From Sphagnum magellanicum (Eukaryota > Streptophyta > Sphagnopsida > Sphagnales > Sphagnaceae): 64,000 nucleotides of DNA. The stretch's first letter is position 1; each line of letters begins with the position of its first letter. The notes beneath the pieces were generated by a model, which did not search any database, was not told where the DNA came from, and was given only the letters and a program-made list of their open reading frames with translations. The stretch is taken from NCBI GenBank assembly GCA_021904315.1, contig CM038915.1:7564001-7628000 (forward strand), written 5' to 3'. The translations under genes and the position numbers were made by a program. This document shows positions 1-64,000 of the stretch, one piece after another.

Positions 1-1380
1 CATGCACCCAATTCTTCATGTAGTGCATCATGTTCCAATGTCACCTCCTGAAGTTGGATTTGCATTATGCCCATTTCCCCTCACAACACCTCAAAAACAT
101 CTTCTACAATGTCAGCCCGTTTTGTGAAGGTCAATATGCTAGCACCTTATGCCAACCCCCTTTGACAATCTATCATGTCAAATGGCATATAAAATGCCAT
201 TTGAACCACAACATCCAACTATTATCCATCCATGGGGTTGTCCATGTTCAATGGTGATCAATTGACGGGGACTTTATTCCCCATGGTGCTAAATAATTGA
301 GTCACTCATTGCAAGAGAAGGATCTTGGGTATGAAAGGTACAAACTATTGTTGATTTGGGAACAATTGGTATTAGTGGTACTAGTTGAAAAAAAAATAGG
401 GGAGTGACATGGGCAGATCTGGGAGGAACTTCGGGTTGTGTTTATGTACGAATTGGGGGAATTGTTGTAGGAGTTGCAAGATTTTCTAGAGCTTGAAATG
501 GTTCTCAAATCAACTTGAACCCCAAACACAACCTCCACATAAACCATCCATACCATAGTCAAAGGCACCTAGTTTTTGGAAAAAAAATGGCTCCCCGTCA
601 TGGCCATGTGCACCTCTAATATGCATGTTTTCATATGTTCATCCACACAACTTGTATATGGGGTGGAATTTTTTTCTGTGGATTTCATGCCTAGAAAGTG
701 GCCATTTCTTATCTATGTGGCACCATCACAAATACTGTGAACATAAGGTGTACAACCAAGGTGGGAAAAGGATTTGCCATCCAACATTTGCTAGGACGAT
801 TGGGTCTTCAAATGTTTTGAATTTTACTTCATGCCATCTTCTTTTTGCAGCATGGCCTTTGACTATTTTCCTTTGGTCCACATCATCCACCATCATACCC
901 ACCATCCATTAATAAATGAGTAAATTAAGGGTAAATTAAGGTTAATGATAAATTAGGGTTAAGGGTGGGGTAAATTAAGGTTAAGGATAAAAATGTATAT
1001 GTATCAAGGTCCTTCAAGAGGTTCAACCTTGAAGTTCAACACACAATTGTTTTCACAATTGGTGTCATGAACTTTAAAGCCCTCCAAAAATATTCCCATT
1101 TTTTTCCAAGTGTATGGCTTTAATTATTCAAAGCAAATAGAATCCTCACATGTCACATAAGGAAGTAGATAGAATGAGGAAAGTGTGGGACTTATAATGG
1201 ACACACACAAGCCCAAAGACTCATGATTAGGCCTAGGTTAAATTCAATTGCTTTTGGTCTCCATTGAAAGCCTAATTTAAGTATTAGGCCAATACTACTA
1301 GCTTAGATTCCTTGGTGATCAAATTTTTTGGTCCCCATCTAATGGCCTATAGGAATCATTAGCATGGGGTTGTCAAATGG
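1..1380. other. AT-rich intergenic stretch, no gene recognised
   Basis: Only short open frames (up to about 95 codons) occur, with no recognisable domain. Around 905-990 there is a short low-complexity run of TAAATTAAGG / TTAGGGTTAAGG words. It looks like simple-sequence drift, not a telomeric array. Nothing else could be assigned. Confidence 0.6.
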
Positions 1381-3540
1381 AAACCAAAAGTGGTTCGGTC
1401 GCCACCATACCATTGGTGTTAAATGGCGACTCAAGGTAACCAAAACCAATTAAGTCGTTATCAGGCACATTGCGTTTGAAAGTTTCAATCACCAACTATA
1501 CAATCAGCCAATTAGCAACCAAATTCTTTTGGTCACCAACTATCTAAACAACTTGTTGGTGACTAAAAAAATTAAGTTGCCATTTGACAACATTCTAACA
1601 GCCATGTGTGGATGTTGCATGGGAACACCATTGGGCAACTGAATTTTTTCGATCGCCAAATTTTTTGGGGCACCCCTAATTTTACCTATACGAAAAACTT
1701 CACATTTTCATTTTTCTTCACTTTCTTTCCAATGTGTAGGACTTTGGTTATTTTGGGCAATTAGTGCACAACATTAAAAAAAAAAGGGGGGGGGAGGACT
1801 CCATGCACTATTTTTTGTTATTTTTGTGATTTCAATTATTTTCACAAAATGAAATATGTCGAGCAATCGAATTGAGGGATATATAATCAAACATACTTGT
1901 AAATGGGACAACCACACCATCATGACTTAGGACTTTGAAGGGACAAATGTCATATATTTCCAGGCCAAGAAGAAGGACAATATGTTGTGGAAATTTTTTG
2001 GTTACTAGATAGATGACTTATTATACAAGGACATACCATTGACATTATATGTCAAAATTGAAAATGTAATGGATAGGGAGAGTGTTCACAATGACATCAA
2101 TGTTAAATGTTTTCCATGTGCATTCAAGGAGTCTATGTTTAGATGTTTCAATTTTTCCTAAGGATTTGTTGTACAAGGATATCTTGATGGAGCTTCATGT
2201 TTATGACACACCAGACTATTTTGATGCAATACGACATTTGTTGATTTTTAGTTGAATTCATGAAAAAAGGAACAAACATCTTTTCCACGAGAGTTGTTTA
2301 AGAACTATTGGAAATATTATTTTGATAGTGTATCACCAAGGTTTCATCTTTTGATAGATATTGCAACTGATTCAGTTCGAATCAATTAATTAATATTTTG
2401 GGGTAATTTTTCATTTAAAAAATTTCAATAATTAAAATTTAATGTTTCTTTTTTTTTAGCCCCTACAAAAAAGATGTGTTACAAAATTGCGTCAAATTTT
2501 GCAACATGTTTCTTTCAAGTTTCCAATGGGTCCCCATTAGGTTTCCAATATCTTTTCTAGGTTCCCAATGTGTTCCCCAAGGGTGTTCCCAATAACACCT
2601 TGTTTTAATCCCATATGTTTTGCCCAAAGTCCTCCCCTTTTCACCTATATAGGTGAGCCAAATGGGGAGGCACTCCATCTTTCCATAAAATCTTCTATTT
2701 TTGGAAGCCTCCATAGTTTCAATTTTTTTTTGCAATGGGCCAATCAAATTGTGCCAAAAAAAATTTGGACTTGTGAAGCACCCCCAACTACTTAATATGA
2801 AATAGAATAAGTACCCCCAATTTTATAAGAATGGATCACACAACATAGCAACTGAAAGGGTTTCAGCCGCCATTAGGGGGGAAAACAAAGAAGGTTAAAA
2901 GGAGGGGGGGGAAGATCACATTACATGGTGACCAAAAAGGTTTCAATCACCATCAAGGGGAATTGAAATAGGAAAGGGAAAAAATTGGAGGGGGGGGGGG
3001 GTGTGGTGATTGAAGCCCTTTTGGTCACCACACAAAAGGTTTTCAATCGCCATAAGGGCATGCCAACTAAAAGGTTTTCGGTCAACATAGTCACGTGGTG
3101 ACCAAAAACCATAGTTATGACATTCTTGGTGCGAGAATGTTATGGAAGCCCAAAGAAGCAAGAATTTTTTAAAAAATTTATAGATCAACCAGTGTAATTT
3201 GGTAAACATTCGCGGGTAAAGAATGTTATGACAAGGTGCTAAATGAAGAATTTTAAAGAATTTTAATGTGCAAAATGAAGAATGTCATAACTATGCCAAA
3301 AACCTTTCGATCACCACAATTGCGTGGCAATTATCGAAAACCTTTCGGTTGCCATAGTTTGATGGCAATCGAATTCAATCACTATCCAATGACAATGTAA
3401 ATTCAATTGCCATCATATGATTCATTATGATTTCGATCTCCATCAATGGATTAAGTTCATTTTCGGTCGCCATTTGGGAACTATTAAATGGCAATCAATT
3501 TTTGTTTAGTCGTTCAATGGTGACTGATTTTCCAAAAATT
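1380..3540. repeat. Field of degenerate inverted GTGACC / GGTCAC motifs
   Basis: The words TGGTGACCAAAA, TTTTGGTCACCA, TTTCGGTCGCCAT and TCAATCACCAT recur many times in both orientations, in spacings of a few tens of bases. Many neighbouring copies are complementary and could pair as short hairpins. The copies are diverged by C-to-T type changes, as expected for old methylated repeats. The 1860-2400 and 2400-2820 parts are mostly free of the motif and contain nothing identifiable. Several G runs (2899, 2990) interrupt the field. No protein-coding frame is supported. Confidence 0.5.
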
Positions 3541-4500
3541 CTTTGAGGGTATATGAATTTTAAAATGTAACTTTTTATTCATTTTTAAACATTTACATTC
3601 TCATTTGGGTTCTTTGTCTTTGGTTGCCCATTTATAAGCATTGCATGGAACCTTGGGTGAGTTGAGGTGATTAAATCTTTAACAAAGGGCAACCTCTTTT
3701 GCATTTTGCAAATTTTTTGAAACATATTAAACCTTGACTTTTTGAGGCTCTAATTGTTATTAATAAGTAGTGCTTGGAAAATCTTTGGGTTTTTGGGCAT
3801 CCAAGATTCCAATGATGTCATTGAATGGACAATCGTGTGGACAACAATCAAGAGGACAATTTAACCAAAAACACTTGAAACAAGTTATCCCCCACATCAT
3901 CCAATAATTATCCCCTAGATCTTTAAAAGGCCCACCCTCAACCATGCACAAGTCCTAGGTTGTAAAAATATCTAACAAGGAAACCACTTCATTGACGCAA
4001 TTTCAAAATCATCGAAAGTTTGACATTGCTAGGAAATAGGGTCCCATCCATTAGGCATTTCAACCATTTTCAAATGGATTAGACCAATTCCACTATAATG
4101 ACATTATAGTGACATCTTGTCCAACTTAGTGGAATTGGCCAATGAACGGGGTCACATGGCAATGACCAGTGGAATCCCAGTGGATTAGTTTATTGTAATG
4201 GCATGTATTATACCCAAGACAACGATGAGTGGATTATCCCCTGTGATCTTTAAATGAAATACATATTGATGTTTTAGTGATTACATAGTGATTTTATTGT
4301 CACTACTTGACCTATTGTTCTAGTGGGTGTATATTGATCTTTTAGTGAATGCACCAAATGATGTTTTAGAGTGGTTATGCATTAATCTTCATGTCATGGG
4401 TCCATAGTGATTTTTTAATGACTAGCCATGTTAATGATTCCAGAATGTTTCAATGTGTAGCACACCATATTACATGCATGATTAATCATAACTTCTATTA
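3540..4500. other. AT-rich intergenic stretch
   Basis: No open frame with recognisable content. 4030-4200 contains several GTGGAATT / AATTCCAC words that could form short stems, but no element boundary could be defined. Confidence 0.5.
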
Positions 4501-4509
4501 ACAATTTTT

Positions 4510-4690
4510 CCAGTTTGCTAGATTAACATATTACTTTCACACTTTAATTCTAAATATTAGTTTGCACTAACATTCATCATTGTAAGGTGCAATACTAGTG
4601 GCTAGGCTCACTATAATTGGGTGGTGGGATTGATCATTATATTCCATGTCATTACATCTATTAGTGACTTGGAGGTCATTTATATAAAAG
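4510..4690 (+). repeat. Left arm of a large inverted repeat
   Basis: This segment is the diverged reverse complement of 8270-8460. Shared landmarks are the ATCAATCCCACCACC word (reverse strand here, ATTAATCCCACCACCTAG at 8351), the block AAGTCACTAATA followed by TAATGACAT, and the stretch around GTGTGAAAGTA. The order of all blocks is inverted and collinear, so this is one repeat and not chance words. The arms are about 3.6 kb apart and enclose the PPR relic and the tandem duplications. Confidence 0.55.
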
Positions 4691-4779
4691 TTCACCATAA
4701 TCCAAATCTTCTAATTGCCATTTTTCTTGTGTCTAATCATAATCACGCATCACATTAGAATTCACAAAACTTGAATCCC

Positions 4780-5215
4780 TAAGAGTTTTGTCATTTTTGC
4801 ACATGTCACTTTATTTTTCCCATGAGTAGTTTTAGTCATTCACATAGTTAAGTGGTCCATGCATTATCTTTGGTAAAGGTGTGATAATATAATTTAGTCA
4901 TCAAACATTATAATGTCATTCATATCATGTTAAAGGTACATGTCACTAAGTCATAAAGCTTGTTCCTCAGTATTCAAGTCACTGCCCCATACATGCACAT
5001 GTCCACATCTGATCCACAAGCAAGATTGGTCATTATGGCACATGTCACTTTATTTTTTTTCACTCAAGCATGGTCATTCATATAGCAAGGTGTTCCATAC
5101 ACCAACCTCACTAAACTAACAATCTACCCTAACTAGCCACCAAGCATTATGTCATTGATTTCATATCACTACTTGGCCTATGTAGATCACTAAATCATAA
5201 TTAAGGCTTAATAAT
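4780..5215 (+). repeat. Two-copy degenerate tandem duplication, about 240 bp unit
   Basis: The segment starting at 4787 (GCACATGTCACTTTATTTTT) recurs at about 5027, followed in both copies by GTCATTCA..ATAG, a TGGTCCAT/TGTTCCAT word, an ATTATGTCATT word and CACTAA. The offset is about 240 bp. The copies have diverged by substitutions and small indels. Confidence 0.5.
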
Positions 5216-5299
5216 TTGAATTAATTTGATGTTGTGTGTCACTTACATGCATTTTTGGAATAAGGTGCAATGGTGTTAAATTTTCTTGGCCCCTTCGCT

Positions 5300-6235
5300 T
5301 TGAACTGCCTCCTCCTTCCCCTCCCTCTCTTCATTCAATCACGATTTATATACATTAGCCCATGTAAAATACAACACATTTTGCCCAAATACCTATGTCA
5401 TTACAACCAATTCAATCACTGAGATCTATGTCATTAGAACTGGTTTTATTAACATTTATGTCATTGGTGGCCTATGTCACTCACTAGGACTTGGGTCTGT
5501 CATTATGACCTATGTCATTAAGGAGTCATATGTCATTAATCACATGCCATGAAGGCTTATGTCACTAAAATTTGTTTCAATTTGAACTCAGTGTATTGTG
5601 TCAGTAGGACATATGCCATTAAGGCTCGTGTCACTTAGCTTATGTCACTCAAGTTTATAATATCACTAAGGTTATTGTCATTTCAGTTTGATGTAAATGT
5701 CATTAGGGCTTCTATATGTCACTAAGGTTTATGTTAGTTAGGCATATTTCATTTAGTTTTATGTCATTTAAAACATGTTCCTTGTCACTAGGGCTTGCAT
5801 CACTTGGACTTCGTGTTAGTTTATGCCTAAATCATCTACCATAATGATTATATTTTAAAGTTTGCTGAAATCAAAAAACATGCACATGAAAGTTTAAGAG
5901 ATGGTACATGTGTTGTTGGCTTTTGCACACCATGTCCTATTTTTCCGCCTCATGTACAACTCCTTCAAGCTCCTATCAATCATAATATAATGATGTTTCA
6001 TGATTGCCCGCAACAAAATAGATCATACTTGGTTACTTGGGATGAAGATTCGCCTCTTGTCCTAACACTTTGTATTATTTATGGGAGTGCAACAATAAGA
6101 GAATATTTGCAACATACAACACCCAAGTTTGGATGATACTTGTAACTCGATGAAATAGGTTAATGGTGTGCATCCCAAAGCTATCGGTTCCCATAATTGG
6201 ACATGAACAACCCACATACATGTTCACTTTCCCTA
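5300..6235 (+). repeat. First copy of a roughly 0.9 kb diverged duplication
   Basis: The segment is rich in the recurring word TATGTCAYTAAGG. From about 5760 it runs parallel to 7568-8170: TTTATGTCATTTAAA, then CACTAGGG, CACATG, CCTATCAATCA..A, TTGGGATGAA and finally GCATTTGGAGT. The order of landmarks is the same, so this is a segmental duplication with many indels. No coding frame is supported in either copy. Confidence 0.45.
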
Positions 6236-6950
6236 TTAGCATTTGGAGTCCTTTAATAGTGAATGTTTGCATATAGGTCAACCGTACTACTTGCGACAAA
6301 GACACATGAATCCTATCCATAATTATCAATGGTTTGCTCACAAGCATACATGCCTTGATTTTGAACTAATGCATTTATGCGGAGACATGCATTCAATGCC
6401 ATCCCCCATAATAACAACAATGTTGGGTTGCATACATCTGTACATGGTGAAAAATAATACCTAAAAATTACATTAGAACTTAAAGGAACAAAACTTGGCA
6501 CCTCAAGAAATGTGGGAAAACAACAATGTTTAATCATTTGTAATTAACTTGCAAAAGGTTGAAAACTTTGCAAGATTTTTGTTTCATAGTTTTTTGAAGC
6601 GCATTCTCTTTCATGTACATGTAATGGAACTAAATAATTCATTTCAGCTTCAAAATCAGAATTGAAAACAATGACAACAATGTTGTATATCTTTTTCCAA
6701 AGATAAAAAATTAAACCAAAAACAATGGGTAATCATTTTTCCACGTTTTCTTACAACCACATTTTGCATAGAAGTCAAACAAACTGCATATAACAAAGAA
6801 AATTGAATCCGATCCAGTTTCAATAGTTTGGAGAGTTGTTCAAACATACATGTCTTGATCTTCAAGTGCATTTAAGCTAACACATGCATTCAACACCTCC
6901 GTGGTAGCAAGAAAATTAGATTTCACACATTTGTATGTGGTGAAAAATCA
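6236..6950 (-). pseudogene. Decayed pentatricopeptide-repeat (PPR) gene fragment
   Basis: Two PPR units of the plant PLS type can be read on the minus strand. The first (about 6950 to 6745) reads SNFLATTEVLNAC, then NALED, then SDSIFFV and DFYAKCG. The second (6400 to 6236) reads ALNACLRINALVQNQG, then CEQTIDNYG and CVFVASSTVDLYA. These match the family pattern VLNAC..AL..G...H..I..G..SDVFVG..LVDMYAKCG. The unit spacing is 496 bp, whereas a full PLS triplet is about 300 bp, so there is extra sequence between them. In-frame stops (one in each unit) and loss of the rest of the gene mark it as a pseudogene. Intact relatives bind RNA in mitochondria or chloroplasts and act in editing or splicing. 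The identity rests on motif reading by eye. Confidence 0.6.
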
Positions 6951-7080
6951 AACATAAAAAATACATCACAATTAAAAACAACAAGCTTTGAATATTTAAA
7001 GACATCTATAACATTGAGAAGGTACAACATGAAAAGGCAAGTTCCATAACACTAAAACATGTAATATTATACATTTATCA

Positions 7081-7290
7081 TTAGGACCTAGGCCTATATC
7101 ATTAGGTCTTATTTTACTCATCCTTCGTCATTAAGACATAGGTTTACGTCATTACAACATGTGTCATTCGACCTTTATCACTAGGACCTATGTCTATATC
7201 ATTAGGTCCTCTTTCACTCATCCTCTATCACTAGGACACATGTCTATATCACTTCGACATGTGTCACTCAACCTATGTCACTAAGGTGTA
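7081..7290 (+). repeat. 100-bp tandem repeat, two copies plus a partial third
   Basis: The block beginning TTAGGACCTAGGCCTATATC at 7081 recurs at 7181 as CTAGGACCTATGTCTATATC. The start word recurs once more at 7281 (CTAAGGTGTA), with exact 100-bp offsets. Inner landmarks (TTTNACTCATCC, GACATGTGTCA) keep the same spacing in the first two copies. Confidence 0.6.
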
Positions 7291-7567
7291 ATACATCATT
7301 GGTGCCTATGCCACTAAGGCCTATGCCACATGGGTTTCCTACTACACTTGGGTTTAATGTAATATGTCATTATGGCCTATGCCAATATGGCCCATCTCAC
7401 TCCACCTATGTCACTCAAACTTATATTTTCACGTGGGTTTGATTAGTGTTATATGTCACTAAGGTGTATGCTAATAAAGCTTCACATGTGTCACTTAACA
7501 TATGTCATTCATGTCTAGGTCATTAAGGCTCGTGTCAATCATGCACGTTTTATTAAGTTTATTTGAA

Positions 7568-8170
7568 GTTTATGTCATTTAAACCAAGTTTATTTCACTA
7601 GGGTTTGAGGTTTGTGCATCATTTGGACTTGTATCATTAAGGTCAAATCACTTACACATAGTTTCAATGCCATAGAGTTTACGTGTCATATACGTTAACC
7701 TTATATTATGAAAGTTGTTAAAAACATGTTCAAACATGCACATGGACCTTTCAGATCAAATGGTAGCTCTAATATTCATGCTTGCACATTTCACTTCTTC
7801 CTCCACCTTGTGTGTTGCTCCTTTGAACCCTTATCAATCACAACATGTAACGACTTTTTAAAACTTCCCACAACAAGACACTAGATATTGAATCTTGGGA
7901 TGAAATTCCAAGTCTTATGAACTCATAACTTTATAATGTTATGTGTACATGTGAGTGTGCATAATTTGTAATAAGCTAACAATTCCCATTGAACAATTTG
8001 GTTGCATCATCTACAGTTGTAATTCCATGAAACATGATGATGGCATTCACCTTAAGGCTATGAGATCTTGTACCTTTCCATGAATGACACACATACTTGA
8101 ACTTTTTCAATTAGCATTTGGAGTTTAGAGGTAATGAACATTTGCATCCCACATCTATATGGGGTAATTC
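7568..8170 (+). repeat. Second copy of the roughly 0.9 kb duplication
   Basis: Diverged partner of 5760-6260 with the same order of landmarks, ending in TTAGCATTTGGAGT shortly before 8120. It lies between the 100-bp tandem repeat and the right arm of the inverted repeat. Confidence 0.4.
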
Positions 8171-8269
8171 TCCATACGTGCACCTAGGATCACTTGTATG
8201 TCACTTACATTGAAATAATAAGATTTGCATTCATTTCCATATGCTTAACAACACCTTACAACACATATT

Positions 8270-8460
8270 ACACTAGGTTGGTGCATGGAATAGTTTTATA
8301 GGGGTGGTCTCCAAAGTCACTAATAATGTCATATCTAGGATACAATCATCATTAATCCCACCACCTAGTATTGAACATGGCGCTTATTGCACCCTACCAT
8401 GACAAATGATAGTGTAAATCAATCTATGGAATTCAAATGTGAAAGTAGTTATATGCCAAA
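8270..8460 (-). repeat. Right arm of a large inverted repeat
   Basis: Inverted partner of 4510-4690, with the same landmarks in opposite order and strand. The pair may be the ends of an old composite element or two separate insertions of one repeat family in opposite orientation. No target-site duplication could be recognised outside the arms, so the first reading is not proven. Confidence 0.55.
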
Positions 8461-11400
8461 CATCAAATAAAAATATCAATAAGGGGGGAATGGAAATGCT
8501 AAATTGACCATTCCATTCATTTAAACTCTAGAAATTGGTTCCATGCATCTAATGGTTTGGGCATGATTGGTGGTTGTGCAATGATGTGTCCCTTGTCATA
8601 GGACCCCAATCACTAGGAACATCCAAAACCACTACCATTCCATTAAATTTGAGTGGAATGATTATTGATTAGGATCATTCCATTAGTAGGGTAGGGACAC
8701 ACTAAAGTTCAAATCTTAATTTTTTGAAGTTTCATACCTCGTAAATGGCGTTGGCAACATTTGCCTCTTATTCCTTTTTGTGCCACAAATGTGCCACTTT
8801 TTCTTGAAGTGCAACATTCTATATACAATCAAACAATAGGTGGAAAAAAAAAACAATAACAACATCAATATCTAATACTCTACCTTAAAAAACAAAGTAG
8901 TAACATTACATTAACAAGCATAATAATGGCTGCATTTAAATTTCTTAGTTTGATTGTTTAGGGTAAAGAAGAGGTGGACATAAATGTAAGTTTTCAAGGT
9001 TTTGACATCTTAAGCAACTTGCTTTCATTTGTTAGACAATCATAAATTGTTGGTTTCATTGTAAGTTATTAAAATTCACTACTACAAAATGTGGGTGCAA
9101 TTCAATAGTCCCCATTCACTATGCCAATGAATTCATTGCTTCCTCACTAAGTCCCATTCAATATGATTAGTAAATTCACTCGACATCCTAAGTGATTTTA
9201 CAGGAACACATTTTGTTATAGTGATTGGAAATTTGTGAAAATAAATAAATAAAAGGGAGTTCATATTAGTGGCAAAACGACCAACTTTCAACCTGGGATG
9301 AATTTGTATGGCAAAGATCAAAACAAGGAGAATACAAATGTAATCACATTGTTGTAATACTTGGGGGTCAATTGGACATTAATTATAATATTTTCAAACA
9401 AATGATACATTCCCAAATAATTTATTTGGGTAAAAATTTCTAATGAAGTATTTGGGAATATATCATTTGTCAAAATGGAATCCTCAAATTTAGTTAATTA
9501 TTCAACAAACATGTATCAAAATGACCAAGATACTATAGTACTGCAACCATGAGATAAATTACATAACAAGGGAAAGCTAAATCATTTTTTCTAATTAATT
9601 AATTAATCATTGAAAATTAATGGTTTGTACTTATATATCTATAATATGGGGAAGGCATATGGAAGTTTTGTTTAAATGTTTATGAAATATAGACCATGCA
9701 AAAAATAAACAATGTAGGATTAATTTATAAATAAGTAGTTCCAAACTTTTATACATTTTTTGTAATGATTCATGTACTATGTACAAATTATGAAGTTGAT
9801 GGATGTCATCAATGACATGTATGAACTCATTATTTATAAATGAACTATTTCAAATTTTGTTTCAATATTGTCAGTGAAAGTTTTTAAATTTACAAAATTT
9901 GAAAATGTTTAATTAGTCCCCTATTTACTTGTTAATATTAATCTAACCTCACCAATGAATTAAATATTTTATAATTGGACATGTAAAATCATGTAAAAGA
10001 TAAATTTTTCAATGAGTAATATTCATGTTCAAATTATCAACTTCAATTAGTGTGAAGGTGGTTTTGAATTTCATTCTAATTATTATTGTATGAAAATTAA
10101 AAAAATGATATGCTTCATATGATATTTACAAAGAATAAAACTTTAAGACAAAATTCAATTGGACTTCTTCGTCAATCTTAAAGTTATGTTATTGGTTGTA
10201 ATGTTATCATTTTCCACACAAAAAAAAAGAACCATTTTTGTCAAATGACTTATCAAATGCTAAGAATAAAATGGAATGAATAGGAAGGCAAGTAAAATTG
10301 TGATGGAATTCATGAAAATTGAAAAGTTAAATGCGTGTAAAATAGGAAATGGCTTGAAGGTCCATGTGGAAAACAACTTGACATTATTTTTTCATGTGCC
10401 AACATGCCATTAAAACAAACTATAAGAGCATATAATTATTTCGATTAAAGCAACCACATTATTTTGAGAAACCAATTTTATTTTATTTTTGTTGAAGCTA
10501 AAATTGCCTTGATTATTTTTGCATCATGATTAGTTTGAAAATTATGAATTGATGATTTGTTCTAATCATTATGATGATATTCAAAGTTTTAAATTTAGTT
10601 GGTGCTCAAGCTGTTACCTATTGGCGATTCCTTTACCAACTTTCACAAATGTGGGCAAAAAAAAGGTTTGTCATTGTCAATAATCTTTGAAAATGAAGAT
10701 GTTATAATTGAATGACATGACATTGCAAATTTGATTGTAATCACATTTTCGTGCTTAAGCACAAATGTGAATGATGGAACAATGCATTTGTTTTCTTTGA
10801 GTTGGTTGAACTAGTATGTTTCATTATTAAAAAAGGGAATTCGAAAAGTGGCAAGGCCCACTTAACTTAGATGTGACACATGAAAACACAAATAATCATG
10901 AAAAACAAATATGGTTCAAGTTCATAAGGATTATGTGATAAGTTGCTTTGACCAAATGGCATCAATAGTGGATTGCATCAATGTTTTTCAAATTTTACTT
11001 ATATGAATCACTTAGTCATTATTAACATATGGAAATCTTATTTCTATAAACACACAAAATGAAATTATTGGATGAATATGCATGATGGGCTTCAACTTAA
11101 AGGAGGTGGTTTTTTAATGAAGATTTGAAGATTTCTAGTTTAGGATGCATTTTTGAAATAAAAATTTGCTACTTGATGTTTGAAATTCATGTGGCCCAAT
11201 CATTTATGTAATCAAGAACATTATATAAATTAAGTCCTTTGTGATCCATGCACTTATTATCATTTTGCACAATAATGTTTTATTAATTTTGTGATTTTTA
11301 TTTTTGTTTCGGTTTTATTTGGTAAATAATTTGTTTGCTATTCAAACATGGTAGCAAATAAATAACTAGGTATATGAAAATTTTCCATTGTTTGGATTTG

Positions 11401-12688
11401 TTTCATTTTGGGAGTTCCAACATAATTAGGTTATGTTTTGGGATGCATATATTTATTATACTTTATTGTACAAATTATCTATTGGCTAGAAGGATGTTCT
11501 ATGCACAAGATGACATTTTTCAATTTTAATTATATTACTTGGAAAATAAAGATACCATTAACATGAAAGTTGGCTACTATTGCTACATTGGTTGCATGAT
11601 GTTCCATTAGGGTGGGCTTGGGATTATCAATGACCACTGAGAAGGATTGGGTCATAACACATGAGACATGGTTTATGCATTAGTTTTATGTTAATTCTAC
11701 CAATGATGATCCATCAAAGTTGATGAAAAAGGAATAAATTTTGTTGGTTTGTGCAAATTGATTTCACCTTGAACTTTCACTTGTGAATTCTTCATAGTCC
11801 CATCCTAAAGCTTCCACCCTTGAATTTTTCTTGAGGGCTAGGGAACACACTTTGGGTTTACATTCAACTACAAAACTATGAATTAATAGGGTTTTGTATC
11901 CTCAATAACATTTAACAAACCTAGGGGTGCATCATTAGTTTTCCTTTTGGACGACAATTTTATGAACCAATTCCATGTTGGAACCTTTTCATATCCTCAC
12001 ATGTAGAAGTTGAATGTTTTTGTCTTCCCAACACAAAATTGTCATGCAAGATAAATATCAAACAACACAATTAAACATAAAATTATCTTCCAAGGTGAAC
12101 ATTAGGCAACACAAAAACACAATTGTTTAATGAAAAATGATCAAAACAATGAAAATTTCAATTTGTTGAATGCAAGATTGAAACAATGCAAACTCAAATA
12201 TTTTTGGAAGTTGATCAAATGACACAAAAACACAGATTGTGAAATGCAACATGAATATTAAAAAACACGTAATTTACACAAGTTTGAAATTAACATGACA
12301 AAATTGATTGTATAATTTTGCAAAGTTTGAAAACATGATGAGTAAACATAAACACAACAAATTTGATGAGATAATTTCACAAATTGTCAAAACATGACAG
12401 ATAAGCACAAACACATAATTTGCTTTGACAAATTTAAACATATAATCTCATAATTTTGTCAAAGCAATATGAGTAAACAAAAATGCCAAAATTGTCATGA
12501 CATGATGAGAATCATGTGCAAGATTGTCACAACCTGAAATCACAATGAATGTTGATAAACAAAATATACATTTTTAGAAAGACATGCACTTATTATTTCC
12601 TATGTATGCATATCCAAATTAGACATAATGTAGAGATTCAAATTCAAAAGTTTTCAAGATAAACTTTCATACATGCATTATAAACAAA
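8461..12688. other. AT-rich intergenic stretch, no gene recognised
   Basis: More than 4 kb without an open frame above about 62 codons and without a recognisable domain on either strand. 12030-12560 is enriched in short AAACACAA / TTTGACAAA words. No element ends could be defined. Confidence 0.55.
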
Positions 12689-13196
12689 CTAGTGGTACCC
12701 GTGACCTTCGGACACCCGTGGCTACGCCACTCCAGCCACCCCGAACGCGCAGTGGTCCCGACCGACGTTGTGCAGGTATCAGAACCAGCTGTGTGTACCC
12801 TCAGGTTATTAGTCCGGGTATTTACTCCCTTACCCGACATGAGAAAACCCAAAACCCCGGTTCTGACATTTTGAACCTTGGTTCTTGAAAGTTTTGGAAA
12901 TTTTCGAAAACACGCTCCTCTATATAACCGCCGGTTCTTTCGGTAGTGGGGGGGGGGAGGGGAAGGTTTGTATATCCGCTTCTAGTGTGATGGGAGAGGG
13001 ATGCGATCCGACCGTCATTCCTACCCTTTGGACGGCTGCAATGCTTTGTGGAGACGGTTTGTACACGGAAACCGTGGTGGTCCAACCCCCGTCACAAACT
13101 GACACCGGTCGTCCGCTGCTTCACCGGCCTCTCCTTCCCCCACCCCCAAAACCCTCATCAGACAGACTGACGGACGTAGTGAATTAATATATAAGA
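12689..13196 (-). mobile_element. Non-autonomous Helitron, family B, copy 1
   Basis: On the minus strand the element starts at 13196 with TCTTATATATTAATTCACTA and ends at 12689 with CTAG. It is flanked by A before the TC and T after the CTAG, the A-T insertion signature of Helitrons, with no target duplication. Near the 3' end a short palindrome (GTGGC-GTA-GCCAC) precedes the CTAG. The interior is GC-rich, has no helicase or Rep motif, and so must have been moved by an autonomous partner. The 3' end is nearly the same as that of the element ending at 47004 (GGAGTGGCGTAG then CACGGG then CACTAGT). Length 508 bp. Confidence 0.8.
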
Positions 13197-13576
13197 TGGG
13201 AACTATAATAGATTCAAATTTAGCTCCTTATGTAAACTAGGTGGTTTTTACTAGTAATTAAACTAGTTACCTAATGTTCATTAAGTAGGAACTAATTCAA
13301 ATATGAACCACTAATTAAAAACCAAAAAATTAGATATTAATTAATCAATTAACATTTATTGAAAATATGACTTAAACTAACAAAGGTTGGATATGTACTT
13401 AAATCATAGTTAACATTAATTCAAAATATGTACCATTAACTATAACTAGCAAAATAACCAATTATAATTTAACACTTACAAAGGTCATATCTATACTTAA
13501 TGCATGATTAATAATGAGTAAACATTACAAACAAAAGCATTCATGGCATTAAATAAGAAGATTTTTATCATTGACA
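13197..13576. other. AT-rich spacer between two Helitrons
   Basis: 380 bp of AT-rich sequence, rich in ACTAATTA/TTAAC words, matching the surrounding intergenic DNA in composition. Nothing else seen. Confidence 0.6.
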
Positions 13577-13861
13577 TCTTATATATTAAAGCAACAGTGG
13601 TGTCTGTCTGTTCGGGTAGTGCCTGGAAAATTTCCTGCCCGGACAGACAAACAGACACCACTGTTGCCCCCCCCCCCCTTGTTAGTTGGGTAATAACTGT
13701 CACAACACGGGCGAGGGGGGGGGGGACGGGCGGGGAAGGACTGGGCGAGGGGGGCCAACACGGGCCAGGGGGGGGCACAGGCGGGGAAAGACCGGGCGGG
13801 GGGAGGGGCACGGGCGGGGAAGGAAGCTCGACGGGTGCATTATGCACCAGGTTCACACTAG
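13577..13861 (+). mobile_element. Non-autonomous Helitron, family A, copy 1
   Basis: It starts with TCTTATATATTAAAGCAACA, preceded by A (13576), and ends with CTAG at 13858-13861, followed by T. A perfect 3' hairpin GGTGC-ATTAT-GCACC (13834-13848) lies ten bases before the CTAG, as expected for Helitrons. Just inside the 5' end there is a long foldback: the arm from 13591 pairs with the arm ending at 13667. The middle (13693-13828) is an extreme G-rich stretch built from GGCGGGGAAGG-like units. Length 285 bp, no coding capacity. Both termini match those of the element at 45362-45929. Confidence 0.85.
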
Positions 13862-16800
13862 TAATTAGAAATTATTCATAACATCATGATGGGTAAATCC
13901 AGATTTTCATGACATGATTTTTGACATAAATAATTCTAATATGTTATTTTGTGTGTTTTGATTGACTTCAAGAACTTAGAATTGCAAATTGGACACCCAC
14001 CTCACAAATTGTATCTATAAGTAAATTAACAAATTGAAGTTTGAAATCAATATTATTGGAAAAGGAAATGATTTCATGGAAAATCCATATATGATCGTGA
14101 CATTTTGTTTTGATATTGTAAGATTCAAGGAGCAAATGAAAATCTATTAATATTATTACCTTATGTTAATTTGATTGTGACTAATAGTGTAAAACCCAAG
14201 TTATGTTTAATGGTATGGTGTGTTAAATATAATATGGGGTTTTGCACTTGTTTTTGGGCTTTGGACTTATTGCTATGGACCCATGTTATCAATGACCATA
14301 TACTAATTTTGATGTGTTTAAAGGGGTTGCATCAATTAAATTACTATAAGTGGGTGTTTTCTAATGGCTAATCAACATATTGCAACTCTTTTTGTGGTAT
14401 TTTAGTTCATTTGATTTTTGATGCAATGGGTTTTATTGAACAAATGTCCAATTTTTAATGTTCTCATGTGTAATATTTGGGTCTTGATGGGAAGGGCCAT
14501 GGGTATTCATCTCCACACCTAGCTTTATGATGTTCAATGGTAGGTGAAATGTTGGAGTTATAATTGGTAGTTGTTAGGCAAATTGTAAAGTTGTTGTGGG
14601 AGTTCAAGTGAATTGGCACTTCCAATTGGATTGACTATTTGAAATTCTACAAAGTAATCATTTCATGTTGGCATTCATATATGGTATATTGGACATTAAC
14701 ACATGTGTCTATTTTAATGTTGTGTCTTATGTCACATTTCAAAAGCGGCGAAGAACATTCTTGCATATATATATATTGTGGTTAGTATTGTGGTTCATGC
14801 TTGATAGAAATTATTATGTATAGTTGGCATATTTCATTTAAAATTTTCATATATGTAGTTTTAGGTAGGTGTGTTAGTTTTTAATTATTTAGGGGGTCGT
14901 TACTTTGTGATATTTCATTAGCATTGATTCATGTGTTTGTGTTGTTGGGAAGTGAGGTGTGTTTTGCAACCTTGAAATCATGTTTGATGTGGGAATGCTT
15001 TTAATTACACTTGTATTTGTTTAAGTAGTAGCCTTGCACATGTGTGATTGTGCTTATATTCAATGTGTACATGTATTGGGGTTGTTTGTGATAAATTTTG
15101 CCTATTTCATCCCTTGCTCTTTCCTTTATTATAAATGTTGACACATTAATTGCAATGTGTCAAAATGCACACAACTTTTTCCTTGGTTAGCTATATGTGA
15201 CAATTTTACATTCTATAATTTGCAATGTGCTACTATTGCATTCTTGCGACTCTTGTCACACTGAGATATTTGTACGATTTGGCCTTATGGCTTATAATTG
15301 CATGACATTGTTGGATAATATGTTTAACCTTGTAGATTCGTTTCATATAATCTATTGTTTGGTTTAAATATATAGGTTGATTTCAAAATTGAAATATTTA
15401 CAAATATGAATTTCAATTATTAACATCTTGGTGAAATTCTACATGCCCATTAAATCTATTTTTAAATATGGATTACAAAATAAAAACCTTTTGACCTCAT
15501 TATACCTATTAACATTTGGTGTTATTGTTAGTGTTAAGCCATACAAGGGTGTTAAAATTATATGTTAATACACACCTAAAATGTTAACTAACATTATGTT
15601 CTACATGGAAAATGGTGTGGAACTACTATTAAACCAAATTAATCACCAATATTATCTAACATCAAATCTTTGAAAACCATAGGTTTGAGAATTTAATATT
15701 TAATATTGGTTGTAGTTAAAATTTTCTTTAAAAATCAATTACTTTTATTTTAGAGTTTGTCTTCCACAATCCCTAATCTTTCCCCCCCTTATTTTTATGT
15801 GTAATTTTGTAAAACTAATATTGCATAATTGGGTCATACTATTATGTTAAGGGAAAAAATACTAGATTAAAACTTGGGGATGATTTTTATTGTTCATAGT
15901 CGGAGTTTATTAAATTTACATTATCAATAGTAGGTAGGAATGATTAAAAAACCATTACTTCCATTCTTTAGGAGGTACCTAGTTGACTTGATTTCATTAT
16001 ATATTTTAGTTAATTTTGAAAAAAAAAAGTGGTGTGGAGTTAGGTGGCTAGAATGTAGGTGCTAAAATAAGATCTTGATTGATTTGGAAGATTTTAGGTA
16101 GTTGTGATGAATGAGGTTGCAATTTTTTTAGGAGATAGGTAAAGTTACCTCAAATTATATAATACTATTTTTTGGTGTGGAAGTATGGGGGAATTCAAGT
16201 GAGAAGGTGTGAATGTGGTGTCAAGGTTCCAATAATAGGGAATTAATTTGTATTTTGGTTGAAGAAATTATATGAATTTGGAAAAACATGTGCACCCCTT
16301 ATTGGTGTGTGCTTGTTGGATTGTTTTGACATCATAGAAGTATGTGATCTTTTAACAATGGAATACATTTTCTTGTAAAAATAAATTACATTTTATATTT
16401 TCATATACATTTAATTATAATAGTCTACCTAATCAATGATCATACTTTGCAAGAACATATATTGAGTGACCATTATTAAAGTATATTTTTATGATTATTT
16501 TGGCCTTGTAGTAGCCTTCTAAATGATTAGTTTGTGGTTTGTGTGTAGGTTTGAATATTTGTAGTGACAAACCCTATTATTGGAGTTGATGTATTTCATT
16601 ACTAGAATATTATTTTTGTTCTATTTAGGTTACCAAACTAGTAGGACTTAAAATGCACATGGGAGTAGTTGTTGAAACTTTGTCATAAACTATTATAATT
16701 GTTTATTAAGGGCATAATTGTTCTTCAATAGCTCAAATTTATGTGCTATTTCTTGATGTAAATTCCTATTTAGGTTACCAAACTATCACAAATCATTTTT

Positions 16801-18110
16801 CCTTGAGTTTACCATCTATTAGTTTTTGATTTCATGTTTCTAATTCTTTGATTATTAGAATATTTTAACATTTGAGTTCTCTTTTATAATAGTTTAGAAT
16901 CCTATTAGGTTTTTTGCATATGAACTTCTATCAGGTAACTTATTTAATGTTTTATTTGTTTTGTCAAGTTTGCTTACCCAATAGGATTGATTTGTTGTTT
17001 TTCATCTATGTGTTTTGTCATCCCTTGGAAGAATGGTTTTTCATATTCCTAATCATGTAACAAATCTTATCAAAATGTGATAATGCAAGCATGGCGGTTT
17101 AATATGTTCCGTAACTTGTGTTATGTTTATCATTTGTTTGTCATCCTTCTCTATAAAAGATGATATGGGTGTTCGCCCAATGTATTTTTATTGTTGTGAA
17201 TCACTTTTTTTTCACTATTAAATTGTCAACATTTATGAGATTGAATCTTACCTTTGTTGCATTTTTGGATCATGGCCTTGACATGTTTTGCTTTGACTCC
17301 AAAAACTTACCATAACCTAATCAATATTTGGAGGTGATTTCAACCCAAGTTGTGAATAGTATTGAGTTTTCAAATTTCAAAAAATGAAACATTCCCCAAA
17401 AAAAAACAATGCACACATATGAAAAAGAAAGAAAACAAATATACAAAGAAAAGAAAGTGGGAAAAAATGCCCAAGTTGCAAGTTTAAACTTGATTGAAAA
17501 TACATGATAATAACTTAATGTTAGCTATCATCTAACATGATGGTGTGGAGAGATTGAAGTGGTGTTACATACATTAATGTTAACCTAATGATGTCAACAT
17601 TGTTTGTAACAACTTTTCACTTTCCTTTGGTGGTAGAGCAATGCCATCTAATAAGGTTTAAGACATGAATGATAATCTTGAGATGTGAACATCATTATCA
17701 ATTACTCATTACATTCTCATGATGTTAGGGCAATGTTAATTAATAGGACCTAAAGACTAATTGTGACTTGGATTTAACGATAACAAGTAAAAAAAAAAGA
17801 ACACTTCATCTTCACATTATAATATAAATGATATTCCCTCACATAATGATTGAATAAAAAGATAACATATTGGTTATGGATGATTCAAGTAATATGACAT
17901 GGTGTGATATATATAAGCTTTCCCAGGATGATGGAAGTTGCCATACATAATGATTTTTTGTGGCCAAATTTTTGGTGTTATGTTAAAAATTGTTTTTGAG
18001 AAAAAAACTAGCAAAATGTCAAAATTTTAAAGTAAAATTATATGGGTTTTCAAAAAAAAAACAAAATGACCTTATTGTGAAATCAAACAATTGAAATCAA
18101 ACATTGGGCC
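13862..18110. other. AT-rich intergenic stretch, no gene recognised
   Basis: About 4.2 kb, strongly AT-rich on both strands, with no open frame above about 66 codons and no recognisable motif. Confidence 0.55.
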
Positions 18111-18114
18111 AACA

Positions 18115-20035
18115 AGGACATGGCTTTTGCAATGTTACTTAACGTGATATTCTTTCATTAAATTAATCCAATGAATGAATGAATACATGTTTTCAATACA
18201 ACTTATACCTTTTGTTTGTGCATTATATGCATTTGAATTTCTCATATTTTATAGTCACCATAATCATGATGGCAATTCGTAGTCATACCATTTGCCATGG
18301 GAATTCATCAAAATGATCTTTTGGGATGGGCATTATGTGCCTTAGTTCATTTTAGGGCATTACATTATACAGCTAACCATTTCCCCTTTTGTTTATTTCC
18401 ATCCATTGTAGATGACATTCACATCATCTTAGCCCCTTCTATTATATCATTTGTATATGAGCACTTTCAAATTGACTTAGTGCGATAAATTTTTATATCC
18501 AACTTTAAAAATTGTGTAGCATGGTCCCCTTTTGCCATGTCGCTTGATTTCAACACCTTGTCCCAATTTAACACACCATTAGAAGGAATTAACATTTTGG
18601 GGGTTCCATTAGACAGTTCATCATTCATATCATTTTTCATTAAAGATATTTTGTTCAAAAATGTTTGCCAATTTGAGCTTCTCTTTAGACTTGGTGATGT
18701 CCATGTAACCTTTGAAATCCTAATTCATTACTTCGCACAACGGCCATTGTATCTATTATGTTGCACACCTCTTTTTTTCACTTTCATAGATTCCCTTGTT
18801 TCCTTTGACTTGTCCTTCTTTCATGTGTTTGGATGCCTTTTGGGTCTAGGTTCATTTGATAGCCTATAAAGAGTTTTAGCCTTTAAACAAGCCTTTCTCC
18901 CAATAACTTTCAATGGCATTAGGCTTAAATCAATAATCACCATCGCCCTAACAACCTATTTAGGGAATTGGGCCCTTGTAGTTTTAATCATAGCGTCTAA
19001 GTTCATGGTCAATCAACATCCTTGCCTTCTTGAAGCCTTAACATGAGTTAACAACTTCCTTTTCCAACAACACTTCAAAGTAGCATACGATTTTTAACTA
19101 TTCCAAACACGAGCGTGTCTTCCTCCTTTTGAACAACTCATCGAACAACAAATGGTTCATCTTCAAGACTCCATTTAAGAATGTTTGCACCATCATATCC
19201 TTTTTAACATGTTTTTTGACGGGATACTTGAAGTGCATTGTTTTCAAATTTTATCATGTTTCAATCCTAAGGCGGGCATTTGGTTTATAGTTCACCCAAT
19301 CTTCCCAACTTTTCAATTATCTTCCCCAATTTTTCCACAATGCTTCGGATGTGGTTTGGACTATCACATTCTTCAATTGTAGGCCTCCTTTGATGTGCGT
19401 GCACACATCTCATTAACCTTATGGATATCCACCTCTTACATTGCACCCATAGCAATGAGCGCATGGGGACCCATGATGCAATTCATGACATTTTTGTTGC
19501 CGTTATGCAAGATGTTGACTTCCATGTGCGATAAAAACAACTACATACACTTCCTTCAACTACATTCAATTCCTCCTATTGATGAATCAACATCATCCAA
19601 AGATGGAATTATCATTTTAATTGCTGTTATTATAGTCGACCCAATGTGTGTAGATCTACTTCTTTCATCTTGCACAACTCAAAAATTTGTTGCTTTTGAT
19701 GTAGTTCAAGCTAAAGAAAAGAACTACTATGACCAACATCCCATTAATCAATTCCTCCCTCTAGCAATTGAGATATTTGGATGTTTACACAAACATGTTA
19801 TATGTTCTTACATGATTGTACCAATGCTATTTGGAGCCTAAAAAGGCAAAAAGGCCCTCCCCTTTCTATCTTGGTTACTTTTCTTTGTCAAAAAAATTTC
19901 AATTACATTGCGAAAAATGCAAGCATCTTCCATCTTAAGTCAAGTAATAGCGATAGGCCTAGCTACTTTCCAACTTCCACCCTTTCATCACATACCCGTC
20001 ATCACCATAGCTGAACTATTACAAGCAGCTGGGTT
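18115..20035 (+). mobile_element. 5'-truncated LINE (non-LTR) reverse-transcriptase fragment
   Basis: Broken frames on the plus strand together match the second half of a plant non-LTR reverse transcriptase and its C-terminal extension. From 18297, GIHQNDLLGWAL corresponds to the conserved RQGDPLGGAL block. FPSIVDDIHI at about 18396-18425 carries the catalytic aspartate pair (18411-18416). LEGINILGVPL and FRLGDVHVTFEIL follow, then a long C-terminal part ending in AELLQAAGLVRW near 20034. Upstream of 18297, short matching pieces reach back to about 18115, and the rest of the 5' half is missing, as is usual for LINEs. Several stops and frame changes (at least five) interrupt it. No poly-A tail or target duplication was identified. 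Clade assignment is open. Confidence 0.7.
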
Positions 20036-21551
20036 GGTGAGATGGAGAGTTTTTAACTTTTAGTTTGTGCTAATTTGACGTGCTTTAAATTTTGCCTTGT
20101 TTTTGATACAGTTGTACATTTTCAGAAGCTGGGGTGTGTTTTATAAATAAAGTTTTGCAGGGTTTTGATGATCTTCTACTCTTTGGTACAACATGGTTCC
20201 ATCTTCCTTTCCCAGAAAGTTGAAGGTACCCTGCCTGATGCAGACATAATCCAAATTCCCAATTACATAATTGTTTGAGGTACATGAACAGTTTTTGTCC
20301 TGTTCCTGGATTTGAAGGCTCCAGCTTATTTGTTTAAAATTCTGGCTAAAAATTTATAAAATATTGACAGGATCTTTGGTGCAGTCCTGAGGAGTAATTT
20401 TTTGGGTGGACAAACAATAGTCATGGGTAAGGTTCTCCCTCCCCACCCTCCATTTTTATTTTTATTTTCCAAAAAGAACTTTTTTGTTTGAAAATGAAAA
20501 ATTTCCTTGTTCAGCTTTTCTTTTGGGTAAAAATTATCAAAAAAAAATCCAATTTTATTTTTAAACTGATGTTTTGGATTTAAAAGGAAAATTTTCATTA
20601 TGTAGCTTTTTGGGGGGGGCAAAAAAATTGTCAATCTATAAAAAAAAATGGGCCCAAGTAAGCTTGCCTCCACCCCAAGCCAAAATCCATTTAAAAAAAA
20701 AAAAGGAAATTCGACTTATTATGCTTTTCTTTTGGGTAAAAATTTGTCAATAAATTAAAAAAATGGTCCTGAGTGAGGTTCTTCCCCCAAAAAAAAAAAT
20801 CCAAAAAGAATCCAAACCCAGTTCAGTTCTGCCTCGACTACACCCTTCTGGATACCCTATGGTGTACATGGGGTATATATGTATATATAAAAAAATTTGC
20901 TTCCATTGGAAGATACACAAAACAAACAAGAGGCAAAAACCTTCTTGTTCAAGATCCTCAATTGTTTTTTTGGCTACTCTGAAGGTGCTCCTCTTGGATA
21001 GATAGATAGATAGGAGTTTTTAAAAACAAATTTCTCCTCTACTATTACAGGCTCCAAGGATTTGATGGTGGTAAATTCTGTTGCAGAGACATAAAGACAT
21101 TCTTTTGTGTTCAGATGATTGTTGGGAAGCTTCTTGTTGTACATAGGAACAACTCTTTTCTAAGGGGACCAGACCAGATAGATAGATGCTGCTTGTGGTG
21201 AAGAAGGGCAAAGAAGAAAGGACTTTGTGCAAAACTGTTTTTTCTGCACTGGATGTTGGAACTTGGAACACACATATTTCAATTAAAATAACACACCTAA
21301 GTACTCCTCCCCCCAAAGGGAGGAAAGGCGGGTCTTGCAATGCTTAATGAACTTATTATATATATTGCAGTACTTTTTATCATTCTGGCATCTTCTCGGT
21401 GTTTATTTTGGGGGGGGGGGGGGGGGGGTTTGTTTGTTTGTTTGTTTTTTTGTTTTTTTTTTCCATTCCTAAAATTCTGACTATAGTTGTTGAGCTGAGG
21501 GGGGGGGAAAAAAAAAAAAAAAAAAAAAACCAAGTAATTTTGCACTACTTA
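20036..21551. other. Intergenic stretch with homopolymers and a degenerate repeat
   Basis: 20500-20790 holds about three degenerate copies of a unit containing CTTTTCTTTTGGGTAAAAAT and TTGTCAAT (near 20514, 20602 and 20722). Long A, T and G homopolymers are common, including a 20-base G run at 21411 and a long A run near 21510. A short GATA microsatellite lies at 20997-21013. The open frames here are products of these low-complexity runs. Confidence 0.5.
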
Positions 21552-22826
21552 GACACACCGCACCACCTAACCAAGCTTTAGGGCATGCACCCAATAGGAA
21601 CATCAAATGAATTTCTAGAACTTTCAACATTGTGAGTGAGATGATTTTTGAGAAAATTTGACATTTGTTGAAAATAATTTAATTATTGCTGGAATGGGAA
21701 AGATGTTATGTGTAGGGTAAAGAAAGCCCTACTAGGGGGCCCTACTGGGCATTCTCAAAATAAGGGGCCGAGTCTGGCCCTGCGTTTTAGGAATGCCCCT
21801 CACCCACGAGCTTTACCTATCATAAAGTGTGAGGCAAAATTTATCAAGAACCAAACCCATGTAAACCACCAGGCCTACAAATGGGAGGGTTCTTATGCCT
21901 ACTCCCCATTGGTGGGAGAGCTCTTATGCCTACTCCGCATTAGTGGGAGGGCTCTTATGCCTACTCCTCAATAGTGGGAGGGTTCTTACACCTATAAGTA
22001 GGCATAATTTCCCTCCCATCCTAGAGGAATAGGCATAATATCCCTTCCAATTTCTAGGAGTGAAATTGATGTATATAGGGTGCCCTCCACATACGCTACA
22101 AAATTTTCTCTCGTGACAATACGAACTCAAAGCCGTGATTTGTTGTTAGAGGTGATATTTCGTGACCTGGTGACCCTTTTAAAAAAACAAAAGAAAAAGA
22201 AAAAGCCTTTGGGACAAGGGGCAAAGGCTTCTACCTCACTGTAGCCACAATATGAGGGAAAAAGAACTTGGGAGTCACCACATTTAGACAATAATAAGTT
22301 GCAACATGTGGCCAAAATATCGCATGATTCCTAAACTTTTTTACTTTCCTCTATGACGTGCAGTCGAATTTGGCTAGTTCCTCTTGTCAAATGATAGCCA
22401 ACCCACCACCTACCTCACAAATTTGGAAAACAAAAACACTGGGACCAAGCTTATGAATATCATCTGTCAAGAGGGTAGAAACTATAAACTACAAAAATAA
22501 GATAAAAATAAAAGGTTATGAAAATCTCCCCAAAAAATGCCTTCTTTCAAAAGAAAAATATAATAATTTCATTGGGGGTGGTATGAAATAGTGAAAGTCA
22601 TTGTGAAGATGGGTGACATACCCTAATCGTTAATGTAGTACCTTAAAGGGTTACATACCGTAATTGTTAGTGAAGTAGAACCTTTACCAGTTTGGCACTA
22701 ATTAAATTATTTTCAATAAATGTTGATTTTTGTTCACAATCAGTTGCTCACAACGTAAAACGTTTTAAAACATTATTTGACATTACTATTGATCACTTGC
22801 CCTAACACCTGGTGGTGCGGTGTGCC
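21552..22826. mobile_element. DNA transposon with about 150-bp terminal inverted repeats, superfamily uncertain
   Basis: The left end begins GACACACCGCACCACC and the right end is its inverse, GGTGGTGCGGTGTGCC. Inverted similarity continues for about 145-150 bp on each side (21552-21700 and 22680-22826), including a 20-base identical block TTGAAAATAATTTAATTA near each inner end. A 7-bp duplication CTACTTA flanks the element directly (21545-21551 and 22827-22833). Length 1275 bp; there is no transposase frame, so it is non-autonomous. Long terminal repeats starting with G suggest a Mutator-like element. The 7-bp duplication is shorter than the usual 9, however, so a hAT or another superfamily is not excluded. 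Confidence 0.75.
21882..22060. repeat. 31-bp direct repeats facing inverted copies
   Basis: Three 31-bp units beginning TGGGAGGGTTCTTATGCCTA start at 21882, 21913 and 21944, with a partial fourth at 21975. After a short centre, two inverted copies follow (about 22003-22024 and 22031-22052, reading GTAGGCATAATTTCCCTCCC). The whole block could fold back on itself. It lies inside the long-TIR element. Confidence 0.7.
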
Positions 22827-22833
22827 CTACTTA

Positions 22834-25380
22834 TTATTTGACATTTTTTCCTCCTATCTCAATTTCAGGAAATTTTAAAATTTTATTGCTGATGTGAAAA
22901 ATGAAAAAAAAGGAAAAATTATTGAGAAGATGATGGAATGGTAAAGGGAGTATGTTATATGCTACAAGGACATTAAGTTGTAAATTATGCAATTCAAAGA
23001 AGATTTGATCATATATAGTAGTAGTTCATTCTTGTTAAGAGTTACTCTTTAAAATGTTTTAACTTTGTATACTATTTAACACTTGTTAAATCTTTTAATA
23101 AACTTAACCCCTAAATGGTAGGTAAGTCAGAAATGGTTTTTTTTTTTTTTTGGGGAAACTTAAACGGGTGTGAGCAATAATAAATTTTTTTTTTCAAAAA
23201 CATACATGTTTTTGCACAAGGTTTTTGTGAGAGCTTTGAGATCAATTGCTAACTAATCATTACAATTTAGATTAAGGTGAAGTTTTGATAAAACAAATGC
23301 TTAGCATGTGGCAAGGAGGTTAACTTTGAAGACTCCCTTATAAGCTAACTTAACCAAGGGTTTTTAACAATGGGATCAACTTGGGTTCTCTTTGAAATTC
23401 ATGCAAACTTACAATTGCAAGTTCTTCTATTCATATTTCTGGAATTATTAGGCTTCATTCTTAGTTGAAGAACCACATTTTGGTCTAGTTTGTTTTTTGT
23501 ATGACCTAACTTGACCATTGTACTTGCCATATAAGGATCAACATAGTGGTGTCATATTAGATAAGTTTTTTGGTTGGTGAAGTTTTTAACTTTAACTTTG
23601 GGAAACTCTTGCTCATAAGTTTAATTTAGCTTTGCTATTTTATCATCTCTCTTGCCTGATTTGGCTGAAATTTCTAGTATGAAATGTGTGAACTTTAAAT
23701 TCAACTATTGATTTTGTAATTCTATTCAAAATGATGATTTGATTGGACTACTTTTCCAAACTAAGCTTTCTAGTAAATGATTTTGGTTATGTTTGAGTTG
23801 TCAATCTACCTAAAGTTAAAAATTCATTAGGGTTTATTAATATTGTTTTGAAGCTTTTAGGGTTGATTAAGGTTATTTTGAGGCTTGTTGTGGTGGTTCT
23901 AGCTTGTGTCAAGGCAAATTGAGCTACATATCATTGTTCGTATTCATGTTTATATTTACCATATCATTTTGTTCTGGTTTGTAAAGACTTGCTGAAAATT
24001 TATTAGCATATTTGGACTATATGTTATGAAGTGGAATTCAATGATTGTCAAGTGATTATGATTAGTTGTATAATTAAGTTTAGATTAATTATGCTTAATT
24101 TAATTTAGTTAAATTAATCTATGCTTAATTTAATTTAGTTAAATTAATCTATTTTAATGTGTAGTTTAATTATAAATCGATTTCAATGTGTAAAAATTAA
24201 AATTAAATTAAAATTTGATATAAAATTCAGGTTCTTGTGATCTTTTTTTTAAAAAAATGATTTAAAATGAACTCACTTATAATACATATAATATGACTTT
24301 GTGAGATGCTGGGTCCTTCCATTTTCAAAGAAGGGTTCTTCCACTTGTAGGAGGAAGGAGACTCTCTTCTTCTGTTTGTTTCTCAGGAAGTATGGTCCCC
24401 ATTTTGTCATTGCAACCTTGTGATTTTTAACCTTCTAAATGATCCGCTTTTTTTGTCATTTATTTGATAAATCTCATCCATAAAAAAAAAAAAACTTCGA
24501 CCAAGTCTTTACCTTCAGTAAGGCACTGGATCGAGGACATTACTAGAAGCATTCTTTGCATTTGGCTCTCACTTCACATGGGCCTTTTTTTCCTTTTCAT
24601 TTGGTAATTCCCTCAACCTTCCTTGTGCCTTATTGTACACATGAAGAAGACCCCCCCCTCCAAAACCTTTTTAGTGTAATCGAAGGCGCACCTTATTTAG
24701 TGTAACTTTTCAGTGGGCGTTTTGGAAAAAAATGAAACACTCACTCCAGCGTGCAGGTGCTTAGTTTCTTCAAACGCCCCACCTTTAGAGCAAGTCTTTA
24801 TTTACACTCGGTGAAAGCCTGCTGCCTCGCCTCGGGCTTTTACCCTACACTTTTTTCCATTCTAAATGTGAACCCATACAAAATAAATCACTTTGCCCGT
24901 AAAGAAATCCCCGCTTGTCGTCTTCACACGAGGGGAGGCATTTTCTGTTGGGGACCCATTTTTTAAATATTTGGTGAGCAGAAGTTCTTCCGCCTTGCTC
25001 CATTAAACAATGTGAAAATTTGTTGCTTATTCCAAAAACATGGGAAACGGACAACAATGCATACCCCGATACACACCACCCCCACACTAGCCTACCCCCA
25101 AAAGGAAAAAAAAAAAAAAAAAAAAAAGCTGGATCTATTGGGTGCATGCTGCAATTTCCCATTTGTTCAAGTCGAATTTTTATTCCGAACTGTGTTCATC
25201 TCATCACCTATATATGGCGAAGACTAATGGCCGAGGCGTGAATTGGGGGGACGGAGTGCACAAGGGGCCCACATCCAATTGAGAGCTCAAAACAACACAT
25301 GGATTTTTTTAATTTTATTTTTTGGCTCCCATCATTTATGGGAGACAGACAACAAGAACAAGAAGAAGGGGGGGTAGGGG
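22834..25380. other. Intergenic stretch, no gene recognised
   Basis: Mostly AT-rich, with a GC-richer patch at 24650-25280 that has open frames of 71-105 codons but no recognisable domain. A short exact duplication of TATGCTTAATTTAATTTAGT-type sequence occurs at 24085-24150. A long A run lies near 25108. Confidence 0.5.
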
Positions 25381-25389
25381 GCCGGCTTT

Positions 25390-26000
25390 AGGGGGAACGG
25401 GTGGGGACGTTCCATTTGACAAATAAAGTTGACTCCACCACCCAATTAAAAAAAAAAATTGCCATAAAAAGGAAAAAAACAAAACAAAAAGAGCCCTCAA
25501 ATGAATGTCCTGGAAAGTGGCACATTGTTGTCCTAAATAGAATCTTCCATAATTAAAATATCAATTAAAAAGAATCCTATATATATATAAAATATTTTTT
25601 TTTCGTTATAATTTTTAAATAGCCACATTTAAAGTACATCATACATTCAAAGTTCAATGCACTTGCCAAGTTTAAAAGCACTTAGTAACTAACTTGTTGG
25701 GCGAGAGCTTGGGAGCCAGGGTAGGGTCCATGGTTAGTAAGTTGACTCCACTACCCAATAAAAACCTTTGCTAAAAGAAGAAGAGAAGACCAAAATTTTA
25801 TTAAAAAAAAAAAAAAAAAAAAAAAACTGAAATTGACGTCCTGGAAAGTGGCACATTGTATGTCCCAAAAAATCAAATCTTCCAAAAATTGAATAATTAA
25901 TCAAAAGTAATAATATACATTATCAAACATTTCTTTTCACTAGGTATTAAAATAATCAAAGACAAAAGCGCATTCATCCCCCACTATAACAATTAAAAGT
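25390..26000 (+). repeat. Two-copy degenerate tandem duplication upstream of the SPL gene
   Basis: GTTGACTCCACCACCCAAT at 25428 recurs as GTTGACTCCACTACCCAAT at 25741. GTCCTGGAAAGTGGCACATT at 25507 recurs at about 25838. Both are followed by AATCTTCCA and an AATTAAT..AAAA stretch. The unit is about 315-330 bp, the difference coming from A-run length. It lies about 1.1-1.7 kb upstream of the likely SPL leader, so it could contribute promoter sequence, but nothing shows that it does. Confidence 0.6.
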
Positions 26001-26254
26001 TTCATTGCACTCACTATATATAGCCTGTCAGTAGCTTATGCAAACCCCCCACCAAAAAGTTACTACTTAACCCAACTAACTCAATTAAAGCATAACCTAA
26101 CTGCAATGGACTAACTAAAAAACACTAGAGGAAATTAAAAGAGTAGGTACCTACCAGTACAAAATGTACTGGGTATATTGGGTGCAAACCTGGGTTATAT
26201 ATATAGTACTGATATGAGTACTGGTTATTGAAGAACATATTAACCAGAGGTGTG

Positions 26255-26390
26255 TGACATGAGGCAATTTTGGTAATGCCCCTTAACCAAGGGCTTTTCC
26301 TGGGTTTAAGTACCAAGGAATGGTCCAAATGTGAAGGCCTGATTTTGGTAATGCCCTTAACTAAGGGCTTTACCTGCCATGAAGAACCGG
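26255..26390 (+). repeat. Tandem pair of a dispersed 'aagggctt' repeat unit
   Basis: TTTTGGTAATGCCCNTTAAC followed by AAGGGCTTT and CCTG occurs twice, about 73 bp apart. A related unit (GGCCTGATTCTGGTAAAACC, then CCAAGGGCTTCAC) lies at 55058-55098. This indicates a short dispersed repeat, type unknown. Confidence 0.5.
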
Positions 26391-27369
26391 TTAGAAATTT
26401 TTTCCTTTAATGATAGGGCAAATTTTACAAGGCACAAACAACACCAAAAATTGTAAAGCTCGGCTCAACATTGTAAAGTCCACTTTGGTGCAGGCAGAAA
26501 AAAATTTATGTGTTTTATATATAACATCTCACCCAAAAAATACACTAGGAAATTTTTCTTGAGATATTTCTGTTTCCAAAAATTAACCCAATACTGATAT
26601 CTACCAGGTATGAAAATTAAAAGTAATTTTATTAATTTAAAAAAAAATGACATAACAAGGAACGAGTCTTTTGGGGGGGGGAATTTTTTTCACATTTGTG
26701 GTAATAGCAAAAATTCCAAATTTGGAAAATTTGATGTATAAAGTTGGAAAAAAAATTCTAATGTTTTTTTTTTTTTTTCCCAAAAATTCGCCAAACTTTG
26801 AAAACCACAAAATTAGGGGGTGGGGGGAATAGGGGATAAGTGAGAATATTGAGTATCCAATGGCAATGAATTATTGAGAGCCCGCTATTTAAGGTGTTCC
26901 GACCAAATAGGTAGTTTAGTAGACACCTAGGAAGTAGGCTAGCAGTAGGGGTTGTAGCCTAGTTGCTTCGTCCCGACAAAGCGAAAAAAGCCTAGCATGG
27001 GGTGCCTACTTTTTTTTATCGTAGGTCTGTTGTATGTAAGTACCCTAAGGTATAGACTGCTTACCTTTGGTTCCTCGCTTTCTCTTCTTCTTTTTCTTCT
27101 TCTTCTTCTTCACCGCCCACTGTGCTTGCTTGCTGGCTCGCTCGCGCGCGCGTAAGAGAGAACGGGGAGTCGACGGACGACGCAGTCAAGTGCAGCAGCA
27201 GCAGCACCTTCTTCTTCCATATTGTTCTTGGAGAGCTTGAATATCTCTTGTTTTCATGCTCCACACTCAAGAATTTAAGAGCCAGAATTTGGTTCTTTTG
27301 GAACCTCGTTTGCTTGTCGGTGTTTCCCTCTTCAGTGCGTTGTTGTTTTGTCAAGCCTCTGATGCGCAC

Positions 27370-27372
<3 letters not shown>

Positions 27373-27420
<48 letters not shown>
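27373..27420 (+). repeat. (GA)n microsatellite
   Basis: An uninterrupted GA run of about 48 bases. A second, slightly interrupted run lies at 27694-27730. Both are in the proposed SPL leader and produce spurious Arg/Glu-rich open frames. Confidence 0.9.
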
Positions 27421-27422
<2 letters not shown>

Positions 27423-27699
27423 GTTGTAGGATTTTTTGAAGGTGGTCGTCAGTCAGTGATTTATCTCTTGCTTTCGAGAGCGAGGGCGGGCTGGCGGTAT
27501 TCTATCATGTGAAGGAAAGACTGAAGAGATCAAGGAGAGAAAGGCTGCTGGGAAGCGGAAGAAGAAGAGGTGATGATCTGGTTTGCTTCCGCTGGACTTG
27601 TGTACTTTTCTGATCTGAGAAAGGTGAATTATATTGGAAAGCTGTTAAGTGGAAAGTCTTTGAACAGGGAGCAAGGTCTTGTGAAGGTCTTCTGAGAGA

Positions 27700-27730
<31 letters not shown>

Positions 27731-30700
27731 CCGTGGTGCACAAAGTGGGTGGCGTGCTCCGACAGAGGCTGGCTTGATGGGGTAATAAGAAGATCGTCGA
27801 GAGCAGAGGGGTCGCGTGAAGGAGGAGTCAGATGTACTGTCTCAAAACACTTCTTCTGTTGTCCAGTTATGTCGTCGAGAGTCGAATATCAATTTTGAAG
27901 TCGTCAGATGTGTTCGCCATTTCTATCAAGTGTTGAAGAGGAGTGACGAGGTGTGAATTGCATCATCAGGTAGTCTCAGTCAGTCACAAGTTTGCAGCAC
28001 AAAAGACTTGTAAGAAGATTAGTAGAGGAGCGTCCTGAGAGAGAGAGAGAGTCGGGGAAATAGACCCTGAACACGGGGGAGATCATGGCTAGTGCTTTTC
28101 CGTGTTGTTGTCGTTCGAAGGTGCTCAAGGGGAAAGAGACGATAAAAGCTGATTTTCTTTGTTTCTTGTGTTGTTGAAGGAGGAGATGGCTTCTTCTTTA
28201 CTGATCTGCACCTGGTCCTGTCCAAGACTGACAGAAGAAGTCGAGAAGTACTTAGCCTGAAGAAGAACCGTGGCGCTGGTCAGTCAAGGTCTTGACAGAG
28301 TAAGTGCTTGTGTCGTCGCTCAGCGTGATGCGGTGAAGCTTGTACTTGTGAAGCAAAAGCCACGATTGAAGGAAGGAGTGGTGTGGAGACTGAAGTTCTT
28401 CGGCGGGTGAGGAAGAGAAAACGTTGCTCAAGGCTACAACAACTCCGTGAATAACCGATCAACTGATCTGTAGGGTTGTTGCGGCGGGGGAAGGGAGAGG
28501 AGTTTTCGAGAGCAGATAAAACCTGAAGGCGAAGAAGACGCTGCGGCCTGCGACCTGCGGCCAAGAGACGCCCGGGGAGAGAAGAATCGAGAGGCTCGAT
28601 GACTTGATATAGAACTTGAACTTTCACTCCGGTAGCTGCAATGGCTATGCATCCTCGTGCACGAAGATGCTGCGTGGGATGGTAGGCTCGGCTCTTGAGC
28701 GCATTGTATCGATGCTCTCCAAGTGTTGACAGTTCTTGCAGAAACATACAACGTTGTGAGTTCCGAGCTGAGAACAAAAAGCTTGGAGCGACGCTATCTA
28801 GAACCACAAGTTCCAGCAGACTCTTAGCGCAGGCAGGGTCTGTACAAGGAAGAAACTTAGTTACTAGACAAACTAGACAGGAAAAAAATCTCAACAAAAA
28901 AAACAACAATGATAAGCACCTCAGGAGGAAATGGAGGAGACTAGACAGTCAGGGAAAATTTCCAGAATGAAAGAAGTCTCCAAATGCGAAGGTGGTGGCA
29001 GCTGAGTTATGCCACATCTAACTCAGTAAGGACATGAGTATACTGGCGTTTTTGATAGGGGACCAGGAATCCATGAAGGCAGAAAACAAATTTCTGTCTT
29101 CTCATTCTCCCATTACATGAGTGCAGTCCTCACTGCTGCCATTTGTTGTCTGTGATGCATTCCTGCAACTTTGCTGCTAGCATTCTGCAGCAATGGGTTC
29201 AATGGTATCTTGACAACTGAATTCCACAAAGGTATGTCAATTTCAGCTTCATGAATGTTGCAGTTTATTCTCACATCACTGGAATTGCAAGTCTCCCTTG
29301 AAGGGACTCGTTCATTGAAATTCAACACATCTCTGTTGGATACCTCTAGGAAAGTTAGTCCATTGCAAAAACCATAATAATAATGTGCATGCATTTTGAG
29401 AGTTTGAGCAGCTTGTAGATGCTGTATGGGCACTGTAGCCTTGTTGCCCAGTGCTTGCCTATGTCCTTTGTAGTCTGTTTGCAAACATCCCACATGGTGG
29501 TTACAAGGATTGATCTATAACTGTATCAACAGCATCTACATGAACATAAAGAATTTCAGAAGAAGCACTTCATGAAAGAAGCTCGAATGCCAATCAAGGC
29601 AAACATGGCACAGAAACTCATGCTTCATTCATTTTGGTCAATCAGTTTAGATCGACATCCTTGGCTGTGAAGAGCCTTAACAGAGACAGCCATTTTCTTG
29701 CACCCAGGTGGCTTGACAAGATGTTTGAAGATGTTTCTTGGATCCTGATGCAAAAATAGCCACCATTTGTTTTGTAGCTGCTTTATATCCTTTTTTCTCT
29801 GAGTTTATGTGTACTCCTCCAATGGCATCACCATGTTTCTTTATGCCAAAACTGGTTATCAAATTGAGACTAATGTATTTTGGTCATGGTACTGCAGAAT
29901 AACTGGCAGAAATAGGCATCTCCTTGTTCTAAGGGACATTGAGAATCAATGCAACATCTGGAGGAGCACAATGGGAGACGATTAGCCAGTGCTGATTGAT
30001 TCATGAGTGTGGAGGAGGGAATAAAAAAAAGCCAATGCAACACTGCATAGATCTCTTCTGTAGTGAAATAAGCAAGCACTTTCTGGTGGTTGGGCATCTC
30101 TTTCTCCTTCACTTGCTTATTCTTCTCTCACTTCCCCCTGTGCAGTTGCAATCACATCATCCATCATTTGCCTTAGCACATAGGGGGGAAGTCTGAGATG
30201 CATGGTGCGCACTGCACTGACTTGAATAGCCAGTGAGGTTGAATCCTGCCTCATGTGGAGCCAGTCTATGGAGAAATTCAAATTTGTTGCTGGCAAATCT
30301 ACAGTGGATGTATCAAGTGCTCTTGCTCTACAGGAGGTTGCAGCATTGGGGAACACTGACTTACACCACTTACACTAACACAAAGAGCTTATTTGTGTTG
30401 GACACAGAGAAGCCTCACCAAGAACAGCAGAAGTCATCTGTAGGTTCAATGAAAACCTGTTTTTGACTGTGCCAAATATTGTGCTAGTGAAGATGACATC
30501 CCAAGAATTCACCAAAAGAGGTCCACTGTTGAAGTCATAACCATCCAGAGTTTCTAAGAACATGGTTGCAACCTCGTCCAAAACTTCCAGATAAGCACTG
30601 GAAGGTTCCTTTCATGCCCAAAAAGCTGTTGGGCATTGATAAGGTGCCATTGATTGAACTCAAATGCTCGAGAAGTCACCTGGCACAACTGGCAGCTCAA

Positions 30701-30955
30701 TCTTTGTAGAGTCTTGAGTGTTGTACTCAGGGAATCCCTGAGCATTACGAAGTTGCAAAGTAGGCATTCCTCTTCACAGCATGCCACTCATCCTGATTAC
30801 CATAAAAGTATTTCACAGGTCCTCCTTGCTTGAGCCATTTGCTAGATTGCTCTTATCCAGTAGTACAGTTTGAAATCAGATCCTGGAGTTCTGATCCACT
30901 TTGAAATATTTCAGAAGTCTGGGAACTAATTGTTCTCAAGACTTCTGTCCTTGGC

Positions 30956-30975
30956 GTGTTCTCTCTCCTCTGTCA
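30956..30975 (+). promoter_or_regulatory. miR156-complementary site in the SPL 5' leader
   Basis: The 20-base string GTGTTCTCTCTCCTCTGTCA lies 97 bases upstream of the SPL start codon. The common SPL target is GTGCTCTCTCTCTTCTGTCA, so only two positions differ. Against canonical miR156 (known sequence UGACAGAAGAGAGUGAGCAC) I count one G:U pair (miRNA position 17), the U:U mismatch seen in most true targets (position 14), and one A:C mismatch at position 8. It is not in the SPL coding frame, because in-frame stops at 30982 and 31015 separate it from the ATG. Known miR156 sites in SPL genes lie in the coding part or the 3' UTR, so a leader site would be unusual. Whether it is transcribed and cleaved is unknown, and the seed-side mismatch weakens it. 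Confidence 0.5.
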
Positions 30976-31071
30976 AAGTGCTGAATTATTGTTTTGGATT
31001 GCCGACGGCTGATCTAGAATTCTAAGTTCACCAAGATTTATACTGCAATTTCCTTCTCCCTGGTCTGTGGG

Positions 31072-34000
31072 ATGAACTCTTCTGAAAATCAGCAAGGTGA
31101 CCCCAACTGGGCACTGGTGAACTGGGACCACCCAGCTGCTATTTCCAGCCTTGATCAAGCCACACGTGAGTACCCAGCCAACCGCTCGGAGTGGGACTGG
31201 GATCCAATGACTCTGGCACAACACCATGGAAGTGGAGGCCCCAACGATTGCAGTGATGGAGACAGCAAAAATCATCTTACTCATGCAGGTCAGACCCAAG
31301 CATGCACAAAGATGGGTAGTTCTCAGGTCAACAGTTTGTTTTTCTCATGTTTGGTGGAATATGACAATGAATGCCAAATTCTAGCATAGACATGAAATCA
31401 AGTAGCTTAAAGTGATCTGGCATTTGCCTCATCATGTATGATTTCTCAATCTGTGAGGTTCAGGGTGCAAGAGGACCCAACTGGTACCTTATATGTAGGC
31501 TATGTTGCCATGAGTGGTAGCTAACATCATGACTGAATCTACTTATTGCTTCTGGTAATTTGACTGAAACTTAGTTTACTGTATAACTGTTTGCCCGAAA
31601 TTCTGGGCAGATACATATTCCAACCTTGACCCACTGTCAGGAGCTGATGAAGTAAGTGGGAAGCCATGGCACCTAGTCACTCCTATTCATGATGAAGGTG
31701 ATGGTCTGATACTTTGTGAGTGGCACTCATAAGGTTATGACTGCACTCATTCTTCTCATGTTTGTTTTTCTATTTCTGGAACTGACAAAAATGCTTACCT
31801 TCAAGTGTTTTTTGTGGATTTTTCTTTCTCTGCAATCTCATAGATGCAATTTCTCAATCTGTGGATGCTTCAGGCACAATATCAAACCTGCGGTCATACA
31901 ACATGCTTTCAGGTGGGCTTCAACCCAATTTCACACAGACTTCAATGGGGATATACAATTCAGTTGGAGTCCGGAACTATGGAGCTCTTGATACATCAGG
32001 GAACCTTCCTATAACATCAACAATCCATAATGTCCTTGGCACATCAGGCATTCCAGGGCTTGCAGCCACTGGTGGTTCTGGGCTTCATGGTGACATTCGA
32101 AGCTCTTTCCATGACCAGCGGCGAGAGTTCTTTGCAAGCATGCAGCAGGATCTTCATATGGTGAAGAGAGAGGATGTAAGTCACTGCTGCTATACAGGTC
32201 TTTGAACAAAAGGGGCGGGGATGAGGACCCAACAAAATGGGTCACCATCCTGGTCTCATGTTGTGTTCATGCACAGTTCAGCTGAACAAGCCAAATCAAT
32301 CCCATATTAGTTGTTTTATGTCCATCCACTAATTCTGACTCCTCAAGCCAAAGCCCAACAGGGATTACTTTCTCTTTACTGTGTGACAAGATAGACTATT
32401 GTACGTGCTGTACTAGCAGTTATTCTTATTGGAGTTTTACTCTTGCTCAGCTGCTTTGTGGAGCTTTGGTGGGTTTAAGTCACTGTGCCTGGAAGAACTG
32501 CATCCAGAAATTAAAGATTGCTAAATTCTACATACTTCTGAGATCTACTAGCACATAATGTTCTGGACAGAACCTTAATGATGTGCTTGCAAATACCTTT
32601 TTTTTGGGTTCGCATCTCTTTGACATGCTGCAAAGTTTCTGGGTTTCTGAAGTCCAGTGAGATCTCTGCAGATAAGTGATGGCCATGGTGCTCGCCTAGG
32701 ACTCAACCTTGGTGTACGCACCTACTTCTCCATGGAAGACACTGTTGCAGGGCGACCAGGGAAAAGACACCGAGCAGCTTCCCCTGGGTCACAGGTCCCC
32801 ATTTGCCAGGCAGAGGGTTGCAAAGCTGATCTCAGCACAGCCAAGCCCTACCATCGTCGCCATAAAGTGTGTGATCTTCACTCAAAGGCCCCCAGTGTTG
32901 TGATTGCTGGTCAAACTCAGAGGTTCTGCCAGCAGTGCAGCAGGTATTTTGTCATAACCAATTATTACAGCTTGGTTCTAATTGTACAGTTTATTCCTGT
33001 AGACTGGTGTCTTGGTTCTCTGAGTGGTCTGCTGCCAATAACAGTTAGTTTTACATATGTTAATTTATAGCTAGCAGTTATGCCTTTTGAGTTCCAAGGA
33101 CATGACCAACTATCTGCACTGGTTTATTACTAGCACAGATCAGTACATCTCAGTGTATTGTATGCTTGGTTTTGAAAAGGATTTGGTTGTGTGTTGTGGC
33201 TGCACATGGTTCTCCTTATGAACAGATTCCACTTTCTAGTTGAGTTCGATGAGGGGAAACGGAGCTGTAGGAAGCGGCTAGCAGACCACAATAGACGACG
33301 CCGCAAGCCACAGCCCAGTGCTGTGAACTGTGATATGACAGATGCATGTCTTGGGATGAGGGGCGCAGATGAATTGTCAGTTTCTCATGCCAATGGTGAG
33401 TGAAGTTCTTGCCAGCACACATTTTCTCCTCATGTCAATCCTGCTCTTCTCAGCTGATGATGCTGATTTGTGTGGTGATTTTGAAAGCACAATGTACCTT
33501 GAACCATTTTACATGTCTCCACAACCGTTTCTGACATTTGATCTACTAGCAGACCCAAAATCAATGCTCTTGCACTTGAAAAAGTGTGGCTCTCCAAGTT
33601 CCACCTCACTTGAAGACTCTGATGATCGGCCTGGATCTGCTGGAAATAACCTGCAATTGCACACGTCTGCTGCACCAGTTGGAAGGGCTGCTGGGGAGGA
33701 CCATTTCTCTAGTCAGACTGGGATGCAGATGAGTTCCAAGCCCATGAGGGTCTCAGAGGCACATGCTAAGTTACTACCTGCTATGTCACACTCCCCACCA
33801 GCCCCTCTAATGCTACATACTGGAAAGCACCGGCTGCCAATGGTGTCAGGGATAGTGAACTACTCCCAGGATGCCACTGGGTACCAACAATATTTGCAGG
33901 TACATAATTAGGTCAATGGTGGAATTAGGCAAAATCTAAATTAGTGTCTGTGTTCTTGTTCTGGATTGAGCTTGATGAAGAATTTTTTTTGGTTATTTGT

Positions 34001-35058
34001 AGCATTTGTTTCAAGCCGTATACCACCACATGTGGCACCAGCCTGATTGCCTTCTCACATATCTCCTCTTCCCATTCTGGTTGCAGGGTGTTAAGACAGG
34101 CCAGTCTGGCCCAAGCCTTTCTCTTTCTTCCATGGGAGGGCAAGGTCACCAAACTGGGACAAATGGACAGCAAATTCCTGGTCAGTGTTACAATGGGATG
34201 GATGTACATGGTTCATGGTTAAGGACCATTCCCTCACGGGGGTCAGATCTGGAGCAGGTACTGGGAAGACCAGGAGGTCTAAATCTCCAGCGTCTTTTCT
34301 CCACTGACTCCAAAACTCACCAGTCTCCTCAGAGTGCCACTTCAGCTACAGCAAACTCAAACTCTCAGGTCTTTAGAACTGGGCTCCATTCCCAAAAACC
34401 AAGTCCTTTTTTGGTGCAATGCCTTATGTTTAGTCCATACAGCTATCATAAGTTTGTGCAATTTGAACCTTTACATTCCTTTGTTTATTCTGTTCACAAG
34501 CACCTTTCTTGAATAGTACTCAAGAAAAGTCAAAATGACTGAAGAAATTAAAGTATTAGCTGACTTCTTATTCTCAGAAATGGATCATAATGTTTGTGAA
34601 CATCTGGTTTTGATAGTTGGTTACATTGGTTGCAGGATCCTGATGCCCATGTGTTTTCAGCAAATGATCAGAACCTTCTGCCGCTGCAGACATCATCTGG
34701 AGACATAGCCAACTCAGAATGGATGCTTGGGATTTCGACAGGCGAACAAAATCCCAGTGACAACCGGAGTCATTTTACCCCTGAGTCATCCCTCAATAAT
34801 CTATCACAAAGTGGTGAATTAGAAGGTCAGCAGATGCTGGAATTGCTTGAAACTTCAACTCTCCGAGCTGGAGAGGGTGAAAATCCTGGTGGCTCTGGAA
34901 ATGAGTTTTTGCACAATACAGGGACTGAATCTGGTGGGTACCATGGAACCCGAACTCTTGGTAGTGTTGGGAAACCTGATTTGAAGTACCCACAGCTCCA
35001 TGCACCCAGAGCATATGGGTCATCCCCTATCTATGATTCACGTCACAATCTTTTGTAA
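31072..35058 (+). CDS. SQUAMOSA promoter-binding-protein-like (SBP-box) transcription factor, SPL8-like motif
   Basis: Eight coding exons: 31072-31288, 31611-31697, 31844-32175, 32672-32943, 33226-33395, 33454-33899, 34087-34368 and 34636-35058. All introns are GT-AG, phases agree, and the total of 2229 nt gives 742 residues ending in TAA. The SBP domain covers about residues 255-332. Zinc site 1 is C257, C262, C279, H282; zinc site 2 is C298, C301, H305, C317. The overlapping nuclear signal is [13 protein letters not shown]. The intron after QQCSR splits the domain at R303, the position conserved in plant SPL genes. [12 protein letters not shown] (220-231) before the domain is like Arabidopsis SPL8. 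The N-terminus has an acidic/aromatic patch EWDWDPMTL, and the rest is Ser/Gln-rich and presumably disordered. The family binds GTAC cores and controls phase change and reproductive development. The start was chosen because it is the first ATG after in-frame stops. The fifth intron is only 58 bp. Confidence 0.93.
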
Positions 35059-36000
35059 GCTGCAAGACACACAATTCCATGATTTTTTTCCTTCTGGTAT
35101 GCTCCCTCTCCATCTCATGCATCCTGCATTTTTTAGGTGGACATTAACATCATATGCAACTCCAATAAGCTTGTTAAACCATTTTCTTTTTCAAAGTTGC
35201 AAGTTGGGATCCATGAATTTAAGCTCTTTCTCTTGTGCTACTGTACCTTAAGTCAGTCTTCTAATGACAGAAGCTCCCTCATGTTTTGGGTGTTCCAGCA
35301 GGACTCTGTTTTTGTATGATTCAATGGTGTGAGCAAAAATCATGAGTATTTTCCTGTCTCTCTCCACACAAGGGGTCCACTTGCATATACTTCTGGAAAA
35401 CAAGTGTAGCAGTTCTTTCTTGCAAATTGCTCCATACTCAAGGGATGTTGGTGATAGTCTTGTTCAAGCTGGCAACAAACCGAGCTGCTGCTTATAGCTG
35501 GGCATTTTTTTTCCACCAAGGAAGCAAGTTTGGTAGGATTGCTTGAATGATAGCCAAGCTAGCTGAAGATACAGAAGTTGATTCCTGAAGAGAACACTCT
35601 TTGGTAAGGTTCAACCAAAAGGGAGGATTATAGGTATTTCCAGAAATATTCTCAGTGATACTTTTCCTTCAAAAATATTGTTCCTTTGCTGCCTAACCAA
35701 CCCCTCCTTTATAATTTGCATATGAAGCAGACCTCATACATTTGTTTCTGGTTTTTCCAGGTTTATAGGCTATCTGATCAAATGGGTCCCCTTCCAACTC
35801 CTTTGTAAAAATGTCTGAGCTTTGCATCTGTGATTTTGATGCTGCAGTGGTATATAATTCCAAAAGCTTAATAGTTAATAAGGCAGAAATAGAGCACGCA
35901 TGTCCCTGGAGCACCACCTTGGGTTACTATCGATTACAGGTTATTTTCTTCATGCCCGTGTAAGGGCTTTTTAACTCCATATTGAAGTGTCTTCAAAAAT
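35059..36000 (+). other. Probable 3' UTR and downstream flank of the SPL gene
   Basis: Sequence after the TAA keeps the balanced composition of the gene for about 0.9 kb before returning to AT-rich DNA. No further SPL-like coding exon was found. No copy of the miR156 target word was seen here. The polyadenylation site could not be fixed. Confidence 0.4.
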
Positions 36001-39000
36001 AAAAACTCAGAATTGACAACAGGAATGGGGATGTCTATCACCACCAATGGGCCTTGCCCATTGGAAAGCAGAAGCACAAGATGAAGGTTATCATAAGCCA
36101 TGACATATATAGATCAATGGGGTAGACTTAGCAACATGCACCTTGAGCTTACAAGAGGCCTCTTACACCTATCTAGTCAAGCAAGGGTTTGAAGTAATTT
36201 ATCATCGCCCGAGGGAGGGTGGTATAACATGGACGAGCTTGTTTCAAGGATATTAAAGTAAAACAATTTCATTACATAACTTGAAACAATAACAAGGTAG
36301 TAAAGACTTAAGTAGACATCAAAGTTAGGGTTATAATAAAGCAAAAGGAATAGTAGTTATAATGAAAAACAAGAGTGCTCATTTTGCACTCATCGTGAAA
36401 CAAAACATTTGTAAAGGGTGGTGCGTGTGGGGTTGGGTTAGCAAAATTTACAAGATGGGTTTGATAGGGTTTGACATACAGTGAGTTACATACACACTGA
36501 GAAATCTTGTTGGTGGAAACTAAACCACCTTACAATTACAAGGCCTAAACAACTAACATGCAATTGGTTGTAACTTTACAACAAAATACAAACGTTATAA
36601 AAGAATGATTGCTAGTTCAAAAAATCAAACAATTTTATAAAAAAATGCAAATGGGTTCATTGTTCAACATGTTAGTTACTAATTAGAGGGTTTTGATCAC
36701 CATTGTTTAACTTCAAGCCCATGATTTGCAACTCTAGTGTCCATGGCATGAGGGCATGGATTGTACCAATATGCCATATTTACAATTTGCCAATATGGCA
36801 AGTGCTAACTCCCATGCACTTTGCCAAAACAACGATGTGGTGATTGCGAATAGCTAATGTGTAGTTAAGTTTCAATTTAAAATTTGAACAAAATATGTAG
36901 GGGCATGCAACACATGATAGCAAGTTAGTAAATCCCCTCTTACATTGATGACCTTCATGCACATGTGCAAGGATAAAAAAATATTACAATTTATTTGAAA
37001 GGAGAGGGTTTTCTTTCTAAACATTATGTATTTCTTGTAGGTCTTTTTGGTGAAACATTTTATGATATGCACTACATAATTTACTTTTTCATTTTGGCTT
37101 TCAATTCAGAATTAAAAATGAAAAGTTTTGGTTAGACCTATTAGTCTCATTGCTTATTTAGAAAACATGGAATAAAAACATTCAAATGTTCTTTTGTTTA
37201 TTCATTTATTTAAGCAAAATTTTAGAGTATTAAAAGGAAGACAATTTGAAATAAATACCCATTCCATGGATAAGTCAAATTATAAGAGGGTTGCTAATAA
37301 TGGTGATGAACTTGGGTTAGGTGAAAAATTATTGATGAGCATATTGTTATGTATTAGAAAATTTGTGATAAAAGGTAAAATTTCAAAATGTAAATGTTTT
37401 GAGCCTTTAGACGGAAAAGGAAATGTACTGAAAAAAATGAAACCATGTTTCATCATTTTGAAAATTGTGTGAGATTATAATAGGTCTAAATATTTGAAAA
37501 TAATGAATAGAAAGTTTTGACCAGCACTCATACATTGTTTTTGTGTTTAGGGACCTTGTTCATAATGTTTGAAGATCAAAACCAAAGTTATACATCCATG
37601 AGGTAAGGCTCCAAGGTTGGAAATCAAAATAATAATTATGCTTGGAAAAGCCAAGTTTGAAAAATGTATATTTGATGATATATTAGATTGATAGGTTGTT
37701 GATTCTTATCTTATAACTTAATGAATTGTTGTTCATTGCAAAGCAACACCAAACAAAGACATGTAAGAAAATAATGCCAAAGTGCCAAAGGTGAATCAAT
37801 TCTTAACCCCTTTAGTATTTGGTCCAACATGGATCTTTTTGGGGTGCACCCCAAGCTAATCTCTTTAGCCCTTACGGTGAGAAAAAATAAGACCGTATGT
37901 CAAAAACATCATTAGCAAGTGTGAAATAGATTTTCTAGTGACTTGAGTTTTTGACTATTTATTTTGATTGTCTATATCCATAGCCCCACATTCAAGTAAT
38001 TCCTAACATGGGATCTTTACAAATTGAGTCAACTCTTGTCACAATTCTAGGTGCAGAAGTTAATAAAATTGTGATCCCTCAATTTCATGTGTACAAAATT
38101 CATGGGACATATTGGGTCCTAATTCTTTAAACATATATGGATATGTCTTTTTGTTAGACATTTGTTGAATGTTTTTGTTGAATTTTTCCCTTGCTACAAT
38201 TAGGAGTTGCAAAGAGTTTTGTACCATGGTTGAAGATCCTAGTTTGAATTTTTTGAAAGAGAATTACGGAGAAGGAGAAAGAAGGAATTTGTTGAACTTT
38301 TGTGTGATTCCTACAATCTTTAGGCATTGGCAAGAACAATATTGCAAAAGAAGGCAATTAGGTTACAATACATGCAATCTTCAACATGTTCTTCCTATGA
38401 CATTATGTTGTGTTGAAATCTAAACATCCATAGAATATCATGTGGAATTCGTTTTAGAAAAGATGATGATGTGCATGAGTTTCTAGGAACAAGGGCAGAG
38501 TGCCGCCACCTCCATTGAGTGAAAAAGGCGATTGTTTTTTAATTGTTGATGTTTTAAGTGGCATGCACTGTTGGTGTGAACTTTAGACTATCAATGCAAA
38601 AAGTCAACATGCCATAGCTCTAGGCAATGGTGTTCGACAATCACATCAAACTCTTTCCACTATTATTACACACAATGTTGATACACTTAAGAATACATGA
38701 ATAATGAGAAAAGTGAGAACAGTAAGAAGAAAATAGATGTTAGTGTCATGATGTTGTCACAAGAAAAAGAAACAACTCCTACCACCATGTTAACACATGA
38801 TTCCATGTGTGAATCATGACCCCTAGAGAGAAGGAACTTTTAACTTTTTAATTAGGAAACCTCACACTACACCATTGTGTGAATACAACCTCAATACTAG
38901 ATAGCACTTATCTAGGGTGATAAACATATAAACCTCATGTGATATTTTGTTAATAATTAGTTAGGGATTAGCACTCCTACCACTAGAGGTCCTATCACTA

Positions 39001-41690
39001 AGTGTGAAGGCACCCTTAGCAAAAGAAGGACTAGATAAATAGTTTTGAAGTTTATATATAGACAAGGGTTGTTTTCACTACCTACCTACTAACAGCTGAC
39101 TTGTGGGTTGTGAAAAAGCAACTGAACAAACCTCCATGGTTAGCTAGGGAAATGGAACTCAAGATAAAACTGTTCCCTGACCACTTACCATCCATCTTTC
39201 ACTGTGCACAAGTGGGTGCTGGCCCCTGAATATTGGTTATGTGCTATGGAACAAACCCAGCAAATGCCCACTCCACTTAGAAACATCACAACCCTGGTAG
39301 TGCAAGCCTTTAGGTGAGCGTGTAACTGGTGTTCCCCACCATTGATTCACATCAAGAGAGTTACCTCCCATCAATTCATGTTACAAGTGACATTGGCAGA
39401 ACCAAAAGTAGAACCAGCCAAAGACTGCCTGTCCAACCTAGAAAGAAAACCTAAAACATGCCTGAATAGGACACCAAAGCCAGTTATATGATTGGGTGAT
39501 AAATGTGTTTTCTTTTGAATAGTGTCAATTGGAAATTGCCATGACAATAGGTAGCTGAACTCAGTGCTTTAACCTCAATCACAAATGCTTGATGATATGG
39601 GCTCAATCCTTCTATCAGAAAAAAAGTGTCATGCCAAGATCTAGCAAGGCATTTACAAGGATTAATTGTATGCAAATACATTAAGAAAATCCAATGTAAG
39701 ATAGTGTGCTCTATTGGCCTACCTTTGGCAGTGCCCACATTGATTAAGTTGAAACATCTAGTATTTGGATTTATTATAAGCATACTGTGAACATGCCATC
39801 CAATGATCTGCCTAATTCGTATAGCAATTTCGCTCATGTTAGCTACCGGGTGTGCGCATTCAGTTTTGAAACAGCATTGGCCAAATGAAGTGTTTTCTGA
39901 ATTTACATAGTATATGCTCTACAGATCTAAATTGGAGACATTTTCTAACCTGTGGTCTATTGATTGTAGGGTTATTCTAAAAGTGGCTAGAAATCTTAAA
40001 CTATGCAAGTTCATTGTTAATTTGACAGAGCTTCAGAGCTTCATAGGAAAGAGGGTTTAGCAGAGAAATTGCTTGAGCTCTATGATGTTGGGATTAAAAG
40101 CTTGCTAAGTAAGAGCATGTTACACTGCAAACTTCTTGGATAGCCAACAAGTTCATGGAATTCACTGGTGAGTTGATTGCACCAATGTCAAGAGCTGGGG
40201 TACCAAGAAGGGGCTTTGACAAATGCCTACAAGGCTGAAATCACTAGCAATTGGAGGAAGGAGAGGAGGTATGCTAGGATTCATATTCCCTTACATATCT
40301 TAGGGCAGTTCCACCGCCACCTTTAAACAGTAATTTGGATGTAGTTCAAGCTTTAAATAGCATTAAGTTGAGTTTGGAGTTTGGACCAGTGTTTTTATTG
40401 TATTTTGTGTTTTTTTTTCATTAAAAAGAAATATTTATCACAATATTCTTTATTTAAAAATAAAACAGTCAAAAAAGATATTTTGGATCAGTTTTGTTAC
40501 ATGTCTATTCCTAGCTATTGTAGGTAACCACACAATAAAAGGATTTTTCTTTTGGACAGTTTCTGATAATTTTACACTGTTCAATATTTCATATTCATGC
40601 TGAGGATGGAGAATTGACTTGCACAAACTCTTGAATGTGGTAGACATTCTGGGTGTAGATGAACTTCTTCAATCACGACTCATTAAATTTCTTACAACTG
40701 AGCTGCTTAACCCATGCTTTCCTTGCATCCCACTAGGAGGAATCTTAAGTGTACGAGTAGGTGGAAGTTGTCTTCACACCCAGAGGAGACATTATTCATA
40801 CACATCAAGTGCCCTTTTCAAACACTAAAAAAGAAGCAGCCAGACTTTACTTTCTTTGCCATGGCCAGTAGATTGAGTTCCCAAAGCCTGAGAACAATAT
40901 AGCTCCCATAGTGATGTGCCCTTCATAACAGAAAAATACTGACATAATCTGAATCTGCCACGGAGGTGGCTTTAGATCTGTAAGGTACTGCGGAGGCTAG
41001 GAGCAAAGATGCTTATCAATCTTCTGCTCCCTTCAAATATAATTCACCTTCCAGTGAATGAAAGAGGCATGAGCTTGTTGTTGCTCAATGAAGAGACAAG
41101 AAAGGTAACCAGATGTTCATACACTAGCCCACATACTGTATTGCCTTTTCAACATTTGAGGAAATATCTGCAGAAACCTCATGAGAAAAGCCTGCTGTCG
41201 GCTTCAATGATCAATAAGGATTGAAGAAGCTTTGTCCTTAGTGCCTATTGAATCCAAGAAGTGATAACAACAGACACTGATCACCATTCATGCACTCCAC
41301 AATTGAATAAACATTGAAAGCCCTATGTATCTATCATGTGAGATTCACATTAAAAGGGACATCAATCTCTACTGTTATCTGAGAGTGTGAAAGAATGATG
41401 AAGAGTGAGGGAGACATCAGGGATGATGCAATGCCCAACAATACAACCGATCAGCAAATGTTTGCCATCCATAACCAAAGTGGATAAATTCTGACACATT
41501 TTTGTGTATCTTTGAATGTGCAGTCTAAGAGCAAACTAAAAAGCATATCTTACTTCTACATGGGCAACTGGGCATTTCAGCATACGACTGAAACACCATG
41601 TGCTTTGCTTATTTCTTCCATGTCAATTCATGTTAACAGCTAGCCAGCTACCAAGAGAGACAGACAGTCCACACCCTAGAAGAATTAGGG
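36001..41690. other. Intergenic region between the two genes
   Basis: Mixed composition. 36.2-38.7 kb is AT-rich; 38.7-41.6 kb is more balanced. Open frames reach 117 codons (39484-39837, minus) but none shows a recognisable domain or codon pattern. A short inverted pair CTCACACTACACCATTGTGTGA lies near 38860. No tRNA, rRNA or element ends were seen. Confidence 0.5.
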
Positions 41691-41809
41691 TTTTTCTAGA
41701 TGCTGGATAGCTTCAATTTTGTATCAAACTTAATTAGATACTTGAGACTGTAGAAGACAATTGCTTGAGAAGCAGGATTTGCAAACACCATGTGAATCTC
41801 TGCCTGCAT

Positions 41810-41974
41810 CTGGTTCAAATGGATGCTCCACTCTAATTGGTCTTTGTAATGTAGCTGCTGCAATGCTGCATCTGAATGCATAGCCCTCAGGATTCTGGTT
41901 CAAAAAAATTGATGATCCACTCATCCATCTTTTGTGATGTGGCTGCTGCAATCCATTTATCTGAATGCATGTAT
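41810..41974 (-). repeat. 85-bp tandem duplication in the presumed 3' UTR of the kinase gene
   Basis: CTGGTTCAAA at 41810 recurs at 41895, and GCTGCTGCAAT..ATCTGAATGCAT closes both copies (41858-41881 and 41943-41969). The copies have diverged at several places. They lie just downstream of the kinase stop codon on the minus strand. Confidence 0.65.
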
Positions 41975-41996
41975 TATTACAATAACAATTGCCAGG

Positions 41997-43637
41997 TTAT
42001 TGTTCTCGCTGAGAGCGAGAGTGACGGCGAATGTGCAAAAGGTCCCGAACCCAGTCATTATTTTGTTGCAAGTTTTGTTCTATCCTTTGCAATTCTTCTA
42101 CAATTGTGTCAAATGGTGGCCTCTCTTTCAGTTTTGATGACCAGCACTTGTGAATCAATTCACACATACCTGGAGGATAGGTCTTGACTCTCATCATCTC
42201 TGGCCTCCGGTTTTCCTCTGCCACAAGTCTTGCAGCTTCATAGGCTTCATCCTCTTCAAATGGAGCAACGCCTTCCATCATCTCATACAGAATCATGGCA
42301 AACGAAAAAACATCCACACTCTTATCGTACTTCTCATGTCTAAAAACCTCAGGCGCCATGTACCTGTAGCTGCCTGTCTCTCCCGTCATCTTATACACAT
42401 CATGCAAGTGCTTCATATCGATCAGCTTGCTGAGTCCAAAGTCGCCAACCTTGAGCTCCTGCGCATCATCGAAAATGAGATTGCGCGGCTTCAGGTCGCG
42501 ATGGATGATGACATTGGGGCCGCCATGGAGATAACACATGCCTCGAGCAATATCCAAGGAGTATTTCACAGCAAGAAGCGGCGGCAACGACGATTCTTTC
42601 CTCCTCCTCGACTTGAACACCGCATGCAAATCTCCCCCTGCAAGATACTCCGTGACCAGCATGAGAGGAGGCCGCAACGTGACAGCTCCCAGGAACTGCA
42701 CAATGTTAGGATGCCTAACCTTGATCATAAACTCCACCTCGTGCTGGAAATCTTTCATCACCGATCGATTCTTGGACAAGGACTGTCGTACAGTTTTCAC
42801 AGCCACTGGAGTACCTCTCCAGGTGGCCTTCCTGATCTCCCCGAACGATCCTTTGCCGATGAGAACGCTATGCTCCAAGTCGATTTCCGAGGGAATAATC
42901 TCCCAGTCCCCATTTTGCGGCAATGGCGGAGCCAGCACTACTTTCCTCTCATGATCTCCCACCGCTTCTCCCCCGTAATCCTTCAGCAGCTTCACCATCT
43001 CCATGTGCCCGGACGCCAAGGCATCAGCCCGCGGAGAATTACCCCACCGATCTCGAACATTAACGGAAGCACCCTAACAAGGCAAGAACCACAAATTGAC
43101 GACCACTCATGTAGCAGCAATTCCGCCCAAACATTTGCGAAAAAGAAACGATAATCAATGTTATGCCCCTTGAAATTCATGACTTGTAAAGCAGCTTGCT
43201 GCCATCATCATCATCTCAAGGATATTGTTGTTGATTAAGCATCTGATCTACTTACTTACTTATTTACCCTGCAGCAACAAGAAAAAAGGTCCTATGTCAG
43301 AGGCTTTCCGTTAGGTTGCACAACACATTGTGTGTAACAAGGCGCTATGTCAATGGCTTTCCGTTAGCGTGCACAGCACATTGCGTGTAATTGCCTTCTG
43401 AAAAGAGACGACCCTTACCTGCATCAGTAGGATCCGCGCTGCACTCTGACAGTCGAATAAGGCAGCGACATGAAGCGGGGTGCGTTGATCGTAGTCCACT
43501 GCATTCATAAGCGTCTTGTCGGAACTGAGCAGCTGACGCATGCTACCTAAATCCTGGTTTCGCACCGCCCATTGCAGCTTCGACACCTGCGCCCTGTCCA
43601 CCATCGCTCCTCGATTGTTCTCACTTTCCCTCCTCAC
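41997..43637 (-). CDS. Ankyrin-repeat Raf-like protein kinase, VIK/ILK type
   Basis: Two coding exons on the minus strand, 43637-43419 (73 codons) and 43073-41997 (358 codons plus stop), joined by a 345-bp GT-AG phase-0 intron, give 431 residues. The N-terminal third holds ankyrin repeats (DYDQRTPLHVAALF; then GASVNVRDRWGNSPRADA across the splice, and GHMEMVKLLKDYGGE). The kinase domain starts after GDWEI. The P-loop is GKGSFG (146-151), the ATP lysine K166 in VAVK, the catalytic loop HRDLKPRN (264-271), DFG at 284 and APE at 313-315. All key residues are present, so it should be active. Architecture, length and the strings RHPNIVQFLGAVT and HDVYKMTGETGSYRYMAPE match the plant group-C Raf-like MAPKKKs that include Arabidopsis VIK, a kinase linked to VH1/BRL2 signalling and phosphorylation of a vacuolar sugar transporter. 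A second ATG at codon 12 could be the real start. Function here is inferred from the family. Confidence 0.93.
43292..43390 (-). repeat. 53-bp tandem duplication inside the kinase intron
   Basis: CTATGTCAGAGGCTTTCCGT at 43292 recurs as CTATGTCAATGGCTTTCCGT at 43345. Both copies end in GCACA(A/G)CACATTG(T/C)GTGTAA. It lies wholly within the intron and does not touch either splice site. Confidence 0.8.
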
Positions 43638-43790
43638 TCGCCGGCCCCCTCATCTCGTCACTGCTGCGGCCAGCCAGGCCTCCTGCTGCTGCTGCTTCTG
43701 CGCCGCTTCTTCCAACTCCTGCACGCTTCCTCCTTGACGCAAGGAGGCCACAGTGGAGGTGTTCCGTATAAGACGTTACGTATTTGACGT
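43638..43790 (-). promoter_or_regulatory. GC-rich 5' flank / leader of the kinase gene
   Basis: The first 110 bp upstream of the start are GC-rich with a run of CTG/CAG triplets (43680-43700), as in a leader exon. The tandem array begins immediately beyond. No clear TATA box was assigned; a weak candidate, CTTATAC on the minus strand, lies near 43768-43774. Confidence 0.4.
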
Positions 43791-44390
43791 ATGTATGTAT
43801 GTATGTACGTATGTATTCCTAGACACCTAATCCACGTAATAATAATACAACGCATCGTACGCATGCACAGACTAGACGATTCATTAGTGCACGAACCATT
43901 TTTAATACGGTATGAAGTACGTATCCTTTCTAGAATACACTATACAATTTTGTTGTTGTCAACCTTTTATGTGTGTATTCCTTGACGTCTAATGCACCTA
44001 ATAATATAATGCATTGTACATACACGCTAAATACATGATTCATGTACGAGCCTTTTTTAATACGGTCTGATGCACATATCCTATTTGAGAGAGTTCAATA
44101 TAAAAAAATTTCGTTGTTGACCGTATGTGTGTGTGTATTCCTCGACACCTAAAAATATACCCAAAAAATTATGATACATATCCTACATATGCGTGACTAG
44201 GCGATTTGTGTATGAACCGGTACCATACGCTTTGATGTACGTATTTTATTTTGAAATATACTGTATATAAGAATATATATTGTATATATATTTTTTGTTC
44301 TTGTCCTTAACTAGATGTGTGTATTCCTCGACACCTAATAGACCGTATTGGTCTGATGTACGTATCTTATCAATAAAAATAAGTACACTG
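43787..44390. repeat. Tandem array of 160-190 bp units upstream of the kinase gene
   Basis: Units start with GTATTCCTCGACACCTAAT-like sequence at 43813, 43975, 44135 and 44321 (offsets 162, 160, 186). Each contains, in order, a CGTAC/TACGC stretch, a GATT..TGTACGARCC block, TTTTTAATACGGTCTGATG, ACGTATCCT, a GAATACACTATA-like block and TGTTGTTGACC. The fourth unit is partial. A short GTAT microsatellite precedes the first. The copies are diverged (roughly 70-80 percent alike by eye), so the array is not recent. Confidence 0.75.
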
Positions 44391-45361
44391 TACAGTTTTA
44401 GAAAGCTGCTGACGGTGCATGGAGGATCATTTTATTTCGAAAATTTTAAGGGCAAAAGTAGCAGTGGTTTTTTTTTTTTTTTTTTTTTTTTTGGGGGGGT
44501 GGGGTAAGGGGTTTCTTCTGACGAGATTTTGCAGAATATCGACCTCAGAAACATTCTAAAAAGAGTATTTTCTTATAATTTATTTCTCTGTTTTTGAGAA
44601 ACGACTTTTTTTTTTTTTTTAACACTGAAAAGTGTGTCTGCTCATTTATTTTATTTTATTTTATTTTATTTCATTTTATTTCATTTCCTGTCAGAGTTTA
44701 TTGCAATACAGCAGCAGGTCTTCTCAAGATTATGCCCAGTTAAGTAAATGCCAAGGCTTTAGTTCTGTCATCAAAAGCTCCATGGGTAGCAGAATTGCCC
44801 TTTACCCAAGACTCCGTAGTCAGTTTTGTCATTAAAATAATCCTTTAAATACTGAAATGAAATTTTTTTTGTCGATAGATCAAGTTGAGGTTAGTGTTTT
44901 TCTTTTCTCCCAATTTTGTGAAGTTTTGCTTTAGTGGTGGTCAACCATAAGAATATTTAGACAAATTTTGGCAATATTCAAAATATGGAAGGTAGCAATA
45001 TCTTAAAGCACCCTTTCCTCTTGTATGCAGTTGTGTTTCGCTTTGGGGCTAATTTTTAGATTTTTTTTTTTTGGGGGGGAAGAACATTTCTTCCAAAAAC
45101 AGGGAATTTTGTGATAGAATATTGTATTTCCAAAATATTTTTCACAAAATGGACAAAACTCACCACCTAAAAAAGCAAATTGGTCAAGGTACTGTCGAAT
45201 ATTCAAAAAAAGAAAAAAGAATGGATTCCTTGAAATATATATATATAATTTTTTTGTCAATGTAGAAGCTAAGCTAACCCTAGGCTTCAGTAATCAATTA
45301 CCAATGGAGAGTAAGAGATTTTATTTATTTATTTATTTATGATCAAAAGTGAGAATGGCTA
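44391..45361. other. Intergenic stretch with simple repeats
   Basis: It contains long T runs (44467-44492 and 44609-44622), a TTTTA pentanucleotide repeat (44646-44690) and a TTTA repeat (45321-45341). No gene or element ends were recognised. Confidence 0.6.
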
Positions 45362-45929
45362 TCTTATATATTAAAGCAAACATGGTGTCTGTCTGTGTGG
45401 GCAATGCTTGGAAAATTCTTCCAGTCATTGCCTGTTCCCTATGGTGTGCTTTGTAGAAGGGGGGGCTTGGGTAAGTTGAGGAATTTCTTGATTTGGGAAT
45501 TTCAATCTCTGTGACAGTTATTACCCAACTGACAGCTGATGGACCTGGCTTGAGAGAGGTTCAGATTCAGGCATCCAGTGGATGGATGGTGCGTCGGTGG
45601 GTGAATCACTCTGGCCCAATGTGATCCGATGGAAACCGGTGTTCAGGCATTTAGTGGACGAATGGTGCGCCGACGGGTGTTGAATCACTCTGGCCCAGTG
45701 TGATCCGATGGAAACCATGGGATGAAACTGGGATTTCATGGATGGGTGAAACTGCCCCCCAAGGGTCAGTTTACTTAGTCAGTAGCTTTTTTTTTTTTTT
45801 CCCTTGAGCCTTTTTTCTTATCATGTTTTTTTTTCTTGCTCTCACTTTTTTCCTAGGCCTTTTTTCTTCTCTCTTTTTTCTTTTTCTTGAAATAACACAC
45901 CTGTGCATTATGCACAGGGTTCACACTAG
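45362..45929 (+). mobile_element. Non-autonomous Helitron, family A, copy 2
   Basis: It starts TCTTATATATTAAAGCAAAC after an A (45361) and ends CTAG at 45926-45929 before a T. The 3' hairpin CCTGTGC-ATTAT-GCACAGG (about 45900-45918) lies just before GTTCACACTAG, the same tail as the copy at 13577. Inside the 5' end, GGCAATG at 45400 can pair with CATTGCC at 45425, a weaker foldback than in copy 1. The middle carries a duplicated block: the word TCTGGCCCA(A/G)TGTGATCCGA occurs at about 45609 and 45689. Length 568 bp, no coding capacity. Confidence 0.83.
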
Positions 45930-46071
45930 TTGAGCTAAAGTGTAAAGATTGCATACCAGGGTTTCTTGTTTCTTCTTGCAGATGAAGGTATAGTAACCTC
46001 CTACCTAAGTACGCAACTTGAACCTGGGAGGATTGTGCGTACTTAGCCGGTAGGTGCGCACTTTAGATGAA

Positions 46072-47004
46072 TCACTTAGTCCGTCCGTCCGTTTGACACA
46101 CAGGGCGTTCCGACCCGTTAACGGTCTCTGCGATGCCAATTCTGCAACCCCCCAGAAATGAGCCGTAGAGACGGATTCTGCTACGTATTTGCTTCTTTTT
46201 TTATCTTTTTTTTTTGGATTTGTTTTTTCGGATTTTTCTCCCCTTCTCTTAAATTAACAAAAATGAAGAAACAAAATAAAAAATAAAAAATAAAAAATCG
46301 GCAGAAAAATCTAAGGCTACATGTTTTCTTCTTTTTTTATCTTTTTTTTTTGGATTTGTTTTTTTGGATTTTTCTCCCCTTTTCTTAAATTAACAAAAAT
46401 GAAGAAAAAAATAAATAAATAATAAAAAATCGGCAGAAAAATCTAAGGCTATGTATTTGCTTTTTTTTTTTTGGACCCGTTAACGGTCGACTACATCCCT
46501 GACGGAGCTCGGGTTTCAGGCCGACCGGGCCCGGCGCTAATCGGAGGGCGGAATTTCCTGTTCCCAGTCTATGGGCAAAGCTATTGGAGGAAATTAGGTT
46601 ACGACATTCTAGCGCGGAACGAAGACCCGGGATAGCCGACGTGAAGAACGGGGTGCCGGGCCGGGTCCGGTCCGGACTGTGTGTGACGGAGCTCGGCAAC
46701 TTTTGCTCCGGAGAACACCCACTGAGGGAAGTTATCAGCAGTCACTTTTTGGAAAGTTTTTGGTATGGTCGTTACTGATTTTGGGTACTGTAGCTGTGCA
46801 AGATTACAGAACGTCTCTCGGGGGTTTTTTTTTTTGGCGAATTGTTTTTGTTTGTAGCCAAAATGGCCATCATCTGTAGGAAGATGTGGAAAAAGTGGGC
46901 AATTATCTGAAGAAATATTTAGCCAAACCTGGCTACAAATCCAAACATGAAAGCACAAAGCGTTGGGGGTGGCTGGAGTGGCGTAGTCACGGGTTACCCA
47001 CTAG
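46072..47004 (+). mobile_element. Non-autonomous Helitron, family B, copy 2, nested
   Basis: The 3' end is clear: GGAGTGGCGTAGTCACGGG, then CCACTAG ending at 47004, before a T. It matches the 3' end of the copy at 12689. The 5' end is placed at TCACTTAGTCCGTCCGTC (46072) after an A, by comparison with TTCACTACGTCCGTCAGTC just inside the 5' end of copy 1, so this end is less certain. The element sits inside the pogo-like MITE, whose two halves lie directly outside these borders; that supports both borders. Length about 933 bp; no helicase. Confidence 0.7.
46187..46461 (+). repeat. Tandem duplication of about 135 bp within the Helitron
   Basis: The block from ATTTGCTTCTTTTTTTATC through GGATTTGTTTTTTCGG, CTTAAATTAACAAAAATGAA and ATCGGCAGAAAAATCTAAGG is repeated immediately (about 46187-46320 and 46325-46455). 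The two copies differ by a few bases and A-run length, so the duplication is fairly recent. The flanking word GACCCGTTAACGGTC also occurs on both sides (46113 and 46475). Confidence 0.8.
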
Positions 47005-47103
47005 TTATTTCATAATCTGAACCTTATTTTTTCGGGAAAATAATGCGTACTTTACCGGGATGCGTACTTAAACGGGTGCGTACTTAGGCGGGAGTCTACT
47101 GTA

Positions 47104-48234
47104 CCAACTTGTTAGAGTGCTGGCCCACCCAACCAGTGTGCACCAGCACCGACAAATGGAGTTTAGTGAACTGGTACCCTAGTACCTACACTGGCAACCA
47201 GTGTTTTATTTTTCAATTTTGTGTTGTAGGCAAAGTGGTGATCATCCATAGGAAGATTTAGGCAAAATTTTGGTTATAATTTTTTTATTTTAAAATTTAA
47301 GCATACTTCTATTTTTTGTGGCTACGCATTCGAACCAAACATAAATATCTGATGATTTTTATTTTTTATGTTACAATTATCTAGATTGAAAACCCCCAAA
47401 ACCACTGCATTTTTTAATTTTTCAAATTTTGATTTTACTCATCAGCAGAATTTTACCAGTCACAAAGAAGGCTGTTGTCACCATGGTAAAAAACCCAAAT
47501 TTTTGAGTTGCCTCTGGACATGTATTAACATCCCATCTGAAGACAAAATCAAGCTCTCGAAGTCCAAATTTAACAATTTTGGGGTTAAAGGGGACATAGT
47601 GCCCATACACTTGGTTCTGGTAAGTAAGTCATCAGAAATATAGACCTCACTGTTAATGTTTTTTTTTCAGAAATGGGTTTACTAGCAAAACACCCACGCT
47701 GCGCCCATGGCTCCTACCATGCTTTTGTTTCCACTCGAAATGCTCTAATTCCATCATTATGTCTAGATATCTTTCTAGTAGATGACCTCTCTACATACTC
47801 TCCCTCCTTACCAGCCCCACCACTTCAATTCGCATTTGATTCATCAAATTCACATGTTGCCATGACTGGTTTCTGAATACTGCTATCATTCTAAAGGTCA
47901 CTTCACACTTAAGGATCGGATATCCAGATTATCACTCAATGCTCATCTGGAGATACCCCGTTAGAGCTTAAATATGCCCAGGTTCACATTGACATACAAA
48001 ATAATTTAACTTACTTCACCCATGATCGGTAATTTGAATGGACTGCTGTTCTGACATGGAGTTATGGGAAGTTGATTGTTGATAGTGAACTATTGCTGTT
48101 CACAATGGCATCTCATCACCATAACATATCAATGTGAAAAAATGGAGCGCCCACATAGCTTTTGTTGATCATTGCAAGGAGAGCTTGAAGTTCCTTTTGT
48201 TTTTTTGTACGTCCAGGTCTCTCTTTACTGTGCA
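47104..48234. other. Intergenic stretch
   Basis: Open frames up to 91 codons without recognisable domains. 47211-47262 resembles 46841-46892 inside the Helitron (GTAGGCAAAGTGGTGATCAT versus GTAGCCAAAATGGCCATCAT, then AGGAAGAT). Confidence 0.5.
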
Positions 48235-48415
48235 ATGAGCTTCCTCTTCAAGCCACCTTTTGTTGCAGCATTTAGGAATTTTTGTTTCTTTACAATGAAC
48301 TTCCTCTTCAAGCTGTCTTCTATTGCAACATCTCGGCCTTTCAATTTTTTGCGATGAGCTTCCTCTTCAAGCCATGTTTTGTTGCAACACCTTGGCCTCT
48401 CGGTTTTGTGTGTTC
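48235..48415 (+). repeat. 60-bp minisatellite, three copies
   Basis: ATGAGCTTCCTCTTCAAGCC at 48235 recurs at 48295 and 48354 with small changes. Each is followed by TTGTTGCA/ATTGCAACA and a CTCGGCCT or AGGAATT word. A partial earlier copy may start at 48179. It lies about 150 bp upstream of the Harbinger transposase frame and may be part of that element. Confidence 0.75.
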
Positions 48416-48569
48416 TTTTATTTGCTTTGCTTTCTTTCTTCTTTGAAATTACAATTGCATTTTCTTCTTCACTTTCACTTTATGTTTACGTTGTCATATC
48501 AAACTTCATGAAACCATTGAAGATTGTTCTTTTTGCTCAAATTTTCAACCTTTAATTTAAGCTCAGGAC

Positions 48570-49775
48570 TTGTTAAACCTTGGTCATCATGTGCATACAA
48601 AGCCTACATTTGAATCTACAAGTGAGATGGAGTCTTGCTCTTTATATGATGACATAAGAATTAATAAACTTATGCTTGAAAGGATGAACGCACTAATTCT
48701 ACATAGTTACAGACCATCGTGTGTTGCTAATTTTCTTTTGAGTCAAGATCTAGGTGACTAGGTGAAGGCTAGGTCAACAACTTGGTTTTTTCAGTATGAC
48801 AATAAGCAATGGATTGAGCATTTTCAAGTTAGTAGGCCTTTCGTGAGACAATTAATAGAGAAATTGAAGCACAAGATGGAGAAGAAAAAAGATACCAAAT
48901 ACAAATGTGTTGTTCTAGTGAACATCAAGGTGACATGTTCATTGTACAAGCTTGTGCATGTAGCTAAATATTTGCAATGTAGTGAACATTTCATAATTAG
49001 AAAGTCCACAATTCATTTGGTCTTGCACAAATTTGTAGATGCCATGAACAAAATTTTCAAAAACCAAGTTCGATGGGTTGAAGGAAATAATTTGTTGCAT
49101 GTGATGGAAGGCATCAAAGAGCTATCAAACTTGCCAAGTATCCAAGGGGCAATTGATGTTATGCAAATTCATATTCAAAAGCTAAAGGTCATTTTTGCAG
49201 GTGATTATTATACCTTCAAATCCAAGGCATATTCTATGCAATTGCAAGCAATTGTTGATCATAAGAAACGATTTTTGGACATTTTTGTTTGCATGCATGG
49301 TTCAATGAACAATTCAAAAATGTTGCGTTTACTTTCAATTTACCAAAAGGCTACACTAGGAGATCTTTTCCATGAAATTTTTTTGCATCATGGCATCAAA
49401 CCCTACATAATTGGGGATAAAGGATACCTACTGCTACCATGGCTAATGGTATTTCACAAACAAAATGCAATTTGACATTCTATGCTACAAGCATTGTACA
49501 ATAGACAATTATTTTGTACAAGAGTTGTAGTTGAAAATAATTTTGATATATTGAAGAAAACCTTCAAGGAACTGTTGATCAAATCAAACTTAAATGTCTT
49601 ATTCTTTCCAGATGTGGTTGTTTGTTGTTACATGCTCCATAACATGATTTTGAGTGATAAAGGTATTGACATTGACAAGTTGATGCTCCATTTGGAACCA
49701 GAAAATATGCTAAAGATTAATAAAAGGTGTGAGGAGGAAAGACTTTTGATCAAAGAGTATGAAATGATGAGGTGA
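48570..49775 (+). pseudogene. PIF/Harbinger transposase (HARBI1-type), nearly whole, two in-frame stops
   Basis: A single plus-strand frame of 402 codons is open apart from a TAG at 48759 and a TGA at 49473. It reads as a Harbinger (DDE_4) transposase. A helix-turn-helix part (FQVSRPFVRQLIEKL, then YLQCSEHFIIRKSTIHLVLH) precedes the catalytic core. The first aspartate is in IQGAIDVMQIHI, YTFKSKAYSMQLQAIVDHKK follows, and the final glutamate is in VVVENNFDILKKTF. The second catalytic position, normally GSxHD, reads GSMNNSK here, so the aspartate is lost. YIIGDKGYLLLPWLM and CCYMLHNMI are further family hallmarks. It is a dead but fairly young copy. Its presumed partner gene faces it at 50250-51000. 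Terminal repeats were not identified. Confidence 0.85.
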
Positions 49776-50249
49776 ATAAACCTGACGTGGAACCTATATT
49801 GCAAGGAGGCAAAATTTTTAAGATCAACCAACACACTGCAATTGAATAGTACTTAGGAAATCATAGACCAGTGTAGGATCATAGAAATATCATGTTTTGA
49901 ATTGTTGTAAACTATTGACATTGTTCTCAAAATTCTTAATGCCTATTATGTCTACAATGCATCTAATCAGCTGAAAATCAATGGAAATCAAATGAGCTAC
50001 CTCTTGTAAATTGGTATCAATTATTGCATTCATGCAGTCATTGTTGAACAATTTCCTTTTCCAATAAGTCACCCTCTAAATCTATTGAAGAATAATGTGC
50101 ATTATTTGGTGGCATCATTGTTTGGTCTTTGATGAACACATGACACATGGCAATGTTGAAATTGGATAACACATGTACCATGTGTTTGCTCATTTTGTGT
50201 GCTTTCTCTGGTTTTGAAATTGCTCAGTTGCTCCTTGAAATTATTGTCC

Positions 50250-51000
50250 TACATTTTTTAATGACACTCGTCAATTTCAAGTTGTAAAATGTTGGTGTTG
50301 TCCATTGCCCCCATCAATGCTTTAGTGTTTTTGTTTGTAGATTTGATAATTAGATAAAAAACATTATTGCATTTCCTCTTGACTTTAGTGTTGCATGTTG
50401 TAGGTGATGTAAGTATCATTGAAGTTAACGACAAAAGTTGATTGGTTGTTGTTTTGTTAGTTTCTTTTTGGGAGCGGTTTTGTTGATTCCTTAAACAAGT
50501 TGATGAAACTTGTAGCTTTTGCACCAACTTGAATGTTTGTATTTCAATTTGGGACATTGTCTTGTGACTAAAAGTCATCATTCTCATTGTGTGTCTCTTC
50601 TATAGGTGGTCTATAAAACTCCATCTCCTTAAGCATTCACATCTTGCATGTGGAAGGGAACATTGATGGCCTTTTCACTTTGAAATGCTTCAATGGCTTC
50701 GTCACACTCTTGATTGAAATGACGAGGTAAGTGGAACCTATTTTTCTCTTTAAAAAAGAATCCTTAGAAACAAGTATGATTTCTAATACCTTTGTGATAA
50801 TTCACCAGTTTTTTTGTAATCAGAATTAAGCACGTTTCACTTGTCCATGCACATCGTTTTGCTTTTTAGATTCTTGATTTTAGTCTTCTTATGCAATTCT
50901 TCAACAATTTTGTCCCATCATTACATAACATGTATCATTTGCAATCTTGGATCAATGAGTTCCTTCCGTGTTGCATGTTTTGCATGCTTGCAGGCAGTGA
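50250..51000 (-). pseudogene. Myb/SANT-like ORF1 partner of the first Harbinger element, decayed
   Basis: Readable minus-strand pieces, in order from high to low coordinate, are ACKHAKHATRKELIDPRLQ (near 50990), WDKIVEELHKKTKIKNLKSK, MCMDKWNVLNSDYKK (near 50840), HLPRHFNQECDEAIEAFQSE and INVPFHMQDVNA (50735-50635), then a Gln/Thr/Asn-rich tail to about 50250. This is the pattern of the trihelix/Myb-like DNA-binding protein that plant PIF/Harbinger elements carry as their second gene; it is needed for DNA binding and nuclear import of the transposase. Pieces lie in different frames with several stops, so it is broken. The two genes are convergent, with their 3' ends about 475 bp apart. Confidence 0.65.
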
Positions 51001-51294
51001 ATGTCGACACTTCATTATAGTCCCAATTACCATGGCATTGCTAAGGAATTAAAGTTTTTCCACTTGTACACCCAGTTTTTCCACCACTTCAATCACTTTT
51101 TCGACTAACAACCTACCTGTTTGAATGTGAAATTGAACCTACTCCTACCTATGAACTAGCCACTTGCAATTCTCCTTGACTATTTACATTTGTTTGTCTA
51201 CCTGCATGAGAATTTGTAGTTCATGCCTTCAAGTTTGTGCCAAAGTTAGAAGCCATGTCATTGTAAAACTTATTAATGATGGAGGACATAAAGT

Positions 51295-51480
51295 TTTTTC
51301 ACAGATGCAGAATTTCTTGGTGATGGAGGATGTAGAATTTTTTCATGGCCACGAAGTTTCTTGGTGATAGAAGATGTATAATTTTTTTCATGGCCGCAAA
51401 TTTTCTTGGTGATGAAACACACAAAATTCCTTGGCGAGGGAGGATGCAAACTTTTTTTGGCAATGGAAGATGTAGTTGTT
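51295..51480 (+). repeat. 45-bp minisatellite, three copies plus degenerate tail
   Basis: TTTCTTGGTGATGGAGGATG at 51312 recurs at 51357 and 51402 (exact 45-bp offsets), each preceded by ATGGCC(A/G)C. Two weaker copies follow (CCTTGGCGAGGGAGGATGCA at 51432 and TTGGCAATGGAAGATG at 51457). It lies just beyond the Harbinger ORF1 relic. Confidence 0.75.
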
Positions 51481-52667
51481 CAGGATTTGTGGGTTTTGGG
51501 ATGGAACAATAAGTTGTTAGATTTATCACACTAGTTTTCAAAATGTTAGTTTAATGCCACTAATAAAAACACAAATCTAAAAATTCATGAAAATTTGAAA
51601 ACTGCTCTTTAGTTTTAACATTTTGCTATCATCCAATGTTAAACCTTGTGTTAGCATGCCACATAACAAAACATGTCATCTATTCACCCACCAACAGAGC
51701 AATATGTGAACAATGTTACAAGAACTCTAATTTTACCATGTTAGTATTCGTAAGTGTGAACTTACCTTAAATATTGATAAATACAATTATTTTGAGCACC
51801 ATCCATTCACATGGATGGTTAATAAACCCCTCATAACCCCATCATTAGTCAAACAAGAATAAATGCATCTACACATGTCCTCATCTTTACAAGCAATTCT
51901 AAGTCTCATCTTTTCACATCAAAAATTTACAAATTCACTTACATCTAAATTTATTCAATCATTATTTGTCATCATCCTCAATAGATGTAAATTATAATAT
52001 AAGATTTTCATTACCATCAATTTGCACGACCATCATCTCAAACCCTCACCCCACACTTCCAAAACCCTTCCCCCATTACACAATGCCTTTTAGAATTGTC
52101 CTACATTGTCATAGATTTACATTAAAGTGACAAACATAGTGTGCTCCCTCTGACAAGAGGCAAAAACCTTTGGGTGAATAGGCTTTTAAACGTGCTCTTA
52201 TTTATAAATGATAATTAAGGCATTCATATGTTTCTCTAAACATATGTTACAAAATTTTAAACTTTTATATCTTGTTCATAACCAAATTTGGCTAAATCTT
52301 CCTACATTTGTTTAAACCTAACTTAACCAAAGTGGGCCTAAATGAGCCCACCCACTAGTGCATTGTTTTTCAAACTGAGTGGATGAAACTTGCAACGGGC
52401 TTTAAAAAAAAAATCTTAGATCACCGCCTATCCCCAATAGTCAATCCTACCTACTCCTCCTACGCACCCTCCCTCCCGTCCCCTCCCCTCTTACTTTACC
52501 CCTCATAGGTACCTATCTCCTTCCAACTACTTAACTTGCTTCTCCAACCTTAAAGTCAACCACCTTCTTGTTCCTCTTATTTTTCCTCTTTCTTTTTATT
52601 TTAGCCATGCACAACATCAATGTTCTTCTTCATTGCAACAATGCACAACTCACACAACTCCATCACT
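51481..52667. other. AT-rich intergenic stretch
   Basis: No recognisable coding content. 52430-52600 is a C/T-rich patch. No element boundary was found, although the outer end of the Harbinger element is expected somewhere near its start. Confidence 0.5.
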
Positions 52668-52823
52668 AGCAACAATATCCTATGTAGCAATTCGATCACC
52701 AACAATGGCCCACATAGTAATTCCATTGCCACCAATAGCAACACAAGCAACAATATCCTATGTAGCAATTCCATCACAAGTAGCAACCCACATAGTAGTT
52801 CCATTGCCACCAAACAGCAACGC
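52668..52823 (+). repeat. 78-bp tandem duplication
   Basis: AGCAACAATATCCTATGTAG at 52668 recurs at 52746, and the copies run in parallel through CCACATAGTA and TTCCATTGCCACCAA. The period is a multiple of three, so the plus-strand frame from 52620 shows a repeated Asn/Ser-rich 26-residue unit. Composition explains the open frame, and no gene is called. Confidence 0.75.
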
Positions 52824-54985
52824 AATCATTGTCGTTTCCTCCATCATCATTGCAACATCCTTGTTGAGGTAAATGCCCCCATCTTTTTCTTTTTTCTTTT
52901 CATTAAGTTTTGAATTTCAAAACACAATTGTGTGTGTGGTTTCAAGCAAGTTTGATAAGTGTGAAAAAAATTGATGGAAGAGGTTGATGCAAGATCTACC
53001 ATGCTTGGAAGAGGTAATTGTTTTTCCTTTTTTTTCTCTTTTTCTAAGGAGGGGTGAGCATGCTATGTCTGTATAGGAATCATCATTGTTATAGGACATA
53101 ATTCTTTTTCTTTTTCTTTTTCTTTCATTCTTTTTTTGTGTTAATTTTTTTTTGGTGTGTTTTTTTTATAAGAAATCATATCTTATTTCATCTTTTTTTT
53201 GGGTTTCTTCTTCTATTTTTTGGTGCTAGTGTTTTTTTTTTGTGTGCATGTTTCTTTTACTTTTTCCTTTCTATTTTTAATAGTTTTTTGTCTTATTGTT
53301 TTGGTCTTTCTTTTCTTTTCTTTCTCCTCCTCCCCCCCCCCCTCCCCCCTCTTTCCCTTTTTCTTGTGTTTTTTTCTACAACACCTTGATCTCGTGTGTT
53401 GTTGTTGTTAACCAAAAAGACCAATAAAGGTGCTAGCCTAGCTTGCACCTTTTTAAAAATTCTCATTGATGCACCGTTTCCCATGTATATATAATACAAT
53501 TCCATAAAAAATAATGCAAATTGCCTTTCAACAAAGTGAATGTTACAAGTTATAACACAATCCATTCGATTTAAAAGCATTATCACGTCAAACCAAAGTA
53601 CAAATTTTTTTAATTTTAAAAATGTGTTGTGTGTGGACTTCAATTTTTTAGAAAAGCCTTAAACACGATTTGAGTTTTCAAATGTTTCATTGACCAAGTT
53701 ATTTGTTAGAGAAAAAAACAATGTTAAGTTTGACATTTGTCACATGAAACATCAATCAACCTTATCATATAAAAATAAACCTCAAAAGTATTATAAAATT
53801 AATTTACAAAATAAATGAATTTTTTCATCCATATTAAATGAAATTCCATATCATGCATTGTTATCCATAATGGATGTAATTTATATATCATTTTTCTTTT
53901 TTTTTATGAATTTCATCTGTTTTATCTATAATGGATATAATGTATCCATCATTGTCCACTTTTGATCCATAATGAATGAACTTCATCCATCAACTTCCAT
54001 TTTCATTCATAGTGAATATTTTAGATGTTTAAATATATGTTTTGAGTGGAAGGCTTTATGGAAGCTTCCACGACGGAACTCCTTGAACAATTGCAAATAA
54101 AATAATGCAATTTTATCAACTCTAATGTAAGGCACAACTTTGCATCACAAACGTTATCCATTATTGTGTCTTTGTTCATGTTCACATTTTTCACACTATA
54201 AATGAACTCTTTTGAAATGCACATGTGTATTGTCATTCTTTTATTCATTTTTATCAAAGTTCATGCATGGGTGGGTTTTTGTTTGGGCCTATCATGGCTA
54301 TCACAACAATTTATATAAACATTTGAGTCTAAATGACCAGCAACATGACAAGCATAAACGCAATGAGGAGAGAAGCAACATGCCTATGGAACGAAAGAGG
54401 GGAAGAGCAATGGAACACCACAACAACCGGAATTGGGGAGTAGGGCAACATGACAATGGATAATACAAGTGAAGGGTGCACAAGGTGGAGGGAGAGATGG
54501 GAAGAATTGGGGCTAGTGGCATGACCTCTTGTGGTGTTAATAATAGGATAGAATTGGAGGTTTAGATAGTAGACACTACCCATTGAATGTGTTGCATTTA
54601 ACCTAGGACTCCATGATCATAAATCAAGTATGCAATGTGAATTGTGGTTTTCAAATAGGATTAGTTTGTTATTTGTGCGCATGTGGGCCATGTAGTAGGC
54701 AGTGATTATTCATTGACAAATCTTGTTTCTTTTTCCAAAAACATTGGGATTTTTTTTGTTTTTTAAAAGGGTAAAAATTATTATTTTTCATTTTTTAGGA
54801 TTTAAAAAAAAAAATGGAAGGAAAAAAACCTGATGGTAGGTTAATATTTTTCATGATAAGAGACAATTTTGCCATGTTAAATTTGGGTGGAGGTATTACA
54901 AATTATGAGATTAAAAAGGAAATTGTAAAATTGGATAGGCAAGATTTTACGTAGGCAAAAAAATTGATTTGGACATGGAAATTAA
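52824..54985. other. AT-rich intergenic stretch with pyrimidine tracts
   Basis: 53030-53380 is T-rich with a C/T tract (53320-53370). 53820-54010 repeats the near-palindrome TCCATAATGGATG in diverged forms. No gene recognised. Confidence 0.5.
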
Positions 54986-54989
54986 TAAA

Positions 54990-55130
54990 AGTGTAGACCA
55001 CCCCTCAGCCATGGGCCTTATCAGAATAAGGGCCCATGTGAGGTGGGACCAATTGTGGGCCTGATTCTGGTAAAACCCTGCAGCCAAGGGCTTCACTGAT
55101 GAGCATAAGGACCTCATGCGTTCTCCTGAG
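54990..55130 (+). repeat. Dispersed repeat unit related to 26255-26390, with a small hairpin
   Basis: GGGCCTTATCAGAATAAGGGCCC (two arms of about 8 bases) forms a hairpin at about 55014-55036. GGCCTGATTCTGGTAAAACC and CCAAGGGCTTCAC follow, resembling the tandem pair upstream of the SPL gene. The family type is unknown. Confidence 0.4.
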
Positions 55131-56083
55131 GTTCAGGAACACCCTTGGGTGCTCCTCCCTCGGGAGAGAACACACTCGTATGGGAACCTCCCCTTCCCTG
55201 CAACAAAATCCAACACAACATGCATTCTCACATAACACAAAGCTCTTGCATAACTACACATTTCACTCCTTGGCTTTGTTTTGATATTTGAGAGAGAATT
55301 GCTTGGCAGAATGGGCCTTTGGTTCCATGAAGGTCTGCTGGCAACTCTAAAGCAAAAAAAGGGATGATACATTGTAGCATTTTCCTACATTCAGAATCAC
55401 GATATGAAAAAAAAGATTGTTTATTGACTATCTAATTGCAATTCCAATCAGTTTCTAGTTCCAGCTCAGGAGACCCATTGTGTAATCCAGTTGCAGATCT
55501 GGTTCCCAGATCCAGTTTGGGTAAGAGCATCTCCACCACTACTGTACCATTTATCGAGCTATTAATTAATTAATTAATTATCGGCTGTTTCTAATAGCAT
55601 TTTAAAACCAGCTGCCAACCAAACATAATTTATCAACATCATCACTTGTCACTTGCAAACCTTCACATTAAGTGAATAACATGAGAAAATGCCTTGTGTT
55701 GGTGATGCTCGATTGGGCTACGTGTCAAACTTGCGTTTCTTTCTCATGTTTTCTTGTTTCTTTGCAGCTGGGTTTTAGTAAAACTATAGCAAACAAATTT
55801 TTGCACTTGGAACTAGGTTTTAATAGGTTTTAACATTCTTGGGACTTGGTTGCAATGGAAGTTTGGCATCAACATCTACATGCAATCATGTAAGCTAAGA
55901 AGCTTGAAGATGACAATGGTCCAATGAATTGTTCATGCAAATGTTGTTAATGCATGTGGAAAATGCACCTAGACAATAACATGGTGGTTCTTTGCTAGGA
56001 TGTTGAGCAAATTTTGATTGTTAACAACATCTAAGCGAGTCACAAATTTGGAAGTATTATTTTTCTTTGTTACTTGTCTATGT
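55131..56083. other. Intergenic stretch upstream of the second Harbinger element
   Basis: No intact gene. A (TTAA)-type run lies at 55561-55580. The 5' part of the transposase gene and the element's left end are expected within the last few hundred bases but could not be defined. Confidence 0.4.
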
Positions 56084-57003
56084 GATCGGTTTTTCCGTAA
56101 GAGATACAAGATGAGACACGAACTTCTTTACAAAATTTTGAATGTTGTTTATGCTCACAATTCTTATTTTGTGCAATGAAAGGACACATGTGGACACTTG
56201 GGCCTTTCTTCCATCCAAAAATACACATCTTTGCAAATGCTTGCATATGGCATTGCACCAAATGCCATTGACAAATATTGTTGTTTGGTGAAAACCATCA
56301 CCACCAAATGCATGAAGTGTTTTGTCAAAGCAATTCACAAGGTTTTTGAACAATAGGACTTGTGACAACCATAATGTGTTGATTTGGAGAAACTATTTAG
56401 AATCAATGTGGACCACAATTTCCTTAGGATGTTTGTGTCACAGGATTATATGCACTACATATGGAAAAATTGCCCCGTTACTTGGCAAAGGTAGTTCATA
56501 GACAAGGATAAACAAAATCTATTATTTTAGAAATAATTATTGATCAATTGTTGTGAATACAACATGTTTATTTTGGTTGCTTGGATGCAACACTAATCTA
56601 AATGTGTTTGACCAATCCCTTTGGTTGCAAATTTCTTGTAAGGTCCAACGAATGATGTCAACTTCATAGTGAATGCAATAATTTATGAATAAATCTATCT
56701 ACTTGTTGATGGGATTTATTATCCAAGGTGGTTGATCTTTCTTCAAACAATCCACGAACCATAAGGAGGGAAACAAAAACATTTTGCAAAATGTCAAGAT
56801 AACACGTGGAAGGATTTTGAATGTTGCTTTGTGGTTCTCGAAACCAAATTTCAAGTTATTGCAAATCTTAGTAGATAAAGGAATAAAGAGGTGATAGTAG
56901 ATGTGTTGATGGCATGTGTGGTGTTTTGCAACATGATCATTGAAAATGAAGGTCAAAATTTAGACATGGCTTGGCATGACCACAATCTTTTACAATTTAA
57001 AAG
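56084..57003 (+). pseudogene. PIF/Harbinger transposase, ALP1-like group, strongly decayed
   Basis: The plus strand reads DRFFRKRYKMRHELLYKIL from 56084, then LQMLAYGIAPNAIDKY and KCMKCFVKAIHKVFE (one stop between). QDYMHYIWKNCPVTWQ near 56440-56490 follows and retains the first catalytic aspartate (family pattern SIDCMHWxWKNCP). Later pieces are VNFIVNAIIYE, LVDGIYYPRWLIFLQTI, KHFAKCQDNTWKDFECCFVV (the catalytic glutamate is in the last block) and CVVFCNMIIENEGQ. These are the ordered blocks of the plant Harbinger transposases related to host ALP1. At least six stops or frame changes break it. It is clearly older than the copy at 48.6 kb and from a different lineage. Confidence 0.75.
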
Positions 57004-57229
57004 AAATCTCACATTTGAATTTTCATGAATGGCACAAATGCCATAGAAGACAATGATGCTCGTTTTAAATTCCAACATGACCTCTTTGAACACAACTTGC
57101 ATTGAAATAAAAATATTTTTTTTACAAGCTTGAATGTTTCAATGCCTCTAGGTTCAAATTCTATCCAAGCACACAATCTGTTTTTTTTCTATGTGTGTGG
57201 TCTCTACAAGGCTCAAGATTGTAGCAATG

Positions 57230-58040
57230 TTCAGGGTGTTTGGAGTTGTGGTTAAAACTTATGTGTTTATTTTCAAGCCTAATTGAAATTTTTGGAATTC
57301 TTCATGCCTTTGTAGTTTTAAATATTCTCACATGTCGTCTAAAACCAATTGATTTTAAAGCATGATGAACAACACCATGGTTGTTTGTTTTTTCAAGATG
57401 GCAATTTCCTTCAAGGTTGTTGAAGCCATGTTTGCAATTGTTTACACTTGAGCTTTAACAACAAAGTCTTTGAACTTGTTCATTTTTTCAACCTCCTTTG
57501 CAACTTTCAAACCCTAGGGCCTTTGGTGTGTGATTTGTAGGGAGTTTAGATTTCCATCTTGGGAAGTATTTTTACTTCACCCACATATTCTAATTTTTTT
57601 CATTTCACAAGCAACATTTTGTGCACATCTTCTTGCATGTTTGCCCATTGCAATGTCTTTGAAAGGAATTAAATTTAGTTTACGAATGTGAAAGATTAAT
57701 TTTTTGGGTGTTTGTTTTTGTAAAGTTCCAAGGCCTTTTGTAATGTATTTTTTTTCATGTGTTTATAGATTCATTCAAAATGATGATAGACCCATGGCAA
57801 CCCACAACCTTGGAAATGTCGTGTTTAATCACGTCCCATTTTGTCTCCAAGCTTTTTATTGGACTTTTTGTGCATGTTGGAGGTCAATTGTTGTTGTAGT
57901 GTTGTTATACCCTTTCTCAAAACATCATTGATTTTCATCCATTTTCAATCCCAAGGTCTTGTGAAACATGGATATAGGACTTGCAAAACTAGTGATCTTC
58001 TTTAGTAATAAAATTCTTCTTTACTTTATTTTGTATTTGT
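57230..58040 (-). pseudogene. Myb/trihelix plus NAM-associated-type ORF1 partner, decayed
   Basis: On the minus strand, from about 58035 downwards: KKNFITKED, then FCKSYIHVSQDLGIENG (Myb-like pattern LCKSW.HVS.DP..GN); KSLETKWDVIKHDISKVVGC with HGSIIILNESI (about 57870-57770); and KEVEKMNKFKDFVVKAQ followed by TIANMASTTLKEIAILKKQT and MVLFIM (about 57500-57370). The last is the NAM-associated C-terminal pattern. This is the usual second protein of ALP1-like Harbinger elements. It is broken by several stops and frame changes. It faces the transposase relic tail to tail, the same arrangement as in the 48-51 kb element. Confidence 0.65.
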
Positions 58041-59880
58041 TGTTGCAAGAGGCACATTATTTGTTGCAAGAAATGCACAAAGTTCTAGAGGTTGGAAAAA
58101 TGCATTGACAAAGTTGTGTGATGCCATTGCTTTTTCCTTTTGATGTTAAAAATGGTCAAATATTGATCATGATGAATTTCAGTATCTTGTGCAAAAGTGT
58201 TGGCATAAAACAAAAAATTCACGAGGTTTGCAAACCTTATTCTAGGTGGAGGCATTGGTGGGGTTTTAATTTTTGGGTTTTTTTTCCCTCACATGGGAGT
58301 TTACCACTGGTGTTTATTGTGTTCTTTTGGAGATGTTCCAAGGGTGCAAGTACGTAAATAGGATCCAATGGGATTACAAAAGGATTGTGAATCCTTTTTA
58401 ATTTTTTTTCATTTTTTCATATGAAATAATTTGTGAATGAAATCTTTTGCAACTTGTTATTAAAAATACATATAGTCTTCCCAATAGATCACATGGTTTT
58501 TGTTAATATATTTTTAATAAATATGAATTTTTCAAAGTGTGTAAATGTTGTCAGATTATGCATTTTTTTTTGAAAATTTATCATAATTTTGAATCATACC
58601 AAAATATGTTAACTACTTTAGTTTTTTGTTTCTTATATCATAAGCTACAACTTTCTTTTGTATGTCATGCACATTACACCCCATTTACATGTGGTAAAAG
58701 ACTTTTGAAATTTGAAATTTTTGAAATACTTTGAATTTTTAAATTTTCATATCTTTTTAATTTTGAGTGTTTTTTGAAATTGGGTAATAGGTTACTATCA
58801 TCTAAAATTTTTTACCATCAAAATTATGTTATTACAATAGTCATTTGCTTAATCATTTGTAAAAAAAAACATAATCTAAAGCAACATTTATTCAAGTTCA
58901 AACATCATTTTTAAAAACCAAAACCCAAAATTTAATTTAATGAATTTTTAATTTTAATTCCTCAACATTCATGTTAGTCATTTAACACAATATGGAATGA
59001 TTAACATAACTTTAAAATGTCAAGAAAAAAAATATGTAAAAAATTTCACATTTTTCACCAATATCTAACATGGTTTTTGGCTCTTATTTTTATATTCACA
59101 CCCCCAAAAGCCATATTGCATAGTCTAGTTCCAATAGAAATATTGTAGCATAATCTTGTAGCATAGTTTAATTCCAACAATAAATTGATCCTCTTGATTT
59201 TTATTTTTAAAAACTAAAGATTAATTTAAGTTTAGCAACCCAATAGTAGACATAGAACTAGTTTGAAAACTTATATGGAACTTGGAACTCGTCAACACCA
59301 TTTTGACCATGGTAACAATGTAGGTGTTAATAATGTAGGTGTTGATTCACCCAAGGCTATTTTTATGCAAGGTAGTTGGTAAGTACTTATTCTAATTTTT
59401 ATGTAAACATTATAAAAAAATCAAAATGTTGTTTTAATTTTAGGTTTTCAAATCTACTGATAATCATGATTGGTCATTTACTTGTTGGTACTAACAAAAT
59501 TTTGGTGTGCAAATATTTAGTTTCTATTGGTTTTTTTCAACATCATTTCTGCGTATTTATTGACACAAAATCAATGCTCCTAAAAACACCTAAACTTGCA
59601 AAAAGTGATACACAAAAAAAATCACGAGCATTACTAAAATTCTTGGTTTTTAAAATGGTCCAAGAGATTGGTTCTTTTGGATTAATAAACATGTCCATTT
59701 TGACTAAAGGTTCTAAAGATGTATTTTTTGACTAATCAACTTGACTAACATAACAAATTTGACAAGTACATTTAGTCAAGTTGGACAACCCTAATCAAAC
59801 GAGACATCTTGTCAAATTGAACTTAAAAAATTGACATCATTAGTCAAAATGATCAATATTTTTTAGTAAATAAGACATCT
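58041..59880. other. AT-rich intergenic stretch
   Basis: Strongly AT-rich; the open frame of 119 codons at 59376-59735 has no recognisable motif. Nothing else seen. Confidence 0.5.
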
Positions 59881-60225
59881 TATGCCTATTACATGCCTAC
59901 CTCATATTTCTCACCTCCCACCTACAATTTTACAACCTATCTATATACTGACCCACCCTCCTACATATTATTTACCTACCTACTACCTACCTTTTATAAC
60001 CTACTACCTACCTACCTATCCACCCACCTACCCACTTACTTACTACCTGCCTCCCTCCCTACATATCCATCCACATATTTACATACATGTACTACCTACC
60101 CACCCACCTACCTACATGCATACCACCTACCTTGCCACCTACCCACCCACCTATCTACTAATTATTACTTATCTATTTACCCACCCACCCACCTACCTTT
60201 TATAACCTACCTACCTAACTCATAG
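59881..60225 (+). repeat. Degenerate (ACCT)n simple-repeat array
   Basis: CCTACCTACC / CCACCCACC words dominate for about 340 bp. A second short patch lies at 61256-61305. The two overlapping Pro/Tyr/Thr-rich open frames here simply translate the repeat. Confidence 0.85.
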
Positions 60226-60287
60226 TCTCGTAATGTGTTCAAATAAACATGCGAAATAAAAAACTTGAAAAAAGTTGAACACCTTTT

Positions 60288-60360
60288 GATGATTTGGTCG
60301 AGTGGTTAAGAACTTTGTTTATAATTGGGGAGGTCAAGGGTTCAATTCCTACTACTTATA
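60288..60360 (+). mobile_element. tRNA-derived SINE-like promoter unit
   Basis: An A-box (TGGTCGAGTGGTTAAG, 60295-60310) and a B-box (GGTTCAATTCC, 60339-60349) are spaced 44 bp apart as in a tRNA gene. The presumed acceptor and T stems do not pair, so it is not a working tRNA. It resembles the head of a tRNA-derived SINE. The body and tail could not be delimited. Confidence 0.5.
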
Positions 60361-61900
60361 ACCTATGTACATGTTTAAGGGGCTAAGGTAGGCGAATTTA
60401 AGTTAAATAAGTTAAGTAAGTTATACTAGGTTAAATTACAATAGGTCAAATGGGCTAGGTTAAGCTACCACTTGAGTGAAAACACATTATGAAAAGGCCA
60501 AAATTGTTGTCACATTGTACTTTTTTTAGGGGTACCATGTTTGAAGTTCAAACATGTCATTATTATGAAGGATTTTAACAATGTTTTGCATATTATGGTA
60601 GGTCAAAACCCAAATAAGTCAAATTCCAATAAAACTACATTTTTAAATCTAATATGATGTGATGTTATAATATATTTGCACCAAGAAAACATACATCACA
60701 ACATACTAAAAAACATAAATATATTAAAAAATGATTGAAATGAATTTTAGTCTTTTTGAAACTTGTAGTATCTTTTAAACATTATGATTCCATTTGATTA
60801 GAATAAGTTTTTGAGCCATGTGAAGAATTTAATAATTATCATAACACAAATGGGTGTTTTTGGGGGCAATGACCATAAGTATGTGGTAAATTAACATTTT
60901 GACAAACTATCACTTTCAAATGGAAGATGACAAGATATGTGAGGTGGCTCATTTTTCAAATTTTCATTTCAAACATTTTTTGGTTAACTAATTCAAACCC
61001 AAACCTAGTGCAATCCAAAAAGAGAAAAAGCTCTATTATATTACATATACCATAAATATACAAAGTATTCATTGAATTTAACATTTTAAAAAATAAAAAT
61101 TCAAATAATATAAGATATCATTAACTTTGTGAAAATCAAAATATCAAACCTAAACACGGAAGTGAAACCCACAATTAAATGCAACATGTTTTGTAAAAAT
61201 ATACATTACATACATGTCATGAAAGTGCCCAAAGTGGCCCCCTTGTAATGTGCTTTCACCCACCTACCTACCCACTTACCTGCCTACTCACCTACCTACC
61301 TACCACAAAAAAATTGATAATAAATTTAATAATAAATTATTTAATATGGGCAAAATTTTGACTAATCAAATGTTCCACTATTTGTCAATCAAAATTATTA
61401 GTCAAATGATCCATACTCTATGAATAAAAAATTCCACCTTAATCATAACATACATGTCAAAATTGTCTTGTCCAAAATGAGGAAACGGTTTTTTTATGCA
61501 TGTCCAAATTGGGTTTTTTTTATTAAATTTGCTAGAAAAAACCTAGGAATTTTATTAATGGAGGAGAGGAAATGTTGCCCCATTTTCTTCTAGAACCCCA
61601 TTTGAGGGGGAAAAAAAACATTAATTCAAAAGTTCTACTTCGTATCCAAATTTGAACCAATTGTCAAATTGTTTACATGTCCAATATTATTTTGCTTACT
61701 TGTCCCATAACATTACCCCCCTATACTTCAAATCCTTGCTACATGAAAGAGAAGTAAATACTACCAAAGTTTGAACATCTATGAATTCATGTTTAAGAAA
61801 TTGTGCAACATCCTATAACACCTCAATTTCGACCTATTTTTCATCAGCTACCATTTCAAGCATTAGTTGTAAATAAAAATGTGTAATTCCTATTCTTATG
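60361..61900. other. AT-rich intergenic stretch
   Basis: No gene recognised. It contains the short ACCT patch at 61256-61305 and TTGACTAATCAAA-like words in several copies (59730-59860 and 61360-61440). Confidence 0.5.
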
Positions 61901-61949
61901 GAACAACGACAAATGTTTGTTGAGATATAACTAATTCCAATTTTACCAA

Positions 61950-63931
61950 CTATTCATGTTCTAAATCATGTATAATCTATTTCAATTTTTATAAGGTCTA
62001 TGATGGAGTACTAAACTCTATTGATTGAGAGGGCAATTTCTGACCCTCCAAATCCTCCTACTCTTGAATTAATTCTATATCATGAAAGACACCATTGCTG
62101 TTGAAATTGGTGTGTGTGTATAGTAGTGGGTATTAAACTTTGTTGTACTTGCACATCTTGAGTTGAATTTGATCTAGTGCCATTAGGACATGCTTAAGAA
62201 TAAGGCCTACACGGTGGTGACTCCAAGTTTAATATTGATGGGATGTATGGAAAGTAAGGAAAGGTAGTTTGTATGCCTACAATTGATGCTTGTAAAGTTG
62301 TTCATCAACTCGTACTTATTAAATCACTTGCTTTAAGTCTTCCTTAAACATATCATGTACCTTGTCCCACCACTTTACTAATTCACCTACTTGAACACCT
62401 AATGTTTTGTGGCATAGGTTAAACAAGACATTTTCTATGTTGAGGTCTTCATATTGTCGCAACCTAAAATATGCATAATATGGTTATTGATTTTTGAATT
62501 TACTAACAATATTTGTCAACCTTGATATTTCCATTTGTAGCTCCTATACCTCCTATTGGGACTCAAATTTGTATTGCCCCTTTGTAAACTTAAGAGCTAC
62601 ACACCTATTAACTATTTTGATTCTTACAATTTTGAAGTCTTTTACTTGTTCTTATAAGCTACGTACATTTTGGTACACAACCTTGTTACAATGTTGTTAG
62701 CCTTTTTGTTGAATAATCAAATCATCCTTCTACTGTTTCACTTGCCAATACTCGTTAATGTTTTCATACTCTTGTTGCAAATGAATCTTCTCATGTTTTA
62801 TTCGTTCAAATCCTACATCATGTGTTCATTGTTGTTGGTTTGCCTTTGTTTGAATCATAATAAATCTTGATGCATACCATCAACATGTTTATCCCTATGC
62901 TTTACCTCCTATTGCAACTTTTGGATTTATATTTTTGTTTGTTCAAAAAAATTTTGAATTCATTATTTCTTTTATACCATTTGTTGATTAACTAATTTTG
63001 TGAATCATGGATTATAATATCACAAATTGTTAAGCTTTAGTTTCATAGTTTTCCTTAGTATTAATGATTTGAATCCTGATAAACCTCCAAGTAATAATTA
63101 TTAAGAGTTGAATTAACCTTTGGATATTTTAGCATAGAAGACTTTCTTATTTAAATTGATGCAAGGCTTAGTTAATTTTAGGACTTAGTAAACCTTTTAA
63201 AGTGCATTATCCTTTTATGTTATAGAGAAGGGAAAGGGGATGTAGAATTAAATGTGATTTATTGATATATTGGGAATACAAGCCCATAATTAATAATAAC
63301 ATTTCGCCGTGACAATATTAAGTTAGTATGTAGAATAATCTTCAGGCACAAATGATGTACTTGAAAGATTTTTAAGATGTAGTCCTAATACATTTTTATT
63401 TAGTCATCACTTTTATCATACTCTTAAATAGAATCAAAATCAAACTTAGGTATTAACATTTCCACCCAAGTGGCCTCAAATGAATTACAATTTAGTAAAC
63501 AATTTAAAGGGGATAGATCACAATTGCAAAAACTATAAAATGCGATGAATGGTGTGAGTTAGGTATTCAACTCGATGCTCCATGGAAAGGGGGTTAATTG
63601 GGTTTCGAAGTTAACAATAATGGCTATCATTAGGAACCCAAGTTCGACAATGAAGACGAACATCGTCATCTTCACATTTTCACTCTTCAAACCTTTTTAG
63701 TGTGACTCCATAAGTAGGAACAAATTCTAAATAGATTACTAAGGCATGTGGGTTAAAAGACAATCGACAATCCCATGCCGAACGATCGACTTGAGTGCGC
63801 ACCATTCTTCTGGATGATTCTTCTTCACGCGAACGTTGAAAGACATTAACGTCAAGTAGTGCTTCTTCAAGCTCTTCCTTTTCTACTAGTGAAACTGGAG
63901 GATTTGAGGGCGTAGTGACATCATCCGCCAT
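61950..63931 (-). pseudogene. Unrecognised coiled-coil gene, apparently decayed; start codon at 63931
   Basis: The minus strand opens at 63931 with MADDVTTPSNPPVSLVEKEE and runs 83 codons to a stop at 63680, with an acidic start and a basic middle (SRRMVRTQVDRSAWDCRLSF). Farther down the same strand, coding-like pieces with heptad character can be read: HRDKHVDGMHQDLL, FKQRQTNNNEHMM and NMRRFICNKSMKTLTSIGK (about 62920-62740), LQMEISRLTNIVSKFKNQ and LRQYEDLNIENVLFNLC (about 62540-62400), VGELVKWWDKVHDMFKEDLK (about 62390-62330). Several stops separate them. I do not recognise the family. It could be a host pseudogene or the gene of an unplaced mobile element. It is also possible that the first 83 codons are an intact exon of a gene with introns. 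Confidence 0.4.
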
Positions 63932-64000
63932 GACTAAATTCTCATCTGCACAATAAAAACTAACAGGGTAACAGAAACAATGTGGTATTTGCGTTCAGAA

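Follow-up and report, generated by a model that had tools for sequence, protein, structure and literature searches.

The 20-mer GTGTTCTCTCTCCTCTGTCA in the 5′ leader of a Group 1 (SPL8-type) SPL gene is probably a genuine miR156-responsive element, kept by purifying selection in six gene copies since before their duplications. The site lies at 30956-30975 on the plus strand of the window, by which we mean the whole stretch of 64,000 nucleotides that was analyzed (C9:7564001-7628000; gene copies are named here by contig). It has two differences from the common SPL target GTGCTCTCTCTCTTCTGTCA and is the sole match to that target at ≤3 mismatches in the window; dinucleotide-preserving shuffles gave such a match in 0 of 100 cases. 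The SPL ATG is at 31072, and 96 nt separate the end of the site from it in the window gene. Because the open frame containing this ATG starts only at 31018, an in-frame stop separates the site from the ATG, and the site is outside the coding frame. Among the frames listed, no AUG frame runs across the site in this copy. The initial annotation had described a miR156-like 20-mer with two differences that was situated upstream of the ATG and outside the coding frame, and we confirmed both statements.

The window gene was the best match of the SBP family search of the genome, and its joined exon peptide contains an SBP domain (PF03110, E 2.1e-33). A 13-aa RTYF (SPL8-type) motif precedes this domain, which bears out the earlier claim that the gene carries an SPL8-like motif. 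PMC9179412 describes for Group 1 a 13-aa motif resembling RIGLNLGGRTYFS that stands ahead of the SBP domain. Both the SBP domain and a motif of this kind were found in the window gene, and its assignment to Group 1 is by motif and not by tree. The features of the gene and its leader are collected in Table 1. Elsewhere in the window, positions 41997-43073 (minus strand) hold part of a protein kinase gene (PF07714), with an N-terminal end that looked ankyrin-like by eye, and positions 48762-49475 (plus strand) hold a transposase fragment (DDE_Tnp_4 / Plant_tran).

Table 1. Features of the SPL gene and its leader, in window coordinates.
Feature	Position	Strand	Basis or remark
Element common with the C19 leader (38/48 nt)	30061..30108	+	just upstream of predicted acceptor; probably leader-intron end
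Inferred last leader exon segment, holding the site	30146..31071	+	predicted 3′ splice site to start codon
Conserved block TGGYGTGYTYTCTCTCYTCTGTCAA	30952..30976	+	unanchored leader comparison, blastn between leaders; C1 departs at two places
miR156-type target site GTGTTCTCTCTCCTCTGTCA	30956..30975	+	pattern match, pairing score, 16/20 columns invariant in six paralogs
Predicted slicing point, if any	between 30965 and 30966	+	position within site
SPL start codon	31072..31074	+	N-terminus similar among paralogs
Exon part: RTYF motif and first part of SBP domain	32693..32944	+	family search, PF03110
Exon part: end of SBP domain	33227..33307	+	family search
Open frame, probable last coding exon, ending at stop	34600..35058	+	inferred from open frame

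The SBP family search covered a genome of 438,994,042 bases and returned 38 exon matches, from which 30 loci were cut out. Twenty loci (L009-L028, about 3 kb each) were inspected for an SBP domain, an RTYF motif and a leader site; in L019, L027 and L028 no domain was readable by pattern, and weak matches on C4 and at C6:23790342 were left out. Six genes with the RTYF motif were found, on C9 (the window gene), C6, C16, C19, C1 and C12, and every one of them has a leader site upstream of its ATG. The distance from the start of the site to the ATG is 116 nt in C9, 117 nt in C6, 257 nt in C16, 106 nt in C19, 119 nt in C1 and 118 nt in C12. The C9 and C12 copies share the sequence GTGTTCTCTCTCCTCTGTCA; the others read ATGTTCTCTCTCCTCTGTCA (C1), GTGTTCTCTCTCTTCTGTCA (C6), GTGCTCTCTCTCCTCTGTCA (C16) and GTGTTTTCTCTCTTCTGTCA (C19). 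Across the six paralogs only positions 1, 4, 6 and 13 vary, with the remaining 16 of 20 columns invariant. Variation at positions 4 and 6 is between C and T opposite a miRNA G, so pairing is kept there (G:U). No site at ≤3 mismatches was detected in four SBP loci of the LKLGG type (L017 and L022-L024) or in two divergent ones (L025 and L026), and no genome-wide site match fell within 300 kb of these six loci. The site had been proposed to be a relocated or independently gained element of this particular gene. Its position in the leader holds, whereas its description as a single-gene element does not, since it is common to all six Group 1 copies. As a separate observation, C1:6423499 and C12:6390328 are identical at all of the roughly 59 synonymous sites of the SBP exon, yet have a Ka of 0.043. 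The leaders of these two copies are only 89% identical, which is odd beside the zero synonymous difference, and C1 also has the weakest site.

The site appears to be older than the split of the C9, C6, C12 and C1 copies from the C16 and C19 copies. Ks of the SBP exon was at most 0.44 among the first four and 0.69 for C16 versus C19. Between the two sets, where the values rest on about 60 synonymous sites of this exon, pS was 0.66-0.84 and Ks was at least 1.55, being not computable in three of the eight pairs. Synonymous sites between the sets are thus near or at saturation. Where PMC9946827 treats genome history, it describes two whole-genome duplications in Sphagnum divinum (Ks peaks of 0.406 and 0.643; 102-122 and 189-247 Ma), along with ancestral sets of chromosomes (6, 7, 9, 12 and 16, 17, 19). 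Provided that contigs and chromosomes share their numbering, C9, C6 and C12 would belong to the first of these sets, C16 and C19 to the second and C1 to neither. The pS and Ks values between our two sets of copies indicate that their split probably predates both duplications.

In ungapped windows anchored at the site (−250 to +89), in which indels depress the identities of the flanks, the site was 0.91 identical between the sets; the next best value was 0.33 and the mean was 0.245. When 1.5 kb of leader was compared without anchoring, the site block was the best ungapped match in seven of the eight between-set comparisons, and in each of those seven none of 40 shuffles reached its score. In the eighth comparison (C9-C19) another element, 48 nt in length, outscored the site. 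A blastn comparison of the C16 and C19 leaders gave two non-repeat blocks, with repeats judged by eye: the site (−18 to +21) and a block near the predicted acceptor. Across the paralogs of this genome, the leader site has probably been kept by purifying selection. Far upstream of the ATG, window positions 29027-29121 hold a further noncoding block of 93-95 nt, with 88-90% identity to its counterparts in the C6 and C12 genes.

A potential source of the cognate miRNA is present in the same genome. Three MIR156 loci contain the canonical UGACAGAAGAGAGUGAGCAC, and their hairpins pair 19, 19 and 20 of 20 bases. Two of the hairpins had folding z values of −8.74 and −6.87; at gathering score, Rfam gave no match for the three loci. 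We scored pairing with penalties doubled at miRNA positions 2-13. With this scheme miR156 scored 1.5 on C6, 2.0 on C19, 3.0 on C16, 3.5 on both C9 and C12, and 4.5 on C1, with scores of 1.0 and 2.0 on Group 2 coding sites. The usual cut-off for plant targets is a score of ≤4. Five of the six leaders fall within it, including the window copy (3.5), and C1 (4.5) lies above it. None of 5000 shuffled miRNAs reached the observed mean of 3.0, the lowest shuffled mean being 6.8, and no shuffled miRNA of that sample had more than two leaders at ≤4.5. With a bulge allowed, miR156 also outscored the miR529 and miR535 forms in all six leaders, and both were rejected as partners because of their worse scores. 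For miR529a the C6 leader scored 3.0, and C16 and C19 each scored 4.0. Two results support the initial reading of a miR156-type site in an SPL8-like 5′ leader: all six Group 1 paralogs found have the site, and miR156 fits it better than do shuffled miRNAs, miR529 or miR535. This support applies to the putative site itself, not to an effect on expression. We also observed opposite-strand pairs of near-miR529 sequences (C1:31511690/31511792, C1:9121160/9121227 and C2:24752339/24752402) and a cluster at C5:4997636-4998221. The close opposite-strand spacing of the pairs is as would be expected of MIR529 hairpins, making them MIR529-like.

Matches to the site elsewhere in the genome were counted with repeats taken as lower bounds. 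At ≤1 mismatch there were five matches, the window's included, and all were Group 1 SPL leaders. Exactly two mismatches gave seven further matches, which were the C19 leader, two Group 2 SPL coding sites and four others. At ≤3 mismatches we obtained 75 matches versus 74 for the reversed pattern, so the total at this stringency is at chance level. A search from the miRNA side at ≤1 mismatch yielded 12 matches versus 0 for the control. These were the three MIR156 loci, two Group 1 leaders (C6 and C16) and seven Group 2 sites, of which five are in genes and two in remnants.

Five of the six leaders have a predicted 3′ splice site. Acceptor-like sites are followed by TNGCAATCAY in C9 (−810), C6 (−865) and C12 (−819), and by TAGTCATG in C16 (−343) and C19 (−270); a pattern scan of the C1 leader found no acceptor-like match of either kind. 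The 48-nt element adjoins the acceptor-like sequences of C9 and C19 on their upstream side. These acceptor-like sequences are probably the end of a leader intron, and reading them in this way places the site and the ATG in one exon. In none of the six copies did a pattern scan, which weak acceptors would escape, find an acceptor-like AG between the site and the ATG, and on this ground we rejected a splice that removes the site. Within its exon, the site is more open than at least 85% of the 20-mers in five of the six leaders, with the exon start in C1 being guessed; the openness of the C19 site is average for its exon. Rfam at gathering score gave no match in the window or in the five paralog loci.

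The weakness pointed out at the outset was an A:C mismatch at miRNA position 8. This mismatch is real, but it is not peculiar to the window gene: C stands opposite miRNA A8 in C9, C12, C16 and C1, and pairing at positions 2-13 is full in C6 and C19. Since four of the six copies have the mismatch in common, damage to a single gene does not explain it. By hand count, it is slightly more parsimonious to assume an ancestral C and two changes to T (in C6 and C19) than the opposite, which is a weak indication of the direction of change. Duplex energies were −24.3 to −28.8 kcal/mol for the A:C copies, −30.6 kcal/mol for C6 and −28.7 kcal/mol for C19. Genome matches that were neither SPL nor MIR156 provided 59 candidate loci for a miRNA gene with G at position 8. 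Twenty of these were picked by eye, most of them with an intact end on the miRNA 5′ side, and no such gene was present among the 20; the best paired 15 of 20 bases versus 19-20 for MIR156. On the antisense strand, the C16 leader site paired 18 of 20 bases in a loose structure with a span of 26, and the other five sites paired 7-12 bases, or 0 in the case of C6. We rejected the C16 fold as a MIR gene because its sequence belongs to an SPL leader and no similar fold occurs in the five remaining copies.

Four alternatives to a miR156-responsive element were weighed against these results. The true partner might be another small RNA, for example miR529 or an unseen variant of miR156 that carries G at position 8. 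Such a partner is suggested by the C opposite position 8 in four of six copies, by the MIR529-like pairs in the genome and by the miR529a scores on C6, C16 and C19. We nevertheless regard it as unlikely, as miR156 has the better score in all six leaders and the 20 fetched of the 59 candidate matches were without a MIR-like hairpin. The block could instead be a conserved DNA element, such as a promoter or enhancer, that merely resembles the miR156 complement. Other noncoding stretches nearby are indeed conserved, for example the 93-95 nt common with C6 and C12, and we deduce rather than observe transcription of the site. However, the fit to miR156 extends over the whole 20 nt and is equaled on the six leaders by none of the 5000 shuffled miRNAs, and the site is 106-257 nt before the ATG, preceded in five of six copies by a matching acceptor predicted in the leader. 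A DNA element therefore seems improbable.

Chance resemblance in a CT-rich leader, a caution raised in the initial annotation, finds some footing in the CT/GA repeats of the upstream region and in the parity of the ≤3-mismatch matches with those of the reversed pattern. It fails to account for a site that all six paralogs found possess, that occurs at ≤1 mismatch nowhere else in the genome search and that has been kept across near-saturated divergence; as far as paralogs can refute it, chance is refuted, and we consider it very improbable. Hardly any credence is due to a conserved uORF whose peptide the site happens to encode. A short AUG frame does span the site in C6, C1 and C12, but it reads ACSLSSV in C6 and FSLLCQ in C12 and C1, and no AUG frame is listed over the site in C9, C16 and C19. 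We rejected a conserved uORF peptide because the reading frames differ among the copies.

If the site is a miR156-responsive element as we favor, AGO1 carrying miR156 from the three MIR156 loci would bind the leader 96 nt before the ATG and lower SPL protein output. In C6 and C19, with full pairing at positions 2-13, slicing of the leader would be expected, which would remove the cap. In C9, C12, C16 and C1, with A:C at position 8, slicing would be weaker and a block of the scanning ribosome would be more important; with miR156 as the guide, binding should persist in these copies though slicing is reduced. In vitro work on plant RISC is reported to show that AGO1 in a leader can block scanning. 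From the sequence we infer transcription of the leader as drawn, miR156 binding in vivo and the division between cleavage and block.

The arrangement departs from what has been described for this module. In PMC10796333, a study that included S. fallax proteins, the described miR156/529 targets are Group 2 genes and Group 1 is without miRNA control except for MpSPL1. Reports of SPL sites within coding sequence or the 3′ UTR are given in PMC6929338, PMC5945835 and PMC6704519, the last of which includes a non-canonical site in an SPL first exon. The background given in the initial annotation, that SPL8 is usually described as not targeted by miR156 and that known SPL sites are confined to coding sequence or the 3′ UTR, agrees with these sources; MpSPL1 is the target of a liverwort-specific miRNA. 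A search of open-licence literature, which was a weak test, found no published report of an SPL 5′ leader site.

Like the miR156/miR529-SPL module, the Sphagnum system combines this miRNA family, a 20-nt target core and an SBP-domain target; the window copy has the expected complementarity (3.5) and MIR156 genes occur in the same genome. Unlike that module as described, which acts on Group 2 through a coding or 3′ UTR site, the target here is Group 1 and the site is in the 5′ leader. The leader site is best explained as working like the miR156-SPL module, with these two described features absent. As published, the pair Mpo-MR-13-MpSPL1 of Marchantia is similar in that a miRNA acts on a bryophyte SPL8-clade gene, and differs in that the miRNA is liverwort-specific and not miR156. 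The miR399-PHO2 pair resembles our case in placing the target sites of a plant miRNA within a 5′ UTR and is unlike it in gene, in miRNA and in having five putative sites versus one, according to the portion of PMC10319397 concerned with it.

Our results suggest that the SPL8-type branch is under miR156 control in this peat moss. A selected miR156 leader site in every Group 1 copy found would extend a very old plant miRNA module to a second SPL clade, through a class of site, the 5′ leader, that is without report for SPLs in the open-licence literature searched. A more speculative and rather doubtful extension is that leader control of the SPL8 clade is an old moss trait, possibly one of early land plants; that one miRNA governs neighboring Group 1 genes through the leader and Group 2 genes through the coding region; that the position-8 mismatch tunes the response to a scanning block over slicing; and that liverworts swapped miR156 for MR-13 on Group 1. 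The leader site is under no protein-coding constraint, so its natural variants reveal the mismatches that selection allows in a miR156 site. Scans restricted to coding and 3′ sequences would overlook leader sites.

Five Group 2-type SBP genes of the same genome carry a coding ALSLLS site; allowing up to 7 mismatches to the sites tried revealed none in a sixth, C2:36223869. Group 1 and Group 2 SPLs lie near one another in convergent orientation at C9:7596804/7642483 (46 kb), C16:2173469/2201533 (28 kb) and C19:7137559/7154524 (17 kb), and at C6:11909516/11971040 a Group 2 remnant lies 61 kb from the Group 1 SPL on the same strand. In hornworts, AaSPL1 and AaSPL2 bear consecutive gene numbers in the gene names given in PMC10796333. 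Two Group 2 remnants, L048 (C6:11971040) and L049 (C7:10356067), retain ALSLLS together with an intact miR156 site, and a simple pattern found no SBP domain in 9.5 kb at either locus; they could serve as miR156 decoys if transcribed. Finally, the Group 2 SPL gene L021 (C16:2201533), whose coding sequence contains a miR156 site, has in addition the sequence IGLKLGRQTYF, which looks like a diverged Group 1 motif.
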